From positions 1 to 49,473 of the forward strand of contig JAGCDE010000056.1 of assembly GCA_017651315.1 (NCBI GenBank): a DNA stretch of 49,473 nt. Reading direction: 5' to 3'. A program made the position numbers and the translations under genes. Shown piece by piece: positions 1 through 49,473 of this stretch (positions within the stretch are counted from its first letter, which is position 1; each line of letters begins with the position of its first letter). The DNA comes from Bacteroidaceae bacterium. Lineage in GTDB: Bacteria; Bacteroidota; Bacteroidia; Bacteroidales; Bacteroidaceae. The notes under the pieces were generated by a model. It saw nothing but the letters and a program-made list of their open reading frames with translations, made no database searches and had not been told where the DNA came from.

Positions 1-2
1 AG

Positions 3-116
3 AAAAAGTATTCAGATCTTCTACCTAAGTTTGAAGAAGCAATCCGGAATTCATTCCTCTCTCAGGAACTCAAGACCTCTTATATAGACTTACTACAAAG
101 AAGGTTGAACCGATAA
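3..116 (+). CDS. C-terminal end of an unrecognised protein (partial, enters from the left edge)
   Basis: An open frame enters the window at its left edge and reads 37 codons to a TAA at 114-116. The peptide is charged and helical in character, ending DLLQRRLNR. It is too short to assign to a family. Its stop codon lies where the homology of the opposite-strand ATPase fragment ends, which supports a real gene end abutting a broken gene. The alternative is a chance open frame; extending the sequence to the left would settle it. Confidence 0.35.
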   Translation, partial: KKYSDLLPKFEEAIRNSFLSQELKTSYIDLLQRRLNR

Positions 117-261
117 TCCAGAGCTCCGCACTTTTCCGTCCAAGATGTTCTACAGCCCACGATTTACCCACTTGGCGAGCTCCTCTAAGTAAAAGAGGTT
201 TCCTGCGGTCACTGTTTTTCCACTCTAGAAGCAATGAGTCTATTGACCTCTCTATGTACAT
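70..261 (-). pseudogene. Truncated DUF4143-type AAA ATPase, N-terminal fragment
   Basis: The first roughly 43 codons match the start of the Bacteroidetes ATP-binding proteins with an AAA_14 and a DUF4143 domain: an N-terminal helix, then KPLLLRGARQVGKS, which is the Walker A P-loop. Intact members have about 380-400 residues and carry Walker B and a C-terminal DUF4143 domain. Here the match stops after HLGRK, near position 132, and the frame runs through unrelated sequence to a stop at 70. Neither of the other two minus-strand frames resumes the family sequence in the visible DNA, so this is a deletion or insertion junction, not a simple frameshift. The fragment keeps its own promoter. It is almost certainly non-functional as an ATPase. 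Confidence 0.7.
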
Positions 262-286
262 ATCCTTTTATTTACGGTTCCAGAGG

Positions 287-349
287 CAAATATAGCACGT
301 TTTGATAAAACCGAGACGAATACTTGGCCGATATTTGATAAAACCGAGA
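287..349 (-). promoter_or_regulatory. Promoter of the ATPase fragment with a 16-bp direct repeat
   Basis: Reading the minus strand, a perfect Bacteroidetes -7 box TATATTTG lies at 294-287, about 26 bases before the ATG at 261. Upstream are two copies of TTTGATAAAACCGAGA (plus-strand spelling) at 301-316 and 334-349, spaced 33 bases start to start. The first copy covers the -33 region, so the pair is placed like operators for a regulator. The role of the repeats is inference. Confidence 0.5.
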
Positions 350-549
350 TGAGTTCCCACTAAAAATCCCATTTGCAACTATTCAGAGCACTATTTTACA
401 CACAAAACCGCCCCTTGTGCAACTTTGTTCTTTGTCGGTCTTTCTTTGGTTTTTATTGGTCTTTATGTGGGCCGATGTCCGATGTTTCCAAGCACCTCCA
501 GAAACAAAAAACCCGTTGAGCAATTCTTATACTCACCAGGCTTTTATCA
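350..549. other. Intergenic stretch without a recognised gene
   Basis: This gap separates the ATPase promoter from the end of the 550-810 gene. Both plus-strand frames opening here (near 417 and 425) have low-complexity, non-protein-like translations and overlap the minus-strand gene, so I do not call them. The stretch 445-467 resembles a sequence just upstream of the integrase promoter (18 of 23 bases; see findings). No terminator hairpin with a T run is obvious. Confidence 0.4.
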
Positions 550-810
550 TCATTGTTCCTTTTTATTCTTATCAGGAGGGAAAAACATGCCGGCAAAACC
601 AAGGATAACAAAGTATGCAATAAGGAAGATCGCCATCATATTGCATATACTTCCCAAAGAGTCCGCAAACCTATAAGGTACCTGGTTTTGATGGGCAACA
701 CCCAGGTTCTCCTTAATCTGCCCATATACACAGATAAGCCAGATGGTAAAACACCCGATACCGAGTATTCCTCTTATCCCAAGTTTGAGTTTGTTTTTCT
801 TCTTTGCCAT
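550..810 (-). CDS. Small membrane protein of unknown function (two TM segments)
   Basis: The 86-residue product has a lysine-rich N-terminus (MAKKKNKLK), a hydrophobic segment at about residues 11-30 and a second at about 58-78, ending in a charged tail. That pattern fits a small inner-membrane protein with both ends in the cytoplasm. I do not recognise a family. It is the last gene of a tight minus-strand cassette (2109 to 550), 20 bases after the preceding stop. Such small two-helix proteins at the end of accessory cassettes are sometimes effectors or immunity partners, but nothing in the sequence proves that here. Confidence 0.55.
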   Translation of the reverse strand: MAKKKNKLKLGIRGILGIGCFTIWLICVYGQIKENLGVAHQNQVPYRFADSLGSICNMMAIFLIAYFVILGFAGMFFPPDKNKKEQ

Positions 811-830
811 AGTACAAAGCGTTTGGAGTA

Positions 831-1172
831 TTATTCTGCAGATGGATGATGTTTAGCCCAAAAGTCAGCAGCATCCTGCATACAATCACAGAGTGCTTTA
901 TCCACTTCTTCCCAGTTATCATCATTAATCTCAATGGTGGGATGCTCAGGAGTACCACCGCCAGCCTGTATAACGCAGAAATCAGTCCGGCCCTTAGCAT
1001 ATACAACATACTCCTCGCGCTTCTTCAGCTCTGCCATTATCTCATCCTTTCGGTCCGGAGGCGTAGGGATAACCTGACAATTCATCCAAGGGTATTCATT
1101 GGCAGTGAGCAGAGGATATTTGTTTCCGTATGGGCCGATGATCTCGGTGACGGTGAAGGTATATTGGGGCAT
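831..1172 (-). CDS. Hypothetical 113-residue soluble protein
   Basis: This acidic soluble protein of 113 residues has no signal peptide, no membrane segment and no motif I recognise. The N-terminus (MPQYTFTVTEIIGPYGNKYP) looks like a beta-rich start, and the C-terminal third is helical and rich in Asp, Glu and Trp. Its start lies 2 bases after the stop of the GIY-YIG-like gene and its end 20 bases before the membrane-protein start, so co-translation within the cassette is likely. Function unknown. Confidence 0.6.
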   Translation of the reverse strand: MPQYTFTVTEIIGPYGNKYPLLTANEYPWMNCQVIPTPPDRKDEIMAELKKREEYVVYAKGRTDFCVIQAGGGTPEHPTIEINDDNWEEVDKALCDCMQDAADFWAKHHPSAE

Positions 1173-1174
1173 AT

Positions 1175-1762
1175 CTATCTTCGGGATGAAAGTCTTTTAG
1201 CATATGAGTAGCTCTCATCTCTGCCATTATAAATAATAACGTCAGGGACTAGATTTGGGATTGCATTTATTCCTCCAGGTCTTTGCTTATATCTTGTATC
1301 TTCAGCCTTGCTTTTGTCAAACCACTCGTTTATGATATAGACATTATTGTCGCCATCGTAAGTCATATCTTTTTTATTGACTAAGTGCTTATCGTCAACG
1401 TCAAATATCGAAAGATCACTTATCAGAATGGTTTCACATAAATGAACGTCATCACTAGAGAAGATTTTCTTGTTTATTATAGTTCCAACCCATATTAGAA
1501 TGGATTTTGGACGCTCATTTTCATATTCATGTATATGATGATTCTTATCGCCCATTCTGTTTGCGACGCAGGCTCCGCTGTTTTTTCGGTGCCATGTCAT
1601 TCCGCAATAATAGTCATACTTGGTCTTTCCCTTCTTTTTGGCTTGGAAAAGATAAAGGTAAAAGAATTGGTTAGGCCTATCTTTTATTTCCCATTCTGAT
1701 AGTTGTTCCCTGCTTTCAAATGGGCCGTACCATCTAATCAAGAAAACATCTTTTTCCATCAA
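1175..1762 (-). CDS. Divergent GIY-YIG-nuclease-like protein
   Basis: The 195-residue product has the layout of a GIY-YIG nuclease in degenerate form. FFYLYLF at about residues 33-39 stands where the GIY strand is expected, YYCGMT at about 51-56 where the YIG strand is expected, followed by a basic helix with an Arg (NRMGDK) and a later glutamate in a helix (HLCETILI, about 107-114). In the family, a Tyr, an Arg and that Glu form the active site. The assignment rests on motif spacing only, so I hold it loosely. No signal peptide or TM segment is seen. The gene is 14 bases from the upstream 110-residue gene and 2 bases from the downstream one. A fold prediction would be decisive. Confidence 0.5.
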   Translation of the reverse strand: MMEKDVFLIRWYGPFESREQLSEWEIKDRPNQFFYLYLFQAKKKGKTKYDYYCGMTWHRKNSGACVANRMGDKNHHIHEYENERPKSILIWVGTIINKKIFSSDDVHLCETILISDLSIFDVDDKHLVNKKDMTYDGDNNVYIINEWFDKSKAEDTRYKQRPGGINAIPNLVPDVIIYNGRDESYSYAKRLSSRR

Positions 1763-1776
1763 GCGAGTTATGAGAA

Positions 1777-2109
1777 TTACATGTTTATGTACCTAACAGG
1801 ATTGGAACTACCCTGTTTATAGAAGCCCCTAACATCTTTCCCAATATAATCTGAGGAAACATCTTCTGTTCCGGTAAACTCACATCTTCCTTCATGATCT
1901 GGATTATCAGTATACATCCATGTTTTGGGGATAAATACAGATTCCACTATACCATTAACAACAGCAAGAACATGGGTTGCCTTCTTAGCTCTATTAAGGC
2001 CCACCTTCCAGTATTTACGGGTCATCTCATATAGATTCTCACGTGCTATCTTTCCTACTTTTAAACATAGGATTCTGTCACCCGGGTTCGGTTTTAATTC
2101 TATAGCCAT
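1777..2109 (-). CDS. Hypothetical protein, possible PUA/EVE-like barrel
   Basis: I start the gene at the ATG at 2109 (MAIELKPNPGDRILC). A longer frame to 2214 adds 35 residues (MGPMGFLLLM...) that do not look like part of the domain. The 110-residue product is beta-rich with repeated short patterns: a Lys-rich stretch (KVGLNRAKKATHVLAVVNG), an aromatic FIPKTW, and a C-terminus YIGKDV...NPVRYIN. Small barrel domains of this kind often bind modified bases or RNA, but this is a resemblance, not a match I can name. It heads the four-gene cassette that continues with the GIY-YIG-like protein, which suggests a joint nucleic-acid role. Confidence 0.5.
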   Translation of the reverse strand: MAIELKPNPGDRILCLKVGKIARENLYEMTRKYWKVGLNRAKKATHVLAVVNGIVESVFIPKTWMYTDNPDHEGRCEFTGTEDVSSDYIGKDVRGFYKQGSSNPVRYINM

Positions 2110-2298
2110 CTTAGCATTATTGATTCTTCGCAAACTTATAAAAAAACGAACTTCATTCCAATAATCTTCATACCTTTGTCCCAGCATCAAGAGCAGGAAC
2201 CCCATGGGGCCCACCGCACCAACCGAGCAGATAGGATGCCACGGTGGTCAAGGTACGATGTGGAAGCATTTTATTAACTTCAAAACAAGATCCTAATT

Positions 2299-2565
2299 AT
2301 GAGTACACAATCTCACAGCAAGTACTATCAAGAGTACGCTGCACGCTTCGCTGCAGCATCATCACAGAGTTTAGTAGAGTCTTTTAACAAGGAGGTCGGC
2401 AATACCGGCTGGACTACTATGCGTGCTAGCTTCATCGCGGCACTCATCGATGAGTTCTGGAGTAGGGGCATTGACATATCGGCCGTGAATGACGGCCGTA
2501 GCACAGATTTCAATCATCATGTTCGTCTGAATGAGCATGAAAACCGACTCATCTTAATAGGTTAA
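2299..2565 (+). CDS. Small hypothetical protein of mobile-element type
   Basis: This 88-residue, mostly helical, soluble protein has no catalytic motif. Features visible are an N-terminal amphipathic helix (YYQEYAARFAAASSQSLVESF), a central conserved-looking stretch (TGWTTMRASFIAALIDEF, then RGIDIS) and a charged C-terminus. I recall similar short proteins in gut Bacteroidales mobile elements and phages, without a known function. It is the only plus-strand gene between 1 and 7743 besides the edge fragment, and stands alone between two minus-strand operons. A bidirectional hairpin terminator follows at 2586-2640. Confidence 0.5.
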   Translation: MSTQSHSKYYQEYAARFAAASSQSLVESFNKEVGNTGWTTMRASFIAALIDEFWSRGIDISAVNDGRSTDFNHHVRLNEHENRLILIG

Positions 2566-2585
2566 AAAATTATCCTTAAAAGAAG

Positions 2586-2640
2586 ATCAATCCCTACTAC
2601 CGTCTGCTCTTGATAGTTGGGATTGATTATTTGTTTATAA
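2586..2640. terminator. Bidirectional hairpin terminator between convergent genes
   Basis: ATCAATCCC at 2586-2594 pairs with GGGATTGAT at 2619-2627, and an inner ACTA/TAGT pairing extends the stem. T-rich sequence follows on both strands (TTATTTGTTTAT on plus, TTCTTTT on minus). It can end the plus-strand gene at 2565 and the restriction operon that stops at 2648. Confidence 0.6.
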
Positions 2641-2647
2641 TCACATA

Positions 2648-3844
2648 TTATCCTATGTCGAAAAAATCTTCAAGAGGGCGTATTCTAGCACGATATGTGT
2701 TGATTTTATCTTTCAAGTTAGGCGTCTTTGGAAAAGAAATCTCGTATGTATTATCAAAATGGAAAACGGCATAATAAGGCGAATGTTCAGGGTGAAAGCC
2801 AAAGCTTTCTAATGTTTCTTTGGGCCATATATTGAAAGTTCCTCTTGATTTCAACCTAAATAAATGACAGTCTTCTCCATTTGTATGAAGTAATACATAT
2901 TGCATCCTTTCAAAACCATATGTAACCAAAACAGAGCCTTTCGAATCCCCAATCCTTATATAACATATGCCTGTTTCTAACATTTTTGTTTTTAACTCAT
3001 AGCGTGCGTGGTTTACGAGAACCATAACTTGTTCTGGATCTTCCTCCATTCTATGTTTTATATCAAAGAAATGCGCCTTGTCTTCAATGTATTCCCTCCT
3101 TTTTATACTTAAATTAAGATATTCCTTACTATCATCAATTCCAACGTATTGTCTTCCTATTAAATTTGCGGCAATGCCAGTTGTGGAACTACCAGCAAAT
3201 GGGTCAAGAATTCTATCTCCAATATTTGTAGATGCCGTTATTGCTCGATACAAGAGTCGCAGTGGTTTTTGTGTTGGGTGTTTTCCGTGTGTTTTCTCCC
3301 ATGTACTTGCTGCGGATAATTTCCAGACATCAGGCATTTGTATGCCACCGTTTATTTTTGTTAGTGCTTCAATATTAAAGGTATAGTCTTTGCAAGCTCG
3401 ACGTGTTGCCCATATGAGATATTCAGCACTAAAATTGAATCTTTTATCGGATAAGGTCAGGGGGGGGTCAGGCTTCTGCCAGACTATCATATTTATAATT
3501 TTGAAGCCAAGTTCGTCAAGACATTTCTCTACAGAAAAGATGTTGTGATAGGTCCCACAAATCCATATTGTTCCATTTTTCTTCAGTAATCTGGCACAGG
3601 GTTCAAGCCATTTCCTGTTGAATGAGTCTTTTTCGTCTCTTGAGCGAACTCTATCCCATAAACCTTTGTCGAATTTGATGTATTGCCCATTCACATTTAC
3701 TTTTCCGTTGCCTGTCGAAAGGAAATATGGTGGATCGGCAAATATCATATCAAATGACCCTTCTATTTGATGAAGTAAATTAAAAGTGTCACCCTGGTAT
3801 AAAGTGAAGTCGTTTTTCGTGGTGCAATAATAAGGTTTCATCAT
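2648..3844 (-). CDS. Beta-class DNA adenine N6-methyltransferase of a restriction-modification operon
   Basis: The 398-residue product is a SAM-dependent DNA methyltransferase. Catalytic motif IV, DMIFADPPYF, is at about residues 32-41, and the SAM-binding motif LDPFAGSSTTG comes late, near residue 218, preceded by KHPTQKP (motif X). Motif IV before motif I defines the beta class, and DPPY points to adenine N6 methylation. The variable part between them, about residues 45-190, is the expected target-recognition region. Residues from about 265 to the end are an extra C-terminal part not found in minimal beta-class enzymes; its job is unknown. The start is 2 bases after the stop of the HNH nuclease, so it is co-expressed as third gene of the operon. 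It should protect one strand or half-site of the nuclease target. Confidence 0.85.
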   Translation of the reverse strand: MMKPYYCTTKNDFTLYQGDTFNLLHQIEGSFDMIFADPPYFLSTGNGKVNVNGQYIKFDKGLWDRVRSRDEKDSFNRKWLEPCARLLKKNGTIWICGTYHNIFSVEKCLDELGFKIINMIVWQKPDPPLTLSDKRFNFSAEYLIWATRRACKDYTFNIEALTKINGGIQMPDVWKLSAASTWEKTHGKHPTQKPLRLLYRAITASTNIGDRILDPFAGSSTTGIAANLIGRQYVGIDDSKEYLNLSIKRREYIEDKAHFFDIKHRMEEDPEQVMVLVNHARYELKTKMLETGICYIRIGDSKGSVLVTYGFERMQYVLLHTNGEDCHLFRLKSRGTFNIWPKETLESFGFHPEHSPYYAVFHFDNTYEISFPKTPNLKDKINTYRARIRPLEDFFDIG

Positions 3845-3846
3845 TG

Positions 3847-5031
3847 TTACATTGCTAGTTTCTGAGTATGTGTTAAATCTATTGTTTCATTCCTTCTTTG
3901 CAAATACCCTCTAAATTCATCACTTAGGACATGAGCATCAAGTGATGATCTGAAAGTTGTACTTCTAATAAATGCTACATCATCTGTTACTAAATCATCT
4001 TTTATTCTAACACAGCCATCGTTATCAAACAAGATGATATTAGAATCAAACAATTTGTGGTGATTCGAGCATAACCATAGTCCATTATGTCCACTAACGG
4101 CATGCCCAAACTTTGTATCATCGTCAAATTCTGTTGATTTTGAAATTTGTGATACGCCCCATATGTGAGCACCCTGTATAATTTCGGGTATCTCACAGCC
4201 GCACAAAGCACATCTTTTTGCTCCAAGTCTATTGAAAAGATTGTATAAGTAAGAAGCAGAGCGCAATTCTGTTTTACCAGAATCAAAATATGCCCGTTTA
4301 TCCAAGAATAGGGAGGTGTTTAGAACAGATATGTTGCCTAGAGAATCAATCGTGTTCAGGGAAGATTGTGGCAAACTCTTCAGATCTTGTTCACATATAT
4401 TGAATAAGTCTATAGGTCTATCTGCTATGTGGGATATTGCTATAGCAAGAAGTGTTGACTCATATTTGCTAGCCCCAAAGGTTTTAGCGTATATTTGAAT
4501 TTTATCACGACTCTTCGAAACATATGAAGAATTATTGGAGGAGTTGGATGTTTGATTATCCCTTCTGTCAATAATTAATTCATCAACATTTTTGTATGGC
4601 AAAACAGGAGTATGATAATATCTATCAATATTAAGAAATTCTACACCTGCAGTCATTAAAAGACGATAAACAAATAGATGATAATCGGTAAAGGCATTGC
4701 CAATGTGCGAAATAAAATAGTAGCAAAGTCGTTTATTGAGACGATGGTCTTCATAGAATAAATTGATTGCTGTAGGGACGCTTTGTAAACTGGAATTACG
4801 CCCTCCTATGTTGGCCTCTGATAGAGACACATAGTTTATGACGCCATTATATTCAACATACAATAGTCTCCCTTTATTATAAGATGATAGGTCCCTTATA
4901 ACACGATATTGACTTTGACCTGTAACCAGTTGGCATATGTCCAAAAGGACCTCTCTTGTCAATAATAAGTCGAACAATCCGGGAGTCTTCTGCGCATTTG
5001 GCCTGTACGTTATTGTAGCTATCATAATCAA
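3847..5031 (-). CDS. HNH restriction endonuclease
   Basis: The 394-residue product carries a C-terminal HNH nuclease domain. CALCGCEI near residue 272 supplies a likely zinc-binding Cys pair, GAHIWG near 285 has the first His, and NGLWLCSNHHKLFD near 314 has the Asn, a further Cys and the metal-binding His pair. The N-terminal 260 residues show no motif I recognise and are the likely DNA-recognition part. Position between two methylase genes, overlapping the first by 4 bases (ATGA) and followed 2 bases later by the second, makes it the cleaving subunit of a type II system. HNH nucleases paired with two methylases are known among type IIS enzymes such as Eco31I and MnlI. Two in-frame ATGs lie 6 bases apart at the start; the choice is open. 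Confidence 0.8.
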   Translation of the reverse strand: MIMIATITYRPNAQKTPGLFDLLLTREVLLDICQLVTGQSQYRVIRDLSSYNKGRLLYVEYNGVINYVSLSEANIGGRNSSLQSVPTAINLFYEDHRLNKRLCYYFISHIGNAFTDYHLFVYRLLMTAGVEFLNIDRYYHTPVLPYKNVDELIIDRRDNQTSNSSNNSSYVSKSRDKIQIYAKTFGASKYESTLLAIAISHIADRPIDLFNICEQDLKSLPQSSLNTIDSLGNISVLNTSLFLDKRAYFDSGKTELRSASYLYNLFNRLGAKRCALCGCEIPEIIQGAHIWGVSQISKSTEFDDDTKFGHAVSGHNGLWLCSNHHKLFDSNIILFDNDGCVRIKDDLVTDDVAFIRSTTFRSSLDAHVLSDEFRGYLQRRNETIDLTHTQKLAM

Positions 5032-6881
5032 TAATTTACTATTAAAACTTCACGACGATCATTATATCTTCCTTGGGGGGCATCTACATCTATAATACGA
5101 TAATTATTTCTGGTGGCCCAATTTGCAACATCTTCATTATAAAAATCTTCAACTTGAAGGACATATGATAACATGAATTTTGCTTCATGTTGATTTATCC
5201 AATCCAAGAATAAACAAAGACGTTGTTCGTGTTCTATTGTCCAGCCTTCAAAGCCTCGTTTACCATCATTGTAAACGCCTAGGGTTGAGCGATAAGGTGG
5301 GTCTGCATAAACAAATGTGTCAGGATTAATATGATTAGTTAATCTTTCAAATGACACATTAAGGTATTCAATGTTTTTTGACTTTGAGCAACGTGCAAAT
5401 GAAATGAATTTTGAAAGCAAGCATTCATTAAACCAACGAGAACCTATTGGATTATTAAAACCATGATCAGTATTGAATCGTATTTGTTGCTGAAAACCAT
5501 ACAAAATAAGGGTATAAAGCATGCGAGGATCTCTCCTGGGGATAGGTCTGCTATTGTAATAATCCCTTAATGCGGCATAACCCTCTCTACTGTTAGGGGA
5601 TAAACTATATTTCTGGATCAGATTATTGACATAACTCAAATAGCTATAGGTGTCTGTCCTAAAAGATTGTATTAGCCCCTTAACAAAAGGATTAATGTCG
5701 TTGTAAATTGTAAGTTCCGCCGGTATGTTGATACCGACATTAAATCCTCCTCCAAACGCATCAATAAATGTATGGATCTGTTCATGTGGCAAATAATTCT
5801 TTATGATCGGAACCATTTTTGTCTTACTGCCAGTGTAATTTAGAGGTGATTCTATAATTACTTCACTTGATGGTTTCTTCTGTATGTAGAAGATGTATTC
5901 TTGGTGACCATCAGCACCTTTACATTTAGTGTTGTTATACTTTTTATAATCAATAGTGACACAATCATAAGTTTCTTCTACGCCAAACCGTTTTAAGGTT
6001 TTCTCAATGAAATCCTTAGACATAAACCCGTCATTGTTGTAACTAAGGATAATGTGAGAAGCTTTTGTTTCAGCTACCACTTTTTCAAAGAGAATGTGTG
6101 CATGATACATTTTTGACCAATTAGAACGCATTGGGGTGGTTGGACGCGATCCAGTTACTTTACTAATAGGGGGATTGTCATTAAGTATAAGCGTTTCTAA
6201 AAGGTGATATTGCGTACCATATTGATTTTGTGTATATGGTGGATCAAGGTATAAAATATCACATTCAATATCAGAAATAATATCTTCAATTCTGTCGTTT
6301 TGACTCTCTATTATTTCACATATACCTTCATTGGAATCTATTGCGCTGAAAATGATAGGTTTTAATGCACGTTTGTCCCAATGTTTAAGAAAAGCTCCAT
6401 ACACTCCGGCTGTATTAGAAACATCAGATACGGATTCTAATAAACATGCTAAAAGATATACATATTCTTCTTCTGTAATCCGATCTTGTACTTTCCATTC
6501 CTCGATCTGCTTTCGGAAATAGTCTATTCGTCCGGCATTCTCTTCTGTAAAGTACATACGTTCTGAGCCACCCTGTGAATAATTTTGGTAAAAGAAGCCA
6601 TGAAGCGTATTGTTATTACCATTTAAGAAAGTGAAAGGATTAAAACCAAGTCTTTCAAAAGTGCAGATGTTCGCATATAGTTTTCCCCTTGTGAAAACAG
6701 TGGAACACTTTAAGGAGTCATTAATGATAATATGATTATATATTGCCTTCATACTATCAGCAACAGATCCCATACCACAAAAGGCATCAAAAAACACTAG
6801 GTTTCTTTGAAGAATATTGTGATTATGCAGGAGCGTCCTGATAGAATTGGTCAAAGTTTCTTTACTTCCTAAAAATCTCAT
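5028..6881 (-). CDS. Fused double Dam-class (D12) adenine methyltransferase, M.FokI-like layout
   Basis: The 617-residue product is two complete alpha-class adenine methylases in one chain. The first half starts MRFLGSK, has SAM motif FFDAFCGMGS near residue 33 and catalytic LDPPYTQNQY near 212. The second has YTGSK near 350, FIDAFGGGFN near 373 and ADPPYRS near 525. This tandem layout is that of M.FokI, whose two halves methylate the two different strands of one asymmetric site. By analogy the target is probably asymmetric (type IIS). It is first in the operon and so is made before the nuclease, as needed for safe establishment in a new host. The operon is visibly more AT-rich than the genes on either side, a sign of horizontal transfer. 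Confidence 0.85.
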   Translation of the reverse strand: MRFLGSKETLTNSIRTLLHNHNILQRNLVFFDAFCGMGSVADSMKAIYNHIIINDSLKCSTVFTRGKLYANICTFERLGFNPFTFLNGNNNTLHGFFYQNYSQGGSERMYFTEENAGRIDYFRKQIEEWKVQDRITEEEYVYLLACLLESVSDVSNTAGVYGAFLKHWDKRALKPIIFSAIDSNEGICEIIESQNDRIEDIISDIECDILYLDPPYTQNQYGTQYHLLETLILNDNPPISKVTGSRPTTPMRSNWSKMYHAHILFEKVVAETKASHIILSYNNDGFMSKDFIEKTLKRFGVEETYDCVTIDYKKYNNTKCKGADGHQEYIFYIQKKPSSEVIIESPLNYTGSKTKMVPIIKNYLPHEQIHTFIDAFGGGFNVGINIPAELTIYNDINPFVKGLIQSFRTDTYSYLSYVNNLIQKYSLSPNSREGYAALRDYYNSRPIPRRDPRMLYTLILYGFQQQIRFNTDHGFNNPIGSRWFNECLLSKFISFARCSKSKNIEYLNVSFERLTNHINPDTFVYADPPYRSTLGVYNDGKRGFEGWTIEHEQRLCLFLDWINQHEAKFMLSYVLQVEDFYNEDVANWATRNNYRIIDVDAPQGRYNDRREVLIVNY

Positions 6882-6938
6882 AAATCAACCTATAGATTCT
6901 GCAAAATGAACAGCCTCAAATAAGGTATGTCATCTGCA

Positions 6939-6966
6939 CAAAAGTACGAAAAAAGGGGAAGGTAAA
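6939..6966 (-). promoter_or_regulatory. Promoter of the restriction-modification operon
   Basis: The minus strand carries a perfect -7 box TACTTTTG at 6946-6939 with a T-rich -33 region about 19 bases upstream. Transcription would start near 6932, giving a leader of about 50 bases before the methylase ATG at 6881. No controller-protein gene or clear operator repeat is seen. Confidence 0.55.
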
Positions 6967-6995
6967 AGAGGGCAGAGGGCACTATTTTTTCACAC

Positions 6996-7067
6996 TTAAA
7001 ACAGTATATCAAAAATTACACCCACCGTCACCCCAAGACACACCGTTTCCATCACAAATTGTTTCAT
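6996..7067 (-). CDS. Possible 23-residue hydrophobic peptide
   Basis: A short frame starts with ATG at 7067 and stops at 6996. It encodes a Lys start followed by a hydrophobic run (CLGVTVGVIFDILF), like a single membrane helix. Just upstream on the same strand is a cluster of GTGAACAGGTGACCAGGTG-type repeats (7086-7112), of a kind I associate with mobile-element genes in gut Bacteroidales. No ribosome-binding site or promoter of its own is clear. It could equally be a chance frame in a decayed element. Confidence 0.25.
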   Translation of the reverse strand: MKQFVMETVCLGVTVGVIFDILF

Positions 7068-7284
7068 CGTTCACAGTGGGCAGGTCAGCACCTGGTCACC
7101 TGTTCACTGGTCTTTGTGCTCCGCCATCGTCCAACGGTTATCCAAACCGGGCAGGTGAGTGTGGGCTTTCAGGTTGGGATTTGGGTTGTGACTACAGGTG
7201 GCTTGTATGGGTGCGGGTGACTGGGATGGCCCGGTGTTGACCATCTAAATGAGCGGAGTTGGTCCGGCAACTTCCAAAGGGGTA
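7068..7284. other. Non-coding stretch with CACCTG-type repeats
   Basis: Between the small peptide frame and the terminator of the 6S-like RNA there is no credible gene. On the plus strand CACCTGGTCACCTGTTCACTGGTC-like repeats occur around 7086-7118, and several GGTG/GGGT-rich words follow to 7235. The composition (GC-rich, low complexity) differs from the AT-rich restriction operon next door. I read it as remnant DNA of a mobile element. Confidence 0.35.
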
Positions 7285-7285
7285 C

Positions 7286-7311
7286 AAAAAACCGCACGAC
7301 AAACGTCATGC
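7286..7311 (-). terminator. Rho-independent terminator behind the 6S-like RNA
   Basis: On the minus strand GCATGAC (7311-7305), loop GTTT, GTCGTGC (7300-7294) forms a 7-bp stem with one T-G wobble, followed by GG and a run of six T at 7291-7286. It reads in the same direction as, and directly behind, the rod-shaped RNA. Confidence 0.7.
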
Positions 7312-7313
7312 AG

Positions 7314-7488
7314 TCAAAAAGCCCTTCGGTACATCGAGAAACCTCGTTCAGTTTGAGCTGACATGCCGATGCCGTGCGGAAGGGAATATGTAAAACCCTT
7401 TTTGGGTTGCATATACACCTTGCGCAGACATTCGGCTCTTGTTTCAACTCCTGAACGCTATAAAATTTCGATGTTTTAAAGGGCTTAT
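7314..7488 (-). ncRNA. ssrS: Rod-shaped non-coding RNA, candidate 6S RNA
   Basis: The minus-strand transcript folds symmetrically about position 7401. From outside in, the pairs are 7479-7486 with 7319-7326 (AAGCCCUU/AAGGGCUU), 7468-7474 with 7331-7337 (ACAUCGA/UCGAUGU), an asymmetric open bubble (10 bases 7467-7458 against 7 bases 7344-7338), then 7451-7457 with 7345-7351, 7444-7450 with 7355-7361, 7432-7436 with 7365-7369, 7423-7426 with 7375-7378, 7410-7414 with 7386-7390, and 7404-7408 with 7394-7398, closing a 5-base loop. One pair in the 7444-7450 stem is G-U on the minus strand but C-A on the plus strand, fixing the orientation. Closing stem, central bubble and long arm are the hallmarks of 6S RNA, which binds RNA polymerase as an open-promoter mimic. 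Other families to compare are 6S-Flavo and Bacteroidales-1. A TTG-initiated frame through it (7510-7169) crosses the terminator and is not a protein. Confidence 0.6.
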
Positions 7489-7523
7489 TATCAAACAAGG
7501 ACAACCTCAAATATTGTCGGTCG

Positions 7524-7531
7524 CAAATATA
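7524..7531 (-). promoter_or_regulatory. -7 box for the 6S-like RNA
   Basis: The minus strand has a perfect TATATTTG at 7531-7524. Initiation near 7518 would give a transcript of roughly 230 bases whose 5' end forms a small GACAA/UUGUC hairpin (7518-7500) before the rod begins. A -33 TTTG is not evident at the usual spacing, so the exact start is uncertain. Confidence 0.45.
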
Positions 7532-7579
7532 CCAACCTCAATCCCTAATAATTTTAGTTTTAACCAACTTTTACCGCCC

Positions 7580-7629
7580 CGTTACGCCAAATGTCACGCT
7601 TTTCAAGAAAACCGTAACGCCGCGTTACG
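7580..7629. promoter_or_regulatory. Palindrome and half-site, candidate AbiEi operator
   Basis: CGTAACG-CCG-CGTTACG at 7613-7629 is a perfect 7-bp inverted repeat. A further CGTTACG half-site lies at 7580-7586 in direct orientation. They sit about 55-100 bases upstream of the abiE -33 element, and also upstream of the minus-strand 6S-like promoter. AbiEi antitoxins of this family repress their own promoter by binding inverted repeats through an N-terminal winged helix, so this is the best operator candidate, though the distance to the promoter is larger than usual. Confidence 0.4.
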
Positions 7630-7682
7630 TAACAAAAACCAAAAACAGCCATAATGGGAAAAGAAAAAATATTTCCATTTGC

Positions 7683-7714
7683 TTGCGATAATACACAAAT
7701 TATGTGTAGTTTTG
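7683..7714 (+). promoter_or_regulatory. abiE promoter with an overlapping inverted repeat
   Basis: TTG at 7683-7685, a 21-base spacer and a perfect -7 box TAGTTTTG at 7707-7714 form a Bacteroidetes promoter. The spacer carries ACACA...TGTGT around 7693-7707, an imperfect inverted repeat placed to let a repressor block polymerase. The leader is about 25 bases before the ATG at 7744. Confidence 0.6.
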
Positions 7715-7743
7715 CAAGTGAATAGAATACTAAGGCTTTAATC

Positions 7744-8547
7744 ATGAGTTTAGCAGACTGGATAGACATACAGGCGCCAAGCGGACGTTACACGTTCTCT
7801 CGGGATGATGTCATGCGGGCTTTTCCGGATATGACAAGTCATTCCATAGACATAGCCGTGCAGCGTGCAATTGGCAAGGGTCGTCTGTTCTCGCCCAGCC
7901 GCGGCTTCTACGTTATAGTCCCTGAGGAGTATCGGCTCTGGAAAGCAGTTCCACAGGACGTGTACCTGGACCGCATGATGCAGTATCTGGGCCGTCGCTA
8001 CTATGTATCCCTGCTCAGTGCCGCCGAACGTCACGGTGCCGCCCATCAGGCCCCCATGGGTTGCCAGGTCATGGTAGAGCCGCCGGTACTGCGTGACAAA
8101 GTCCGTGACGGCTACGCCCTCCGTTATGCCGAGCGCCGTGCCATACCCATGGACTATGTGCAGCGTCTCGAGGTTCCTTCAGGGTGGCTCAACATCTCCG
8201 GTCCCGAACTCACCGCCATTGACCTTGTAGTATATCAAGACCATGTAGGCGGCCTTACCAGGGCTGCAACCATACTTGAGGAACTGGCCATGAAACTTGA
8301 TTTCAACCATCTGGGCACAGACTTTGCAAAAGTAGCGTCAGTCCCGGCATTCCAGCGTCTGGGCTATCTGCTTGACCAAGTACTCCAAGAGACCTCCGTA
8401 GCCGACGGCCTCATGGAACTCATCAAACGCGCAGGCCTCAAGTTCAAGACCGTGCCACTCAAATCAGGTGCTCCAACAGATGACAGTCCCATCTGTGAGC
8501 GCTGGAAAGTGATAGTTAATCAGCAAATAGAAACAGACGATTTATAG
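7744..8547 (+). CDS. abiEi: AbiEi family antitoxin / transcriptional repressor (type IV toxin-antitoxin)
   Basis: The 267-residue product matches the AbiEi antitoxin layout. It has an N-terminal winged-helix part (residues about 1-60, FSRDDVMRAFPDM...IQRAIGKGRLF-like pattern ending FYVIVPEEY), then the conserved core YLGRRYYVSLLSAAERHGAAHQ near residue 80, and a C-terminal helical half with the conserved LTAIDLVVY stretch near 160. In AbiE systems the protein counteracts the nucleotidyltransferase toxin without binding it directly and represses the operon. The toxin gene follows after 7 bases. The pair is known to give phage resistance by abortive infection and to stabilise mobile elements. 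GC content is higher than in the neighbouring restriction operon. Confidence 0.85.
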   Translation: MSLADWIDIQAPSGRYTFSRDDVMRAFPDMTSHSIDIAVQRAIGKGRLFSPSRGFYVIVPEEYRLWKAVPQDVYLDRMMQYLGRRYYVSLLSAAERHGAAHQAPMGCQVMVEPPVLRDKVRDGYALRYAERRAIPMDYVQRLEVPSGWLNISGPELTAIDLVVYQDHVGGLTRAATILEELAMKLDFNHLGTDFAKVASVPAFQRLGYLLDQVLQETSVADGLMELIKRAGLKFKTVPLKSGAPTDDSPICERWKVIVNQQIETDDL

Positions 8548-8554
8548 ACCATTT

Positions 8555-9367
8555 ATGATACAGAGAGCTTTTATCACCCAGTGGGGAACAGTAGTACCAT
8601 GGAGTTCTCCCAGACTTGTAGAGCAGGATCTCATAATCTGCCGTGCACTGGTGTCAATATACACCGATGAATTCCTGGCTAGCCACCTGGCTTTCCGTGG
8701 AGGCACAGCACTTCATAAGCTATATCTAAGCCCACAGCCTCGATACTCCGAGGATATTGACCTGGTACAGGTCCAGGCGCAACCCATACGTGAGACGATA
8801 GACCACCTGCGTGATGCCCTCTCATGGCTTGGCGAACCAGTAGTAAAGCAGAAGAAACACAACAACACACTGGTATTCCGCGTACAGCCCACCGATGCCG
8901 GTGCCGGTGAGATACACCTCAAGGTCGAGATAAATTGCAAGGAGCACTTCAGCGTACAGCCCATGGTCCACGTCCCGTTCTCCGTCCGGAATGACTGGTT
9001 CAGTGGCCAGTGCCAGATACTCACTTATGAGTTTGATGAACTGGTAGGCACAAAAGTAAGAGCCCTGTATCAGAGACTCAAAGGCCGTGACTTGTTTGAT
9101 GTCTATACCGCACTCTGTTCAAACCGCCTGGATCCCGAAAAAGTGATGGCATCCTATGACCGCTACCTGCGTTTCGTAGCATCGCATGCGCCTACATATA
9201 AGGAGTACGTCCTAAATATGGAAGAGAAAATGCAGAATCCCGAATTCCTGGGCGATACCACCGGCCTCCTGCGCCCCGGCCTGGATTTTGACCCCAAAGC
9301 CGCCTGGCAGAAAGTCCATGATGACCTCATAGTACGCCTCCGCAAGGAGAAAGACCTTAAGCCCTGA
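8555..9367 (+). CDS. abiEii: AbiEii family nucleotidyltransferase toxin
   Basis: The 270-residue product has the DNA polymerase beta-like nucleotidyltransferase signature of AbiEii/AbiGii toxins. FRGGTALHKLYL near residues 47-58 is followed by PRYSEDIDLV near 61-70, supplying the Gly-Ser-type loop and the metal-binding acidic residues. A later conserved LVGTKVRALYQRLKGRDLFD lies near 160-182. These toxins bind GTP preferentially and slow growth, most likely by modifying RNA. The gene is 7 bases behind the antitoxin and ends 3 bases before the convergent integrase stop, so the pair is tightly packed with mobile-element machinery. Confidence 0.85.
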   Translation: MIQRAFITQWGTVVPWSSPRLVEQDLIICRALVSIYTDEFLASHLAFRGGTALHKLYLSPQPRYSEDIDLVQVQAQPIRETIDHLRDALSWLGEPVVKQKKHNNTLVFRVQPTDAGAGEIHLKVEINCKEHFSVQPMVHVPFSVRNDWFSGQCQILTYEFDELVGTKVRALYQRLKGRDLFDVYTALCSNRLDPEKVMASYDRYLRFVASHAPTYKEYVLNMEEKMQNPEFLGDTTGLLRPGLDFDPKAAWQKVHDDLIVRLRKEKDLKP

Positions 9368-9370
9368 CCT

Positions 9371-10780
9371 TCACTTGAAGTAATCATACTGCAGCACCAG
9401 TTTCTGTGCTACCTCCAGTTTGTCAGCCCTAATGTACTTCTCCAGAGTGGTAACGCTCTTGTGTCCTGTCACCTTCATGATATCATAAATGGCAATACCA
9501 TCCAGATACATCAAAGTGGCACCGGTACGCCTGGCCGTATGTGTACAGATAAGTTCGTATTTCTTGTAGTACTCCTTAATCACCTGGCCACCGCGGCTAC
9601 CCTTAACCTCAACCACCTCATCAATCCCCGCCATCTTGCCAATCTGCTTAATGTACATATTAATCTTCTGGTCGCTCAAGTGGGGCAGGCCCTTTGGGTA
9701 CTTATTCAGGATAGCACGGACCTTAGCATTACAAGGAATCTCAACCAGTCGGCCGGTCTTCTGCTGGTGAATGGAGATATACGTCATAGGGGTGCCATTG
9801 TTGTCCACCTCTTTAATATTCTCAGGCTTAAGATTGTTGTAGTCAGATACACGCTGCGCAGTCCAAACACCCACCAAAAAGATGTCACGCGCCAGCTCCA
9901 GATTCTTCCCATCCTCCTTCTTTGTAAGGTCCACCTTCTCGAACCTCTCCACCTCCTCACGGGTCAGATAAATGGTATCCACATCCACAGATGACTGTGC
10001 CTTGAACTCAGTGCTCTTATAAGCCGGATTAACCGGATATCCGCGGCTCTCCGCAGCACGCAGCACACACTTCAGCTTCTTGATAAATCCACCTATAGTA
10101 TTGTCAGCATAATGCACCGGCTCATGCTTAGGATCCGCCTTATCCTTACTTATATCCTGGGCCATCAGCCAAGCCTTATACTTTACATAGCAATCCAAAT
10201 CAACATCCTGAAAGTCATAAGTAATACCGGTATCCTTCATGAACTCCTTGAAGTGCCCAAGTGAGTTGGTCAAGCTGAACCGTGACCCCTGAACAAAAGT
10301 CCTTCCATGAGCCAAAGTAGTACGAGTCCCATCCTTCACATCCTGAATGTACTGGTCAATGAACTTAGTCAGAGTCATCTGATGTTTCTTCCTCTCCGCT
10401 TCCTCCCGCGCCAGCTTTCTCTGCTCCTTCTCCTCCTTCTTCTTCCTCACCACCTCAATCTGCTTTGCAAACATAACTTCATGAACAATATTGTCGAAGG
10501 CTTTGTTTGTAAAGTTCATGCCCATCTCATCAACCCTCCTCTTTATCTCCTTGAGCTTCTCCATGCTCTCAGCAAATTTGGGGTTGTTTACAAGGTAATT
10601 ATTCCGGGACAGTTCCGTCTTCAACTCATGATAACGCTTCCAGTCTGACTCAGTCAGATTGAGGCCCGTCACCACTTTCTTTGCATTGATCAGCTCTGTC
10701 ATCTTGTTGCCCTCTCTCTGCGAAATACGCACCCGAACAAGAACCGAGCCGTTTCTCTTGAACAAAAATGAAGTTGCCAT
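9371..10780 (-). CDS. Tyrosine recombinase / integrase
   Basis: The 469-residue product is a site-specific integrase of the Bacteroidetes mobile-element type. It has an N-terminal arm-binding part (MATSFLFKRNGSVLVRVRIS), a long charged coiled-coil insertion near residues 60-140 (rich in KKKEEKEQRK), a SAM-like core-binding domain, and the catalytic domain. Active-site residues are visible: Arg in AQRVSD near 306, HTARR with His 414 and Arg 417, His 440 in TGHKS and the nucleophile Tyr 449 in LEKYI. It is complete and likely active. It lies convergent to AbiE and upstream, in reading direction, of nothing else, so it probably mobilised this part of the island. A diverged remnant of a sister integrase is at 11971-12141. 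Confidence 0.9.
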   Translation of the reverse strand: MATSFLFKRNGSVLVRVRISQREGNKMTELINAKKVVTGLNLTESDWKRYHELKTELSRNNYLVNNPKFAESMEKLKEIKRRVDEMGMNFTNKAFDNIVHEVMFAKQIEVVRKKKEEKEQRKLAREEAERKKHQMTLTKFIDQYIQDVKDGTRTTLAHGRTFVQGSRFSLTNSLGHFKEFMKDTGITYDFQDVDLDCYVKYKAWLMAQDISKDKADPKHEPVHYADNTIGGFIKKLKCVLRAAESRGYPVNPAYKSTEFKAQSSVDVDTIYLTREEVERFEKVDLTKKEDGKNLELARDIFLVGVWTAQRVSDYNNLKPENIKEVDNNGTPMTYISIHQQKTGRLVEIPCNAKVRAILNKYPKGLPHLSDQKINMYIKQIGKMAGIDEVVEVKGSRGGQVIKEYYKKYELICTHTARRTGATLMYLDGIAIYDIMKVTGHKSVTTLEKYIRADKLEVAQKLVLQYDYFK

Positions 10781-10815
10781 GACTACTGAAAATTTTATCT
10801 ACACGGCGAAGATAA

Positions 10816-10850
10816 CAAATATAAATTGAGAACCATCATGGTACCATCAT
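10816..10850 (-). promoter_or_regulatory. Integrase promoter with direct and inverted repeats
   Basis: On the minus strand a perfect -7 box TATATTTG lies at 10823-10816, about 36 bases before the integrase ATG. Just upstream is an 8-bp direct repeat ACCATCAT (10832-10839 and 10843-10850) that also creates the palindrome ATGGTACCAT (10838-10847). The position over the -33 region suits a regulator such as the integrase or an excisionase; this is inference. Confidence 0.45.
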
Positions 10851-11049
10851 TTTTAATGAGCTTAAAGCCCAACAAAAACCGATAAAGACCAAACACGCTG
10901 ATTACCAACCATCTACGCGCCAACGAAAACCAGCCAAAACCGAGAAAACTAATCCCGAGCGGATCACCAGAAAATCGCTTCAGGAGATATTCTGAAGCGA
11001 TTTTCATTTTTAAAAGGTTATTTTTCGTGCCCCATTTTTCAATCACTAC
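10851..11049. other. Intergenic stretch upstream of the integrase with a 13-bp perfect hairpin
   Basis: AAAATCGCTTCAG at 10971-10983 pairs perfectly with CTGAAGCGATTTT at 10992-11004 around an 8-base loop. T-rich sequence follows on the plus strand (TTTTCATTTTT). It may be a terminator or a recombination-related hairpin of the element. A minus-strand frame across it (11046-10795) has a non-protein-like translation and is not called. Confidence 0.4.
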
Positions 11050-11050
11050 T

Positions 11051-11085
11051 AACCAAAAACAGCCAGGCTCTCCGCCCGGCTGTTT
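11051..11085 (-). terminator. Terminator of the MNT-HEPN operon
   Basis: AAACAGCC at 11057-11064 and GGCTGTTT at 11078-11085 form the stem, with partial inner pairing (GGC/GCC). The minus strand continues TTTTTGG after the stem, giving a T run. It lies about 57 bases behind the HEPN stop codon in the same direction. Confidence 0.6.
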
Positions 11086-11141
11086 AACCTGTTGCTTATG
11101 TGTACAATAAAAAAACTGTTATTATCAGCGCATCAGACCGC

Positions 11142-11543
11142 TTATTTCTGTGTGATCATCTGTTTCATCTTGTCCAACAGGGCCTGAGTGGGCTCAAACA
11201 TCGGAGCAATCTTCTCTTCAGTCCAGTCAAACAGGTCATCATAGTCACCGGAACTCCTCATGCTCTGTAGGTGTGACAGCAGACTACCGTCTTCAGGTGT
11301 CAGCAGTCCCTTTGTCACAAAATGCAAGCCTATAGCCCGGATAGCCCCGGCATGAGACTTAAATTGGATATCCTTGTCAAGCAACAATGCTGCAATCATA
11401 TATAACATGGAATAGTATAGCCGGTTAGCCACAAGATTCCAATGTCCCAACTTGGCATTGTCCCTGGCTTCAATCATAGTCATTGCCGACTTCTCAACGC
11501 GATACTCTATTATGCTTTTCTTGTCTTCAATATTCAGTGGCAT
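11142..11543 (-). CDS. HEPN-domain protein (toxin-type partner of the MNT nucleotidyltransferase)
   Basis: The 133-residue all-helical product matches the HEPN family (PF05168/UPF0332 type): an N-terminal helix, then NRLYYSMLYMIAALLL near residues 43-58, a SHAGAIRAIGLHFV helix near 65-78 and GDYDDLFDW near 99-107. In active HEPN ribonucleases the second block carries Arg-x(4-6)-His. Here the Arg is present (RLYYSMLY) but the His position holds Tyr, so classical RNase activity may be lost or use another residue. The start overlaps the end of the nucleotidyltransferase gene by 10 bases, the usual order in MNT-HEPN modules, where the nucleotidyltransferase acts as antitoxin, in characterised cases by AMPylating HEPN. 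Confidence 0.8.
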   Translation of the reverse strand: MPLNIEDKKSIIEYRVEKSAMTMIEARDNAKLGHWNLVANRLYYSMLYMIAALLLDKDIQFKSHAGAIRAIGLHFVTKGLLTPEDGSLLSHLQSMRSSGDYDDLFDWTEEKIAPMFEPTQALLDKMKQMITQK

Positions 11544-11851
11544 AGTTCTATTCCTTCAGATTCAACATTGTGGTAAAAAGATGTCGGTCTGCGTTTCTGC
11601 CATTCCTCAAACGTGTAGATAATAGGTGATACCTGCTCATTATTCTTCCACCCCAGTTCTACAAGCGGATAGGCGTAAACATCATAATCAGAATATTCAA
11701 TCTCCGGTTTGGCCATAAGAATCAGCAGGTCCCAGTCAGATTCTGCGTTAGCATCACCGCGAGCCTGTGACCCAAACAAAACCACCCTGGTGCCTTTGGG
11801 CATCAGTTGGCGGCTATATTTCTTAATGGCATTCAGAAAAGATTTGTTCAT
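11534..11851 (-). CDS. MNT-type minimal nucleotidyltransferase (antitoxin)
   Basis: I start at the ATG at 11851 (MNKSFLNAIKKYSRQ), giving 105 residues; a longer frame to 11902 would begin upstream of the likely transcription start. The signature VVLFGSQARGDANAESDWDLLI near residues 24-45 contains the Gly-Ser loop and the paired Asp of the polymerase-beta fold. The C-terminal part (YPLVELGWKNNEQVSPIIYTFEEW) is typical of stand-alone MNT partners of HEPN proteins. It is first in the operon and overlaps the HEPN gene by 10 bases. Such modules stabilise mobile DNA and can act against phage. Confidence 0.85.
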   Translation of the reverse strand: MNKSFLNAIKKYSRQLMPKGTRVVLFGSQARGDANAESDWDLLILMAKPEIEYSDYDVYAYPLVELGWKNNEQVSPIIYTFEEWQKRRPTSFYHNVESEGIELCH

Positions 11852-11871
11852 GCTCTCATTGTTTTCAGCTG

Positions 11872-11903
11872 CAAGATTACAATTTTTTAGGGGAAATGGC
11901 AAG
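11872..11903 (-). promoter_or_regulatory. Promoter of the MNT-HEPN operon
   Basis: On the minus strand CTTG at 11903-11900, a 20-base spacer and TAATCTTG at 11879-11872 (one mismatch to TAnnTTTG) form a promoter. Transcription would begin near 11865, which supports the shorter start of the nucleotidyltransferase at 11851. Confidence 0.5.
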
Positions 11904-11970
11904 AAATCAATCCTTTTCTTAAAGAAACAGGTGCCTATTTCCCTGTCAAAAAAGGCAATCTACATAAATA

Positions 11971-12141
11971 TCACTTAAAGTAGTCATACTGCAACACCAG
12001 CTTCTGAGCCACCTCCAACTTATCCGCCCGGATGTACTTCTCCAGATTTGTAACACTCTTGTGTCCTGTAACCTTCATGATATCATAGATGGCTATGCCA
12101 TCCAGGTACATAAGTGTCGCACCGGTACGGCGTGCCGTATG
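11971..12141 (-). pseudogene. C-terminal remnant of a second tyrosine integrase
   Basis: The minus strand reads 56 codons and a stop matching the last 56 residues of the intact integrase at 9371-10780 with a single amino-acid change (SVTTLEKY to SVTNLEKY). At DNA level I count 27 differences in 171 bases, nearly all silent. The remnant begins exactly at the catalytic HTARR motif and upstream sequence at 12142 is unrelated. It therefore keeps His, Arg, His and Tyr codons but lacks the rest of the gene. The pattern means an older sister integrase that diverged under selection and was then truncated, not a fresh duplication. It marks the right edge of the island. Confidence 0.85.
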
Positions 12142-12175
12142 GAAACATAGCTTTCAAGGGATTTGTTTCCGCTAT

Positions 12176-12226
12176 TTTGCGTAGCATTCCGATTGTTTGT
12201 ACTTTTGCTACGATAAGTAGCATTTT
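12176..12226 (+). promoter_or_regulatory. Promoter of the XRE regulator with three GTAGCA operator-like repeats
   Basis: TTTG at 12176-12179, a 20-base spacer and TACTTTTG at 12200-12207 form a near-consensus promoter. GTAGCATT at 12181-12188, its inverted form TTTTGCTAC at 12203-12211, and GTAGCATTTT at 12218-12227 lie over the spacer, the -7 box and the start region. This arrangement fits autorepression by the helix-turn-helix protein encoded downstream. Confidence 0.6.
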
Positions 12227-12300
12227 GAATGAGGCATGTAATGTATTGATGCTTGTGCAGCACATAGCCGGGAGGTAATTTTGCAGCAAAAACCAAGGTT

Positions 12301-13149
12301 ATGAAACTATCAGAAAAAATCCGCACATTAAGAAAGAACGCCGGGCTCTCGCAGGAGCAGCTGGGCGAGAAGATCAACGTATCGCGTCAGGCCATCACCA
12401 AATGGGAGAGCGGCGACGGCATTCCCGACATCTACAATCTCGTAGCGCTCTCCAACCTCTTTTCAATCACACTCGATGAGCTTATGGCGCAGGAGAAAGC
12501 CGTGACCGAGAGGCGTTTCCTATATGAGAGTCACGTTGAGTATGATATAGACAGGCTCTGCAAGTTTGACATGAACCTCTTTGTAAGTTCAGAACTCACC
12601 ATACGCGCATACGACGGTGAGAAACTGCAGCTTTACGCCGGGTCGCGTGAGATTAAGGACCTTGACAAGCTGCTCAAGGTCAAGACCGATGACAGCGGCC
12701 GGTCATTTGATGTGGATATCCGAACCAGCCTTGCCAAGACAATATGCAGCAAATCACTCACACTTGAGGTTATGCTGCCCCAGAAGTATATAAAAGGTGT
12801 AGAGGTGGCCGCCAAGACCGATAAGATGACAGTCCGCCAGATAACCGCCCAGTTGATAGAACTTGACACCAATGCCGGTGAATTGACGATCGATGACGTG
12901 CACGGCACTGTTGACATAACCGGAAGCCAGGACATGAAGATAATCTGCACCACCCTTCACGGAGACATCTCGGTTAATCAGACCGGATCGGTTTCGCATC
13001 TGCTAATACCCGCAGGCACGGACATCCGCACGCGCTGCCACGGTATCAACACCCGCCTCATAACCGATGACACCGTAACCGTATCACCCGATGCTCCCTA
13101 CCAGGTGGAGCTCAACGGATTCAGTTCCGAACTCACAATCACGCATTAG
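12301..13149 (+). CDS. XRE-family regulator fused to a DUF4097-type beta-strand domain
   Basis: Residues 1-65 form a classic XRE/Cro helix-turn-helix (KIRTLRKNAGLSQEQLGEKI, then VSRQAITKWESGDGIPD), a pattern shared with SinR-like repressors. The remaining 200 or so residues are a right-handed, repeat-rich beta region (KLLKVKTDDSGRSFDVDIRT, LTIDDVHGTVDITG) like DUF4097, usually found in putative adhesins or membrane-stress proteins. No signal peptide or TM segment is seen, so it should be cytosolic. The gene stands alone with its own promoter and repeats, next to the island boundary. The beta domain may sense a ligand or form oligomers; I do not know its target. Confidence 0.8.
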   Translation: MKLSEKIRTLRKNAGLSQEQLGEKINVSRQAITKWESGDGIPDIYNLVALSNLFSITLDELMAQEKAVTERRFLYESHVEYDIDRLCKFDMNLFVSSELTIRAYDGEKLQLYAGSREIKDLDKLLKVKTDDSGRSFDVDIRTSLAKTICSKSLTLEVMLPQKYIKGVEVAAKTDKMTVRQITAQLIELDTNAGELTIDDVHGTVDITGSQDMKIICTTLHGDISVNQTGSVSHLLIPAGTDIRTRCHGINTRLITDDTVTVSPDAPYQVELNGFSSELTITH

Positions 13150-13220
13150 TGGCATGGGCACCTGCAACCGTCAGAACGGCATCACTGTCCGTACCGTATG
13201 TCCTTAACACAAACGGATAT

Positions 13221-14486
13221 CTAAGAATCTGAGTGTTTGAGGTTTGGAAAGTAGCCAAGCTCCCGTGCCTTGGTAAGCATCTCGGCTGTGTTCCTTGCGT
13301 CAAACTTTGCCATGAGCCTCTGCCTGCGCCACTTGATGGTCTGTTCTGTCAGGCATAACCTCTGTGCAATCTCCTTGCTGGTCATACCGGCAGCAATAAG
13401 AGGCAGCACCTCCGATTCGCGTTCAGTCAGCTCAATCTTCTGCCCGTATCGGCTTCTGCTTACCTCTTCCTTCTGTCCTATTTCAGTAAGAGCCTCGCAT
13501 ATAGCCTCATCGGCACCTGTATTCTCCTTATTCAGCCGGTTCATCCTGCGGCGCATAAGCAGCTGCACCATCAGCACAACCGCAATAATACCCATACTTG
13601 CAGCCAGCATCGACCTCTGCCTTTTCTGCAGCCGCAACGCCTGTCCCATAACATCAAGAGTGGCGATACGGTCATCAAACTCCTGATCCTGATGCACGGA
13701 GTAATACTCATCGGCCTCCTTGAGATAACGCATTGCCTTGACAGTACGTCCCTTCTTCATATAGAGAGCACCCAGACTCAGCTTGGGTGATGCTACCCAG
13801 AGTGAATCACCGGCAGCCTTACCATAGCCTATAGCCTTTTCGTAGCATTCAACAGCCTTGTCATATTCATTCTCATCGGCCCAGATCTCACCCATATTGT
13901 GCCAGAGTATTGCATTGCTCACCTTCCAGTCATACCTGTCAAAAATCTCGCCGGCCCTGGCATAGTAAGCCATAGCCTGGTCAATCGAGTCAATCTCATA
14001 ATACAGATTGCCGATGTTGCCGTACAGACTTGAAGCGGCATCATCAATCTTCTCCTGTGGATAACCGTCCGGGTTGTCCGGTCCGGCTTCACCGGCGGCC
14101 ATACGCTCCAGATAGCCTAATGATACATGGTAGTAGTATATAGTGCTGTCGTATATCTCCTTATTATAGTAGAGCTGTCCTATGAACTTGGATGCCAGGT
14201 ACGGCTGATACAGGGATTTCAGCTCGTTTCCAAGCCAGAATGTCCTGCGTGCCGCATACATGGAACGGTCCGGGTTGATACGTTCATATCCGGACATCAG
14301 TTCAGAATAAGCCAGGCAAACGGCGGCTTTTGTATCAAACGGCTCGCCTGCCAGCCGTTCAGGAGTCCATCCGGCCACCACATTCTCCAATGAATCCAGT
14401 TTCCGGTCACGGTGATCGTTGTACTGTGCATACGTTGCGGTAACGCAAAACAGCAGTAGTGCCGGAATGACGCTTTTTTGCCTCAT
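13221..14486 (-). CDS. TPR sensor with membrane anchor and C-terminal LuxR-type DNA-binding domain
   Basis: I start at the ATG at 14486, giving 421 residues with an export signal (MRQKSVIPALLLFCVTATYA). A longer frame to 14558 adds 24 residues and lies upstream of the likely transcription start. TPR repeats follow (for example AMAYYARAGEIFDRYDW and AVECYEKAIGYG), then one membrane helix near residues 290-310 (ASMGIIAVVLMVQLLM), a basic coiled coil and a C-terminal LuxR/GerE helix-turn-helix (ERESEVLPLIAAGMTSKEIA). The layout puts TPRs in the periplasm and the DNA-binding domain in the cytosol, a common Bacteroidetes one-component sensor design. The HTH resembles the solo LuxR protein encoded divergently at 14630. 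Confidence 0.8.
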   Translation of the reverse strand: MRQKSVIPALLLFCVTATYAQYNDHRDRKLDSLENVVAGWTPERLAGEPFDTKAAVCLAYSELMSGYERINPDRSMYAARRTFWLGNELKSLYQPYLASKFIGQLYYNKEIYDSTIYYYHVSLGYLERMAAGEAGPDNPDGYPQEKIDDAASSLYGNIGNLYYEIDSIDQAMAYYARAGEIFDRYDWKVSNAILWHNMGEIWADENEYDKAVECYEKAIGYGKAAGDSLWVASPKLSLGALYMKKGRTVKAMRYLKEADEYYSVHQDQEFDDRIATLDVMGQALRLQKRQRSMLAASMGIIAVVLMVQLLMRRRMNRLNKENTGADEAICEALTEIGQKEEVSRSRYGQKIELTERESEVLPLIAAGMTSKEIAQRLCLTEQTIKWRRQRLMAKFDARNTAEMLTKARELGYFPNLKHSDS

Positions 14487-14493
14487 AACAACG

Positions 14494-14501
14494 CAAAAGT
14501 A
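14494..14501 (-). promoter_or_regulatory. -7 box placed for a leaderless TPR-LuxR transcript
   Basis: The minus strand has a perfect TACTTTTG at 14501-14494, only 7 bases before the ATG at 14486. If used, the mRNA would begin at or within a few bases of the start codon. No good -33 TTTG is found, so the promoter may need an activator. Confidence 0.4.
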
Positions 14502-14561
14502 GGAAAAACAGCGTTTACAGGGTTTTTTAGGGGCGAAATTCCATCCCCGGAAAGTCATTTT

Positions 14562-14600
14562 TATACTTTAGTATAATTCATATATCATCTGGAATCCAGA
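14562..14600. promoter_or_regulatory. Two palindromes in the divergent LuxR intergenic region
   Basis: TATACT-TT-AGTATA at 14562-14575 and TCTGGA-A-TCCAGA at 14588-14600 are both perfect inverted repeats. They sit between the divergent TPR-LuxR and solo LuxR genes. LuxR-type proteins bind as dimers to inverted repeats, so either product could act here; this is inference from position and symmetry. Confidence 0.45.
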
Positions 14601-14629
14601 GCTTTGCACTGAAAAATCAATCCAAGTGA

Positions 14630-14845
14630 ATGGAACGGAATGACACCACCCGGATTGTCCTGTCAGCCAAAGAGGAGCAGGTTCTCAAACTTATGGCGGC
14701 CGGAAAAAAGAGCAGTGAGATAGCCGATGCTATGCACCTCAGTCTGCCCGCCATAAAATGGTACCGGCAGCGCCTCAAGATAAAGTTCGATGCCGCCACG
14801 ACCGGGGAGCTCCTGGTAAAGGCGATGGCCAGGAATATGATATAG
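14630..14845 (+). CDS. Solo LuxR-type helix-turn-helix protein (71 residues)
   Basis: The 71-residue product is essentially one GerE/LuxR DNA-binding domain: LSAKEEQVLKLMAAGKKSSEIADAM followed by the recognition helix LPAIKWYRQRLKIKF. The sequence KWYRQRLKIKFDAATTGELL closely parallels KWRRQRLMAKFDARNTAEML in the TPR-LuxR protein transcribed away from it. Having no sensor part, it could compete for the same sites or form mixed dimers. It is followed 15 bases later by a lipoprotein gene, probably in the same transcript. Confidence 0.75.
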   Translation: MERNDTTRIVLSAKEEQVLKLMAAGKKSSEIADAMHLSLPAIKWYRQRLKIKFDAATTGELLVKAMARNMI

Positions 14846-14860
14846 TATGTTTAACCTGAA

Positions 14861-15598
14861 ATGATAAAAGAAATGAAGAAGTTCTATTTTGCAATGATGA
14901 TTTTTGCTGCTGCAACAGCATTCGCAGCCTGTGACCCAGACTCCGGAAAAGAGGATATCGGCAATGGAGGCGGAAACGGCGGGAACAACAATCCCGAGCA
15001 GACCTATGAACCCATAAGCTCCAAGGTACTGGCTGCCACGTTCCCCCGTAATGTCAAGATTGAGATGGAAACCAGAATGTCCTATAACGACGGGAAGAAT
15101 AAAGCCACACTTTACAAGATAGGCAACGAATGGTTTTACAGGTTCCGGACTCCCAGGTACCTGTTCTATATGTATTGCCAGTTTGACAAGGACGGAAAGA
15201 CATTGAAATGCTTCGCAAAGTCTCCGGAGACCGACGAAGTTTATGATAAGACTGCCTGGAATAACCAGTTGACCAACGGAAATGAAGATTTCCTGGACTT
15301 TGCCGGATTTGCCAGGAACTCAATGATCAATGTGCTGTTCGACGCAGGAGTACCCGCAGGAAACTGTAAGAAATACGGCGAGGCGACATCCGATAAAGTC
15401 ACGATACTGGGTGTTGAATGCACACGTTACGACTATGATTTCGTGGTCAAGGCCGATTATTATGTAGATGAGGTGAGCAAGATAGTATATAAGTTCGTGA
15501 ACTATCTGGATAAGGATAAGGAACAGCCCAATGCCACCTTTGAAATAACCGGCTGGGATGAGAACGTAACCGCCTTCGAGTGGAAGAAACCTGAATAA
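14861..15598 (+). CDS. Exported lipoprotein of unknown function
   Basis: The 245-residue product has a lipoprotein signal ending FAAC, with the lipid-carrying Cys at about residue 24. An in-frame ATG at 14873 (MKKFYFAMMIF) gives an equally good signal and may be the true start. A Gly/Asn-rich linker (GNGGGNGGNNN) follows, then a beta-rich domain with many aromatic residues (GNEWFYRFRTPRYLFYMYCQ). It resembles small surface or periplasmic lipoproteins of Bacteroidales that monitor or bind something outside, but no family is recognised. It is probably co-transcribed with the solo LuxR gene. Confidence 0.7.
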   Translation: MIKEMKKFYFAMMIFAAATAFAACDPDSGKEDIGNGGGNGGNNNPEQTYEPISSKVLAATFPRNVKIEMETRMSYNDGKNKATLYKIGNEWFYRFRTPRYLFYMYCQFDKDGKTLKCFAKSPETDEVYDKTAWNNQLTNGNEDFLDFAGFARNSMINVLFDAGVPAGNCKKYGEATSDKVTILGVECTRYDYDFVVKADYYVDEVSKIVYKFVNYLDKDKEQPNATFEITGWDENVTAFEWKKPE

Positions 15599-16002
15599 TG
15601 AATATAAATACAATAATTATTATAAATGTATTGATATTCTGCATCTTAATAAAAGTTTTAACATCTGTTAAGTTTCATCATCCAATAATCATTCTATATT
15701 TGCACCCTTAGATAAAAATGAACCTGAAAACCCTTTTTACTGATTAACTTGTGTATGTTAACTTATACAATTTCACGGTGTCCGGAATTGGTGATGCTGA
15801 TTGACAGTGTCCCCTGTCTTCCGAACATGATGTTACAATCAAACACCTTGTAATATCATCGAAATTGATCATGGAATAACACAAAGTAATCAATATTCCG
15901 GTTCAGACAGACTGGCTTGATACTAACCCTTCTTGACCTCTCTGCTGAAATATTATCTGACGGGATGATTCACGACCCTGGGGATAAAGGTTCTCTTTTA
16001 TC
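15599..16002 (+). other. 404-base gap with an orphan promoter; possible non-coding transcript
   Basis: A perfect -7 box TATATTTG lies at 15695-15702 on the plus strand, with a weak -33 (TTTC about 18 bases upstream). No protein gene follows: the first ATG opens only a 9-residue frame (MNLKTLFTD). The transcript would run toward the guaA terminator and contains possible hairpins, such as CGGAA/TTCCG around 15781-15825 and ATTGAT/ATCAAT plus GGAATA/TATTCC around 15863-15900. It may encode a regulatory RNA or be an element remnant. Confidence 0.4.
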
Positions 16003-16036
16003 AAAAAGGGAGAGTGGTCATACCGGCCACTCTCCC
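16003..16036 (-). terminator. Rho-independent terminator behind guaA
   Basis: GGGAGAGTGG at 16008-16017 pairs perfectly with CCACTCTCCC at 16027-16036 around a 9-base loop. The minus strand continues with TTTTT and further T-rich bases. The guaA stop codon lies 8 bases upstream of the stem. Confidence 0.8.
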
Positions 16037-16044
16037 TTCATAAT

Positions 16045-17565
16045 TCACTCCCATTCAATGGTTGCCGGTGGTTTGGAAGAGATGTCATATACCACTCTGT
16101 TCACGCCTTTCACCTTATTGATTATCTCATTGCTGACCTCCCGCATGAATGCAGTGGGCAGTTCAGCCCAGTCAGCCGTCATGGCATCGCTGCTGGTTAC
16201 GGCCCTGAGTGCCACAACATTGTCATAGGTCCGTTCATCGCCCATTACGCCGACGCTCCTGACAGACAGCAGGATGGCGCCTGCCTGCCAGATCCGGTCA
16301 TAAAGACCCTCTCTCCTCAATCCGCGTATGAAAATGTCATCCACATCCTGAAGTACCCGTATCTTATCCCTGGTAATGTCTCCCAGAATCCTTACAGCCA
16401 AGCCGGGTCCAGGGAAAGGATGCCTGAACACCATGTGACGGGGCATCCCGAGACTCAGGCCCACCTGACGGACCTCATCCTTGAAGAGCCACTTGAGGGG
16501 TTCACACAGACTCAGTTTCATCTCCTTGGGAAGGCCCCCTACATTATGATGGCTCTTGATGACCTTGCCCGTTATATTGCAGCTCTCAATCCGGTCCGGA
16601 TAGATTGTTCCCTGAGCAAGGAAACGGGCGCCATCTACCTTAGACGCCTCACTGTTGAACACCTCTATGAACTCCCGTCCTATTATCTTGCGTTTCTGCT
16701 CGGGATCAGACACTCCTGAGAGGGCCGAGAGAAACCTCTCGGATGCATCAACTCCAATCACGTTCAGGTCCAGGTTACGGTAATCGGCCATAACATCCTC
16801 GAACTCGTTCTTCCTCAGCATTCCATGATTCACGAAGATACATGTAAGGTTGCTGCCGATAGCCCTGTGTAACAGTACGGCCGCAACCGATGAATCCACA
16901 CCGCCGCTTAGCCCAAGGATGACCTTGTCCTGCCCTATCTGTTCCTTCAGTTCACGGATTGTGGTTTCAAGGAAGGACTCCGCGGTCCACTCTCTCCTGC
17001 TGTGGCATATACCTACCACAAAATTCTCAATCATCCTGGCACCCTCCAGCGTATGCACCACCTCCGGGTGGAACTGTACTCCCCAGACCGGCTCCGAGAG
17101 ACTCTGGAACGCCGCATACCTGACACTGTCAGTGGAAGCTGTGAGCCTGTATCCTTCAGGGATGGCGGTAATGGAATCACCATGACTCATCCAGACCTGG
17201 GAACCCGGACTGATGCCTTCAAAGAGAGGGCATGCGGAATCCACGAATGAAAGTCCTGCGCGACCGTACTCCCTGCTGCCTGCCTGCTCCACCTTGCCGC
17301 CATACTGATAACTCAGCAGCTGGGCACCGTAGCATATTCCCAGCAACGGATATTTTCCCTTTATTCCGGAAAGGTCCGGCAGAAAGGCGTCATCGGCATA
17401 GACGCTCAATGGGGAACCGCTCAGGATTACACCTATCACATCCCTGTCGTCCGAAGGGAAACGGTTATAGGGAAGTATTTCACAGAATGTACCGGTTTCG
17501 CGAACACGGCGGCCTATCAGCTGTGTAGTCTGAGAGCCGAAATCAAGTATTATTATCTTCTGCAT
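16045..17565 (-). CDS. guaA: GMP synthase (glutamine-hydrolysing)
   Basis: The 506-residue enzyme converts XMP to GMP in the cytosol, using ATP and glutamine. The N-terminal class I glutamine amidotransferase has the nucleophile in [11 protein letters not shown] near residue 77 and the His-Glu pair in QFHPEVVHT near 168. The ATP pyrophosphatase domain has the P-loop [10 protein letters not shown] near residue 222, and the C-terminal dimerisation domain has the conserved [13 protein letters not shown] and ends TIEWE. Length and all motifs are normal. It sits 38 bases behind the haem-motif lipoprotein gene in the same direction without a clear promoter of its own, and ends at a strong terminator. 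Confidence 0.97.
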
Positions 17566-17603
17566 TTTCCAGTTTTGTATTGTTCCGGTTGTTCAGTAAA
17601 TAA

Positions 17604-19046
17604 TCACGGTTTATATGTTACCTGGACCGGAGCTGTCCTGTTATAGAAAGCTGCCGTCTCATGGGTACCCCAGATTTCCGGTACCGGATAGAGCTCCGGA
17701 AGGTTATAGGATTTCATAGTTCTCATATAGAGGGCAGGATCACGCACAGGCAACAGAAATGCTCCGCTCACCTCCCCGTTCTCATCAACATGCGCTATGT
17801 ACGGACGACCATATACCTTGTCATCACGCTTTGAGGCGAAAACCACCCAACGGCTGTTGCTGCTCCAGCTGTGATATGTATCGGCCCCCCTTGCATTGGC
17901 CTTCTCCATAGTGTTTATCTGGCCTGTCCTAAGGTTGATGAGCCAGTTCTCACTTTCATCGTGCCAGACAGGGAATGTACCGTAATCGGCCACGGATGCC
18001 ATAAGCCATTTTCCGTCGGGCGAACATTTCAGGTTGCTGAAAGAGAGCCTTTCACGGCTCGGGATTACCGTATATACCTTGTCACCGGGTTTGCCCGTTT
18101 CAGGGTCAAACTGTACGGCGGCTATGTCATAGTGCATGTAAAAGGTGCTGTCTGGCTGTTCATGATGCCTTGACCTGCAGAAGAATATGGTCTTGCCGTC
18201 AGGAGAGAAACAGGGGAATGACTCCTGGTAGTCATCGCCCTTTACGGACGGGCCGTCGGAAACGGTGAGATTGTCCAGGTCCAATATCATAAGGTCGCTG
18301 CGGGAATCGAACACCTCCATCCTCTTGTCAATCCTGCTGTGAATGGAGAATGTTATGTCGGCGGTCGTAAAGACCACATAACGTCCGTCAGATGTAATAT
18401 CACCGTAAACTCCACCTCCCGACAAGTCAGTCCTGGTGTTCAGCTTCATAAGCTTTCCGTTGTGATTCACTATGGTACCTCCGTTGGCACCGCGCAGATG
18501 CATGAATGATGTTCCGTTACGGTTTGTAGTATGACAGTTCATGCAGGACTTGCCGGCATTCCGGTTGTCACCTATCAGACGGGTCCTGAAGCTCTCCATA
18601 TCCCGCTCCTCTATCTGCATACGGCTCCACACTTCATATGCCGGTTCGATGAGCCTGTAACTCAGATAACGGTCTATACTGTCCTTTGAAACCGTCCAGA
18701 TGAGCTCCTTCACACCGGCAGTTCCTCTCTTCCTTCCCTTGGAAATAACCGCGACTTTGAGCCGGCTCCCCTTCTCGGCATCAAGCATTGAATGCCACTT
18801 CCTCTGATTGAACTTCATAAGTTCTCCCCTGCTCCTGAAGTTATAATCGTCCGAAGTTCCCTTCACCCTCACAAGGATCCGGGAAGCCCCCTCTATCCTG
18901 AAATTGAGCGGAGCTATGTTGCAGGGGATTGTGACATCACTGTAGTCAGGATAAATGTCCGCAAGGGATCCTTCACCCTTTCCTGCACAAGCGGCAAGAA
19001 GGAGTGAAACAAGAATGACGGGTATGTATCTCGTAATGCGCCTCAT
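17604..19046 (-). CDS. Lipoprotein with one CxxCH haem motif and a TolB-like beta-propeller
   Basis: The 480-residue product has a lipoprotein signal ending LLAAC (Cys near residue 20). After an N-terminal beta region and a helical part, SCMNCHTTNRNGTSF near residues 167-181 supplies a CxxCH site for covalent haem c. The rest is a propeller of PD40/TolB type, seen as blades with SPDGKTIFFCRS, SPDGKWLMASV and SSNSRWVVFASK. Haem attachment would need a cytochrome c maturation system, not in this window. The start overlaps the end of the DUF6057 gene by 4 bases, so the two are translationally coupled and probably work together at the membrane. Role in electron transfer or in sensing is unknown. 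Confidence 0.7.
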   Translation of the reverse strand: MRRITRYIPVILVSLLLAACAGKGEGSLADIYPDYSDVTIPCNIAPLNFRIEGASRILVRVKGTSDDYNFRSRGELMKFNQRKWHSMLDAEKGSRLKVAVISKGRKRGTAGVKELIWTVSKDSIDRYLSYRLIEPAYEVWSRMQIEERDMESFRTRLIGDNRNAGKSCMNCHTTNRNGTSFMHLRGANGGTIVNHNGKLMKLNTRTDLSGGGVYGDITSDGRYVVFTTADITFSIHSRIDKRMEVFDSRSDLMILDLDNLTVSDGPSVKGDDYQESFPCFSPDGKTIFFCRSRHHEQPDSTFYMHYDIAAVQFDPETGKPGDKVYTVIPSRERLSFSNLKCSPDGKWLMASVADYGTFPVWHDESENWLINLRTGQINTMEKANARGADTYHSWSSNSRWVVFASKRDDKVYGRPYIAHVDENGEVSGAFLLPVRDPALYMRTMKSYNLPELYPVPEIWGTHETAAFYNRTAPVQVTYKP

Positions 19047-20797
19047 TGTTCAGGATTCTCTACAATTGAAGTCGAAATGATATAGTACCAATAGGTGTCC
19101 TTATATTCACCCAAGGCACTCAGATTGCCGTTGGAGCGTTCCAATGCGTTCTGGAAACGCATGTACCGTTCAGCCACACTCCCGGCAATGCGGTATTTCC
19201 CGATGATTTCGCGGAACGAGTCGTCGGAATAGGCATTGACAAGAAGTGCCTGCTGATACACTGGAGGAACCTCGTAGTATCTGTCCAGTTTGTCTAACCA
19301 ATACCGTTCGTAATAACCCTCGAACGACTTGCCGCGCTTGTCAAGCAGCATGGAACAGAGCAGATAGTCAACCGCAGTCCTGTTCATAGGATTCAAGTCA
19401 ACGATGTTTTTGAGGGAGGCTCTCCAGTCACCTTGGGCTACAGTGCGGTCAGCCAGCGCCGCTCTCGAGCGCCATCTCTGAAGCCTTTCAGGGAGGCTGT
19501 CCGAATCAACGCAATTCCGGAGTTCACGGGCCCAACGCCGGTGCATAGGCGTTGCTGACAGGATATTAAGGTATTTACCGGCCACATTATAATCGCCGGT
19601 CAGCACGGCTATCTCTGAAAGATTTCGGAGCATTCTGGTGGAGAACCGGCTCGGCATAACTGTCTGGCCGAGAAGAGCGGCATCGGTAGCCTGAGAAACA
19701 TCGCCCATCTCAAGCAGCCCGTCTATGAAGAAGAACGAAGCCAGATAACTGGATCCCCTCTGAATGGACAGGAACAGCCCGTCGCCGAGGTTCTGGGGAT
19801 GACGGAACAGTTCTTCGGCCAGCCTGCCCTCTCTGGCATAACAGAGGTTCCTGTAATAAGTGGAATACGGGCTCCTGCTGTCAGCCGACTCTGAGAGTTC
19901 CCTGACTTTGTCCCACTCCTGCCTGTAAGCCGTCGTCCCCAGACGGATTGAGCTTTCAAGCCTTTCATTCCTGATAAGGAAGAACACGGGGACAAGGGCA
20001 AGGCACGCTGTCAGAGAACACACAAACGCGGACAGACGCTTACCGGCCGTCAGGCACAGTACCGACAGCAGAGGAACTATAGCAAGACATGATAAAGGAG
20101 GAACTATATATTCGTTTGGAACAGGCCAGATCAAAGTCTGAATGAAATTAAGGTTGTAGAACCTTCCCGCAAGAAGCATCAGACCTATACCTATGACTGC
20201 GGCAGGCAATGTCTTCCTCCACTCCCTATACCTCATCGTCAACAGAAGCAGGGCAAAGGTCAAGGCATGACCTCCAGCCAGTACGAACAGAAGAGAAGTG
20301 CCAAAAGCCAATGCAGGAATCAGGGTTGCATTATCAATCCGGCTGCCGGAAAACAGCACCGCACACCAGACAGAGAGGGCAAGACCTATGGTAGCAGAGA
20401 CCGGATAATTGAGATAAACCGCGAAAACTGTCTCGGCACAGACAGGAAGGAGAGCCAGGAGGCGGGCATTCATACCCGCACCGCTTCTCTCAAACAGCGT
20501 TACCAGCCCTGCCCAAATGGAAACAAGCAGCAGGACAGTCAAGGCTACAGCCATTCCATTGAACCAATAGAAGCGTGAAAGAAAGTCACCTGACATAACG
20601 GCCAGGAATCCTGGATCTGAAAGATAGTCCGAAACGAATCCCCTGTCCAGTACGAAGATGCTTGTCTGCTCCTTGAATCCTAATCTGTAAGGAGCCAGAA
20701 CGAGAAAGAAAACAGCAATGGCCACAAAAAACAATAGAGGTACCACCGCATAGACTCTATTTTTTCTCCCGTCTTCCATCTGTTTGTAAAATGACAT
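19043..20797 (-). CDS. DUF6057-type polytopic membrane protein
   Basis: The 584-residue product has about eight hydrophobic helices in its first 280 residues (for example VVPLLFFVAIAVFFLVLAPY and VALTVLLLVSIWAGLVTLF), then a soluble C-terminal half made of TPR-like helices with alternating short repeats. I recognise the layout as the Bacteroidales DUF6057 family; its function is not known. It is coupled by a 4-base overlap to the haem-motif lipoprotein. The -7 box at 20806-20799 lies so close to the ATG at 20797 that the second ATG at 20779 (MEDGRKNRV) may be the real start. Confidence 0.7.
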   Translation of the reverse strand: MSFYKQMEDGRKNRVYAVVPLLFFVAIAVFFLVLAPYRLGFKEQTSIFVLDRGFVSDYLSDPGFLAVMSGDFLSRFYWFNGMAVALTVLLLVSIWAGLVTLFERSGAGMNARLLALLPVCAETVFAVYLNYPVSATIGLALSVWCAVLFSGSRIDNATLIPALAFGTSLLFVLAGGHALTFALLLLTMRYREWRKTLPAAVIGIGLMLLAGRFYNLNFIQTLIWPVPNEYIVPPLSCLAIVPLLSVLCLTAGKRLSAFVCSLTACLALVPVFFLIRNERLESSIRLGTTAYRQEWDKVRELSESADSRSPYSTYYRNLCYAREGRLAEELFRHPQNLGDGLFLSIQRGSSYLASFFFIDGLLEMGDVSQATDAALLGQTVMPSRFSTRMLRNLSEIAVLTGDYNVAGKYLNILSATPMHRRWARELRNCVDSDSLPERLQRWRSRAALADRTVAQGDWRASLKNIVDLNPMNRTAVDYLLCSMLLDKRGKSFEGYYERYWLDKLDRYYEVPPVYQQALLVNAYSDDSFREIIGKYRIAGSVAERYMRFQNALERSNGNLSALGEYKDTYWYYIISTSIVENPEQ

Positions 20798-20798
20798 G

Positions 20799-20806
20799 CA
20801 AACTTA
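20799..20806 (-). promoter_or_regulatory. -7 box near the DUF6057 start
   Basis: The minus strand carries TAAGTTTG, a perfect TAnnTTTG, at 20806-20799. There is no good -33 partner. If used, transcription would begin close to or just inside the annotated start codon, which argues for a leaderless message or for initiation at 20779. Confidence 0.35.
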
Positions 20807-20847
20807 ATGAAAGTTTGGGAAATGCCGGCATCAGCTAGGCGATTGAA

Positions 20848-20883
20848 TTTAGAATCTGTGTTGAAATCAAGACAGATTCTTAA
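20848..20883. repeat. Inverted pair of an intergenic repeat (TTTAGAATCTGT family)
   Basis: Two copies of the repeat face each other: TTTAGAATCTGTGTTGA from 20848 on plus, and TAAGAATCTGTCTTGA from 20882 on minus. AGAATCTGT and ACAGATTCT pair as a 9-bp stem. It lies between the DUF4419 stop and the DUF6057 promoter. Without a T run it is a poor terminator. Related copies are at 39065, 39152 and 45569. Confidence 0.55.
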
Positions 20884-20927
20884 CGACGACGGTTGATTCC
20901 GGCATCGGGGAGGTGTGTCAGACCTCA

Positions 20928-22388
20928 CTAATCGTCAATCTCAGGTAAACCCCGCGCGTTGATACGGGCTTTCGGGAAGCGCTTACGCAGGGCCTCTTCC
21001 TCCTCAGGGGTCATGGAGCCGTATATCTCAAGTGAGCGTATATCCTTGCCGTCCATCCAGTCCGGAATGACTACCTTGCCCACAAAGCGCAGGGTGAGAT
21101 TGTTTATGCGGTCCATCTTGCGGATTATTTCGGGAACCTTGTTTACCTTGAGCATGAGTCCGTCCGAGAATCCTTCGAAATTATCCATTGCCTTGAACTC
21201 CTCAAGCAGTTCCTCCTCGGTCTTGTCTATGCGGGTAAACCATCCCATCTTGGGAGTCATGGCATAAGTCTCACGATCAAACTCCATACCTACTATTCCG
21301 GCCCAGAACTCCATCATCATGGTCTTTTCCACCTCACCGGTAACATCATTGATTATCATGTACTTATACTCGGTTCTGACCATCTCGGGCAGCATATTGT
21401 GTTCCATATTGACCTCAGCAGGGGTACGTCCGTTCTCGTCATACGGCAGGAACTTAAGGAACCAGCCGTCAAACTTGGTGGTGCCTAAATTCTCTATTCC
21501 ACAATTGAGTCCACGCACATCGCCCGGGCGGTATTTCTTGACAATGCTCTTCCAGAAATCAACATCAGGTTTGCCTTTTGAAGCATTGACAAACTCCTGG
21601 AGTATGGGTTCCAGGTCATCAACCCACCAGTCTATGCCGTAGGCACGGAGCTTCCGGGTGCGGTCCAGTATGGACTGCCAGTCATCGGGGGTACCCTTAA
21701 GGGTTACGCTTGGTATGCCGCAGGACATATATATCACAATGTAGTCAAAGTATGACTTGACTGTCTCCATAAGCGCAATCTGTGACACCATGTGTTCTGT
21801 TACACCGGTTGTGGAGAACCTCTCTGAGATGATATCGGCAATATCGCCTTTGGTGTTGTCACGTATCTGCTCATAGAAGCTGTTCACTATGGCCTCCCAA
21901 TCGACCCCACCGCTCAACAGATCCTTACCGCTCTGCACCACAAGGTCTATCTTTCCCTCATGATCCACAAACAGGTTTCGCAGCTCCTCCGGGTTGTCAT
22001 TTACATAATGCGCGAATCCCTGGCAGATCAGGAACCAGATTACATCGGGCGTAAGAACCACCGGCCGATGATCGGCAAACGCATCAATCATGCCTTTAAA
22101 GAAGGGGTTCTTTCCGTAGGAGGCATAGTTTTCATCACCTATACCCCATGCCACAACCCTCTGGTTCTCACCGCGGATCTCGCTCCTGTCAAGTATATCA
22201 CTTACAAGCCCACTGCTACTGCGCATTTTCATGCTCAGGCTTTCGCCTGTAGGCTCCGGCAGGTCCGGATCAACACGGAACGTTATGCTGCCTTTCTCCT
22301 TACTCAAGATGTCTTTCTTCCTGGCCTGAACGCCTGTTGCTGCCAGTATTCCAGCAAACAATACCAAGCAAAATCTAAATCCTTTCAT
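20928..22388 (-). CDS. DUF4419 domain-containing exported protein
   Basis: The 486-residue product begins with a signal peptide (MKGFRFCLVLFAGILAATGVQA). The body matches DUF4419 in layout: HRPVVLTPDVIWFLICQGFA near residue 108, the VDWEAIVNSFYEQI block near 163, YIVIYMSCGIPSVTLKGTPDDW near 216, and GWFLKFLPYDENGR near 310. The family also occurs in fungi and other eukaryotes, and its biochemical function is not known. The gene follows the 1019-residue repeat protein by 44 bases in the same direction and is probably co-transcribed with it. Confidence 0.85.
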   Translation of the reverse strand: MKGFRFCLVLFAGILAATGVQARKKDILSKEKGSITFRVDPDLPEPTGESLSMKMRSSSGLVSDILDRSEIRGENQRVVAWGIGDENYASYGKNPFFKGMIDAFADHRPVVLTPDVIWFLICQGFAHYVNDNPEELRNLFVDHEGKIDLVVQSGKDLLSGGVDWEAIVNSFYEQIRDNTKGDIADIISERFSTTGVTEHMVSQIALMETVKSYFDYIVIYMSCGIPSVTLKGTPDDWQSILDRTRKLRAYGIDWWVDDLEPILQEFVNASKGKPDVDFWKSIVKKYRPGDVRGLNCGIENLGTTKFDGWFLKFLPYDENGRTPAEVNMEHNMLPEMVRTEYKYMIINDVTGEVEKTMMMEFWAGIVGMEFDRETYAMTPKMGWFTRIDKTEEELLEEFKAMDNFEGFSDGLMLKVNKVPEIIRKMDRINNLTLRFVGKVVIPDWMDGKDIRSLEIYGSMTPEEEEALRKRFPKARINARGLPEIDD

Positions 22389-22432
22389 ATATCGTCATTT
22401 GTAATTAATTCTCAATTCTCAATTATTATCTA

Positions 22433-25400
22433 TCATCTGTCCCACACCGCACGTACAAAATACCCGTCAGCCCTTTCTCTGGAGGTTATATGTATCTTAG
22501 ACATCCTTGATCCGCCCAAAGACCTTACATCCTCTTTGAAGTCAAGCTCTACCTCATCGGATGTCCCGAATTCATATTTATCGAACTCCAGCACTACACA
22601 CCCACGCCACATATATCCTTTTTCGGAGCTTTTTTTATCGGATGTCAAATAAATGCCTTTATTAGGTTCTTCAAATAACCCTCCAAAAGTATTTGAATTA
22701 TTATAAGGAAGGAATATGGATTTATCCGTATATCCGGGAACCTTGCTTGTTATGCGGTATCCTTTCACTCCGTTAACGGAATCCAGGGTCCATTCACATT
22801 TTTCATACAGCTCCTTGTATTCCTCCTTGGTGGGCATACGCCATTTGCCTCCCCAATTGGCCTGGGCTGCATCATCCTCCGCACTCAGCCTGGTCAGGCC
22901 GTCCGCATAGGGATCTTCATCGGTAGTGGTATATTTGGAGTACCACCACTTGTTCAGGTCCTTGAAGGCTTTCATGTGCTTGTAGTTGTACTTTGAATAA
23001 TAGGTCTTGGGAATGGTCTCGCCCCAGGCAAAGCGGGCTCCGGTTTCCTGGGGGCTATCGGTACCCACATTGCAGTCGGCCCACAATACGCTTAATCCCA
23101 AATCAACCTGGGCGTTGTGTCTTAAAGGCTTGACCGGGTCGGGCTCCGCCTTGGGACGGTTCTCTGACTGCGGGAGTTCCATTACCGGCCTGATATTCTT
23201 GCCGTTCCAGCGTCCGCCACCATTATCCAGGGATTGCCCCAAAGTAGATGTCCAGTAATGTGCACTTCTACTATTAACAGGATATGAATCATGATTATAA
23301 TCACTTATGTAACCTGCGGCCGGAAGCCAGATGCTACGGTCCTCATACCCGGGGACATTACTGGTAATGACATATCCCAGAAGACGTTTTTCAAAAAAGA
23401 GCTCAACAGTGTCTTCATGATTGTACTCAATAGTGTCTTGTGCATACTTTGCCTCCCAGGTGCATTTGTTCTTGAGTTCCCAAAGTTCATCGGCAGTGGG
23501 CATACGCCAACCGTTGCCCAGAAGTACTGCGGCCGCATCATCCTCAGGGTCAAGAGTCTCCTTGTAATCAAGCGGGTATTTTGCTCCTCCCCACTGACCG
23601 GGACTGGTATCGAAATTATACTTGGTCATTTCATTCGTATATTGGCCGAACTTATAATTCTCGCCGCTGTAAAGACCCGGCTTGGGGCTTGTCTCACCCC
23701 AGGCAAAATATCCGCCAGCCTCATCGGGTCTTGAAGCGCCCAGATTGGCCGATGCCCACATCACGCTGAGGCCCAGGTCAACAGGCTCCGGTACGGGCAA
23801 TGACACATTCACGGTCATCTGAGCCTTACGTCCCTCAGTCTCTGCGGTAATCACGCATGTGCCCTGTCCTACAGCGGTCAAAAAGCCGTTTTCATCGATG
23901 GATACAATCTGTGGCGCCGATGAACTCCAGGTGATAGAGGTTGGTTTGACGGCACGTCCGGAGGGCATCATCACAGCCTCCACATTACGTATGGTACCAT
24001 AACTTATATCCATACTCTCCGCGGGCAGGGAGAGTGATGTGAACATATCATCGGTAAGGGAGCGCACGGGACGTATATTCATTCCTATGAATCTGCTTTC
24101 ATAACCGTTGAACATGAAGTCAAATGCCATTCTCAGAACTTCAATCGGGGGCAGTTCTGACAAACCTCCCCTCATTCCGTTTACTGAACCTATGGTGCTG
24201 AAACAGCTTCCTCTGGTACCACTGCCTGGAATGGATGTCCAGAGAGAGAACTGTTTTCCTATTTCAATAGGCTCATTGCCGTTCATCTGACCTGAATAGG
24301 GAATGAATATGCTGTGTCCCTCAAATCCGGGAACATTGCTTGTAAAACGCATTCCGGCTACACCGTTTACGGTAACGGTATCATACGTGCAGTTTTTCAC
24401 CAACTCAACAATCTCATCGTTGGTAGGCATACGCCAACCGTCACCCAACATTACGGTGGCAGCGTCATCGGTCGGCTCAAGACGGTTAAGATTGTCAGCC
24501 TTGAGGTATTGATGGGACTGCCCCTGGGCGGTGTATTTGTCCATACCGTCTTCCTGTGCAAAGGAACTGTAACGGTAGTTTCCCCATGAAAAAGTCTCCT
24601 TGGGTTCTATCTCGGCCCATGCGTAATAATCACCGTAACTCTCCGGTGACGATGCTCCCAGGTTGGCGTTGGCCCACAGAACGCTCAGTCCCAGATCCAC
24701 GTATTCAAACTCATGGGGAGTCACGGTTACGGTGCACTGGGCGGTCTTGCCGTATGCGGTTACCTGTACCTTGCAGCTGCCCGGACCTGCGGCCACTAAA
24801 AGGCCGTCTTCAACAACTTTTATTACGTTTTCATCGGAGGATTTCCAGGTGCAGGCGCTGTTCACGTTACGCTTTCCCATTGTCACTTTCAGTCTGGTAC
24901 CCGCACCCTGCTTTATTGACAGCTTATTCTTTTCCAATTTGATATTGGACACCTCCTTGCCTGACAGAGGCATCACCATACGCACCGACTGTTCCGATTC
25001 ACGGTTCTCGCTGTGCCACTCATCGGCTCCGCGCTTGAAATTGAAACCGTATGCGGCCTCATCATCAGGCTGAACACCGGGGGTGGAGCACCAGTATGAT
25101 GCGTATGTGCCAACCTGCATCAGCTGGCTGTCCTGAAGCCAGCCTGCTGCGGGCAGGAATATGCTCCGGTCCGTATATCCTTTTATCTTGCTTGTTACCA
25201 GATAACCGCCTATGCCGTTCTGCTCTGTCCACTTCCAGGTGCAGTACTGGCGCAGCTCGTCCCATTCGGCCTTGGTGCCCATACGGCTGCCGTCGGTAGT
25301 CTTGATTGCCATTGCATCGGGCCAGCGGTAATACCAGCCTACCGGCCTGTCGGCAGTGATGCCTGTATTCACGGTACACCACTTTACACTAAGTCCCAAA

Positions 25401-25492
25401 TCAACATAGGTATTCTCCTGCGCTGAAACAACGGTGCATAAGGCGCAAAAAAACGCAATTACTGAAAAACGAATTATTCTGACCATAAGCAA
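22433..25492 (-). CDS. Exported protein with four FISUMP-type modules and Ig-like domains
   Basis: The 1019-residue product has a signal peptide (MLMVRIIRFSVIAFFCALCTVVSA) and four repeats, each starting with VDLGLSV(K/L/M)WA near residues 29, 261, 568 and 792. Each module continues with a GWRMPT-like motif, a G...ITSKVPGY(T/E)D-like motif and a closing SIFLPAAG block, the pattern of the Fibrobacter succinogenes major paralogous (FISUMP) domain. BIG2-type Ig-like domains lie near residues 180-258 and 485-565 (TWSSSAPQIVSIDENGFLTA). Repetition suggests a surface or periplasmic binding role, probably carbohydrate or cell-wall related, but this is not established. A clear promoter lies at 25570-25600. 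Confidence 0.8.
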   Translation of the reverse strand: MLMVRIIRFSVIAFFCALCTVVSAQENTYVDLGLSVKWCTVNTGITADRPVGWYYRWPDAMAIKTTDGSRMGTKAEWDELRQYCTWKWTEQNGIGGYLVTSKIKGYTDRSIFLPAAGWLQDSQLMQVGTYASYWCSTPGVQPDDEAAYGFNFKRGADEWHSENRESEQSVRMVMPLSGKEVSNIKLEKNKLSIKQGAGTRLKVTMGKRNVNSACTWKSSDENVIKVVEDGLLVAAGPGSCKVQVTAYGKTAQCTVTVTPHEFEYVDLGLSVLWANANLGASSPESYGDYYAWAEIEPKETFSWGNYRYSSFAQEDGMDKYTAQGQSHQYLKADNLNRLEPTDDAATVMLGDGWRMPTNDEIVELVKNCTYDTVTVNGVAGMRFTSNVPGFEGHSIFIPYSGQMNGNEPIEIGKQFSLWTSIPGSGTRGSCFSTIGSVNGMRGGLSELPPIEVLRMAFDFMFNGYESRFIGMNIRPVRSLTDDMFTSLSLPAESMDISYGTIRNVEAVMMPSGRAVKPTSITWSSSAPQIVSIDENGFLTAVGQGTCVITAETEGRKAQMTVNVSLPVPEPVDLGLSVMWASANLGASRPDEAGGYFAWGETSPKPGLYSGENYKFGQYTNEMTKYNFDTSPGQWGGAKYPLDYKETLDPEDDAAAVLLGNGWRMPTADELWELKNKCTWEAKYAQDTIEYNHEDTVELFFEKRLLGYVITSNVPGYEDRSIWLPAAGYISDYNHDSYPVNSRSAHYWTSTLGQSLDNGGGRWNGKNIRPVMELPQSENRPKAEPDPVKPLRHNAQVDLGLSVLWADCNVGTDSPQETGARFAWGETIPKTYYSKYNYKHMKAFKDLNKWWYSKYTTTDEDPYADGLTRLSAEDDAAQANWGGKWRMPTKEEYKELYEKCEWTLDSVNGVKGYRITSKVPGYTDKSIFLPYNNSNTFGGLFEEPNKGIYLTSDKKSSEKGYMWRGCVVLEFDKYEFGTSDEVELDFKEDVRSLGGSRMSKIHITSRERADGYFVRAVWDR

Positions 25493-25569
25493 TTGATGTA
25501 CTTTTAATAATTTACATGGAACCGGATGTTAAATCTCATTTTGAATCATTAACCACACCGATTCTGAAA

Positions 25570-25600
25570 CAAAATTACTATCCTATAGACGCTAAAACAA
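25570..25600 (-). promoter_or_regulatory. Promoter of the FISUMP-DUF4419 operon
   Basis: On the minus strand TTG at 25600-25598, a 20-base spacer and TAATTTTG at 25577-25570 match the Bacteroidetes consensus. The leader to the ATG at 25492 is about 70 bases. Confidence 0.6.
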
Positions 25601-25714
25601 CAAAAAAGCGTCTCAAAACTGTTGCAATTTTGTCCGGGACAGTCTGCGCAGATAAACTTAAGAATGAAATGGGTAAAATTCAGAATAAAAATAACCCGAT
25701 AACAGGATTTTGAC

Positions 25715-25722
25715 TAATTTTG
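25715..25722 (+). promoter_or_regulatory. -7 box of the rsmI operon
   Basis: TAATTTTG, a perfect TAnnTTTG, lies 29 bases before the rsmI start at 25752. A -33 TTTG is not visible. Its position argues for the start at 25752, because a frame starting at 25710 would begin upstream of the message. Confidence 0.5.
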
Positions 25723-25751
25723 TGTTTCGCAACGCACGCGCGCACACGGGA

Positions 25752-26429
25752 ATGGCAGGAAAACTCTATCTGGTACCCACACCAGTGGGAAATCTTGAGG
25801 ACATCACCTTGAGGGCATTACGCATCCTTAAGGAGGTGGACCTTATCCTGGCCGAGGATACCCGTACCAGTTCCGTCCTGCTCAAGCACTACGACATCCA
25901 TAAGCCGCTGCAGTCACACCACAAGTTCAACGAGCATGAGACATCGGCCGCTATAGCTAACCGTATTATGGCGGGTGAGTCTGTGGCACTGATAAGCGAT
26001 GCGGGTACTCCGGGCATATCGGACCCGGGATTCATGCTGGTGCGCGAGTGTGTGCAGCAGGGAGTTGATGTGGAGTGTCTGCCGGGCGCTACGGCTTTTG
26101 TGCCGGCGCTGATAGACTCGGGTCTGCCATGCGACAGGTTCCTCTTTGAAGGTTTCCTGCCGCAGAAGAAGGGCCGCCAGAGCCGCATCGCCGCGCTTAA
26201 GAATGAGCCGCGCACCATTGTTTTCTATGAGTCCCCGTTCCGTCTTGTCAAAGCGCTTGAGCAGTTCATAGAGGCTTTTGGCCCGGAACGTCCGGTTGCA
26301 GTGTGCCGCGAAATATCCAAAGTGCACGAGGAGTGCGTGCGCGGAACACTGACCGAAGTTCTTGCTCACTTCAAGGCACACGAGCCCAAAGGTGAGATTG
26401 TAATAGTATTGGGGGGAGCAACCGAGTGA
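25752..26429 (+). CDS. rsmI: 16S rRNA 2'-O-ribose C1402 methyltransferase
   Basis: The 225-residue enzyme uses SAM to methylate the ribose of 16S rRNA C1402. The start at 25752 (MAGKLYLVPTPVGNLEDITLRAL) gives the conserved family N-terminus. Further hallmarks are AEDTRTSSVLLKHY near residue 36, ALISDAGTPGISDPGF near 80, LPGATAFVPALIDSGLP near 108 and VFYESPFRL near 155. It is shorter than the E. coli protein (286 residues) because it lacks the C-terminal extension, which seems usual in Bacteroidetes. It heads the rsmI-hflX-fumarase run. Confidence 0.95.
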   Translation: MAGKLYLVPTPVGNLEDITLRALRILKEVDLILAEDTRTSSVLLKHYDIHKPLQSHHKFNEHETSAAIANRIMAGESVALISDAGTPGISDPGFMLVRECVQQGVDVECLPGATAFVPALIDSGLPCDRFLFEGFLPQKKGRQSRIAALKNEPRTIVFYESPFRLVKALEQFIEAFGPERPVAVCREISKVHEECVRGTLTEVLAHFKAHEPKGEIVIVLGGATE

Positions 26430-26475
26430 ATAGTAGGTTCGTAGTGATAACATAGAAGAGAGAATAGGAATATAG

Positions 26476-27747
26476 ATGAAGGAAGAGTTCCAGGTCATAA
26501 CCAAGAAGAAAGCCGAAACCGCCATACTGGTTGGAATCATTACCCAGGATCAGGACGAGCGCAAGACAAGCGAGTATCTTGATGAGCTTGAGTTCCTGGC
26601 CGATACCGCCGGAGTGCATGTGATGCGCCGTTTTACGCAGAAGATACCGCAGGCTCTTGCCGCCACATACGTGGGCAAGGGTAAGCTGGAGGAGATGCGT
26701 GATTACATAAAGCGCATGGAGGATATGGAGAATGAGGTGGGCATGGCAATCTTTGATGATGAGCTTACCGCCAAGCAGATGTCGGCCATAGAGAGCGTGC
26801 TGGGCGTAAAGGTCCTGGACCGCACATCGCTGATTCTGGATATATTCGCCATGCGTGCCCAGACGGCCCACGCCAAGACACAGGTTGAGCTGGCGCAGTA
26901 CCGCTATCTGCTGCCCCGCCTGCAGCGGATGTGGACCCACTTAGAGCGTCAGGGAGGTGGTTCCGGTGCCGGCGGCGGTAAGGGTACGGTAGGTCTGCGC
27001 GGTCCCGGTGAGACCCAGCTGGAAATGGACCGCCGTATCATCACCAAGCGCATAAGCTGGCTTAAGGAGCAGCTGGCTGATATAGACCGTCAGAAATCCA
27101 CCATGCGCAAGAACCGCGGCCGACTGATCCGCGTGGCGCTGGTAGGTTACACCAACGTAGGCAAATCCACCCTTATGAACCTGCTCTCCAAGAGCGATGT
27201 GTTTGCCGAGAACAAGCTCTTCGCAACACTTGACACAACAGTGCGCAAGGTTGTGGTGGATAACCTGCCGTTCCTGCTTTCGGACACAGTGGGATTCATA
27301 CGCAAGCTGCCCACAGACCTGGTGGAGTCATTCAAATCCACACTTGATGAGGTCCGTGAGGCTGACCTGCTCATTCACGTGGTGGATATATCGCACCCCG
27401 ACTTTGAGGACCAGATGAAGGTGGTCGATAAGACCCTGGCCGACCTTGGCGCCGGCGATAAGCCCAAGATAGTGCTCTTTAACAAGACCGATGCCTACAC
27501 CTGGATAGAGAAGGAGGCCGATGACCTCACTCCCGCCACACGTGAGAACATCACGATGGAGGAGCTTCAGCGCACCTGGATGGGACGTCTTAACGGCGAG
27601 TGCCTGTTTGTATCGGCCCTCAAGAAAACCGGCATTGAGAATATGCGTAAAGTACTATACGACAGAGTAAAGCAGTTGCACGTACAGAAGTACCCCTACA
27701 ATGATTTCCTCTATCCTGATATGGACGATAATAATCAAAACACATAA
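26476..27747 (+). CDS. hflX: Ribosome-associated GTPase HflX
   Basis: The 423-residue product has the HflX N-terminal domain ([13 protein letters not shown], then [14 protein letters not shown] near residue 70), the linker [15 protein letters not shown] near 178 and the GTPase domain: G1 GYTNVGKST near 222, G3 DTVGF near 270, G4 NKTD near 335. HflX splits stalled or heat-damaged 70S ribosomes in other bacteria. It is 46 bases behind rsmI and 5 bases ahead of the fumarase gene, so the three are likely one operon with a translation-maintenance theme at the front. Confidence 0.95.
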
Positions 27748-27752
27748 TAAAT

Positions 27753-29393
27753 ATGGCAAATTTCAAGTATGCGCCCATGTTCCAGCTGGGCAAGGACGAG
27801 ACAGAGTACTATCTGCTCACCAAGGACTATGTAAGTGTAAGCGAGTTTGAGGGCAAACCTATCCTTAAGGTTCAGAAGGAGGGTCTGACCAAGATGGCCA
27901 ATGCCGCATTCCGCGATGTAAGTTTCCTGCTGCGCCGCTCACACAACGAGCAGGTGGCCAAGATACTGCGTGACCCCGAGGCATCGGACAACGACAAGTA
28001 CGTGGCACTTACATTCCTGCGCAACGCCGAGGTATCGGCCAAGGGCAAGCTGCCTCTGTGCCAGGATACCGGTACCGCCATCATCCATGGCGAGAAGGGC
28101 CAGCAGGTATGGACCGGTTTCTGCGATGAGGAGGCACTTTCCGAGGGCGTCTATAAGACATATACCGAGGAGAACCTGCGCTACAGCCAGAACGCTCCCT
28201 TAGATATGTACAATGAGGTGAACACCAAGTGCAACCTGCCCGCCCAGATTGACATCGAGGCCACCGAGGGTATGGAGTACCGCTTCCTGATGGTTACCAA
28301 GGGCGGCGGATCGGCCAACAAGACATATCTCTATCAGGAGACCAAGGCCCGCATCCAGAATCCCGGCACACTGATTCCGTTCCTGGTTGAGAAGATGAAG
28401 AGCTTAGGTACCGCAGCCTGCCCGCCCTACCACATTGCATTCGTGATAGGCGGTACCAGTGCAGAGAAGAACCTGCTTACAGTCAAGCTGGCATCGACCC
28501 ACTACTATGACTCACTGCCCACCACAGGCGATGAGACCGGCCGCGCTTTCCGCGATGTTGAACTTGAAAAGCAGCTGCTGCAGGAGGCCTACAAGATAGG
28601 TCTGGGCGCACAGTTCGGCGGTAAGTATATGGCTCACGATGTACGCGTTATCCGTCTGCCGCGTCACGGTGCAAGCTGCCCCATAGGGTTAGGCGTAAGC
28701 TGCAGTGCCGACCGCAACATCAAGGCCAAGATCAACAAGGACGGTATCTGGATTGAGAAGATGGACGACAAACCATACGAGCTGATTCCCGAGGAACTCC
28801 GTCAGGCCGGCGAGGGCGATGCCGTAAAGGTTGACCTGAACCGCCCCATGGCCGAGGTCTGCAAGCAGCTCTCACAGTATCCCGTAAGCACCCGTCTGAG
28901 CCTTAACGGCACCATCATAGTAGGTCGTGACATAGCCCACGCCAAGATCAAGGCACGCCTTGACGCCGGTGAACCCATGCCCCAGTACCTCAAGGAGCAT
29001 CCCATCTACTACGCAGGTCCCGCCAAGACTCCCGCAGGCATGGCTTGCGGCTCTATGGGTCCCACCACCGCAGGACGTATGGATCCCTACGTGGATGAGT
29101 TCCAGGATAACGGTGGCTCACTCATCATGCTGGCCAAGGGTAACCGCTCACAGGCCGTTACCGATGCTTGCAAGAAGCATGGCGGATTCTATCTGGGCTC
29201 GATTGGCGGCCCCGCTGCCATCCTGGCTCAGAACAACATCAAGTCAATCGAGTGCGTCGAGTACCCCGAGCTGGGCATGGAAGCCATCTGGAAAATCGAA
29301 GTCGAGGACTTCCCGGCTTTCATCCTTGTGGATGATAAAGGCAACGACTTTTTCAAGCAATTACAGCCTCGTAGCTGCGCTACGATTCTGTAA
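27753..29393 (+). CDS. fumB: Class I fumarate hydratase (iron-sulphur)
   Basis: The 546-residue product is a class I, oxygen-sensitive fumarase, which interconverts fumarate and malate using a [4Fe-4S] cluster. [13 protein letters not shown] near residue 98 carries the first cluster Cys (about residue 103), [13 protein letters not shown] near 190 is substrate-binding, and further Cys candidates are in [11 protein letters not shown] and [10 protein letters not shown]. The C-terminal part has [20 protein letters not shown] and GGPAAILA. Full length for the family. In anaerobic Bacteroidales it serves the reductive branch that makes succinate and propionate. It starts 5 bases after hflX. The symbol is by family; fumA would be equally apt. 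Confidence 0.95.
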
Positions 29394-29482
29394 CCGCTTG
29401 AAAATCCAACTTTCTTTTAGTTTACTCCGTAAACGGGCGGCCTCCGGCCGGTCCTTCGGACTATAACTGCAAAAAGAGAATT

Positions 29483-30619
29483 ATGTACTTCAGGGATATC
29501 ATAGGACAGCAAGAGGTTATCGGGCGGCTCATAAAGGACGCTCAGGCCGGGACTGTGCCCCACGCACTGCTGTTCACAGGTCCCGAGGGTACAGGCAAAC
29601 TGCAAACTGCCATAGCATTTGCCCGCTATCTGCTTTGTCGCGACAAAGGAAACAATGCAGAATCATGCGGCACATGCCCGTCATGCGTCAAGATGGACAA
29701 GCTGGTGCACCCGGACCTGCATTTCGTGTTTCCCGTAGTAAACAAGAGCAAGACAGCCGGGCGTTCAACGACATCGGATGATGAGATTGCAACATGGCGT
29801 GAATTCTTTCTTGAAAACAGGTATTTCGGATTCGAGGATTGGATGAACGCCATCGATGCAGATAACAAGCAGGCTCGCATTTTCGTGACCGAAAGCGAAT
29901 CCATCACCTCCAAGCTCGCCCTTAAATCGGTTGAAGGCGGATACAAGATCGTGATAGTCTGGCACGCTGAGAAGATGAAGGCGGAATGTGCCAACTCCCT
30001 TCTGAAACTGCTTGAAGAGCCGCCATCGGGAACAGTGTTCATGCTGATTTCGGACACCCCTGAACAGATGCTGGAAACCATTGTGAGCAGGACACAGAGG
30101 GTTGAATTCAAAAGGATTCCAACCGATGCCATTATAACAGCGCTTACCGCTCCCGGTTATGGCCTTGATCCCGAAACGGCCGGAAAGATAGCCCATTTCA
30201 GCGGCGGCAGCTGGCTTAAAGCGAGGAAAGCACTCCAGATCAATGCCGAGAGTGAGGAATTCCTGGACCACTTCATTCAGCTGATGCGTCTCACCTACGG
30301 CAGAAAACTCAAAGAGCTCAAGTCATGGTCCGAAGATATGGCCGGAGGTGGTCGTGAATGGCAGAAAAGGTTCCTTGACTACTGCCAGCGGATGATACGT
30401 GAGAATTTCATCTGCAATTTCCATGAACCGGAACTGAATTACATGACTGACCGGGAAGAGCAGTTCTCAACCAGATTCGCCCCATACGTGAATGAAAAGA
30501 ACATCATCGGTCTTATGGGAGTGTTTACCGATGCACAACGAGATATAGAACAGAACGTAAATTCAAAGATGGTCTTTTTTGACCTCACACTCAAGACCAT
30601 CATGCTAATGAAACAATAA
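29483..30619 (+). CDS. holB: DNA polymerase III, delta-prime subunit
   Basis: The 378-residue product is a clamp-loader AAA+ protein. It starts MYFRDIIGQQEVIGRLI, has GPEGTGKLQT as P-loop near residue 33, the zinc-finger cysteines in ESCGTCPSCVKM near 59-70, and LLKLLEEPPSGTVFMLIS near 170 with the SRTQR arginine-finger motif near 201. It belongs to the replisome and loads the sliding clamp. The gene is 89 bases behind fumarase, a gap holding GC-rich hairpins (GGCCTCCGGCC type), and 5 bases ahead of ricT. Confidence 0.9.
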   Translation: MYFRDIIGQQEVIGRLIKDAQAGTVPHALLFTGPEGTGKLQTAIAFARYLLCRDKGNNAESCGTCPSCVKMDKLVHPDLHFVFPVVNKSKTAGRSTTSDDEIATWREFFLENRYFGFEDWMNAIDADNKQARIFVTESESITSKLALKSVEGGYKIVIVWHAEKMKAECANSLLKLLEEPPSGTVFMLISDTPEQMLETIVSRTQRVEFKRIPTDAIITALTAPGYGLDPETAGKIAHFSGGSWLKARKALQINAESEEFLDHFIQLMRLTYGRKLKELKSWSEDMAGGGREWQKRFLDYCQRMIRENFICNFHEPELNYMTDREEQFSTRFAPYVNEKNIIGLMGVFTDAQRDIEQNVNSKMVFFDLTLKTIMLMKQ

Positions 30620-30624
30620 ATGAT

Positions 30625-31746
30625 ATGGAATATGATTTCACACTGAATAACGGCAGCGGAGGAATACGCTGCAAAGGCTGTGGACGGAGCATGGGACAGC
30701 TCCACTCATTCGACTATCTGTCCGGTGTCCCCGGTTCCGATAATGAGGAAGGTTATGTGGAGGTCCAGTTCAAGAACACCCGTAAGGGGTTTTTCATCAA
30801 CTCCAACAGGCTGGACCTCCAGAAAGGTGATATAGTGGCTGTCGAATCAAATCCCGGACATGATATAGGTACCGTAACGATGACCGGGCGGCTTGTCACA
30901 CTGCAGATGAAGAAAGCCAACCTACGTCCGGACATCGAGATAAAACGTGTGTATCGCAAGGCGCGCGAGGTGGATATGGAGAAATATGCCGAGGCCAAGT
31001 CGCGAGAGCACGACACCATGATACGCTCCCGCCAGATTGCCAAGGACCTGGGACTTGAGATGAAGATCGGTGACGTGGAGTATCAGGGCGATGGAGCCAA
31101 AGCCATATTCTACTACATTGCCGACGGCCGTGTTGACTTCCGCCAGCTCATCAAGGTTCTGGCCGAAGTGTTCAGGGTACGCATAGAGATGAAGCAGATT
31201 GGGGCCCGTCAGGAAGCGGGACGCATAGGCGGCATAGGACCGTGCGGAAGAGAGCTCTGCTGCACCACCTGGATGACGAGTTTCGTTTCAGTCTCCACCG
31301 GAGCGGCCCGCATGCAAGACCTCTCCATGAATCCTCAGAAACTTGCCGGACAGTGCGCCAAGCTCAAATGCTGTCTGAATTATGAGGTCGATGCATACGT
31401 GGAGGCACAGAAACACTTCCCGTCACGCGACATTCCTCTTGAGACTAAGGACAACACATACTTTTTCTTCAAGGCCGACATCCTTAACGGTCAGCTTACA
31501 TATTCCACCGACAAGGTGTTTGCGGCCAACATTGAGACCATCACACCGGAAAGGGCGCTTGAGATAATCTCAATGAACAGGAAAGGCAGCAAGCCCGCAT
31601 CACTTAATGCGGACAACGAGAAGCCTGATACCAGACGGTCTTCCGACATACTTGACGAAGGCGACCTTTCACGCTTTGACAAGAAGAAAAAGAAGAAGAA
31701 AAACTACGGCAACCGTCACAACCGTCCCCCGCGCAACGACAGATAA
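30625..31746 (+). CDS. ricT: PSP1-domain protein, RicT/YaaT family
   Basis: The 373-residue product has the PSP1 domain in its middle (KDLGLEMKIGDVEYQGDGAKAIFYYIADGRVDF near residues 137-170) and the diagnostic cysteines GPCGRELCC near 210-218 and QCAKLKCCLNYEVD near 246-259. In Bacillus, RicT carries iron-sulphur clusters with RicA and RicF and helps RNase Y processing; the Bacteroidetes role is not known. The last 40 residues are a lysine-rich tail (DKKKKKKKNYG). It starts 5 bases after holB. The stop is 2 bases from the convergent rodA stop, leaving no room for a terminator. Confidence 0.9.
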   Translation: MEYDFTLNNGSGGIRCKGCGRSMGQLHSFDYLSGVPGSDNEEGYVEVQFKNTRKGFFINSNRLDLQKGDIVAVESNPGHDIGTVTMTGRLVTLQMKKANLRPDIEIKRVYRKAREVDMEKYAEAKSREHDTMIRSRQIAKDLGLEMKIGDVEYQGDGAKAIFYYIADGRVDFRQLIKVLAEVFRVRIEMKQIGARQEAGRIGGIGPCGRELCCTTWMTSFVSVSTGAARMQDLSMNPQKLAGQCAKLKCCLNYEVDAYVEAQKHFPSRDIPLETKDNTYFFFKADILNGQLTYSTDKVFAANIETITPERALEIISMNRKGSKPASLNADNEKPDTRRSSDILDEGDLSRFDKKKKKKKNYGNRHNRPPRNDR

Positions 31747-31748
31747 GA

Positions 31749-33206
31749 CTAAACGCGGACGTTACGTTCACAGTCTATCCTCAGAAAGACTGCCAGCAGA
31801 ATAGTAAATCCCCAAAGTGATGAACCGCCGTAACTGAAGAAAGGCAGAGGTATGCCTATGACGGGAGTTATTCCCAACACCATACCCACGTTTACGAAAA
31901 GGTGGAAGAAGAGGATACAGGCTACTGAATATCCGTAAACCCTTCCGAATACCGAAGTCTGCCTTTCAGCCACCGAAATGAGTCTCAACAGCAGGCACAG
32001 GTAAAGGATAAGAACCCCGGCAGAGCCAAGGAAACCCTTCTCTTCCCCAACCGTGCAGAAAATGAAATCCGTATCCTGTTCAGGAACGTATTTGAGTTTT
32101 GTCTGTGTCCCCTTCATGAATCCCTTGCCGGTCAGTCCGCCGCTTCCAATCGCGATCAGCGACTGGTTTACGTTATAACCCTTGCCCAACGGATCGTCCT
32201 CCAGTCCGAGAATGACATTGATCCTGGTTTGCTGATGCGGCCTGAGAATATCATTGAAAACATAATCCACCGAAAACAGATAGCCCAAAGAGCCGAAAGC
32301 GAACAGCACAACCAGGATGTACTTTTTTGTCATATCCTTGAAGGCATGGAACAGAAGATAGCCGCTGCCTGCGAATATAAGCGCAATCTGAAGCCATGTG
32401 ACATTGAACGGGATTACGGTCAGGGAGAAGGAGAAGCCTATCAGCATGATGCCTACCTCTATAATGAGCAGTGTTATCCCGACCTTCCTGTCCTTCATCA
32501 ATGACCATCCGGTAACAACCATAAGTATCTGGATAATGGAGAGTACAGCCATCTTCCCCACGCTGTATGGCTGCCCGCTGAAGGAAACCGCCCCGAACTT
32601 GATACCCAGAATGAAGAACAGCACAGCGCAGAATCCTATCAGAAGCACATTGCCTGTCATTCCCTCCCTGTATAGGACAAGAAGGAAAGCCATATACACC
32701 AACGCCGAACCAGTCTCGTTCTGCAGGATGATAAGAATCATCGGCATCATGAATATGGAAACTGCTATCAGATTATCCTTCAGCCTGTTAATATTGAACT
32801 CAAATCTGTCTATGAATCTGGCCAGCGCCAGTGCCGTGCCAAATTTGGCGAATTCAGCCGGCTGGATGCTGACAGGGCCCATCTTAAGCCATGAATGCGA
32901 CCCTTTGGTATCCTCAGCCACGAATATGGTCACAACAAGCAGCACAAGCAACGCGAAATAGATGATGTATGAATAGGTACTGTAGAATTCCTTGGTTATG
33001 GATAGTGCAAGAGAACCTATCGCTATCGCGCAGAGGATCCACACAAGCTGCTTACCGGGGCGGGTGGCGAAAGAGAACAGCTCCGGATTCTCAAGATCCG
33101 CACTTGCCCCGCAAACGGAAAGCCACCCGCACAGAGTGAGGCAAAGATACAGAAAGACCGTTAACCAGTCCAGTTTCCCTATTATGTCAACGTTCTTCCT
33201 CACCAT
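31749..33206 (-). CDS. rodA: Rod-shape SEDS-family glycan polymerase
   Basis: The 485-residue integral membrane protein has about ten to twelve hydrophobic helices and the SEDS signatures HSWLKMGPVSIQPAEFAK near residue 105, and late GKGFMKGTQTKLKYVPEQDTDFIF near 353. RodA polymerises lipid II into glycan strands together with its partner PBP2. Its start overlaps the end of mrdA by 20 bases, so the pair is co-translated. It is longer than E. coli RodA (370 residues), owing to an extra stretch of helices in the middle third. It ends against ricT with a 2-base gap. Confidence 0.95.
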   Translation of the reverse strand: MVRKNVDIIGKLDWLTVFLYLCLTLCGWLSVCGASADLENPELFSFATRPGKQLVWILCAIAIGSLALSITKEFYSTYSYIIYFALLVLLVVTIFVAEDTKGSHSWLKMGPVSIQPAEFAKFGTALALARFIDRFEFNINRLKDNLIAVSIFMMPMILIILQNETGSALVYMAFLLVLYREGMTGNVLLIGFCAVLFFILGIKFGAVSFSGQPYSVGKMAVLSIIQILMVVTGWSLMKDRKVGITLLIIEVGIMLIGFSFSLTVIPFNVTWLQIALIFAGSGYLLFHAFKDMTKKYILVVLFAFGSLGYLFSVDYVFNDILRPHQQTRINVILGLEDDPLGKGYNVNQSLIAIGSGGLTGKGFMKGTQTKLKYVPEQDTDFIFCTVGEEKGFLGSAGVLILYLCLLLRLISVAERQTSVFGRVYGYSVACILFFHLFVNVGMVLGITPVIGIPLPFFSYGGSSLWGFTILLAVFLRIDCERNVRV

Positions 33207-35037
33207 AGTCTATGCTTCTTTCTGCAAATGTCCTGGCCTTGGCCTCACTCTCCTCCGACAGTCCGCCTGTAAGGTACTGCTCCATCATCAAGGCTCCGAT
33301 AGGCACTCCGAATACCGCACCGAAACCTCCATTCTCCACATAAACCGCTATCGCGATTTTCGGGTTATCCTTGGGGGCAAACCCCATGAATACAGAATGG
33401 TCCTTTTCCCTGTTCCTGTTCTCAGCAGTACCGGTCTTGCCGCACACCTCGTAATCCCTGCTGTTGGCCGCCCGGCAAGTTCCCTCCAGTACGGACAGAC
33501 GCATTCCCTGTACCACCTTCTCATAATTCACACTGTCAACCCCGACGTAATGTCTGGTCGTATAGAGAGAGTCCAGTCCGCCTCCCTCTATCTCCTTGAC
33601 CACATGCGGGGTGATGTAATAACCGCGGTTGGCTATGGTGGCTCCCAAATTGGCTATCTGCAGGGGAGTAAGTGTCACCTCGCCCTGACCGATGGCATTG
33701 CTGATTATAGTAAGCCCATTCCAGGACTTGTTGTAGTGACGGTCATAGTAGTCCGAATTGGGGATCATTCCACGGGCCTCACCAGGCAGATCGACACCGA
33801 GAGTGTAACCGAAACCCATGTCAACCATGTAATCCTTCCATACGGTAAGTGCCGCCTGCGGTGTCCTGTACTTGTCGGCGCCTATCATCCTGTAGTATCC
33901 CCAGCAGAAAAAACCGTTACATGAAGTAGCTATGGCAGGAAGAAGCGACAAAGGTGAGGAGTGAGCATGACATCCGACCCTCAACCCACGGAACACGAAA
34001 CCTCCGGTGCACGGAAAACGGGTGTCTGTATCGATTATACCCTCCTGAAGAAGCGTGAGGGCCTGGGCGGTCTTGAAGGTGGAACCGGGAGGATAGGTTC
34101 CCTGTATGGTCCTGTTAAGCAGAGGCTTGTCATATCGTGCCGCAAGGAGACGGTAGTTCTCACCACGATGGCGGCCTTTGAGTACCGAAGGGTCGAATGT
34201 AGGCGAAGAGACCATGCAGAGAATCTCCCCGGTCTCAGGCTCGATAGCGACGATACTGCCGATTTTATTCTGCATCAGTCTCTCCCCAAGAGCCTGAAGT
34301 TCTATGTCAACCCCTAACCTGACGCTTCGTCCGGGTTCGGGGGCTATATCGGACTGGCCATCCTGGTAACTACCCTGAATCCTTCCGTATGCATCCTTCA
34401 GCATTATCTCAACACCCTTCCTGCCACGCAGTGTCTTCTCGTAGAATTTCTCCACCCCCTGTTTTCCGATGAAATCACCCTGCACATAATAGTCATCGGC
34501 CTCAATGTCATTCTTCGAGACCTCTCCCATATCGCCCAGCAGATGGGCACCCACACTGTAGCTGTAGTTTCTCAGAGTCCTCCCCTCTATGTCAAAGCCA
34601 TTGAAACGGAAAAGATTCTCACGAAAGACAGAAATCTCCTCAACGGAGAGCTGGGACATAAACACCTGACGAGTGTATGATGAATAACCCGGGTTCCTCC
34701 TCAGGTTCTTTATCTCGGCCATGCGTTCATCAAAGAACTCCTTCGTGATGTCAAGGGAACGGCAAAGCTCCATTGTATCGATATCCTTGACGTTACGCAT
34801 GGTAACTATGACATCGTATGACGGACTGTTACCCACAAGAACCTTTCCGTACCTGTCATAGATGACTCCCCTGACAGGATAGATGGTTCTCCTGTACAGG
34901 GCGTTGCTGTTGGCGGAACTGCTGTAACGCGTATCAAGAATCTGTATGAAAAAAAGGCGTACCACATACAGAAGCACCACAGCCGTCACCATGATACCGA
35001 TAATGAACCTCCTGTTGTCGAATCTATGGTCTTTCAC
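33187..35037 (-). CDS. mrdA: Penicillin-binding protein 2 (rod-shape transpeptidase)
   Basis: The 616-residue product has an N-terminal membrane anchor (RFIIGIMVTAVVLLYVVRLFFIQIL), the PBP dimerisation domain and a class B transpeptidase domain. The active-site motifs are complete: SxxK in GSTFKTAQ near residue 316, SxN as SCN near 372 and KTG in CGKTGTAE near 532. It crosslinks peptidoglycan in the elongation complex with RodA and MreBCD. It overlaps mreD by 1 base and rodA by 20 bases. Confidence 0.95.
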   Translation of the reverse strand: MKDHRFDNRRFIIGIMVTAVVLLYVVRLFFIQILDTRYSSSANSNALYRRTIYPVRGVIYDRYGKVLVGNSPSYDVIVTMRNVKDIDTMELCRSLDITKEFFDERMAEIKNLRRNPGYSSYTRQVFMSQLSVEEISVFRENLFRFNGFDIEGRTLRNYSYSVGAHLLGDMGEVSKNDIEADDYYVQGDFIGKQGVEKFYEKTLRGRKGVEIMLKDAYGRIQGSYQDGQSDIAPEPGRSVRLGVDIELQALGERLMQNKIGSIVAIEPETGEILCMVSSPTFDPSVLKGRHRGENYRLLAARYDKPLLNRTIQGTYPPGSTFKTAQALTLLQEGIIDTDTRFPCTGGFVFRGLRVGCHAHSSPLSLLPAIATSCNGFFCWGYYRMIGADKYRTPQAALTVWKDYMVDMGFGYTLGVDLPGEARGMIPNSDYYDRHYNKSWNGLTIISNAIGQGEVTLTPLQIANLGATIANRGYYITPHVVKEIEGGGLDSLYTTRHYVGVDSVNYEKVVQGMRLSVLEGTCRAANSRDYEVCGKTGTAENRNREKDHSVFMGFAPKDNPKIAIAVYVENGGFGAVFGVPIGALMMEQYLTGGLSEESEAKARTFAERSIDYGEEER

Positions 35038-35561
35038 TATATGGAACGTCTCTGGTTTGGCTTGTCAGCCGAATAACCCACAGCAAGCATGGCTATGAAA
35101 GTCAGAAGCGTGCTCAATACAATCTTGGCCGTGATGACAATCCAATCCTCAAGCGGAATGCTACGCAACAGGAAATATGCGCTGTGATGAATGATTGTCA
35201 TCAGGAAGAGATAGCCGGCAAAAGGGCCGGCACCCATCGAGGTCCTGCCCGGAATGATCACTTCACGACGGTCCTTTGAGAGGAACAGCTTGACCATGGA
35301 TGGCTGGAGCATGGCGGCAAGAGTGGCCGAAGCCGCGTTCAGTCCTGGAGTTGCCGTAAACATGTCAATAGCTAACCCCGTCACGAATCCCCACAACAGC
35401 ATGGAATATCTCGACATTGAACTGTCAAAGCGGACTATCAGCCAGAGATAGAACAATGGGGTTACATATCCGAACAACGATATCCTGTTCAGGAAGAGGA
35501 CCTGCAGCAGGACAAGCCCTGCCATTGTTCCCAATCGTTTCAGAAAAGACAATGGTTCCAT
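35037..35561 (-). CDS. mreD: Rod shape-determining protein MreD
   Basis: The 174-residue product is nearly all membrane, with about five helices (for example GFVTGLAIDMF and IVLSTLLTFIAMLAVGY). Sequence alone is weakly diagnostic, but length, topology and position between mreC and mrdA identify it. It takes part in the elongation complex. The gene ends on the first base of mrdA and begins 5 bases after mreC. Confidence 0.9.
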   Translation of the reverse strand: MEPLSFLKRLGTMAGLVLLQVLFLNRISLFGYVTPLFYLWLIVRFDSSMSRYSMLLWGFVTGLAIDMFTATPGLNAASATLAAMLQPSMVKLFLSKDRREVIIPGRTSMGAGPFAGYLFLMTIIHHSAYFLLRSIPLEDWIVITAKIVLSTLLTFIAMLAVGYSADKPNQRRSI

Positions 35562-35566
35562 ATCCC

Positions 35567-36370
35567 TTATTCCTGTCGCTGCAGTTCATCCAATTCAGGA
35601 TCAGGCCTCATGGTGTTCACATAGACCCATCTCAAGTCACTCATGTCAACAAACAGCGACACCGTAAGCGTAAGCGTATAGCTCATTCTCTGCTGTTCCA
35701 CCTTCTCAACCGTGCCCACCGGAATATTCTCAGGGAAAGCCGATGAATATCCGCTCGTCACGATCGTGTCACCGGCAGATACGACAGAATGGTAAGGCAT
35801 GTCATTGACCGTCGCCCTGTATGGGTCGCCTCCCCTCCATTCCAGGAAACCTAAACTGCTTGAACCCGAAACCTTGCAACTGATGCTGCTCTTGCTGTTC
35901 AGCACCGGCAGGACTACGGAATAGTGTGAGCCTGCCACCCCAACCACACCAATCACCCCACGGGAATCAAACACGCCCATTCCCTGGTCCACGCCGTCAG
36001 ACCGGCCCTTGTCAATCGTTATGAAATTATCATCCTTACGGACAGAGTTGTCAATTACACGTGCTATAGTGAATAGCCCCCCTTCACGTGACACCATGTC
36101 CAGTTCAAGGCTGTCAGATAGACTGAGAAGCCGCTCCCTGAGATAAGCGTTCTCCTTCAGAAGCCTCCTGTTCTCTCCTTTCAGACCGATATAACCCTCC
36201 ACCTCGGACCGCCACTCAAGCAGTGTCCCCGACAGGCGGTTTGCCGAAGTCATGAAAGCAAGCTTCTGCCGGTCATTCAAGCCAAACAAGAGCAACAGCG
36301 ACAACGCCTCCAACAGAATGAACAGGAAAGCGTGTGCTTTCTTGACAATAAAGTCCAGGAGGGAACGCAC
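35567..36370 (-). CDS. mreC: Rod shape-determining protein MreC
   Basis: The 267-residue product has one N-terminal membrane helix (AHAFLFILLEALSLLLLFGL), a coiled coil near residues 50-90 (WRSEVEGYIGLKGENRRLLKENAYL...) and a periplasmic beta-rich domain with the typical DSRGVIGVVGVAGSHYSVVLPVL stretch near 127-149. MreC links MreB to the synthases outside. The start is 13 bases behind mreB. Confidence 0.92.
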   Translation of the reverse strand: MRSLLDFIVKKAHAFLFILLEALSLLLLFGLNDRQKLAFMTSANRLSGTLLEWRSEVEGYIGLKGENRRLLKENAYLRERLLSLSDSLELDMVSREGGLFTIARVIDNSVRKDDNFITIDKGRSDGVDQGMGVFDSRGVIGVVGVAGSHYSVVLPVLNSKSSISCKVSGSSSLGFLEWRGGDPYRATVNDMPYHSVVSAGDTIVTSGYSSAFPENIPVGTVEKVEQQRMSYTLTLTVSLFVDMSDLRWVYVNTMRPDPELDELQRQE

Positions 36371-36383
36371 GGCTCAGGCACAA

Positions 36384-37406
36384 TTATCTCATGAAGACTG
36401 AGAAACGGTCAATATTCTTCAGGGCGATCCCGGTACCTCTGGCAACACTGAGCAAAGGCTCGCTCGCCACGTGGAAAGGTATCCCTATCTTGTCCGAGAG
36501 ACGCTTGCTTATGCCACGCAACATTGAACCGCCACCGGAGAGGTAAATACCGTTCTTGAGAATGTCTGCATACAACTCAGGTTCCGTGTTCTCAAGCGTG
36601 CTCAGCACCGCCGACTCAATCTTGGTTATGGAGCGGTCCAGACAGTGTGCAATCTCCTGATAGCAGACCGGAATTGACATGGGCAGTGCGGTAATCTTGT
36701 TAGGGCCGTTCACTATGTAATCCTCGGGAGCCTCCTCACCGAGTTCAGTGAGGGCTGCACCCACACTGATTTTGATGCGTTCAGCCATACGCTCACTCAC
36801 CTTGACGTTGTGCTGTCGGCTCATATACTCCTGTATGTCAGCGGTAAAATCATCGCCTGCCACCTTCACGGAATTATTCGAGCAGAGTCCTCCAAGGGAA
36901 ATGACCGCAATCTCAGTGGTACCGCCGCCTATGTCAACAATCATGTTGCCTTCGGGGGCAAGGACATCGATACCGATGCCGATTGCAGCCGCCATAGGTT
37001 CGAAAAGAAGATAGACCTCACGTCCGCCGGCATGTTCAGCCGAGTCGCGAACTGCGCGAAGCTCCACTTCAGTACTGCCGGACGGTACCCCTATCACCAT
37101 TTTCAACGAAGGTGAGAAAAGTCTTCTGCCGGAATCGACCATACCGATAAGGCCGCGCATCATCTGCTCGCACGCATCGAAATCGGCAATCACACCGTTC
37201 CTGAGAGGACGTATGACACGTATGGCATTGTTGGTCTTTTCGTACATCATCTTGGCCTTTTCGCCTACGGCCACCACCTTGTCGGAGCGGTTATCCAATG
37301 CAACGATTGAAGGCTCATTGACCACAATCTTGTCATTGTGCATTATGATGGTGTTGGCAGTGCCAAGATCCATCGAGAGTTCCTGTGTTAATGAAAATAG
37401 ACCCAC
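36384..37406 (-). CDS. mreB: Rod shape-determining actin homologue MreB
   Basis: The 340-residue product has the actin-fold nucleotide site: DLGTANTIIMHNDKIVVNEPS near residues 13-33, NMIVDIGGGTTEIAVISLGG near 151-170 and LSGGGSMLRGI near 285-295. It forms filaments under the membrane that guide side-wall synthesis. Length is normal. It begins 25 bases behind purH and heads the mre-mrd genes, all reading left. Confidence 0.97.
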   Translation of the reverse strand: MGLFSLTQELSMDLGTANTIIMHNDKIVVNEPSIVALDNRSDKVVAVGEKAKMMYEKTNNAIRVIRPLRNGVIADFDACEQMMRGLIGMVDSGRRLFSPSLKMVIGVPSGSTEVELRAVRDSAEHAGGREVYLLFEPMAAAIGIGIDVLAPEGNMIVDIGGGTTEIAVISLGGLCSNNSVKVAGDDFTADIQEYMSRQHNVKVSERMAERIKISVGAALTELGEEAPEDYIVNGPNKITALPMSIPVCYQEIAHCLDRSITKIESAVLSTLENTEPELYADILKNGIYLSGGGSMLRGISKRLSDKIGIPFHVASEPLLSVARGTGIALKNIDRFSVFMR

Positions 37407-37431
37407 TGTAGTATCTGTTATGTGTTTTGAA

Positions 37432-38958
37432 TCAATGTTTGAAATGTCTGAAACCGGTTATGACCATAGTCATGTCATGCTGTTCGCAGTAATCTATCGA
37501 CTCCTGGTCACGAACGGAGCCTCCCGGATGAATCACGTTCTTGACACCGGCCTGGTCAGCCAGCTCCACACAGTCGGGGAACGGGAAGAAAGCGTCGCTT
37601 GCCATGGAAGCACCCTCCAGCGAGAAGCCGAATCCGTGAGCCTTCTCAACCGCCTGCTTCAGGGCATCCACGCGTGATGTCTGGCCTACACCGCTTGCCA
37701 ACAGTTGCTTGCCGCGGGCAAACACGATGGAGTTGCTCTTGCTGTTCTTGACAATCTTATTGGCGAACAGCATATCCTCGACCTCTTCATCGGAAGGAAC
37801 ACGGGATGTCACGGGCTTGAGGTCGTCAGGCGTCTCCACCTTGGTGTCCTTATCCTGTACCAGCACTCCGTTCAAGGCCGAACGGACCAGCTTGACAGGC
37901 AGTTTCTGCTCCTTGCGGATCAGGATGATACGGTTCTTCTTCTGGCCGAGTATCTCGAGCGCGTCAAAGTCATAGTCCGGAGCGATGATGACCTCGAAGA
38001 ATATCTTGTTCACCTCCTCGGCAGTAGCCTTGTCAATGGGGGCGTTGGCCACAAGCACACCGCCGAAAGCCGAGACGGGATCACCTGCAAGGGCATCCTT
38101 CCATGCCTCAAGCAGCGTGGGACGTGAAGCCACGCCGCAGGCGTTGTTGTGCTTGAGTATGGCGAAAGTGGTCTCGTCGAACTCGTCAATCAGGTCAATG
38201 GCAGCGTTTATGTCAAGCAGGTTGTTATAAGAAATCTCCTTCCCGTGCACCTGGTCGAACATGGCATCCAGATCCCCATGGAAAACACCTTTCTGATGAG
38301 GGTTCTCGCCATAGCGCATAGCCTTGTGACCATCAAGAGCCATACGGAAATGGTCCTCGTCATCATCGGAAGCGAACCAGTTGTAGATACAGCTGTCATA
38401 ATACGACGAGACGGCGAATGCCTCCTTGGCAAACCAGCGCCGCTCCTCAAGGGTGGTCTCAGCACCGTGGTCGTTCAGGATGTCAAGCAACGGCTTGTAC
38501 TGGTCCTTGCTCGCCACGATAACGGAATCCCTGAAGTTCTTGGCTCCGGCACGGATGAGAGAAATACCGCCTATATCTATCTTTTCAATGATATCGGCAT
38601 CGGAAGCGCCGGACTTCACGGTCTCCTCGAAAGGATAGAGATCGACTATCACCAGGTCTATCTCCGGTATGTCGTAGCTGACCATCTGCGCCATATCGCC
38701 CTCCTCTTCACGACGGGCCAGGATTCCACCGAAAATCTTGGGATGAAGGGTCTTGACGCGCCCCCCAAGAATCGACGGATAGCCGGTAAGTTCCTCCACC
38801 GGCTGGCACGGCACTCCAAGAGATTCTATGAAGCGCTGGGTTCCTCCTGTGGAAATAAGTTTTACACCCTCCTCATGGAGCTTGCTGATTATCTCGTCCA
38901 GGCCATCCTTATGGAAGACCGATATCAGAGCTGAAGAAATTCGTTTAGTTCCGGACAT
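37432..38958 (-). CDS. purH: Bifunctional AICAR transformylase / IMP cyclohydrolase
   Basis: The 508-residue enzyme carries out the last two steps of IMP synthesis: formyl transfer to AICAR and ring closure. The N-terminal cyclohydrolase (MGS-like) domain is seen in GVKLISTGGTQRFIESLG and TLHPKIFGGILARR; the transformylase domain has KHNNACGVA near 273, with the catalytic Lys-His, and FPFPDCVELADQAGVKNVIHPGGSVRDQE near 461-489. It is first in the operon leading to mreBCD-mrdA-rodA, an arrangement I know as common in Bacteroidales. No purine or ZTP riboswitch is seen in the leader; the best -7 match, TACTTTAT near 39040-39047, is imperfect. Confidence 0.97.
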   Translation of the reverse strand: MSGTKRISSALISVFHKDGLDEIISKLHEEGVKLISTGGTQRFIESLGVPCQPVEELTGYPSILGGRVKTLHPKIFGGILARREEEGDMAQMVSYDIPEIDLVIVDLYPFEETVKSGASDADIIEKIDIGGISLIRAGAKNFRDSVIVASKDQYKPLLDILNDHGAETTLEERRWFAKEAFAVSSYYDSCIYNWFASDDDEDHFRMALDGHKAMRYGENPHQKGVFHGDLDAMFDQVHGKEISYNNLLDINAAIDLIDEFDETTFAILKHNNACGVASRPTLLEAWKDALAGDPVSAFGGVLVANAPIDKATAEEVNKIFFEVIIAPDYDFDALEILGQKKNRIILIRKEQKLPVKLVRSALNGVLVQDKDTKVETPDDLKPVTSRVPSDEEVEDMLFANKIVKNSKSNSIVFARGKQLLASGVGQTSRVDALKQAVEKAHGFGFSLEGASMASDAFFPFPDCVELADQAGVKNVIHPGGSVRDQESIDYCEQHDMTMVITGFRHFKH

Positions 38959-39064
38959 TGTCTTGTAATGGTTTTACGGTTTTCTGTATTTTGCGCGAAA
39001 TTAACCATTTTCGACAAGCTCTCCAATACCGGACTACATAAAGTAATGAACAATTTCACGGTTG

Positions 39065-39090
39065 AATAAGAATCTGTTTTGATTCGTTCC
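39065..39090 (+). repeat. Intergenic repeat copy (AGAATCTGTTTTGA)
   Basis: The copy reads TAAGAATCTGTTTTGATTCG and belongs to the same family as 20848, 39152 and 45569. With the copy at 39152, in the same orientation and both followed by GTTCCG, it flanks the terminator of the GH43 operon. It lies upstream of purH. Confidence 0.5.
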
Positions 39091-39121
39091 GGTCCCTGCC
39101 TCTGAACAAGCTTCAAGGCCG

Positions 39122-39149
39122 AAAAAAAGCGTGCGAGGATTCGCACGCT
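39122..39149 (-). terminator. Terminator of the GH43 / sugar-acid operon
   Basis: AGCGTGCGA at 39128-39136 and TCGCACGCT at 39141-39149 form a perfect 9-bp stem with a 4-base loop. On the minus strand a run of seven T follows (39128-39122). It stands 53 bases behind the GH43 stop codon. Confidence 0.85.
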
Positions 39150-39151
39150 TC

Positions 39152-39176
39152 ATTTAGGACCTGTTTTGACTTGTTC
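39152..39176 (+). repeat. Intergenic repeat copy (TTTAGGACCTGTTTTGA)
   Basis: ATTTAGGACCTGTTTTGAC followed by TTGTTCCG is a diverged copy of the family at 39065, in the same orientation 87 bases away. It sits between the GH43 stop and the terminator hairpin. Confidence 0.45.
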
Positions 39177-39202
39177 CGTGAAACCTGGAATCTGTCCCGG
39201 CT

Positions 39203-40681
39203 TTATTTCAGCGGCTCGAAATGGCGGAAATACCATTTGCTGTTGTCCGAACTGAAATTGAACCCGGCCAGAGTCGGAGTGCAGTCACCCATCGACACCA
39301 AAGCCAAAGGCTCGGAATGACCGGGAACCTTCTTGGGCATGATACGGAAGCTGCCGTCAGTAAGCTGGTCGATTCTCCACAGCTGCTCGTCAGCACCGGT
39401 GAATGCCGAGACAACCTGCACCTCGGCATCAGCAGTAGCTGCAAGAGCCCTCTCTGTACCCGCAATCAGAATCTTGTAGTAGGGGCCACCAAGATAGCCT
39501 CCGGCATCGGGTACAGCCTGGACAGTCCAACGTTGCCAGGGTCGTGCCACATAGTAGCCGTTTCTGGCCTGACAGTCACCCTTCGGCCAGGAGTCTATCA
39601 CTTCGGACAGCTGCTGGTTGGGAACCGATGCGGGAGCTGAAGCCCCGCCGTTACGGCCACCTCCCATGCCGCCCATACCACCTCCCGTACGGACAAAATC
39701 AACAGTCATCTCAAGAGCATATCCGTTTCGGGCAGTCTCTATCTCATATACTCCGTCCTCGAAAGGATCGCCAGCCTCCGGCCAGTCATTTTTCCAGAGC
39801 AAAGGTCTGATGGCCAACACACTGCGGCCACCCTGATCAAGGTCTGCCTCAAAATGGCAGGACATCTTCTCGACACCCTCCTCTATGATATATCTGCCGA
39901 AATGGCCGGGACCTACCCTTCGGCCTTCGGTGGAGAGGACCTTGCGTCCGCCGCCCTCGATCATGGTACGGCCCACATTGTCAATGAACGGACCGTTTAC
40001 GCTCCTGGAACGGCCTACATATATCGTGTATGTGGAGTTGGCTCCGTCACAGCATGTTCCGTGCGTGCCGAGCAGATAATACCATCCGTTCCTGTACATC
40101 ATGACACTGGCCTCACAATCCACAGCCACATCGATTGCCTCGTTTCCTTCGACGCGGAATCCTGTGGCGGGATCAAGCTCCACCTGACGTATGAATCCGT
40201 AATATGTCCCGTAGGTACACCACAGCCTTCCGGTAGTTGGATCAAGCATAAGGCCTACGTCAATGGCATCGCAGTCCTCATCCTCCACCGAACTGGCCAC
40301 TACGACAGGATCGGTATATTTGAAGTCGGGAGAATTGGGGTCAAGGGTCTTGTTCCACATTGTGAGGATCCGGCCAGCATGACCGCCGCCCAGTCCGCCG
40401 CCTGTGGCACTGTAGGCAACCAGATAGCGGTCACCTATCTTCATCGCGTCAGGAGCCGCTCCGCCGCCAGGCCTCACCGCTCCGCCGCTCCAATGCCATC
40501 CGTCCTCGGAGATCAGACCTCCGCCACCTGTTCCGAAAGTGTAGTATTTGCCGTCACACTCGACTATCGTCGAAGGGTCATGTATGAAGGGGGCGCCTAT
40601 CTGTCCGTACATGTCAACCGCAGCGGCCGACAGTATCAGCCCTGCACATAAATATTTGATATTCTGTTTCATATTCTTCAT
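39203..40681 (-). CDS. Exported GH43-like glycoside hydrolase with C-terminal lectin-like domain
   Basis: The 492-residue product has a signal peptide (KYLCAGLILSAAAVDMYG) and a five-bladed GH43-type domain. Candidate catalytic acids are Asp in FIHDPSTIV near residue 35 (base), Asp in DAIDVGLML near 140 (modulator) and Glu in DCEASVMMY near 188 (acid), the layout of arabinanases. A Gly/Met-rich linker (GGMGGMGGG) near 340-350 leads to a beta-trefoil, ricin-like region (PWQRWTVQAV...GTERALAATADAEVQVV). It likely cuts an arabinose- or xylose-containing plant glycan in the periplasm or outside. Unusually, it ends an operon of sugar-acid genes and has no SusCD pair nearby. Two nearby Met starts are possible. 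Confidence 0.75.
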   Translation of the reverse strand: MKNMKQNIKYLCAGLILSAAAVDMYGQIGAPFIHDPSTIVECDGKYYTFGTGGGGLISEDGWHWSGGAVRPGGGAAPDAMKIGDRYLVAYSATGGGLGGGHAGRILTMWNKTLDPNSPDFKYTDPVVVASSVEDEDCDAIDVGLMLDPTTGRLWCTYGTYYGFIRQVELDPATGFRVEGNEAIDVAVDCEASVMMYRNGWYYLLGTHGTCCDGANSTYTIYVGRSRSVNGPFIDNVGRTMIEGGGRKVLSTEGRRVGPGHFGRYIIEEGVEKMSCHFEADLDQGGRSVLAIRPLLWKNDWPEAGDPFEDGVYEIETARNGYALEMTVDFVRTGGGMGGMGGGRNGGASAPASVPNQQLSEVIDSWPKGDCQARNGYYVARPWQRWTVQAVPDAGGYLGGPYYKILIAGTERALAATADAEVQVVSAFTGADEQLWRIDQLTDGSFRIMPKKVPGHSEPLALVSMGDCTPTLAGFNFSSDNSKWYFRHFEPLK

Positions 40682-40698
40682 TTTGAGAGTTCAGCAAA

Positions 40699-41475
40699 TC
40701 ATTTGCATGTAATGGTCAGATTGGTGATAGGATTACCCTTGTCATCGATGAAACGGGCACAGAAATCGCTCATGCTCGGACCGTTGATGATGCCTGCACG
40801 AACTATGTTGCGGCCCTTCTTGAGGGTGATCCGCTTGGAGACTGCACTGTCAACATTCATGTGCCTGTCACCGGAAAGAAGGAGCAGTTCCTCGCCGTTC
40901 ACCCACCACATGGAACCCTTGTTGGTACCTACTGCCAGACGAACGTTCTCCATATCCCGGTCGCACTCCACTATGGTCACCGCCCAGAAGACCACGCCAT
41001 AACGGGTCTTGCCCAGTCCGGTGGCGAATCTGAACAGTTTGATGTTGAACAATTTGCTGTCAAGGGCATGCCAGGTAAGCTCAGCATCCTCCATGACCGG
41101 GGTCTGGGACTGGTTGGCAGCCGGACGGCCTGCCTGAAGGTTTACGGGAGCCTGTGTCTCCATCTTCACCTTAACCTTGTCACCGTCCTTGGGGATGGTT
41201 GTGAACTGACCGGGGAAATACTCATGGGTCAGAGCATCCCTTACATAACTGTCAGTGAAGACACGGTTGTTACGGTTGGGCTTGCTGATAGGTTCAAGCA
41301 GGAGCCAACGGCGGATGAATCCCTTCTCGTCAGGCTTGGCAGTCTTTGTCGTGGCAGGCATGAAATAGTTTTCAAAAGCCGGTGAGGATGACTCCTGGGC
41401 AGAGATTCCGGGCTGCACAACGGCAAGCATCACCGATGCCAGGAAAAATGTCAGTAATTGGGTTTTACAGGTCAT
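40699..41475 (-). CDS. Exported beta-sandwich protein, often found with or fused to acetylxylan-esterase-like enzymes
   Basis: The 258-residue product has a signal peptide (LLTFFLASVMLAVVQPGISA). The mature part has conserved blocks FIRRWLLLEPISKPNRNN near residue 53, WHALDSKLFNIKLFRFA near 139, GSMWWVNGEELLLLSGDRHM near 189 and RAGIINGPSMSDFCARFID near 225. I know this module from Bacteroides carbohydrate loci, sometimes attached to esterases; the MWWVNGEE part resembles a ligand-binding jelly roll. No Ser-His-Asp esterase signature is present, so catalytic activity is unlikely. It lies 17 bases ahead of the GH43 gene and 19 behind the propeller gene. Confidence 0.6.
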   Translation of the reverse strand: MTCKTQLLTFFLASVMLAVVQPGISAQESSSPAFENYFMPATTKTAKPDEKGFIRRWLLLEPISKPNRNNRVFTDSYVRDALTHEYFPGQFTTIPKDGDKVKVKMETQAPVNLQAGRPAANQSQTPVMEDAELTWHALDSKLFNIKLFRFATGLGKTRYGVVFWAVTIVECDRDMENVRLAVGTNKGSMWWVNGEELLLLSGDRHMNVDSAVSKRITLKKGRNIVRAGIINGPSMSDFCARFIDDKGNPITNLTITCK

Positions 41476-41494
41476 CTTACAGTTTATTTATCTG

Positions 41495-42505
41495 TTAATA
41501 ATACAATACCACCTCGTTCTGTCTCTGGTTGGCGCTGAGGATGTAGTCAACACCTTCGGAATTGAACACAAGAGTCTGTGTAGGGCCGGCATCCTGCTCT
41601 ATCTGATGACGTTCGAACAGGCCGTTGGCCGGGTCCCTGGCTGTGAACACGTCAAGAGTGAAAGTTCCTCTGCGGTTTCCCACAACGACAACAGGCTCTC
41701 CACGGAACATGCCGCAGCTCAGGCCATGGCCGAACGAAAGAGAATCAGTGAACAGAGGTTTCCATGCATCGTCATGCTTTCTATAGATATTGAGCGTGTT
41801 GCCATGGAACGGCTCAATGGTCACAAGTTCATCCTGACCGTCACCATCCAGGTCAACGAAACCGAACTCGCTGACCTCCCTGTCAAACAGTTTCTCCATG
41901 TTCCATTTGCAGTCTGTCCCGAGAGTGAAACCGAATATTCCTTCGGCACCGGACACACACATCATCTCCTTACCTCCAATCCTGTACCTCAACATTCCGT
42001 GGTTCCTTGTCAGGGAACTGTAGAGCAGCTGAGGTGCGGAAGGCTCGCCCTTGTCATTAAATCCTATGACATACACCTCACCCTTGCATGACCAGTCGGC
42101 AGGATTCTCCTTGAACCGGCTTACCGAAGCGGCAAAGACCCAGTTCCTGCCCCCGGCCTCGAGAATGTCGCAACGGTGTGCGAATGGCAAGGGCATCTGC
42201 CTGACAGTTTTCCAGCCGTCAGCTCTCCGGCAGTGCATGAACAGGCCCGCTTCGGCACCAACGAACGGGGGGAAAAGACCCATGATTGAAAAGAACATGT
42301 CCGGATTGCCGGGGACCGGAACAAAACTCATCACCCCTCCGGGACAATCCGCCACGAACTCCGAAACACCTGTTTTCAGATTATGGAGAAAAACCTGCGG
42401 AGTCGTTTCAGAACCGGCAGCGACAAATGTATCGTTCCCTATACGGAATGCATTGGCAGTATAGACCTGCTCAACCTGCATCAAGACTTTCTTGTCAAGT
42501 TTCAT
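41495..42505 (-). CDS. Cytosolic beta-propeller (FG-GAP-like) protein
   Basis: I start at the ATG at 42505 (MKLDKKVLMQVEQVY), giving 336 residues; the longer frame to 42574 would overlap the permease gene. There is no signal peptide. The chain is a series of beta blades, one with the calcium-binding FG-GAP/VCBS pattern DLDGDGQDELVTI near residue 222, others marked by GNPDMFFSIMG, GGRNWVFAASV and GEPVVVVGNRRG. This fold can be a lactonase, an isomerase or a binding protein. In an operon with a sugar-acid permease and kinase, a lactonase or epimerase role is possible, but no active-site residue can be named. Confidence 0.6.
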   Translation of the reverse strand: MKLDKKVLMQVEQVYTANAFRIGNDTFVAAGSETTPQVFLHNLKTGVSEFVADCPGGVMSFVPVPGNPDMFFSIMGLFPPFVGAEAGLFMHCRRADGWKTVRQMPLPFAHRCDILEAGGRNWVFAASVSRFKENPADWSCKGEVYVIGFNDKGEPSAPQLLYSSLTRNHGMLRYRIGGKEMMCVSGAEGIFGFTLGTDCKWNMEKLFDREVSEFGFVDLDGDGQDELVTIEPFHGNTLNIYRKHDDAWKPLFTDSLSFGHGLSCGMFRGEPVVVVGNRRGTFTLDVFTARDPANGLFERHQIEQDAGPTQTLVFNSEGVDYILSANQRQNEVVLYY

Positions 42506-42519
42506 ATTTTGCTGTTTTA

Positions 42520-43854
42520 TCAATGAACAATTGTGAATATAACCCATACGGTGAGCATTGCACCTGTTCCGCACAGCAGGGTTCCGAGGGTATGGAAACG
42601 GTATCCCTGCCTGACAGTCATGCCGGTCATCTGCGTAATGACCCAGAAGAAACTGTCATTCACATGTGAAACCACCATCGCGCCGGAACAGAGTGCTGTC
42701 ACTGCCAGAGCCTTCTCTATAGGAGCCACGAAGCCCATTGTCTCCATCAGTGGAGCGAGCAGTGACGCTGTAGTGATTATGGCTACGGTCGATGACCCCT
42801 GAGCGGTCTTGAGCGCGGCAGCTATCAGGAAAGGCATCCATATCCCCAAGCTGGAGCCGGAAACGAAACCGCCTACCACATCGGCGATGCCGGAATCCCT
42901 CAGCACCATTCCGAAAGAGCCGCCTGCCGCGGTAATCATGATAATGACAGCAGCCGAAACCAGCGACTTGCCGACCCAGCCGGAAGTGGAGAGCATCTCC
43001 AGGTCAAACTTCCTGGGAAGCATGAATCCCAATGCCATACCTATCAGCAGGGCCACCACAGGCTCACCTATGAATCCGAGGAGCGTTTTCACAGTTCCCG
43101 TACCGAAAGGATTGGTGGGGAAGTCAGAAACCGACTTAAGGACGATAAGCAGCAATGGCACCACGATAGGCAGGAACGACTTGACTGCCGAAGGGGCGTG
43201 TTTCACTCGCTCCTCAATCTCCTGGTCACTCTCGTTGGGCGCAGGGTCAATGTATGTCCTTGAGACGAACCTGTTGACAAAGACCAGGGCTATGACGAAA
43301 GAGACCATGCTCGCGACTATTCCTGTCAGGATCACAAGCCCCAGGTCTGCCCCGACGATGCTTGTGGCGGAAATCGGTCCCGGTGTGGGAGGAACGAGAC
43401 AGTGGGTAAGGGTAAGACCCAATGAGAGGGCTATGGCCGAAGCGGCCAGAGTTATCCCCGCTTTCTTGGACAGAGCCTTGTTGAGCGGAGTCATTATCAC
43501 GAATCCTGAATCGGCATAGACCGGAATCGAGATGATGTAACCGAGCAGCAGCATGACCAACGGTACACGCTTCTCTCCGGCCAGCTTCATGACACTGCGG
43601 GCCATGATATATGCCCCGCCGGACTCTTCAAGGAAGGTTCCGATTATACATCCCGCCACAATCACGATTCCGATGGATCCAACGGTATTGCCGAATCCGT
43701 TGTTGACCGACTTGATTATCTGGCCCAACGGTAGTCCGGAACAGAGCCCGTATCCGATGGCCGCTATAATCAGGGCCAGGAACGGATGCAGCTTCAGCTT
43801 GGCCGTGGATATGACGATGAACAGGATTGCCGCAACCAGAAGAACAATCAGCAT
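42520..43854 (-). CDS. gntP: GntP-family gluconate/sugar-acid permease
   Basis: I start at the ATG at 43854 (MLIVLLVAAILFIVIS), giving 444 residues; a longer frame to 43950 would run into dhaL. About twelve membrane helices are visible, with family motifs GYGLCSGLPLGQIIKSVNNGFGNTVG near residue 36, GGAYIMARS near 79, and HCLVPPTPGPISA near 147, which is diagnostic for GntP. GntP proteins are proton symporters for gluconate, fructuronate, idonate and related acids. The central position in the operon points to the imported compound being an aldonate or similar acid. It is 22 bases behind dhaL and 14 ahead of the propeller gene. Confidence 0.88.
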   Translation of the reverse strand: MLIVLLVAAILFIVISTAKLKLHPFLALIIAAIGYGLCSGLPLGQIIKSVNNGFGNTVGSIGIVIVAGCIIGTFLEESGGAYIMARSVMKLAGEKRVPLVMLLLGYIISIPVYADSGFVIMTPLNKALSKKAGITLAASAIALSLGLTLTHCLVPPTPGPISATSIVGADLGLVILTGIVASMVSFVIALVFVNRFVSRTYIDPAPNESDQEIEERVKHAPSAVKSFLPIVVPLLLIVLKSVSDFPTNPFGTGTVKTLLGFIGEPVVALLIGMALGFMLPRKFDLEMLSTSGWVGKSLVSAAVIIMITAAGGSFGMVLRDSGIADVVGGFVSGSSLGIWMPFLIAAALKTAQGSSTVAIITTASLLAPLMETMGFVAPIEKALAVTALCSGAMVVSHVNDSFFWVITQMTGMTVRQGYRFHTLGTLLCGTGAMLTVWVIFTIVH

Positions 43855-43876
43855 AAGACCTGTTTTATGATTACGG

Positions 43877-44527
43877 TTATTTGTCGAGAAGCTCCTTGAC
43901 AGAACCGGCCATGGAGACGAGCAGGAGGCAGCATGAGGCCGAACCGGCATCCATCACGCCACGCGAACGTTCACCGAGCCTGCTCGAACGGCCAAGTCTC
44001 GCCACCATATCGACCGTACTGTCACGCCCGGCCTCGGCAGCCCTTGACATACGGTCCAGCGATCCGGCGAAAGAGCATCCCTCCGCCACCGCCTGTTCCA
44101 TAGCCTCTTTTGCGGGAATCAGCACATCCATAAGAGTCTTGTCACCCACTTTTGCAGGTGAAATGGCCTGTATTGCCTCGACAGCCCCTTTCAAGGCAGC
44201 GAGAAAATCCTCCTTCCCTATGAGTTCCTTACCCTCGAACGACTTGCCGAATGCGGCGAAGAACTTTCCGTAGAGCGGTCCCATGGACCCGCCTATCTTC
44301 ATCAGCAGGATCTTGCCCAATGTCTTCAGCCCGTATGTCAGGTCACCAGGCTGCTTGTCCAGGGCCTCACGGCAGAGCGTGAAACCCTTGTTCATGTTGA
44401 TGCCATGGTCACCGTCGCCTATGGCGCCGTCTATGTCACTCAGATACTGCTTGTTCTCCTGAATGGCAGTTATCATCCTGTCAACCAGCAGGATTCCTTC
44501 TTCCTGTGTAAACTGTTCCATAACCAC
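43877..44527 (-). CDS. dhaL: DhaL-type nucleotide-binding subunit of a ketose kinase
   Basis: The 216-residue all-helical product has the ADP/ATP-binding motifs of DhaL: IDGAIGDGDHGINMNKG near residues 34-50, IGGSMGPLYGKFF near 76-88, and GAVEAIQAISPAKVGDKTLMDVL near 110-132. It supplies the nucleotide in the two-part dihydroxyacetone-kinase fold. E. coli pairs DhaKL with the PTS protein DhaM; no dhaM is here and Bacteroidales lack a typical PTS, so this pair probably uses ATP directly. Two in-frame starts lie 6 bases apart. It follows dhaK after 3 bases. Confidence 0.9.
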   Translation of the reverse strand: MVMEQFTQEEGILLVDRMITAIQENKQYLSDIDGAIGDGDHGINMNKGFTLCREALDKQPGDLTYGLKTLGKILLMKIGGSMGPLYGKFFAAFGKSFEGKELIGKEDFLAALKGAVEAIQAISPAKVGDKTLMDVLIPAKEAMEQAVAEGCSFAGSLDRMSRAAEAGRDSTVDMVARLGRSSRLGERSRGVMDAGSASCCLLLVSMAGSVKELLDK

Positions 44528-44530
44528 GTA

Positions 44531-45526
44531 TCAGACAGTAAGACCAATCGAAGCGGCCTCATAGTCAATGCAGGCCTTCAGTTCATCATCAAGTTTCATG
44601 ACCGACAGAGTGGCACCGGCCATCTCAAGCGAGGTGAAGTAGTTGCCCACGAAAGAGCGGTAAACCCTTATACCTCTCTCCTCCATGATGCGATAAACCT
44701 CATTGTAAAGGATATAGAGTTCCATCAAAGGAGTGGAGCCAAGTCCGGATACAAGAACCACGGTCTCGTCTCCCTCGCAGAACGGCAGGTCAGGAAGAAT
44801 CACGTTGCACATCCTTTCTGCAATCTGTGCAGCTGTCTCCAACGGAGCCACTTCGATTCCGGGTTCGCCGTGATGCCCGATACCCACTTCCATCATGCCG
44901 GGCTCTATCGTGAAGTTGGGATGACCCACCTCAGGAATGGTGCACGGACTCAGTCCTACTCCCATGCTGCGGGTGTTGCCGATAGCCTTCTTCGCCACCG
45001 AGACCACCTCCTCAAGAGTTCCGCCCATGGCAGCCTTGGCTCCACCGGTCTTCCACATCAGTATCTCGCCTGCCACGCCTCGGCGCCTTTCGGGCTCTGT
45101 CCGGGGAGCTGACGGGACATCATCATTGGCCACGACCCTGGCCACCTTAATCCCGTCCTCCTCAGCCTGCTCCATGGCTATCTCCACATTCATGTTGTCG
45201 CCTGCATAATTGCCGTAGAGGATGGCGACACCCTTGCCGGCATCGGCCTCACGTATGGCATCATAGAACATCTGTGCGGGAGGCGACGAGAAGAGTTCTC
45301 CCACAGCCACTGCATCCACCATGTTCCTGCCGATATAACCGATGAAAGCCGGCTTGTGACCTGAGCCTCCACCTGTTACGATACCTACCTTGTTCTCCAC
45401 CGGTGCATTACAGTATTTGAGCACCCGTTCATTTCCGGTAACCGCGATGAGCTCGGGGTGTGCCTTGACAAAACCCTGCAACATCTCATCGACCACATTA
45501 CCGGGATCATTGATAATCTTCTGCAT
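44531..45526 (-). CDS. dhaK: DhaK-type substrate-binding subunit of a ketose kinase
   Basis: The 331-residue product has the DhaK core: KVGIVTGGGSGHKPAFIGY near residues 47-65, GVAILYGNYAGDNMN near 100, RRGVAGEILMWKTGGA near 150, and GIGHHGEPGIE near 214-224 with the His that binds the ketose covalently as a hemiaminal. Substrate may be dihydroxyacetone, but homologues in tetritol pathways act on erythrulose. It stands between rpiB and dhaL, which favours a ketose whose phosphate can be isomerised by RpiB. The gap to rpiB is 41 bases and contains an intergenic repeat copy. Confidence 0.9.
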   Translation of the reverse strand: MQKIINDPGNVVDEMLQGFVKAHPELIAVTGNERVLKYCNAPVENKVGIVTGGGSGHKPAFIGYIGRNMVDAVAVGELFSSPPAQMFYDAIREADAGKGVAILYGNYAGDNMNVEIAMEQAEEDGIKVARVVANDDVPSAPRTEPERRRGVAGEILMWKTGGAKAAMGGTLEEVVSVAKKAIGNTRSMGVGLSPCTIPEVGHPNFTIEPGMMEVGIGHHGEPGIEVAPLETAAQIAERMCNVILPDLPFCEGDETVVLVSGLGSTPLMELYILYNEVYRIMEERGIRVYRSFVGNYFTSLEMAGATLSVMKLDDELKACIDYEAASIGLTV

Positions 45527-45547
45527 AAGTAATCAGGTTAAAATAAT

Positions 45548-45569
45548 AATTCAAAACAGATTCTAAATT
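45548..45569 (-). repeat. Intergenic repeat copy inside the sugar-acid operon
   Basis: The minus strand reads AATTTAGAATCTGTTTTGAATT, the cleanest copy of the family also at 20848, 39065 and 39152. It lies in the rpiB-dhaK gap and just overlaps the rpiB stop codon. Its presence within an operon suggests an inserted element or an RNA-level signal. Confidence 0.55.
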
Positions 45570-46029
45570 AAGGATGGAAGGACTTCCTTTCCAGTTCATG
45601 CATCTGGTCAACCTTTGGCTGGGAACCGCCTCCCTGGAACTCGGATACAAGCCACGCGTCAACAATAGTCTTGGCGAGTTCCGGACCAATCACACGGGCA
45701 CCCATTGTGAGAACCTGTGCATTATTGCTCTTCCTGAGTCTCTCTGCGGAAAAAACGTCATGACAGACTCCGGCATAGACACCTTCCACCTTGTTGGCAA
45801 TCATAGCCATCCCCAGACCGGTGCCGCAAATCAGGATACCCCGCTCAAACGAACCGTCTTTTATCCGGCAGGCCAGGTTATAACCAATCTCGGGATAGTA
45901 AGCCCCCTTTTTCTGACCCAGATAATCAAGGTCCGTCACTTCAACTCCTTTCGTTTCAAGATGCCTTACAATGACTTTCTTAAGTTCAAGCGCGGCATCA
46001 TCACAATCAATTACGACTTTCATAAACAC
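45568..46029 (-). CDS. rpiB: RpiB/LacAB-family sugar-phosphate isomerase
   Basis: The 153-residue product has the RpiB fold and catalytic features: DCDDAALELKK near residues 9-19, YPEIGYNLA near 48, GILICGTGLGMAMIANKVEGVYAGVCHD near 64-91 with the conserved Cys-Gly-Thr-Gly, and NNAQVLTMGARVIG near 101-114. RpiB interconverts ribose-5-P and ribulose-5-P; the homologue EryI of Brucella acts on D-erythrulose-4-P, giving D-erythrose-4-P. Next to DhaKL, that second activity is plausible. It is the first gene of the left-reading operon. Confidence 0.9.
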   Translation of the reverse strand: MFMKVVIDCDDAALELKKVIVRHLETKGVEVTDLDYLGQKKGAYYPEIGYNLACRIKDGSFERGILICGTGLGMAMIANKVEGVYAGVCHDVFSAERLRKSNNAQVLTMGARVIGPELAKTIVDAWLVSEFQGGGSQPKVDQMHELERKSFHP

Positions 46030-46064
46030 ACTTCAACTGTAGAGTAAACAATGTTGTAAAAATA

Positions 46065-46072
46065 CAAATAAA
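46065..46072 (-). promoter_or_regulatory. Possible -7 box for the rpiB operon
   Basis: The minus strand has TTTATTTG at 46072-46065, one base from TAnnTTTG, with TTTG about 17 bases upstream (46093-46090). The leader to the ATG at 46029 would be about 30 bases. Moderate fit only. Confidence 0.35.
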
Positions 46073-46108
46073 TATTACAATTGCGGCACAAAACGGATAA
46101 AAAGTGTT

Positions 46109-46116
46109 TATCTTTG
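46109..46116 (+). promoter_or_regulatory. -7 box for the garR-like gene
   Basis: TATCTTTG, a perfect TAnnTTTG, lies 61 bases before the ATG at 46177. The -33 region is A-rich without TTTG. With the divergent rpiB promoter it forms a 147-base shared control region, but no regulator gene is adjacent. Confidence 0.5.
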
Positions 46117-46176
46117 TCTTACAAGGTAGAGAGGATACAAACTAACCAGTAATCTCATTTAACAAATAAAAATCAA

Positions 46177-47079
46177 ATGGACAACAAAAGTAAGAAAATC
46201 GGATTCATCGGACTTGGAGTTATGGGCAAGCCGATGGCCAAGAACCTGCTGAAAGCCGGGTTCTCCCTTACAGTATTTGACATCAAGGCTGAACCTGTGG
46301 CCGAGCTGGTCGCGTTGGGTGCAGAGAAAGAGTCGTCACCGGCAAAGGTGGCAGGCAAATGTGACATAATCATCACCATGCTGCCAAACTCCCCGCATGT
46401 GATTCAGGTCCTGACCGGCAAGGACGGTGTCCTGGAGGGCATCAGACCCGGCAGTATCATCATTGACATGAGCTCCATCTCGCCGGTAGTGGCAAAAAAA
46501 ATGTATGCAGCTGCTGCCGGGAAGGATGTTGAAATGCTTGACGCACCGGTCAGCGGAGGTGAACCTAAAGCCATTGACGGAACAATGTCTATAATGGTGG
46601 GCGGCAAGGAACAGGTGTTCGAGTCTGTCAAGGACATCCTTCTCTCGATGGGCGGTTCGGCAGTACTCATCGGCGATATAGGCAGCGGAAACACCGCCAA
46701 ACTCGCCAACCAGATCATGGTTGCCCTGCACCTGTCGGCCGTATCGGAGGCTATGGTATTTGCCGAGAAAGCAGGCGTTGACCCCGAGAAGGTGTATCAG
46801 GCCATCCGTGGCGGACTTGCCGCAAGCACGGTTCTCGATGCCAAGATGCCCATGATACTGGATCGTAACTTCAAGCCGGGCGGACCCATCTGGATGCACA
46901 CCAAGGACCTGCTCAACGTCCGCGACACCGCTCTTGAGATTGACGCGCCTATCCCGTTGACCACACAGATCCTCGAGGCCATGAAGGCCATGAAGGCCGA
47001 CGGCCACCAGAACGATGACCACTGCGGAATCATCCAGTACTGGGAGAAACTGGCCAACGTCACTGTAAAGAGGAGGTAG
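46177..47079 (+). CDS. garR: 3-hydroxyacid dehydrogenase, GarR-like (2-hydroxy-3-oxopropionate reductase family)
   Basis: The 300-residue enzyme has an N-terminal NAD(P)-binding fold (IGFIGLGVMGKPMAKNLL near residues 8-25), the substrate motif DAPVSGGEPKA near 125-135 and the catalytic Lys in GNTAKLANQ near 175. This superfamily includes tartronate-semialdehyde reductase, 3-hydroxyisobutyrate dehydrogenase, L-threonate dehydrogenase and 6-phosphogluconate dehydrogenase. It is divergent from the rpiB-dhaKL-gntP operon. Either it reduces tartronate semialdehyde to glycerate, or, by analogy with 6-phosphogluconate dehydrogenase, it oxidises an imported aldonate at C3 so that it loses CO2. The gene symbol is by family only. 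Confidence 0.85.
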   Translation: MDNKSKKIGFIGLGVMGKPMAKNLLKAGFSLTVFDIKAEPVAELVALGAEKESSPAKVAGKCDIIITMLPNSPHVIQVLTGKDGVLEGIRPGSIIIDMSSISPVVAKKMYAAAAGKDVEMLDAPVSGGEPKAIDGTMSIMVGGKEQVFESVKDILLSMGGSAVLIGDIGSGNTAKLANQIMVALHLSAVSEAMVFAEKAGVDPEKVYQAIRGGLAASTVLDAKMPMILDRNFKPGGPIWMHTKDLLNVRDTALEIDAPIPLTTQILEAMKAMKADGHQNDDHCGIIQYWEKLANVTVKRR

Positions 47080-47122
47080 GCAGCCAGTCCGAGATACACA
47101 TCTCCAATCGCATAAGAACGCA

Positions 47123-47178
47123 TGTTCCGCTGTCGGAACAAAAAAAGAATCAGGGTGACCTTCCGGCCACCCTGATTC
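47123..47178 (-). terminator. Terminator of the large exported protein gene, plus a second hairpin
   Basis: GAATCAGGGTG at 47147-47157 pairs perfectly with CACCCTGATTC at 47168-47178; on the minus strand seven T follow. It lies 20 bases behind the stop at 47198. A second hairpin, TGTTCCG-CTGT-CGGAACA at 47123-47140, adjoins it and may serve the garR transcript, though without a T run. Confidence 0.75.
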
Positions 47179-47197
47179 ATATTCAGGCAATAATCAA

Positions 47198-49473
47198 TTA
47201 CCGCATTATCTTCTCCACCGTACGGGTGCCGTCAGCATTGGTTCCGACACGGATCAAAGTACCCTTGCGTGAAGCATCGGTCTCGATACCGTCTATAGTA
47301 TAGTATCTGTAAGACTTGACCTCACTGCGTGCAGCGGGAACGAATGTCAGGCACTCGGCTATCACATTCTTCTGGGCTGCTGCCAGAGCGGCATAGTCCG
47401 AAGCAGGACGCTTGGCGGTCAGATAGAGTTCCCAGTTGTCTATGCGGCCCCATCCGTTACCACCGGCAACCACTACCTTGGCATTGATGGAATCCGTCAC
47501 ATCCAGATTCTCAGCAAAGACATTGGCCTTAGCCGGATAGTTCTGGTTGGAGGATGCGATATGGACAGTGTCAGCGACATCACCGACTGTACCTACAAGG
47601 ATAGTGTTGCTGATCTGGTTGTTCAGACCCACACCGATTGAGTAGATACCCTCAGGCAGTCCCTTGACAGTCTGCTCGAGCTCAAGCTTGGCGCTCCAGT
47701 CGAATGCAATGAAGCCGTCCATGATCTCCGGTTTGTCCTCCCAGTTCTGAAGCTCGCTTACCACATGTACGTTGCCGCCCAGTCCGGTTACCGTCCAGCC
47801 CGGATAAACCGTCGTAAAGGTTGAAGTGACAAGCCTCCACCTGTTGTTAGGAGTACCGTATGAGTAGTTGTAGTGTTCAACCTCCACATCCTTCTGGGCT
47901 GTGCAGTACAGGTTATAGTTGGTAATGAACGGAGTCAGGTTCAATGTGTCGGCTTCGCCTGTTGCGAGGATGTCATAGACACGGTACTTGATTATCTCCT
48001 TGAGCAGGGCAGCCAGCTCCTGGTCATCAGTACGGAGATTCTCCATACGGGCGCTCAGGTTTGCGGCAAGCCCTTCCTGGATCTCGTCGAAGTTGACCTC
48101 AAGGTCACCGGCAAGCTTGTAGAGGCCCTTGACCTGTACGGTCTGTGCGGCAATAGGACCATATACATACTGGTATGCCTTTACACTGCCGTTCAGAGCA
48201 CTGATAGCGTCAGTAAGCTGTTCGTCAGTTCCGGCTATGTAATCAACATCCTTGTATGTATCGTATGCAGCCTGCAATTCAGCGAATTCCGGGAGATAGC
48301 TGTACTCCTGCTCCTCTTCCAGAGTTGCAGCAGCCGATTTGAGAGCATTTACGAAATTGTTGTCGAGTGTGACACGGTTATTCACCGCAGTTACGGCATC
48401 GGCAAGCTCATTGATTATATCATTCAGCTCTTCGCTGTTCTTGGCTGTGACATCAAGATCCGAATAAGCAAGCAGAACGGTCACAAGATCCGTGAATGCC
48501 TGCAGTTCCTTCTCATTCTCCTCGGCATACTGGTCACGTTTTGCCGAGGCGTTGCTATAACCCGTAAAGAACTTGTCAACAAGAGTGATTCTTGCACGCA
48601 TCTCGGATGTGCCATCACTTATCGCAGCCGTAGCAGCCTTCCACTCGGCGGGAGATGTGCTGGTGAACCCGTTATATCCATCAAGGATATCAGTCTTGAA
48701 CTTTTCAAAATCCTCACCGGTATATTTGCCTTCAGCAGCCAATACTTCATCCTTGAGAGCAAGGGCATTGTTATATGCAGTCTCAAAGTCACCCAGCAGC
48801 AGACGATGCTTCGAATAGCAGTTGGTAACCTCCACATCACCGAATGCGATACCTGTCCAGCCGCTTGCATCTATACGCCACTTCATAACATAAAGACCCT
48901 CCTCCGTAATCTCGATATCCTGTGAGAATACGTCGGCGTCATCCACCACAGTGGCAGTGCCGCTACCACCTACACGCCAGTGGGCCGCAGTAGGAGTGAG
49001 TTCCTCGGAGATAAGTGGATTCTCCTCGTCATCCATCTTGTAGAACGAGAAGGTGAATTTCTGCTTGTTGGTCTCCCAACCGGTGTATTCGAAGCGTACA
49101 CGAATCATGCCGGGCTTCAGGTCCAATGTGTAATCATTGACCTCACCGTATGTAGCCTCACCAAAGTTAGCACCCTGACGCGGTCCGAGATAGAAGCAGC
49201 GGAAGAAATCACTGCCCTCCGGATAGTGACGCAGACTACTACCCTGTAAACCGGTCTCTCCGCTCTGGTGGGTACCGGTTGCATCGGTGCAGATAAATCC
49301 TAACGGCATTGTATTATCGTTCTGCTCGTCGAAATTACCCTGCATGTAATAAACAGGAGGATCGGAACTTACAGGACCGTAAGACAACTCCATTTCGAAA
49401 GGATCGGCACTCTGACCGCCAGAGTAACTCTTGACGTAAGCCACGATAACCTTGTAGTCTCCGTTCAGTGTCT
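47198..49473 (-). CDS. Large exported protein of unknown function (5' end outside the window)
   Basis: The frame is open to the right edge of the window (codons before the apparent start read TLNGDYKVIV), so the N-terminus with any signal peptide is missing; about 758 residues are visible. Visible parts are an N-terminal beta-sandwich region (GVYYMQGNFDE-like pattern, YTLDLKPGMIRVRFEYTGWE), a long helical stretch near residues 210-430 with FIVAR-like repeats (AYNNALALKDEVLAAEGKY, TDAISALNGSVKAYQYV), a beta-domain (GLPEGIYSIGVGLNNQISN, GWGRIDNWELYL) and a C-terminal tail YRYYTIDGIETDASRKGTL ending VEKIMR. Such tails close many secreted Bacteroidales proteins and resemble type IX sorting tails. 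No enzyme motif is recognised. Confidence 0.65.
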   Translation of the reverse strand, partial: TLNGDYKVIVAYVKSYSGGQSADPFEMELSYGPVSSDPPVYYMQGNFDEQNDNTMPLGFICTDATGTHQSGETGLQGSSLRHYPEGSDFFRCFYLGPRQGANFGEATYGEVNDYTLDLKPGMIRVRFEYTGWETNKQKFTFSFYKMDDEENPLISEELTPTAAHWRVGGSGTATVVDDADVFSQDIEITEEGLYVMKWRIDASGWTGIAFGDVEVTNCYSKHRLLLGDFETAYNNALALKDEVLAAEGKYTGEDFEKFKTDILDGYNGFTSTSPAEWKAATAAISDGTSEMRARITLVDKFFTGYSNASAKRDQYAEENEKELQAFTDLVTVLLAYSDLDVTAKNSEELNDIINELADAVTAVNNRVTLDNNFVNALKSAAATLEEEQEYSYLPEFAELQAAYDTYKDVDYIAGTDEQLTDAISALNGSVKAYQYVYGPIAAQTVQVKGLYKLAGDLEVNFDEIQEGLAANLSARMENLRTDDQELAALLKEIIKYRVYDILATGEADTLNLTPFITNYNLYCTAQKDVEVEHYNYSYGTPNNRWRLVTSTFTTVYPGWTVTGLGGNVHVVSELQNWEDKPEIMDGFIAFDWSAKLELEQTVKGLPEGIYSIGVGLNNQISNTILVGTVGDVADTVHIASSNQNYPAKANVFAENLDVTDSINAKVVVAGGNGWGRIDNWELYLTAKRPASDYAALAAAQKNVIAECLTFVPAARSEVKSYRYYTIDGIETDASRKGTLIRVGTNADGTRTVEKIMR

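What the first reader, a model, noticed from the sequence alone, without database searches (positions are those of the whole stretch)
39203..47079. Seven-gene operon plus divergent dehydrogenase: an unassigned sugar-acid pathway ending in a DhaKL kinase and RpiB
The order rpiB-dhaK-dhaL-gntP-propeller-sandwich-GH43 (46029 to 39203, gaps of 3-41 bases, one terminator) with a divergent GarR-like dehydrogenase is seen directly. Known families: GntP imports aldonates; the dehydrogenase superfamily oxidises 3-hydroxyacids, and its member 6-phosphogluconate dehydrogenase decarboxylates; DhaK-type kinases and RpiB homologues (DerK, EryI) act on erythrulose and erythrulose-4-P in tetritol use. Inference: an imported C5 aldonate is oxidised at C3, loses CO2 to give a tetrulose, is phosphorylated by DhaKL with ATP and isomerised to erythrose-4-P. 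A simpler alternative is dihydroxyacetone formation from a C4 acid. No DUF1537 kinase, aldolase or SusCD pair is present, which sets it apart from the described threonate and erythronate pathways.
Basis: partly seen in the sequence, partly recalled or inferred. Interest (0 to 1): 0.75.

Follow-up and report, generated by a model that had tools for sequence, protein, structure and literature searches.

The report
Xylan-linked sugar-acid operon with propeller enzyme
A conserved set of six genes in gut Bacteroidales, often sitting beside plant-fibre-degrading genes, looks like an undescribed route that turns an imported sugar acid into a four-carbon sugar phosphate, using a propeller-shaped protein that is probably an unrecognised enzyme.

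Summary
In detail: seven genes (46029 to 39203, gaps 3-41 nt) plus a divergent dehydrogenase. The conserved unit is six genes: rpiB-dhaK-dhaL-gntP-propeller-dehydrogenase. rpiB-dhaK-dhaL-gntP recurs in 20 of 41 related loci; 15 of those 20 have GH3, GH10 or GH43 glycosidases nearby. The sandwich and GH43 genes belong to that glycan part.

Three enzymes have conserved, non-standard active sites. RpiB lacks both E. coli ring-opening histidines, while 13 of 14 carriers keep a normal RpiB elsewhere. DhaK has YGNYAGDN/GHHGEPG instead of dihydroxyacetone-kinase motifs. The dehydrogenase is its own clade beside tartronate semialdehyde reductase, with a rewritten substrate loop. This argues against dihydroxyacetone plus tartronate semialdehyde and for a tetrulose.

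The new element is the propeller. It is linked by sequence to aldos-2-ulose dehydratase (histidines align with AUDH His155/215/295) and fused to the dehydrogenase in three genomes. I propose that the pair converts a sugar acid to a tetrulose (D-erythrulose); DhaKL (ATP) and RpiB then give erythrose-4-phosphate. Substrate and propeller reaction are inferred, not shown.

The parts
45568..46029 (-). rpiB: RpiB/LacAB-family isomerase, EryI/DerI-like (erythrulose-4-P to erythrose-4-P proposed)
   Evidence: PF02502 160 bits; lacks both E. coli ring-opening His in 35 of 35 rows examined; paralogue control
44531..45526 (-). dhaK: ketose-binding subunit of an ATP-dependent tetrulose kinase (proposed)
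   Evidence: PF02733 373 bits, NCBIfam dhaK1 354.8 against cut-off 406.25; YGNY[AS]GDN and GHHGE motifs in 39 of 44 rows
43877..44527 (-). dhaL: nucleotide-binding kinase subunit
   Evidence: PF02734 179 bits; TIGR02365 170.9 over cut-off 138.3
42520..43854 (-). gntP: GntP-family sugar-acid permease (ORF opens at 43950; likely start 43854)
   Evidence: PF02447 334 bits; TIGR00791 276.9 against cut-off 292.75
41495..42505 (-). propeller: stand-alone VCBS/FG-GAP propeller (no signal peptide by eye) related to aldos-2-ulose dehydratase; proposed metal-dependent keto-acid enzyme
   Evidence: alignments A1, A2 with H110, H169, H234, H260 invariant; link to AUDH; fused to the dehydrogenase in L012, L014, L038
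46177..47079 (+). dehydrogenase: TSR-like clade with rewritten substrate loop; proposed sugar-acid dehydrogenase
   Evidence: TIGR01505 376.3 bits; 171 of 295 identical to 1vpd; loop GPI[WKR]MHTKD; own clade 99/98
40699..41475 (-). 258-aa protein without a known family (signal peptide by eye); accessory, part of the glycan cluster
   Evidence: no Pfam or NCBIfam match; relatives beside GH43/SusCD genes
39203..40681 (-). GH43-like glycosidase with ricin-type lectin domain; accessory
   Evidence: PF04616 60 bits, PF14200 31 bits
39121..39150 (-). intrinsic terminator of the operon
   Evidence: hairpin plus T-run read; not listed by the scanner
46030..46176 (.). 147-nt divergent intergenic region between rpiB and the dehydrogenase
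   Evidence: one promoter-like + strand site at 46054-46081, but such sites are no commoner than in shuffles (6 found, mean 6.5)

Best explanation
It is a sugar-acid catabolic operon whose conserved core is rpiB-dhaK-dhaL-gntP-propeller-dehydrogenase. Proposed mechanism: GntP imports a sugar acid (best guess a D-pentonate such as D-xylonate, because of the xylan-type neighbourhood). The TSR-derived dehydrogenase oxidises it to a keto acid. The AUDH-related propeller, holding a metal in its centre and using histidine 110 as base, polarises the keto group and converts the unstable intermediate (decarboxylation of a 3-keto acid) to D-erythrulose. DhaKL phosphorylates D-erythrulose with ATP and RpiB isomerises D-erythrulose-4-phosphate to D-erythrose-4-phosphate, which enters the pentose phosphate pathway. 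Shown: gene conservation, co-occurrence, fusion and active-site changes. Inferred: substrate, direction of the dehydrogenase, reaction and metal of the propeller, stereochemistry.
For: Order conserved in 20 of 41 loci. Propeller and dehydrogenase are one frame in 3 loci and convergent neighbours in 3 free-living genomes that carry rpiB-dhaK on another contig. An Opitutales genome has rpiB-propeller-cupin-dhaK-dhaL-TIM-TIM. RpiB: 13 of 13 operon copies examined have D/S where 17 of 17 other copies and E. coli have His/His; structure 5ifz has S/S. DhaK motifs differ from E. coli and Lactococcus DhaK in 39 of 44 rows; in L040 the same DhaK type follows an SDR dehydrogenase gene. All 22 operon-type dehydrogenases of the tree form one clade (99/98) with loop GPI[WKR]MHTKD against GFRI[DK]LH[IQ]KD in 3 TSRs. 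Glyoxylate carboligase 0 of 18 at E up to 1e-150, DhaM 0 of 14, DUF1537 kinase 0 of 14 gut carriers. Propeller to L049 hhalign E 7.5e-10; L049 to AUDH 4a7k phmmer E 1.5e-5; His columns align. GH3/GH10/GH43 relatives in the fetched DNA in 15 of 20 loci, GH10 in 6.
Against: The dehydrogenase is over both NCBIfam TSR cut-offs, so a TSR role is not excluded. A tetrulose kinase is inferred from motif change, not from a characterised orthologue. RpiB misses the cut-off of the erythrulose-4-P isomerase model (160 against 240) and has lost the GGRHQxR phosphate motif (role recalled), so its phosphate binding must differ. The propeller misses the Pfam AUDH cut-off (18.5 bits in the best member listed singly, cut-off 27), and its alignment to L049 covers only residues 96-336. 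The GH3 genes match a xylosidase model best but below its cut-off (743.5 against 1250), and no background rate of such genes in these genomes was measured. No C5 sugar acid is a xylan product known to me. Eight of 13 free-living carriers have no propeller found, so the step can be done otherwise. No structure could be predicted.
Confidence: 0.42

Rival explanations
1. Uronate or hexulosonate cleavage: the propeller (or another protein) cleaves a C6 keto-acid such as fructuronate to dihydroxyacetone and tartronate semialdehyde; DhaKL makes DHAP and the dehydrogenase is a true TSR making glycerate; RpiB is the first isomerase.
For: 58% identity to Salmonella TSR and scores over both TSR cut-offs; glycerate kinase PF02595 in 10 of 10 gut carriers outside the own genus; GntP family includes a fructuronate importer (recalled); xylan carries glucuronate (recalled).
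Against: Substrate loop of the dehydrogenase is rewritten in all 22 operon-type copies of the tree while three TSRs keep theirs; DhaK motifs are not those of E. coli and Lactococcus dihydroxyacetone kinases; RpiB has lost the ring-opening His and would not suit a cyclic uronate; PF02595 in 0 of 4 own-genus carriers (genomes 62-83% complete).
Confidence: 0.13
2. C4 acid route: threonate or erythronate is oxidised, the 3-keto acid is decarboxylated to dihydroxyacetone by the propeller, and DhaKL makes DHAP.
For: L-threonate dehydrogenase is in the same superfamily (205 bits, below its cut-off of 350); needs few enzymes.
Against: Leaves rpiB, present in 20 of 20 gut-type loci, without a role; DhaK motifs differ from dihydroxyacetone kinases; DUF1537 kinase in 0 of 14 gut carriers.
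Confidence: 0.1
3. Branched C5 acid route: D-apionate is rearranged and decarboxylated to erythrulose, then DhaKL and RpiB, as in described apiose pathways.
For: The published oxidative apiose route is recalled to end in erythrulose; apiosidase PF13204 in 12 of 13 free-living genomes with rpiB-dhaK.
Against: PF13204 in 0 of 14 gut carriers including the own genome, at E up to 1e-10; gut loci sit beside GH3/GH10/GH43 genes. May still hold for the free-living version with TIM-barrel genes.
Confidence: 0.1
4. Hexonate route: D-gluconate is oxidised and decarboxylated to D-ribulose, DhaKL makes ribulose-5-phosphate and RpiB ribose-5-phosphate.
For: GntP family classically imports gluconate (recalled); it would use RpiB in its textbook role.
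Against: Operon RpiB lost ring-opening His and GGRHQxR motif while a second, normal RpiB is found in 13 of 14 carriers; DhaK family kinases on C5 ketoses are not known to me.
Confidence: 0.05
5. The propeller is an isomerase or dehydratase (as AUDH is) and the dehydrogenase itself or spontaneous chemistry does the decarboxylation.
For: AUDH is a dehydratase (molecule name); a 3-keto acid can lose CO2 without an enzyme (general chemistry).
Against: No unsaturated product fits the kinase and isomerase that follow; fusion to the dehydrogenase suggests hand-over of its direct product.
Confidence: 0.2

Closest known systems
Brucella erythritol pathway (EryI = RpiB) and tetritol/erythrulose pathways with dihydroxyacetone-kinase-type kinases (DerK/DerI; the latter recalled)
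   Same: RpiB-family isomerase with the SNNAQ motif as in 5ifz and a DhaK-type kinase upstream of erythrose-4-phosphate; passages on EryI, and on dihydroxyacetone kinase plus these isomerases acting on L-erythrulose, seen in PMC5992420.
   Different: Entry is a sugar acid through GntP, dehydrogenase and propeller, not a polyol oxidation; no TpiA-like isomerase in the operon.
D-apiose/D-apionate oxidative pathways (Carter et al. 2018; citation seen, paper not held; enzymes recalled)
   Same: Sugar acid, oxidation, loss of CO2, erythrulose, kinase, isomerase.
   Different: Apiosidase in 0 of 14 gut carriers; dehydrogenase and propeller in place of oxidoisomerase and decarboxylase.
Aldos-2-ulose dehydratase/isomerase (AUDH, PDB 4a7k)
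   Same: VCBS propeller; the three His aligned to AUDH His155, 215, 295 are invariant in A2; in one Opitutales cluster it stands next to a cupin gene, as cupins are fused in AUDH (AUDH architecture recalled).
   Different: Stand-alone protein of about 330 aa, below the Pfam AUDH cut-off, tied to a dehydrogenase and a kinase pathway.
Tartronate semialdehyde reductase (GarR/GlxR)
   Same: Neighbouring clade, 58% identity to 1vpd, same K/N catalytic motif.
   Different: Rewritten substrate loop; glyoxylate carboligase in 0 of 18 genomes. A TSR-type relative in G598 sits with a galactarate-type dehydratase.
DUF1537 threonate/erythronate pathways
   Same: Same dehydrogenase superfamily, acid sugar substrate.
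   Different: DUF1537 kinase in 0 of 14 gut carriers.

Membership tests
Tartronate semialdehyde reductase | Score over curated family cut-off | tested here: met
   TIGR01505 376.3 against 340.75; NF008592 456.8 against 397
Tartronate semialdehyde reductase | Substrate loop as in known TSRs (GFRI[DK]LH[IQ]KD) | tested here: not met
   GPI[WKR]MHTKD in the operon-type rows; TSR loop in 1vpd, L071, L074
Tartronate semialdehyde reductase | Source of its substrate: glyoxylate carboligase | tested here: not met
   TIGR01504 in 0 of 18 genomes at E up to 1e-150, E. coli control positive; other sources such as aldolases not tested
Tartronate semialdehyde reductase | Downstream glycerate kinase | tested here: inconclusive
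   PF02595 0 of 4 own-genus carriers (62-83% complete), 10 of 10 other gut carriers; other kinase families not tested
Dihydroxyacetone kinase DhaK | Score over DhaK equivalog cut-off | tested here: not met
   TIGR02363 354.8 against 406.25
Dihydroxyacetone kinase DhaK | Covalent substrate histidine | tested here: met
   second His of GHHGE aligned with that of GIH[GS]EPG; its role is recalled
Dihydroxyacetone kinase DhaK | Active-site motif IKNY[TL]GD of E. coli/L. lactis enzymes | tested here: not met
   YGNY[AS]GDN with GHHGE in 39 of 44 rows
Ribose-5-phosphate isomerase B | RpiB equivalog score | tested here: not met
   TIGR01120 129.2 against 138.65; subfamily NF004051 met, 168.2 against 135
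Ribose-5-phosphate isomerase B | Two ring-opening histidines (role recalled) | tested here: not met
   D or P and S in 35 of 35 rows; other copies keep both, 17 of 17
D-erythrulose-4-phosphate isomerase (DerI/EryI) | Score over NF051858 cut-off | tested here: not met
   160 against 240; the model may be limited to one lineage
D-erythrulose-4-phosphate isomerase (DerI/EryI) | Activity on erythrose-4-phosphate | not testable with these tools
   needs an enzyme assay
Aldos-2-ulose dehydratase propeller | PF22301 gathering score | tested here: not met
   14 of 18 members match at E up to 1; best listed singly 18.5 bits, cut-off 27; relatives L049/L050 are over it, 39.5 and 34.4
Aldos-2-ulose dehydratase propeller | Central histidines His155, 215, 295 | tested here: met
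   aligned through L049 with H110, H169, H234, all invariant in A2; their catalytic/zinc roles are recalled
Aldos-2-ulose dehydratase propeller | Bound zinc | not testable with these tools
DUF1537 acid-sugar pathway | DUF1537 kinase | tested here: not met
   PF07005 0 of 14 gut carriers
GntP permease | PF02447 score | tested here: met
   334 bits against 22.5; TIGR00791 narrowly missed, 276.9 against 292.75

The most novel reading that the evidence does not exclude
The AUDH-related propeller is the founding member of a new class of metal-dependent sugar-keto-acid enzymes (a propeller decarboxylase or isomerase) that works with, and in some species is fused to, a re-purposed tartronate semialdehyde reductase. 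The operon is then an undescribed route by which fibre-degrading gut Bacteroidales turn a xylan-associated sugar acid into erythrose-4-phosphate through a tetrulose.
Probability: 0.3. Interest if true: 0.8.

Novelty: new variant of a known kind. Interest (0 to 1): 0.6.

Why it matters
If right, it would give a function to a propeller family that the libraries searched here do not name, explain a catabolic module tied to fibre-degradation clusters in gut bacteria, and show how standard enzymes (RpiB, DhaKL, TSR) were re-tuned together for a C4 sugar. It also warns that automatic names (tartronate semialdehyde reductase, dihydroxyacetone kinase, ribose-5-phosphate isomerase) are probably wrong for this operon. 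The hypothesis is directly testable with a handful of proteins.

Tried and rejected
Apiose as the gut substrate: apiosidase PF13204 in 0 of 14 gut carriers. Tartronate-semialdehyde pathway: glyoxylate carboligase in 0 of 18 genomes and changed loop, kept only as a rival. DUF1537 pathway: 0 of 14 gut carriers. 4-O-methyl-glucuronate as substrate: attractive because of the neighbouring GH10/GH43/GH3 genes and a GH115-type C-terminal domain beside the Opitutales copy L036, but I found no chemistry leading from it to a tetrulose with these enzymes. A search of solved structures with the Draconibacterium DUF5060/Collagen_bind_2 protein gave nothing; the propeller alignment A1 gave two chance-level PDB hits (E about 1). 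Literature: ten searches; no paper listed described this operon by title or abstract start, but one search listed 20 of 62 and 20 of 2,025, and subscription papers are mostly not held. Passages only were seen of PMC6302742, PMC13001218, PMC8023676, PMC5992420 and PMC4795551. The greedy ORF choice gave some false minus-strand ORFs (for example in L011), so counts rest. One search used proteins of three relatives (L010, L014, L020) for GH10, GH3, SusC, SusD, regulator and esterase plus the window's eight as BLAST queries, E up to 1e-20; its table counts PROP in 14 loci because the three fused ORFs are labelled dehydrogenase there, giving 17.

Full report
What is in the window. The eight ORFs are real and at the stated places. 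Gaps inside the minus-strand run are 41, 3, 22, 14, 19 and 17 nt. A hairpin with a T-run closes it near 39121-39150 (seen; not listed by the scanner). Families: RpiB, Dak1, Dak2, GntP, FG-GAP-type propeller, a protein of no known family, GH43 with lectin domain, and a dehydrogenase named tartronate semialdehyde reductase (TSR) by two NCBIfam models over their cut-offs.

Conservation. A scan of genome contigs with DhaK gave 41 loci. Of these, 20 have rpiB-dhaK-dhaL-gntP in this order; I call them gut-type. The titles of 17 of the 20 name rumen, omasum, horse faeces or RUG isolates (RUG taken as rumen from memory); L008, L009 and L013 name no source. In all 17 loci whose DNA reaches past gntP the propeller follows. 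The dehydrogenase is next to the operon in 19 of 20 (L027 ends in gntP): divergent in L007-L009 as in the window, downstream of the propeller in the other 16. In L012, L014 and L038 the propeller and the dehydrogenase are one open frame of 636 codons with no stop between them. In the window's own genus the gene set is sporadic: DhaK in 4 of 37 genomes, many of them incomplete. The propeller is rare: among 395 genomes of the phylum only the window's own had a full-length match, plus two partial ones, and 3 of 240 genomes of the phylum of G599 had one.

Neighbourhood. In 15 of the 20 loci a GH3 (12 loci), GH10 (6) or GH43 (7) relative lies in the fetched DNA. The other five are L007, L009 and L018 (short contigs) and L017 and L019. 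Seven have SusC/SusD and seven a hybrid two-component regulator. In L010 about 20 nt separate the GH10 stop codon from the rpiB ORF on the same strand (coordinates). In L011, L012, L021 and L047 the regulator ends 10-12 nt before rpiB (33 in L015), and in L011 and L047 a GH3 gene starts 1 nt after the dehydrogenase. The GH10 call is firm (PF00331 293 bits). The GH3 protein matches a xylosidase model best but below its cut-off (743.5 against 1250), so 'xylan' rests on family make-up. No comparison was made with random 20-kb stretches of the same genomes.

A second, free-living version. Thirteen genomes (12 Bacteroidota, among them G050, and one Opitutales, G599; 14 loci) carry rpiB and dhaK, with dhaL where the contig reaches it, without gntP next to them. 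The typical order is GntR - MFS transporter nearest the galactonate type - TIM barrel - rpiB - dhaK - dhaL - TIM barrel (families tested on L031). Of 19 such or more distant genomes searched with the propeller alignment, 5 have it: G050, G592, G596, G599, G600, so 8 of the 13 lack it. In G050, G592 and G600 it stands convergent to a dehydrogenase of the operon type, on another contig than rpiB-dhaK. In G596 the contig ends after it. In G599 it lies in rpiB-propeller-cupin-dhaK-dhaL-TIM-TIM-GntR (the GntR by BLAST to the L029/L031 regulators). So propeller and dehydrogenase travel with the kinase and isomerase in several contexts.

RpiB. The E. coli-type ring-opening histidines (role recalled) are replaced by D (34) or P (1) and by S (35) in 35 of 35 rows: the window, 33 of 41 loci and the second copy in L070. 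The 8 loci without an RpiB match are L024, cut at its edge, and L040-L046. Structure 5ifz, which I recall as Brucella RpiB, has S and S. PMC5992420 (passages only) names Brucella EryI as RpiB and as the erythrose-4-phosphate isomerase. Control: of 14 carriers 13 have two RpiB copies and G004 (62% complete) one; 4 genomes of the genus in which one search found no DhaK have one each. All 17 non-operon copies keep both histidines and GGRHQxR; all 13 operon copies for which a locus was given have D, S and GGGS[QL]PK. A substrate that cannot form a ring needs no ring opening, which fits a tetrose phosphate; that reading is inference.

DhaK. The window has GGGSGHKPAF, YGNYAGDN and GHHGEPG where E. 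coli and Lactococcus DhaK have GHEP, IKNY[TL]GD and GIH[GS]EPG. YGNY[AS]GDN with GHHGE is in 39 of 44 rows; the five without are L006, L042, L043, L044 and L046. L040 and L041 (Lichenifustis, Acidisoma) share it but keep GHEP, and in L040 an ABC protein, a periplasmic binding protein, a DeoR regulator and an SDR dehydrogenase precede dhaK, as expected for a polyol-to-ketose route. DhaM was found in 0 of 14 carriers, so ATP is the likely phosphate donor.

Dehydrogenase. It is 58% identical to Salmonella TSR 1vpd (171 of 295) and over the TSR cut-offs, but the 22 operon-type copies in the tree form one clade (99/98) beside the TSRs (30 rows, duplicates of the same genes left out). The loop FRIDLHIKD of 1vpd is GPI[WKR]MHTKD in the operon type, while TSR-type proteins of a Prolixibacteraceae genome (L071/L086, beside a galactarate-type dehydratase) and of Lichenifustis (L074) keep the TSR form. 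Glyoxylate carboligase was found in 0 of 18 genomes. Glycerate kinase PF02595 is in 10 of 10 gut carriers outside the own genus and 0 of 4 inside it, which leaves the TSR reading open.

Propeller. It has no signal peptide by eye and four histidines invariant in 18 rows (H110, H169, H234, H260). Its profile finds two proteins (L049, L050) at E 1.7e-8 and 4.2e-8, over its second half, and both pass the Pfam AUDH cut-off. L049 in turn finds AUDH 4a7k at E 1.5e-5, and hhalign of the propeller profile with L049 gives E 7.5e-10 over residues 96-336, or 6e-11 with L049, L050 and the AUDH stretch together. By position, H110, H169 and H234 fall on AUDH His155, His215 and His295. That His155 is the proposed base beside a zinc ion is recalled from the AUDH structure paper; I saw only its citation. 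A caution: the alignment to AUDH passes through L049, and the propeller itself scores below the AUDH cut-off.

Mechanism and limits. Taken together, the kinase, isomerase and dehydrogenase each look re-tuned away from their textbook substrate in a conserved way, and the propeller looks like an enzyme. The simplest common reading is sugar acid to keto acid to tetrulose to tetrulose phosphate to erythrose-4-phosphate. D-erythrulose is preferred over L-erythrulose because no TpiA-like second isomerase is in the operon, and a D-pentonate would give D-erythrulose after C3 oxidation and loss of CO2; both points are inference from known chemistry. D-xylonate is the best guess only because of the xylan-type neighbours, and xylan is not known to me to release it. 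The substrate is therefore open.

Against the reading: TSR cut-offs are passed; the erythrulose-4-phosphate isomerase model is not passed; RpiB has lost its phosphate motif; the propeller is missing in 8 of 13 free-living carriers; and no structure could be made.

Noticed in passing
L070:10576-15846 (Opitutales genome G599): Second, independent cluster rpiB-propeller-cupin-dhaK-dhaL-TIM-TIM-GntR in the same genome that also has the L036 cluster without propeller; the cupin recalls the propeller-plus-cupin make-up of AUDH.
   Followed up: partly
L031, L025, L033, L034, L035 (free-living Bacteroidales): GntR-MFS-TIM-rpiB-dhaK-dhaL-TIM type operons (no GntR gene seen in L034), some followed by DUF5060/Collagen_bind_2 proteins; a related sugar-acid route with TIM-barrel enzymes and, in these genomes, an apiosidase-family gene.
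   Followed up: partly
L067:1-948 and L056:3734-4072: A uroporphyrinogen-decarboxylase-family gene (PF01208 in L067; L056 has a short relative near its contig end) lies beside the propeller-dehydrogenase pair in two free-living genomes.
   Followed up: no
L086:7900-11839 (genome G598): A TSR-type gene sits with a galactarate/altronate-type dehydratase and a GntP-like permease (33% to a gut-type GntP), a useful contrast to the window operon.
   Followed up: partly
L084:7778-9761 (phylum of G599): A distant propeller relative (34%) stands next to an AP_endonuc_2 TIM barrel, with a rhamnose-mutarotase domain protein nearby.
   Followed up: no
window 47198-49444: Large protein of at least 748 aa near the window edge, no Pfam family over cut-off; a relative (c33, 87% to the window's) flanks the operon also in L008, where a purH-like gene lies on the other side, so the locus is shared within the genus.
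   Followed up: partly
window 47147-47178: Strong terminator-like hairpin (14 pairs, T-rich tail) between the dehydrogenase and the convergent large gene.
   Followed up: no
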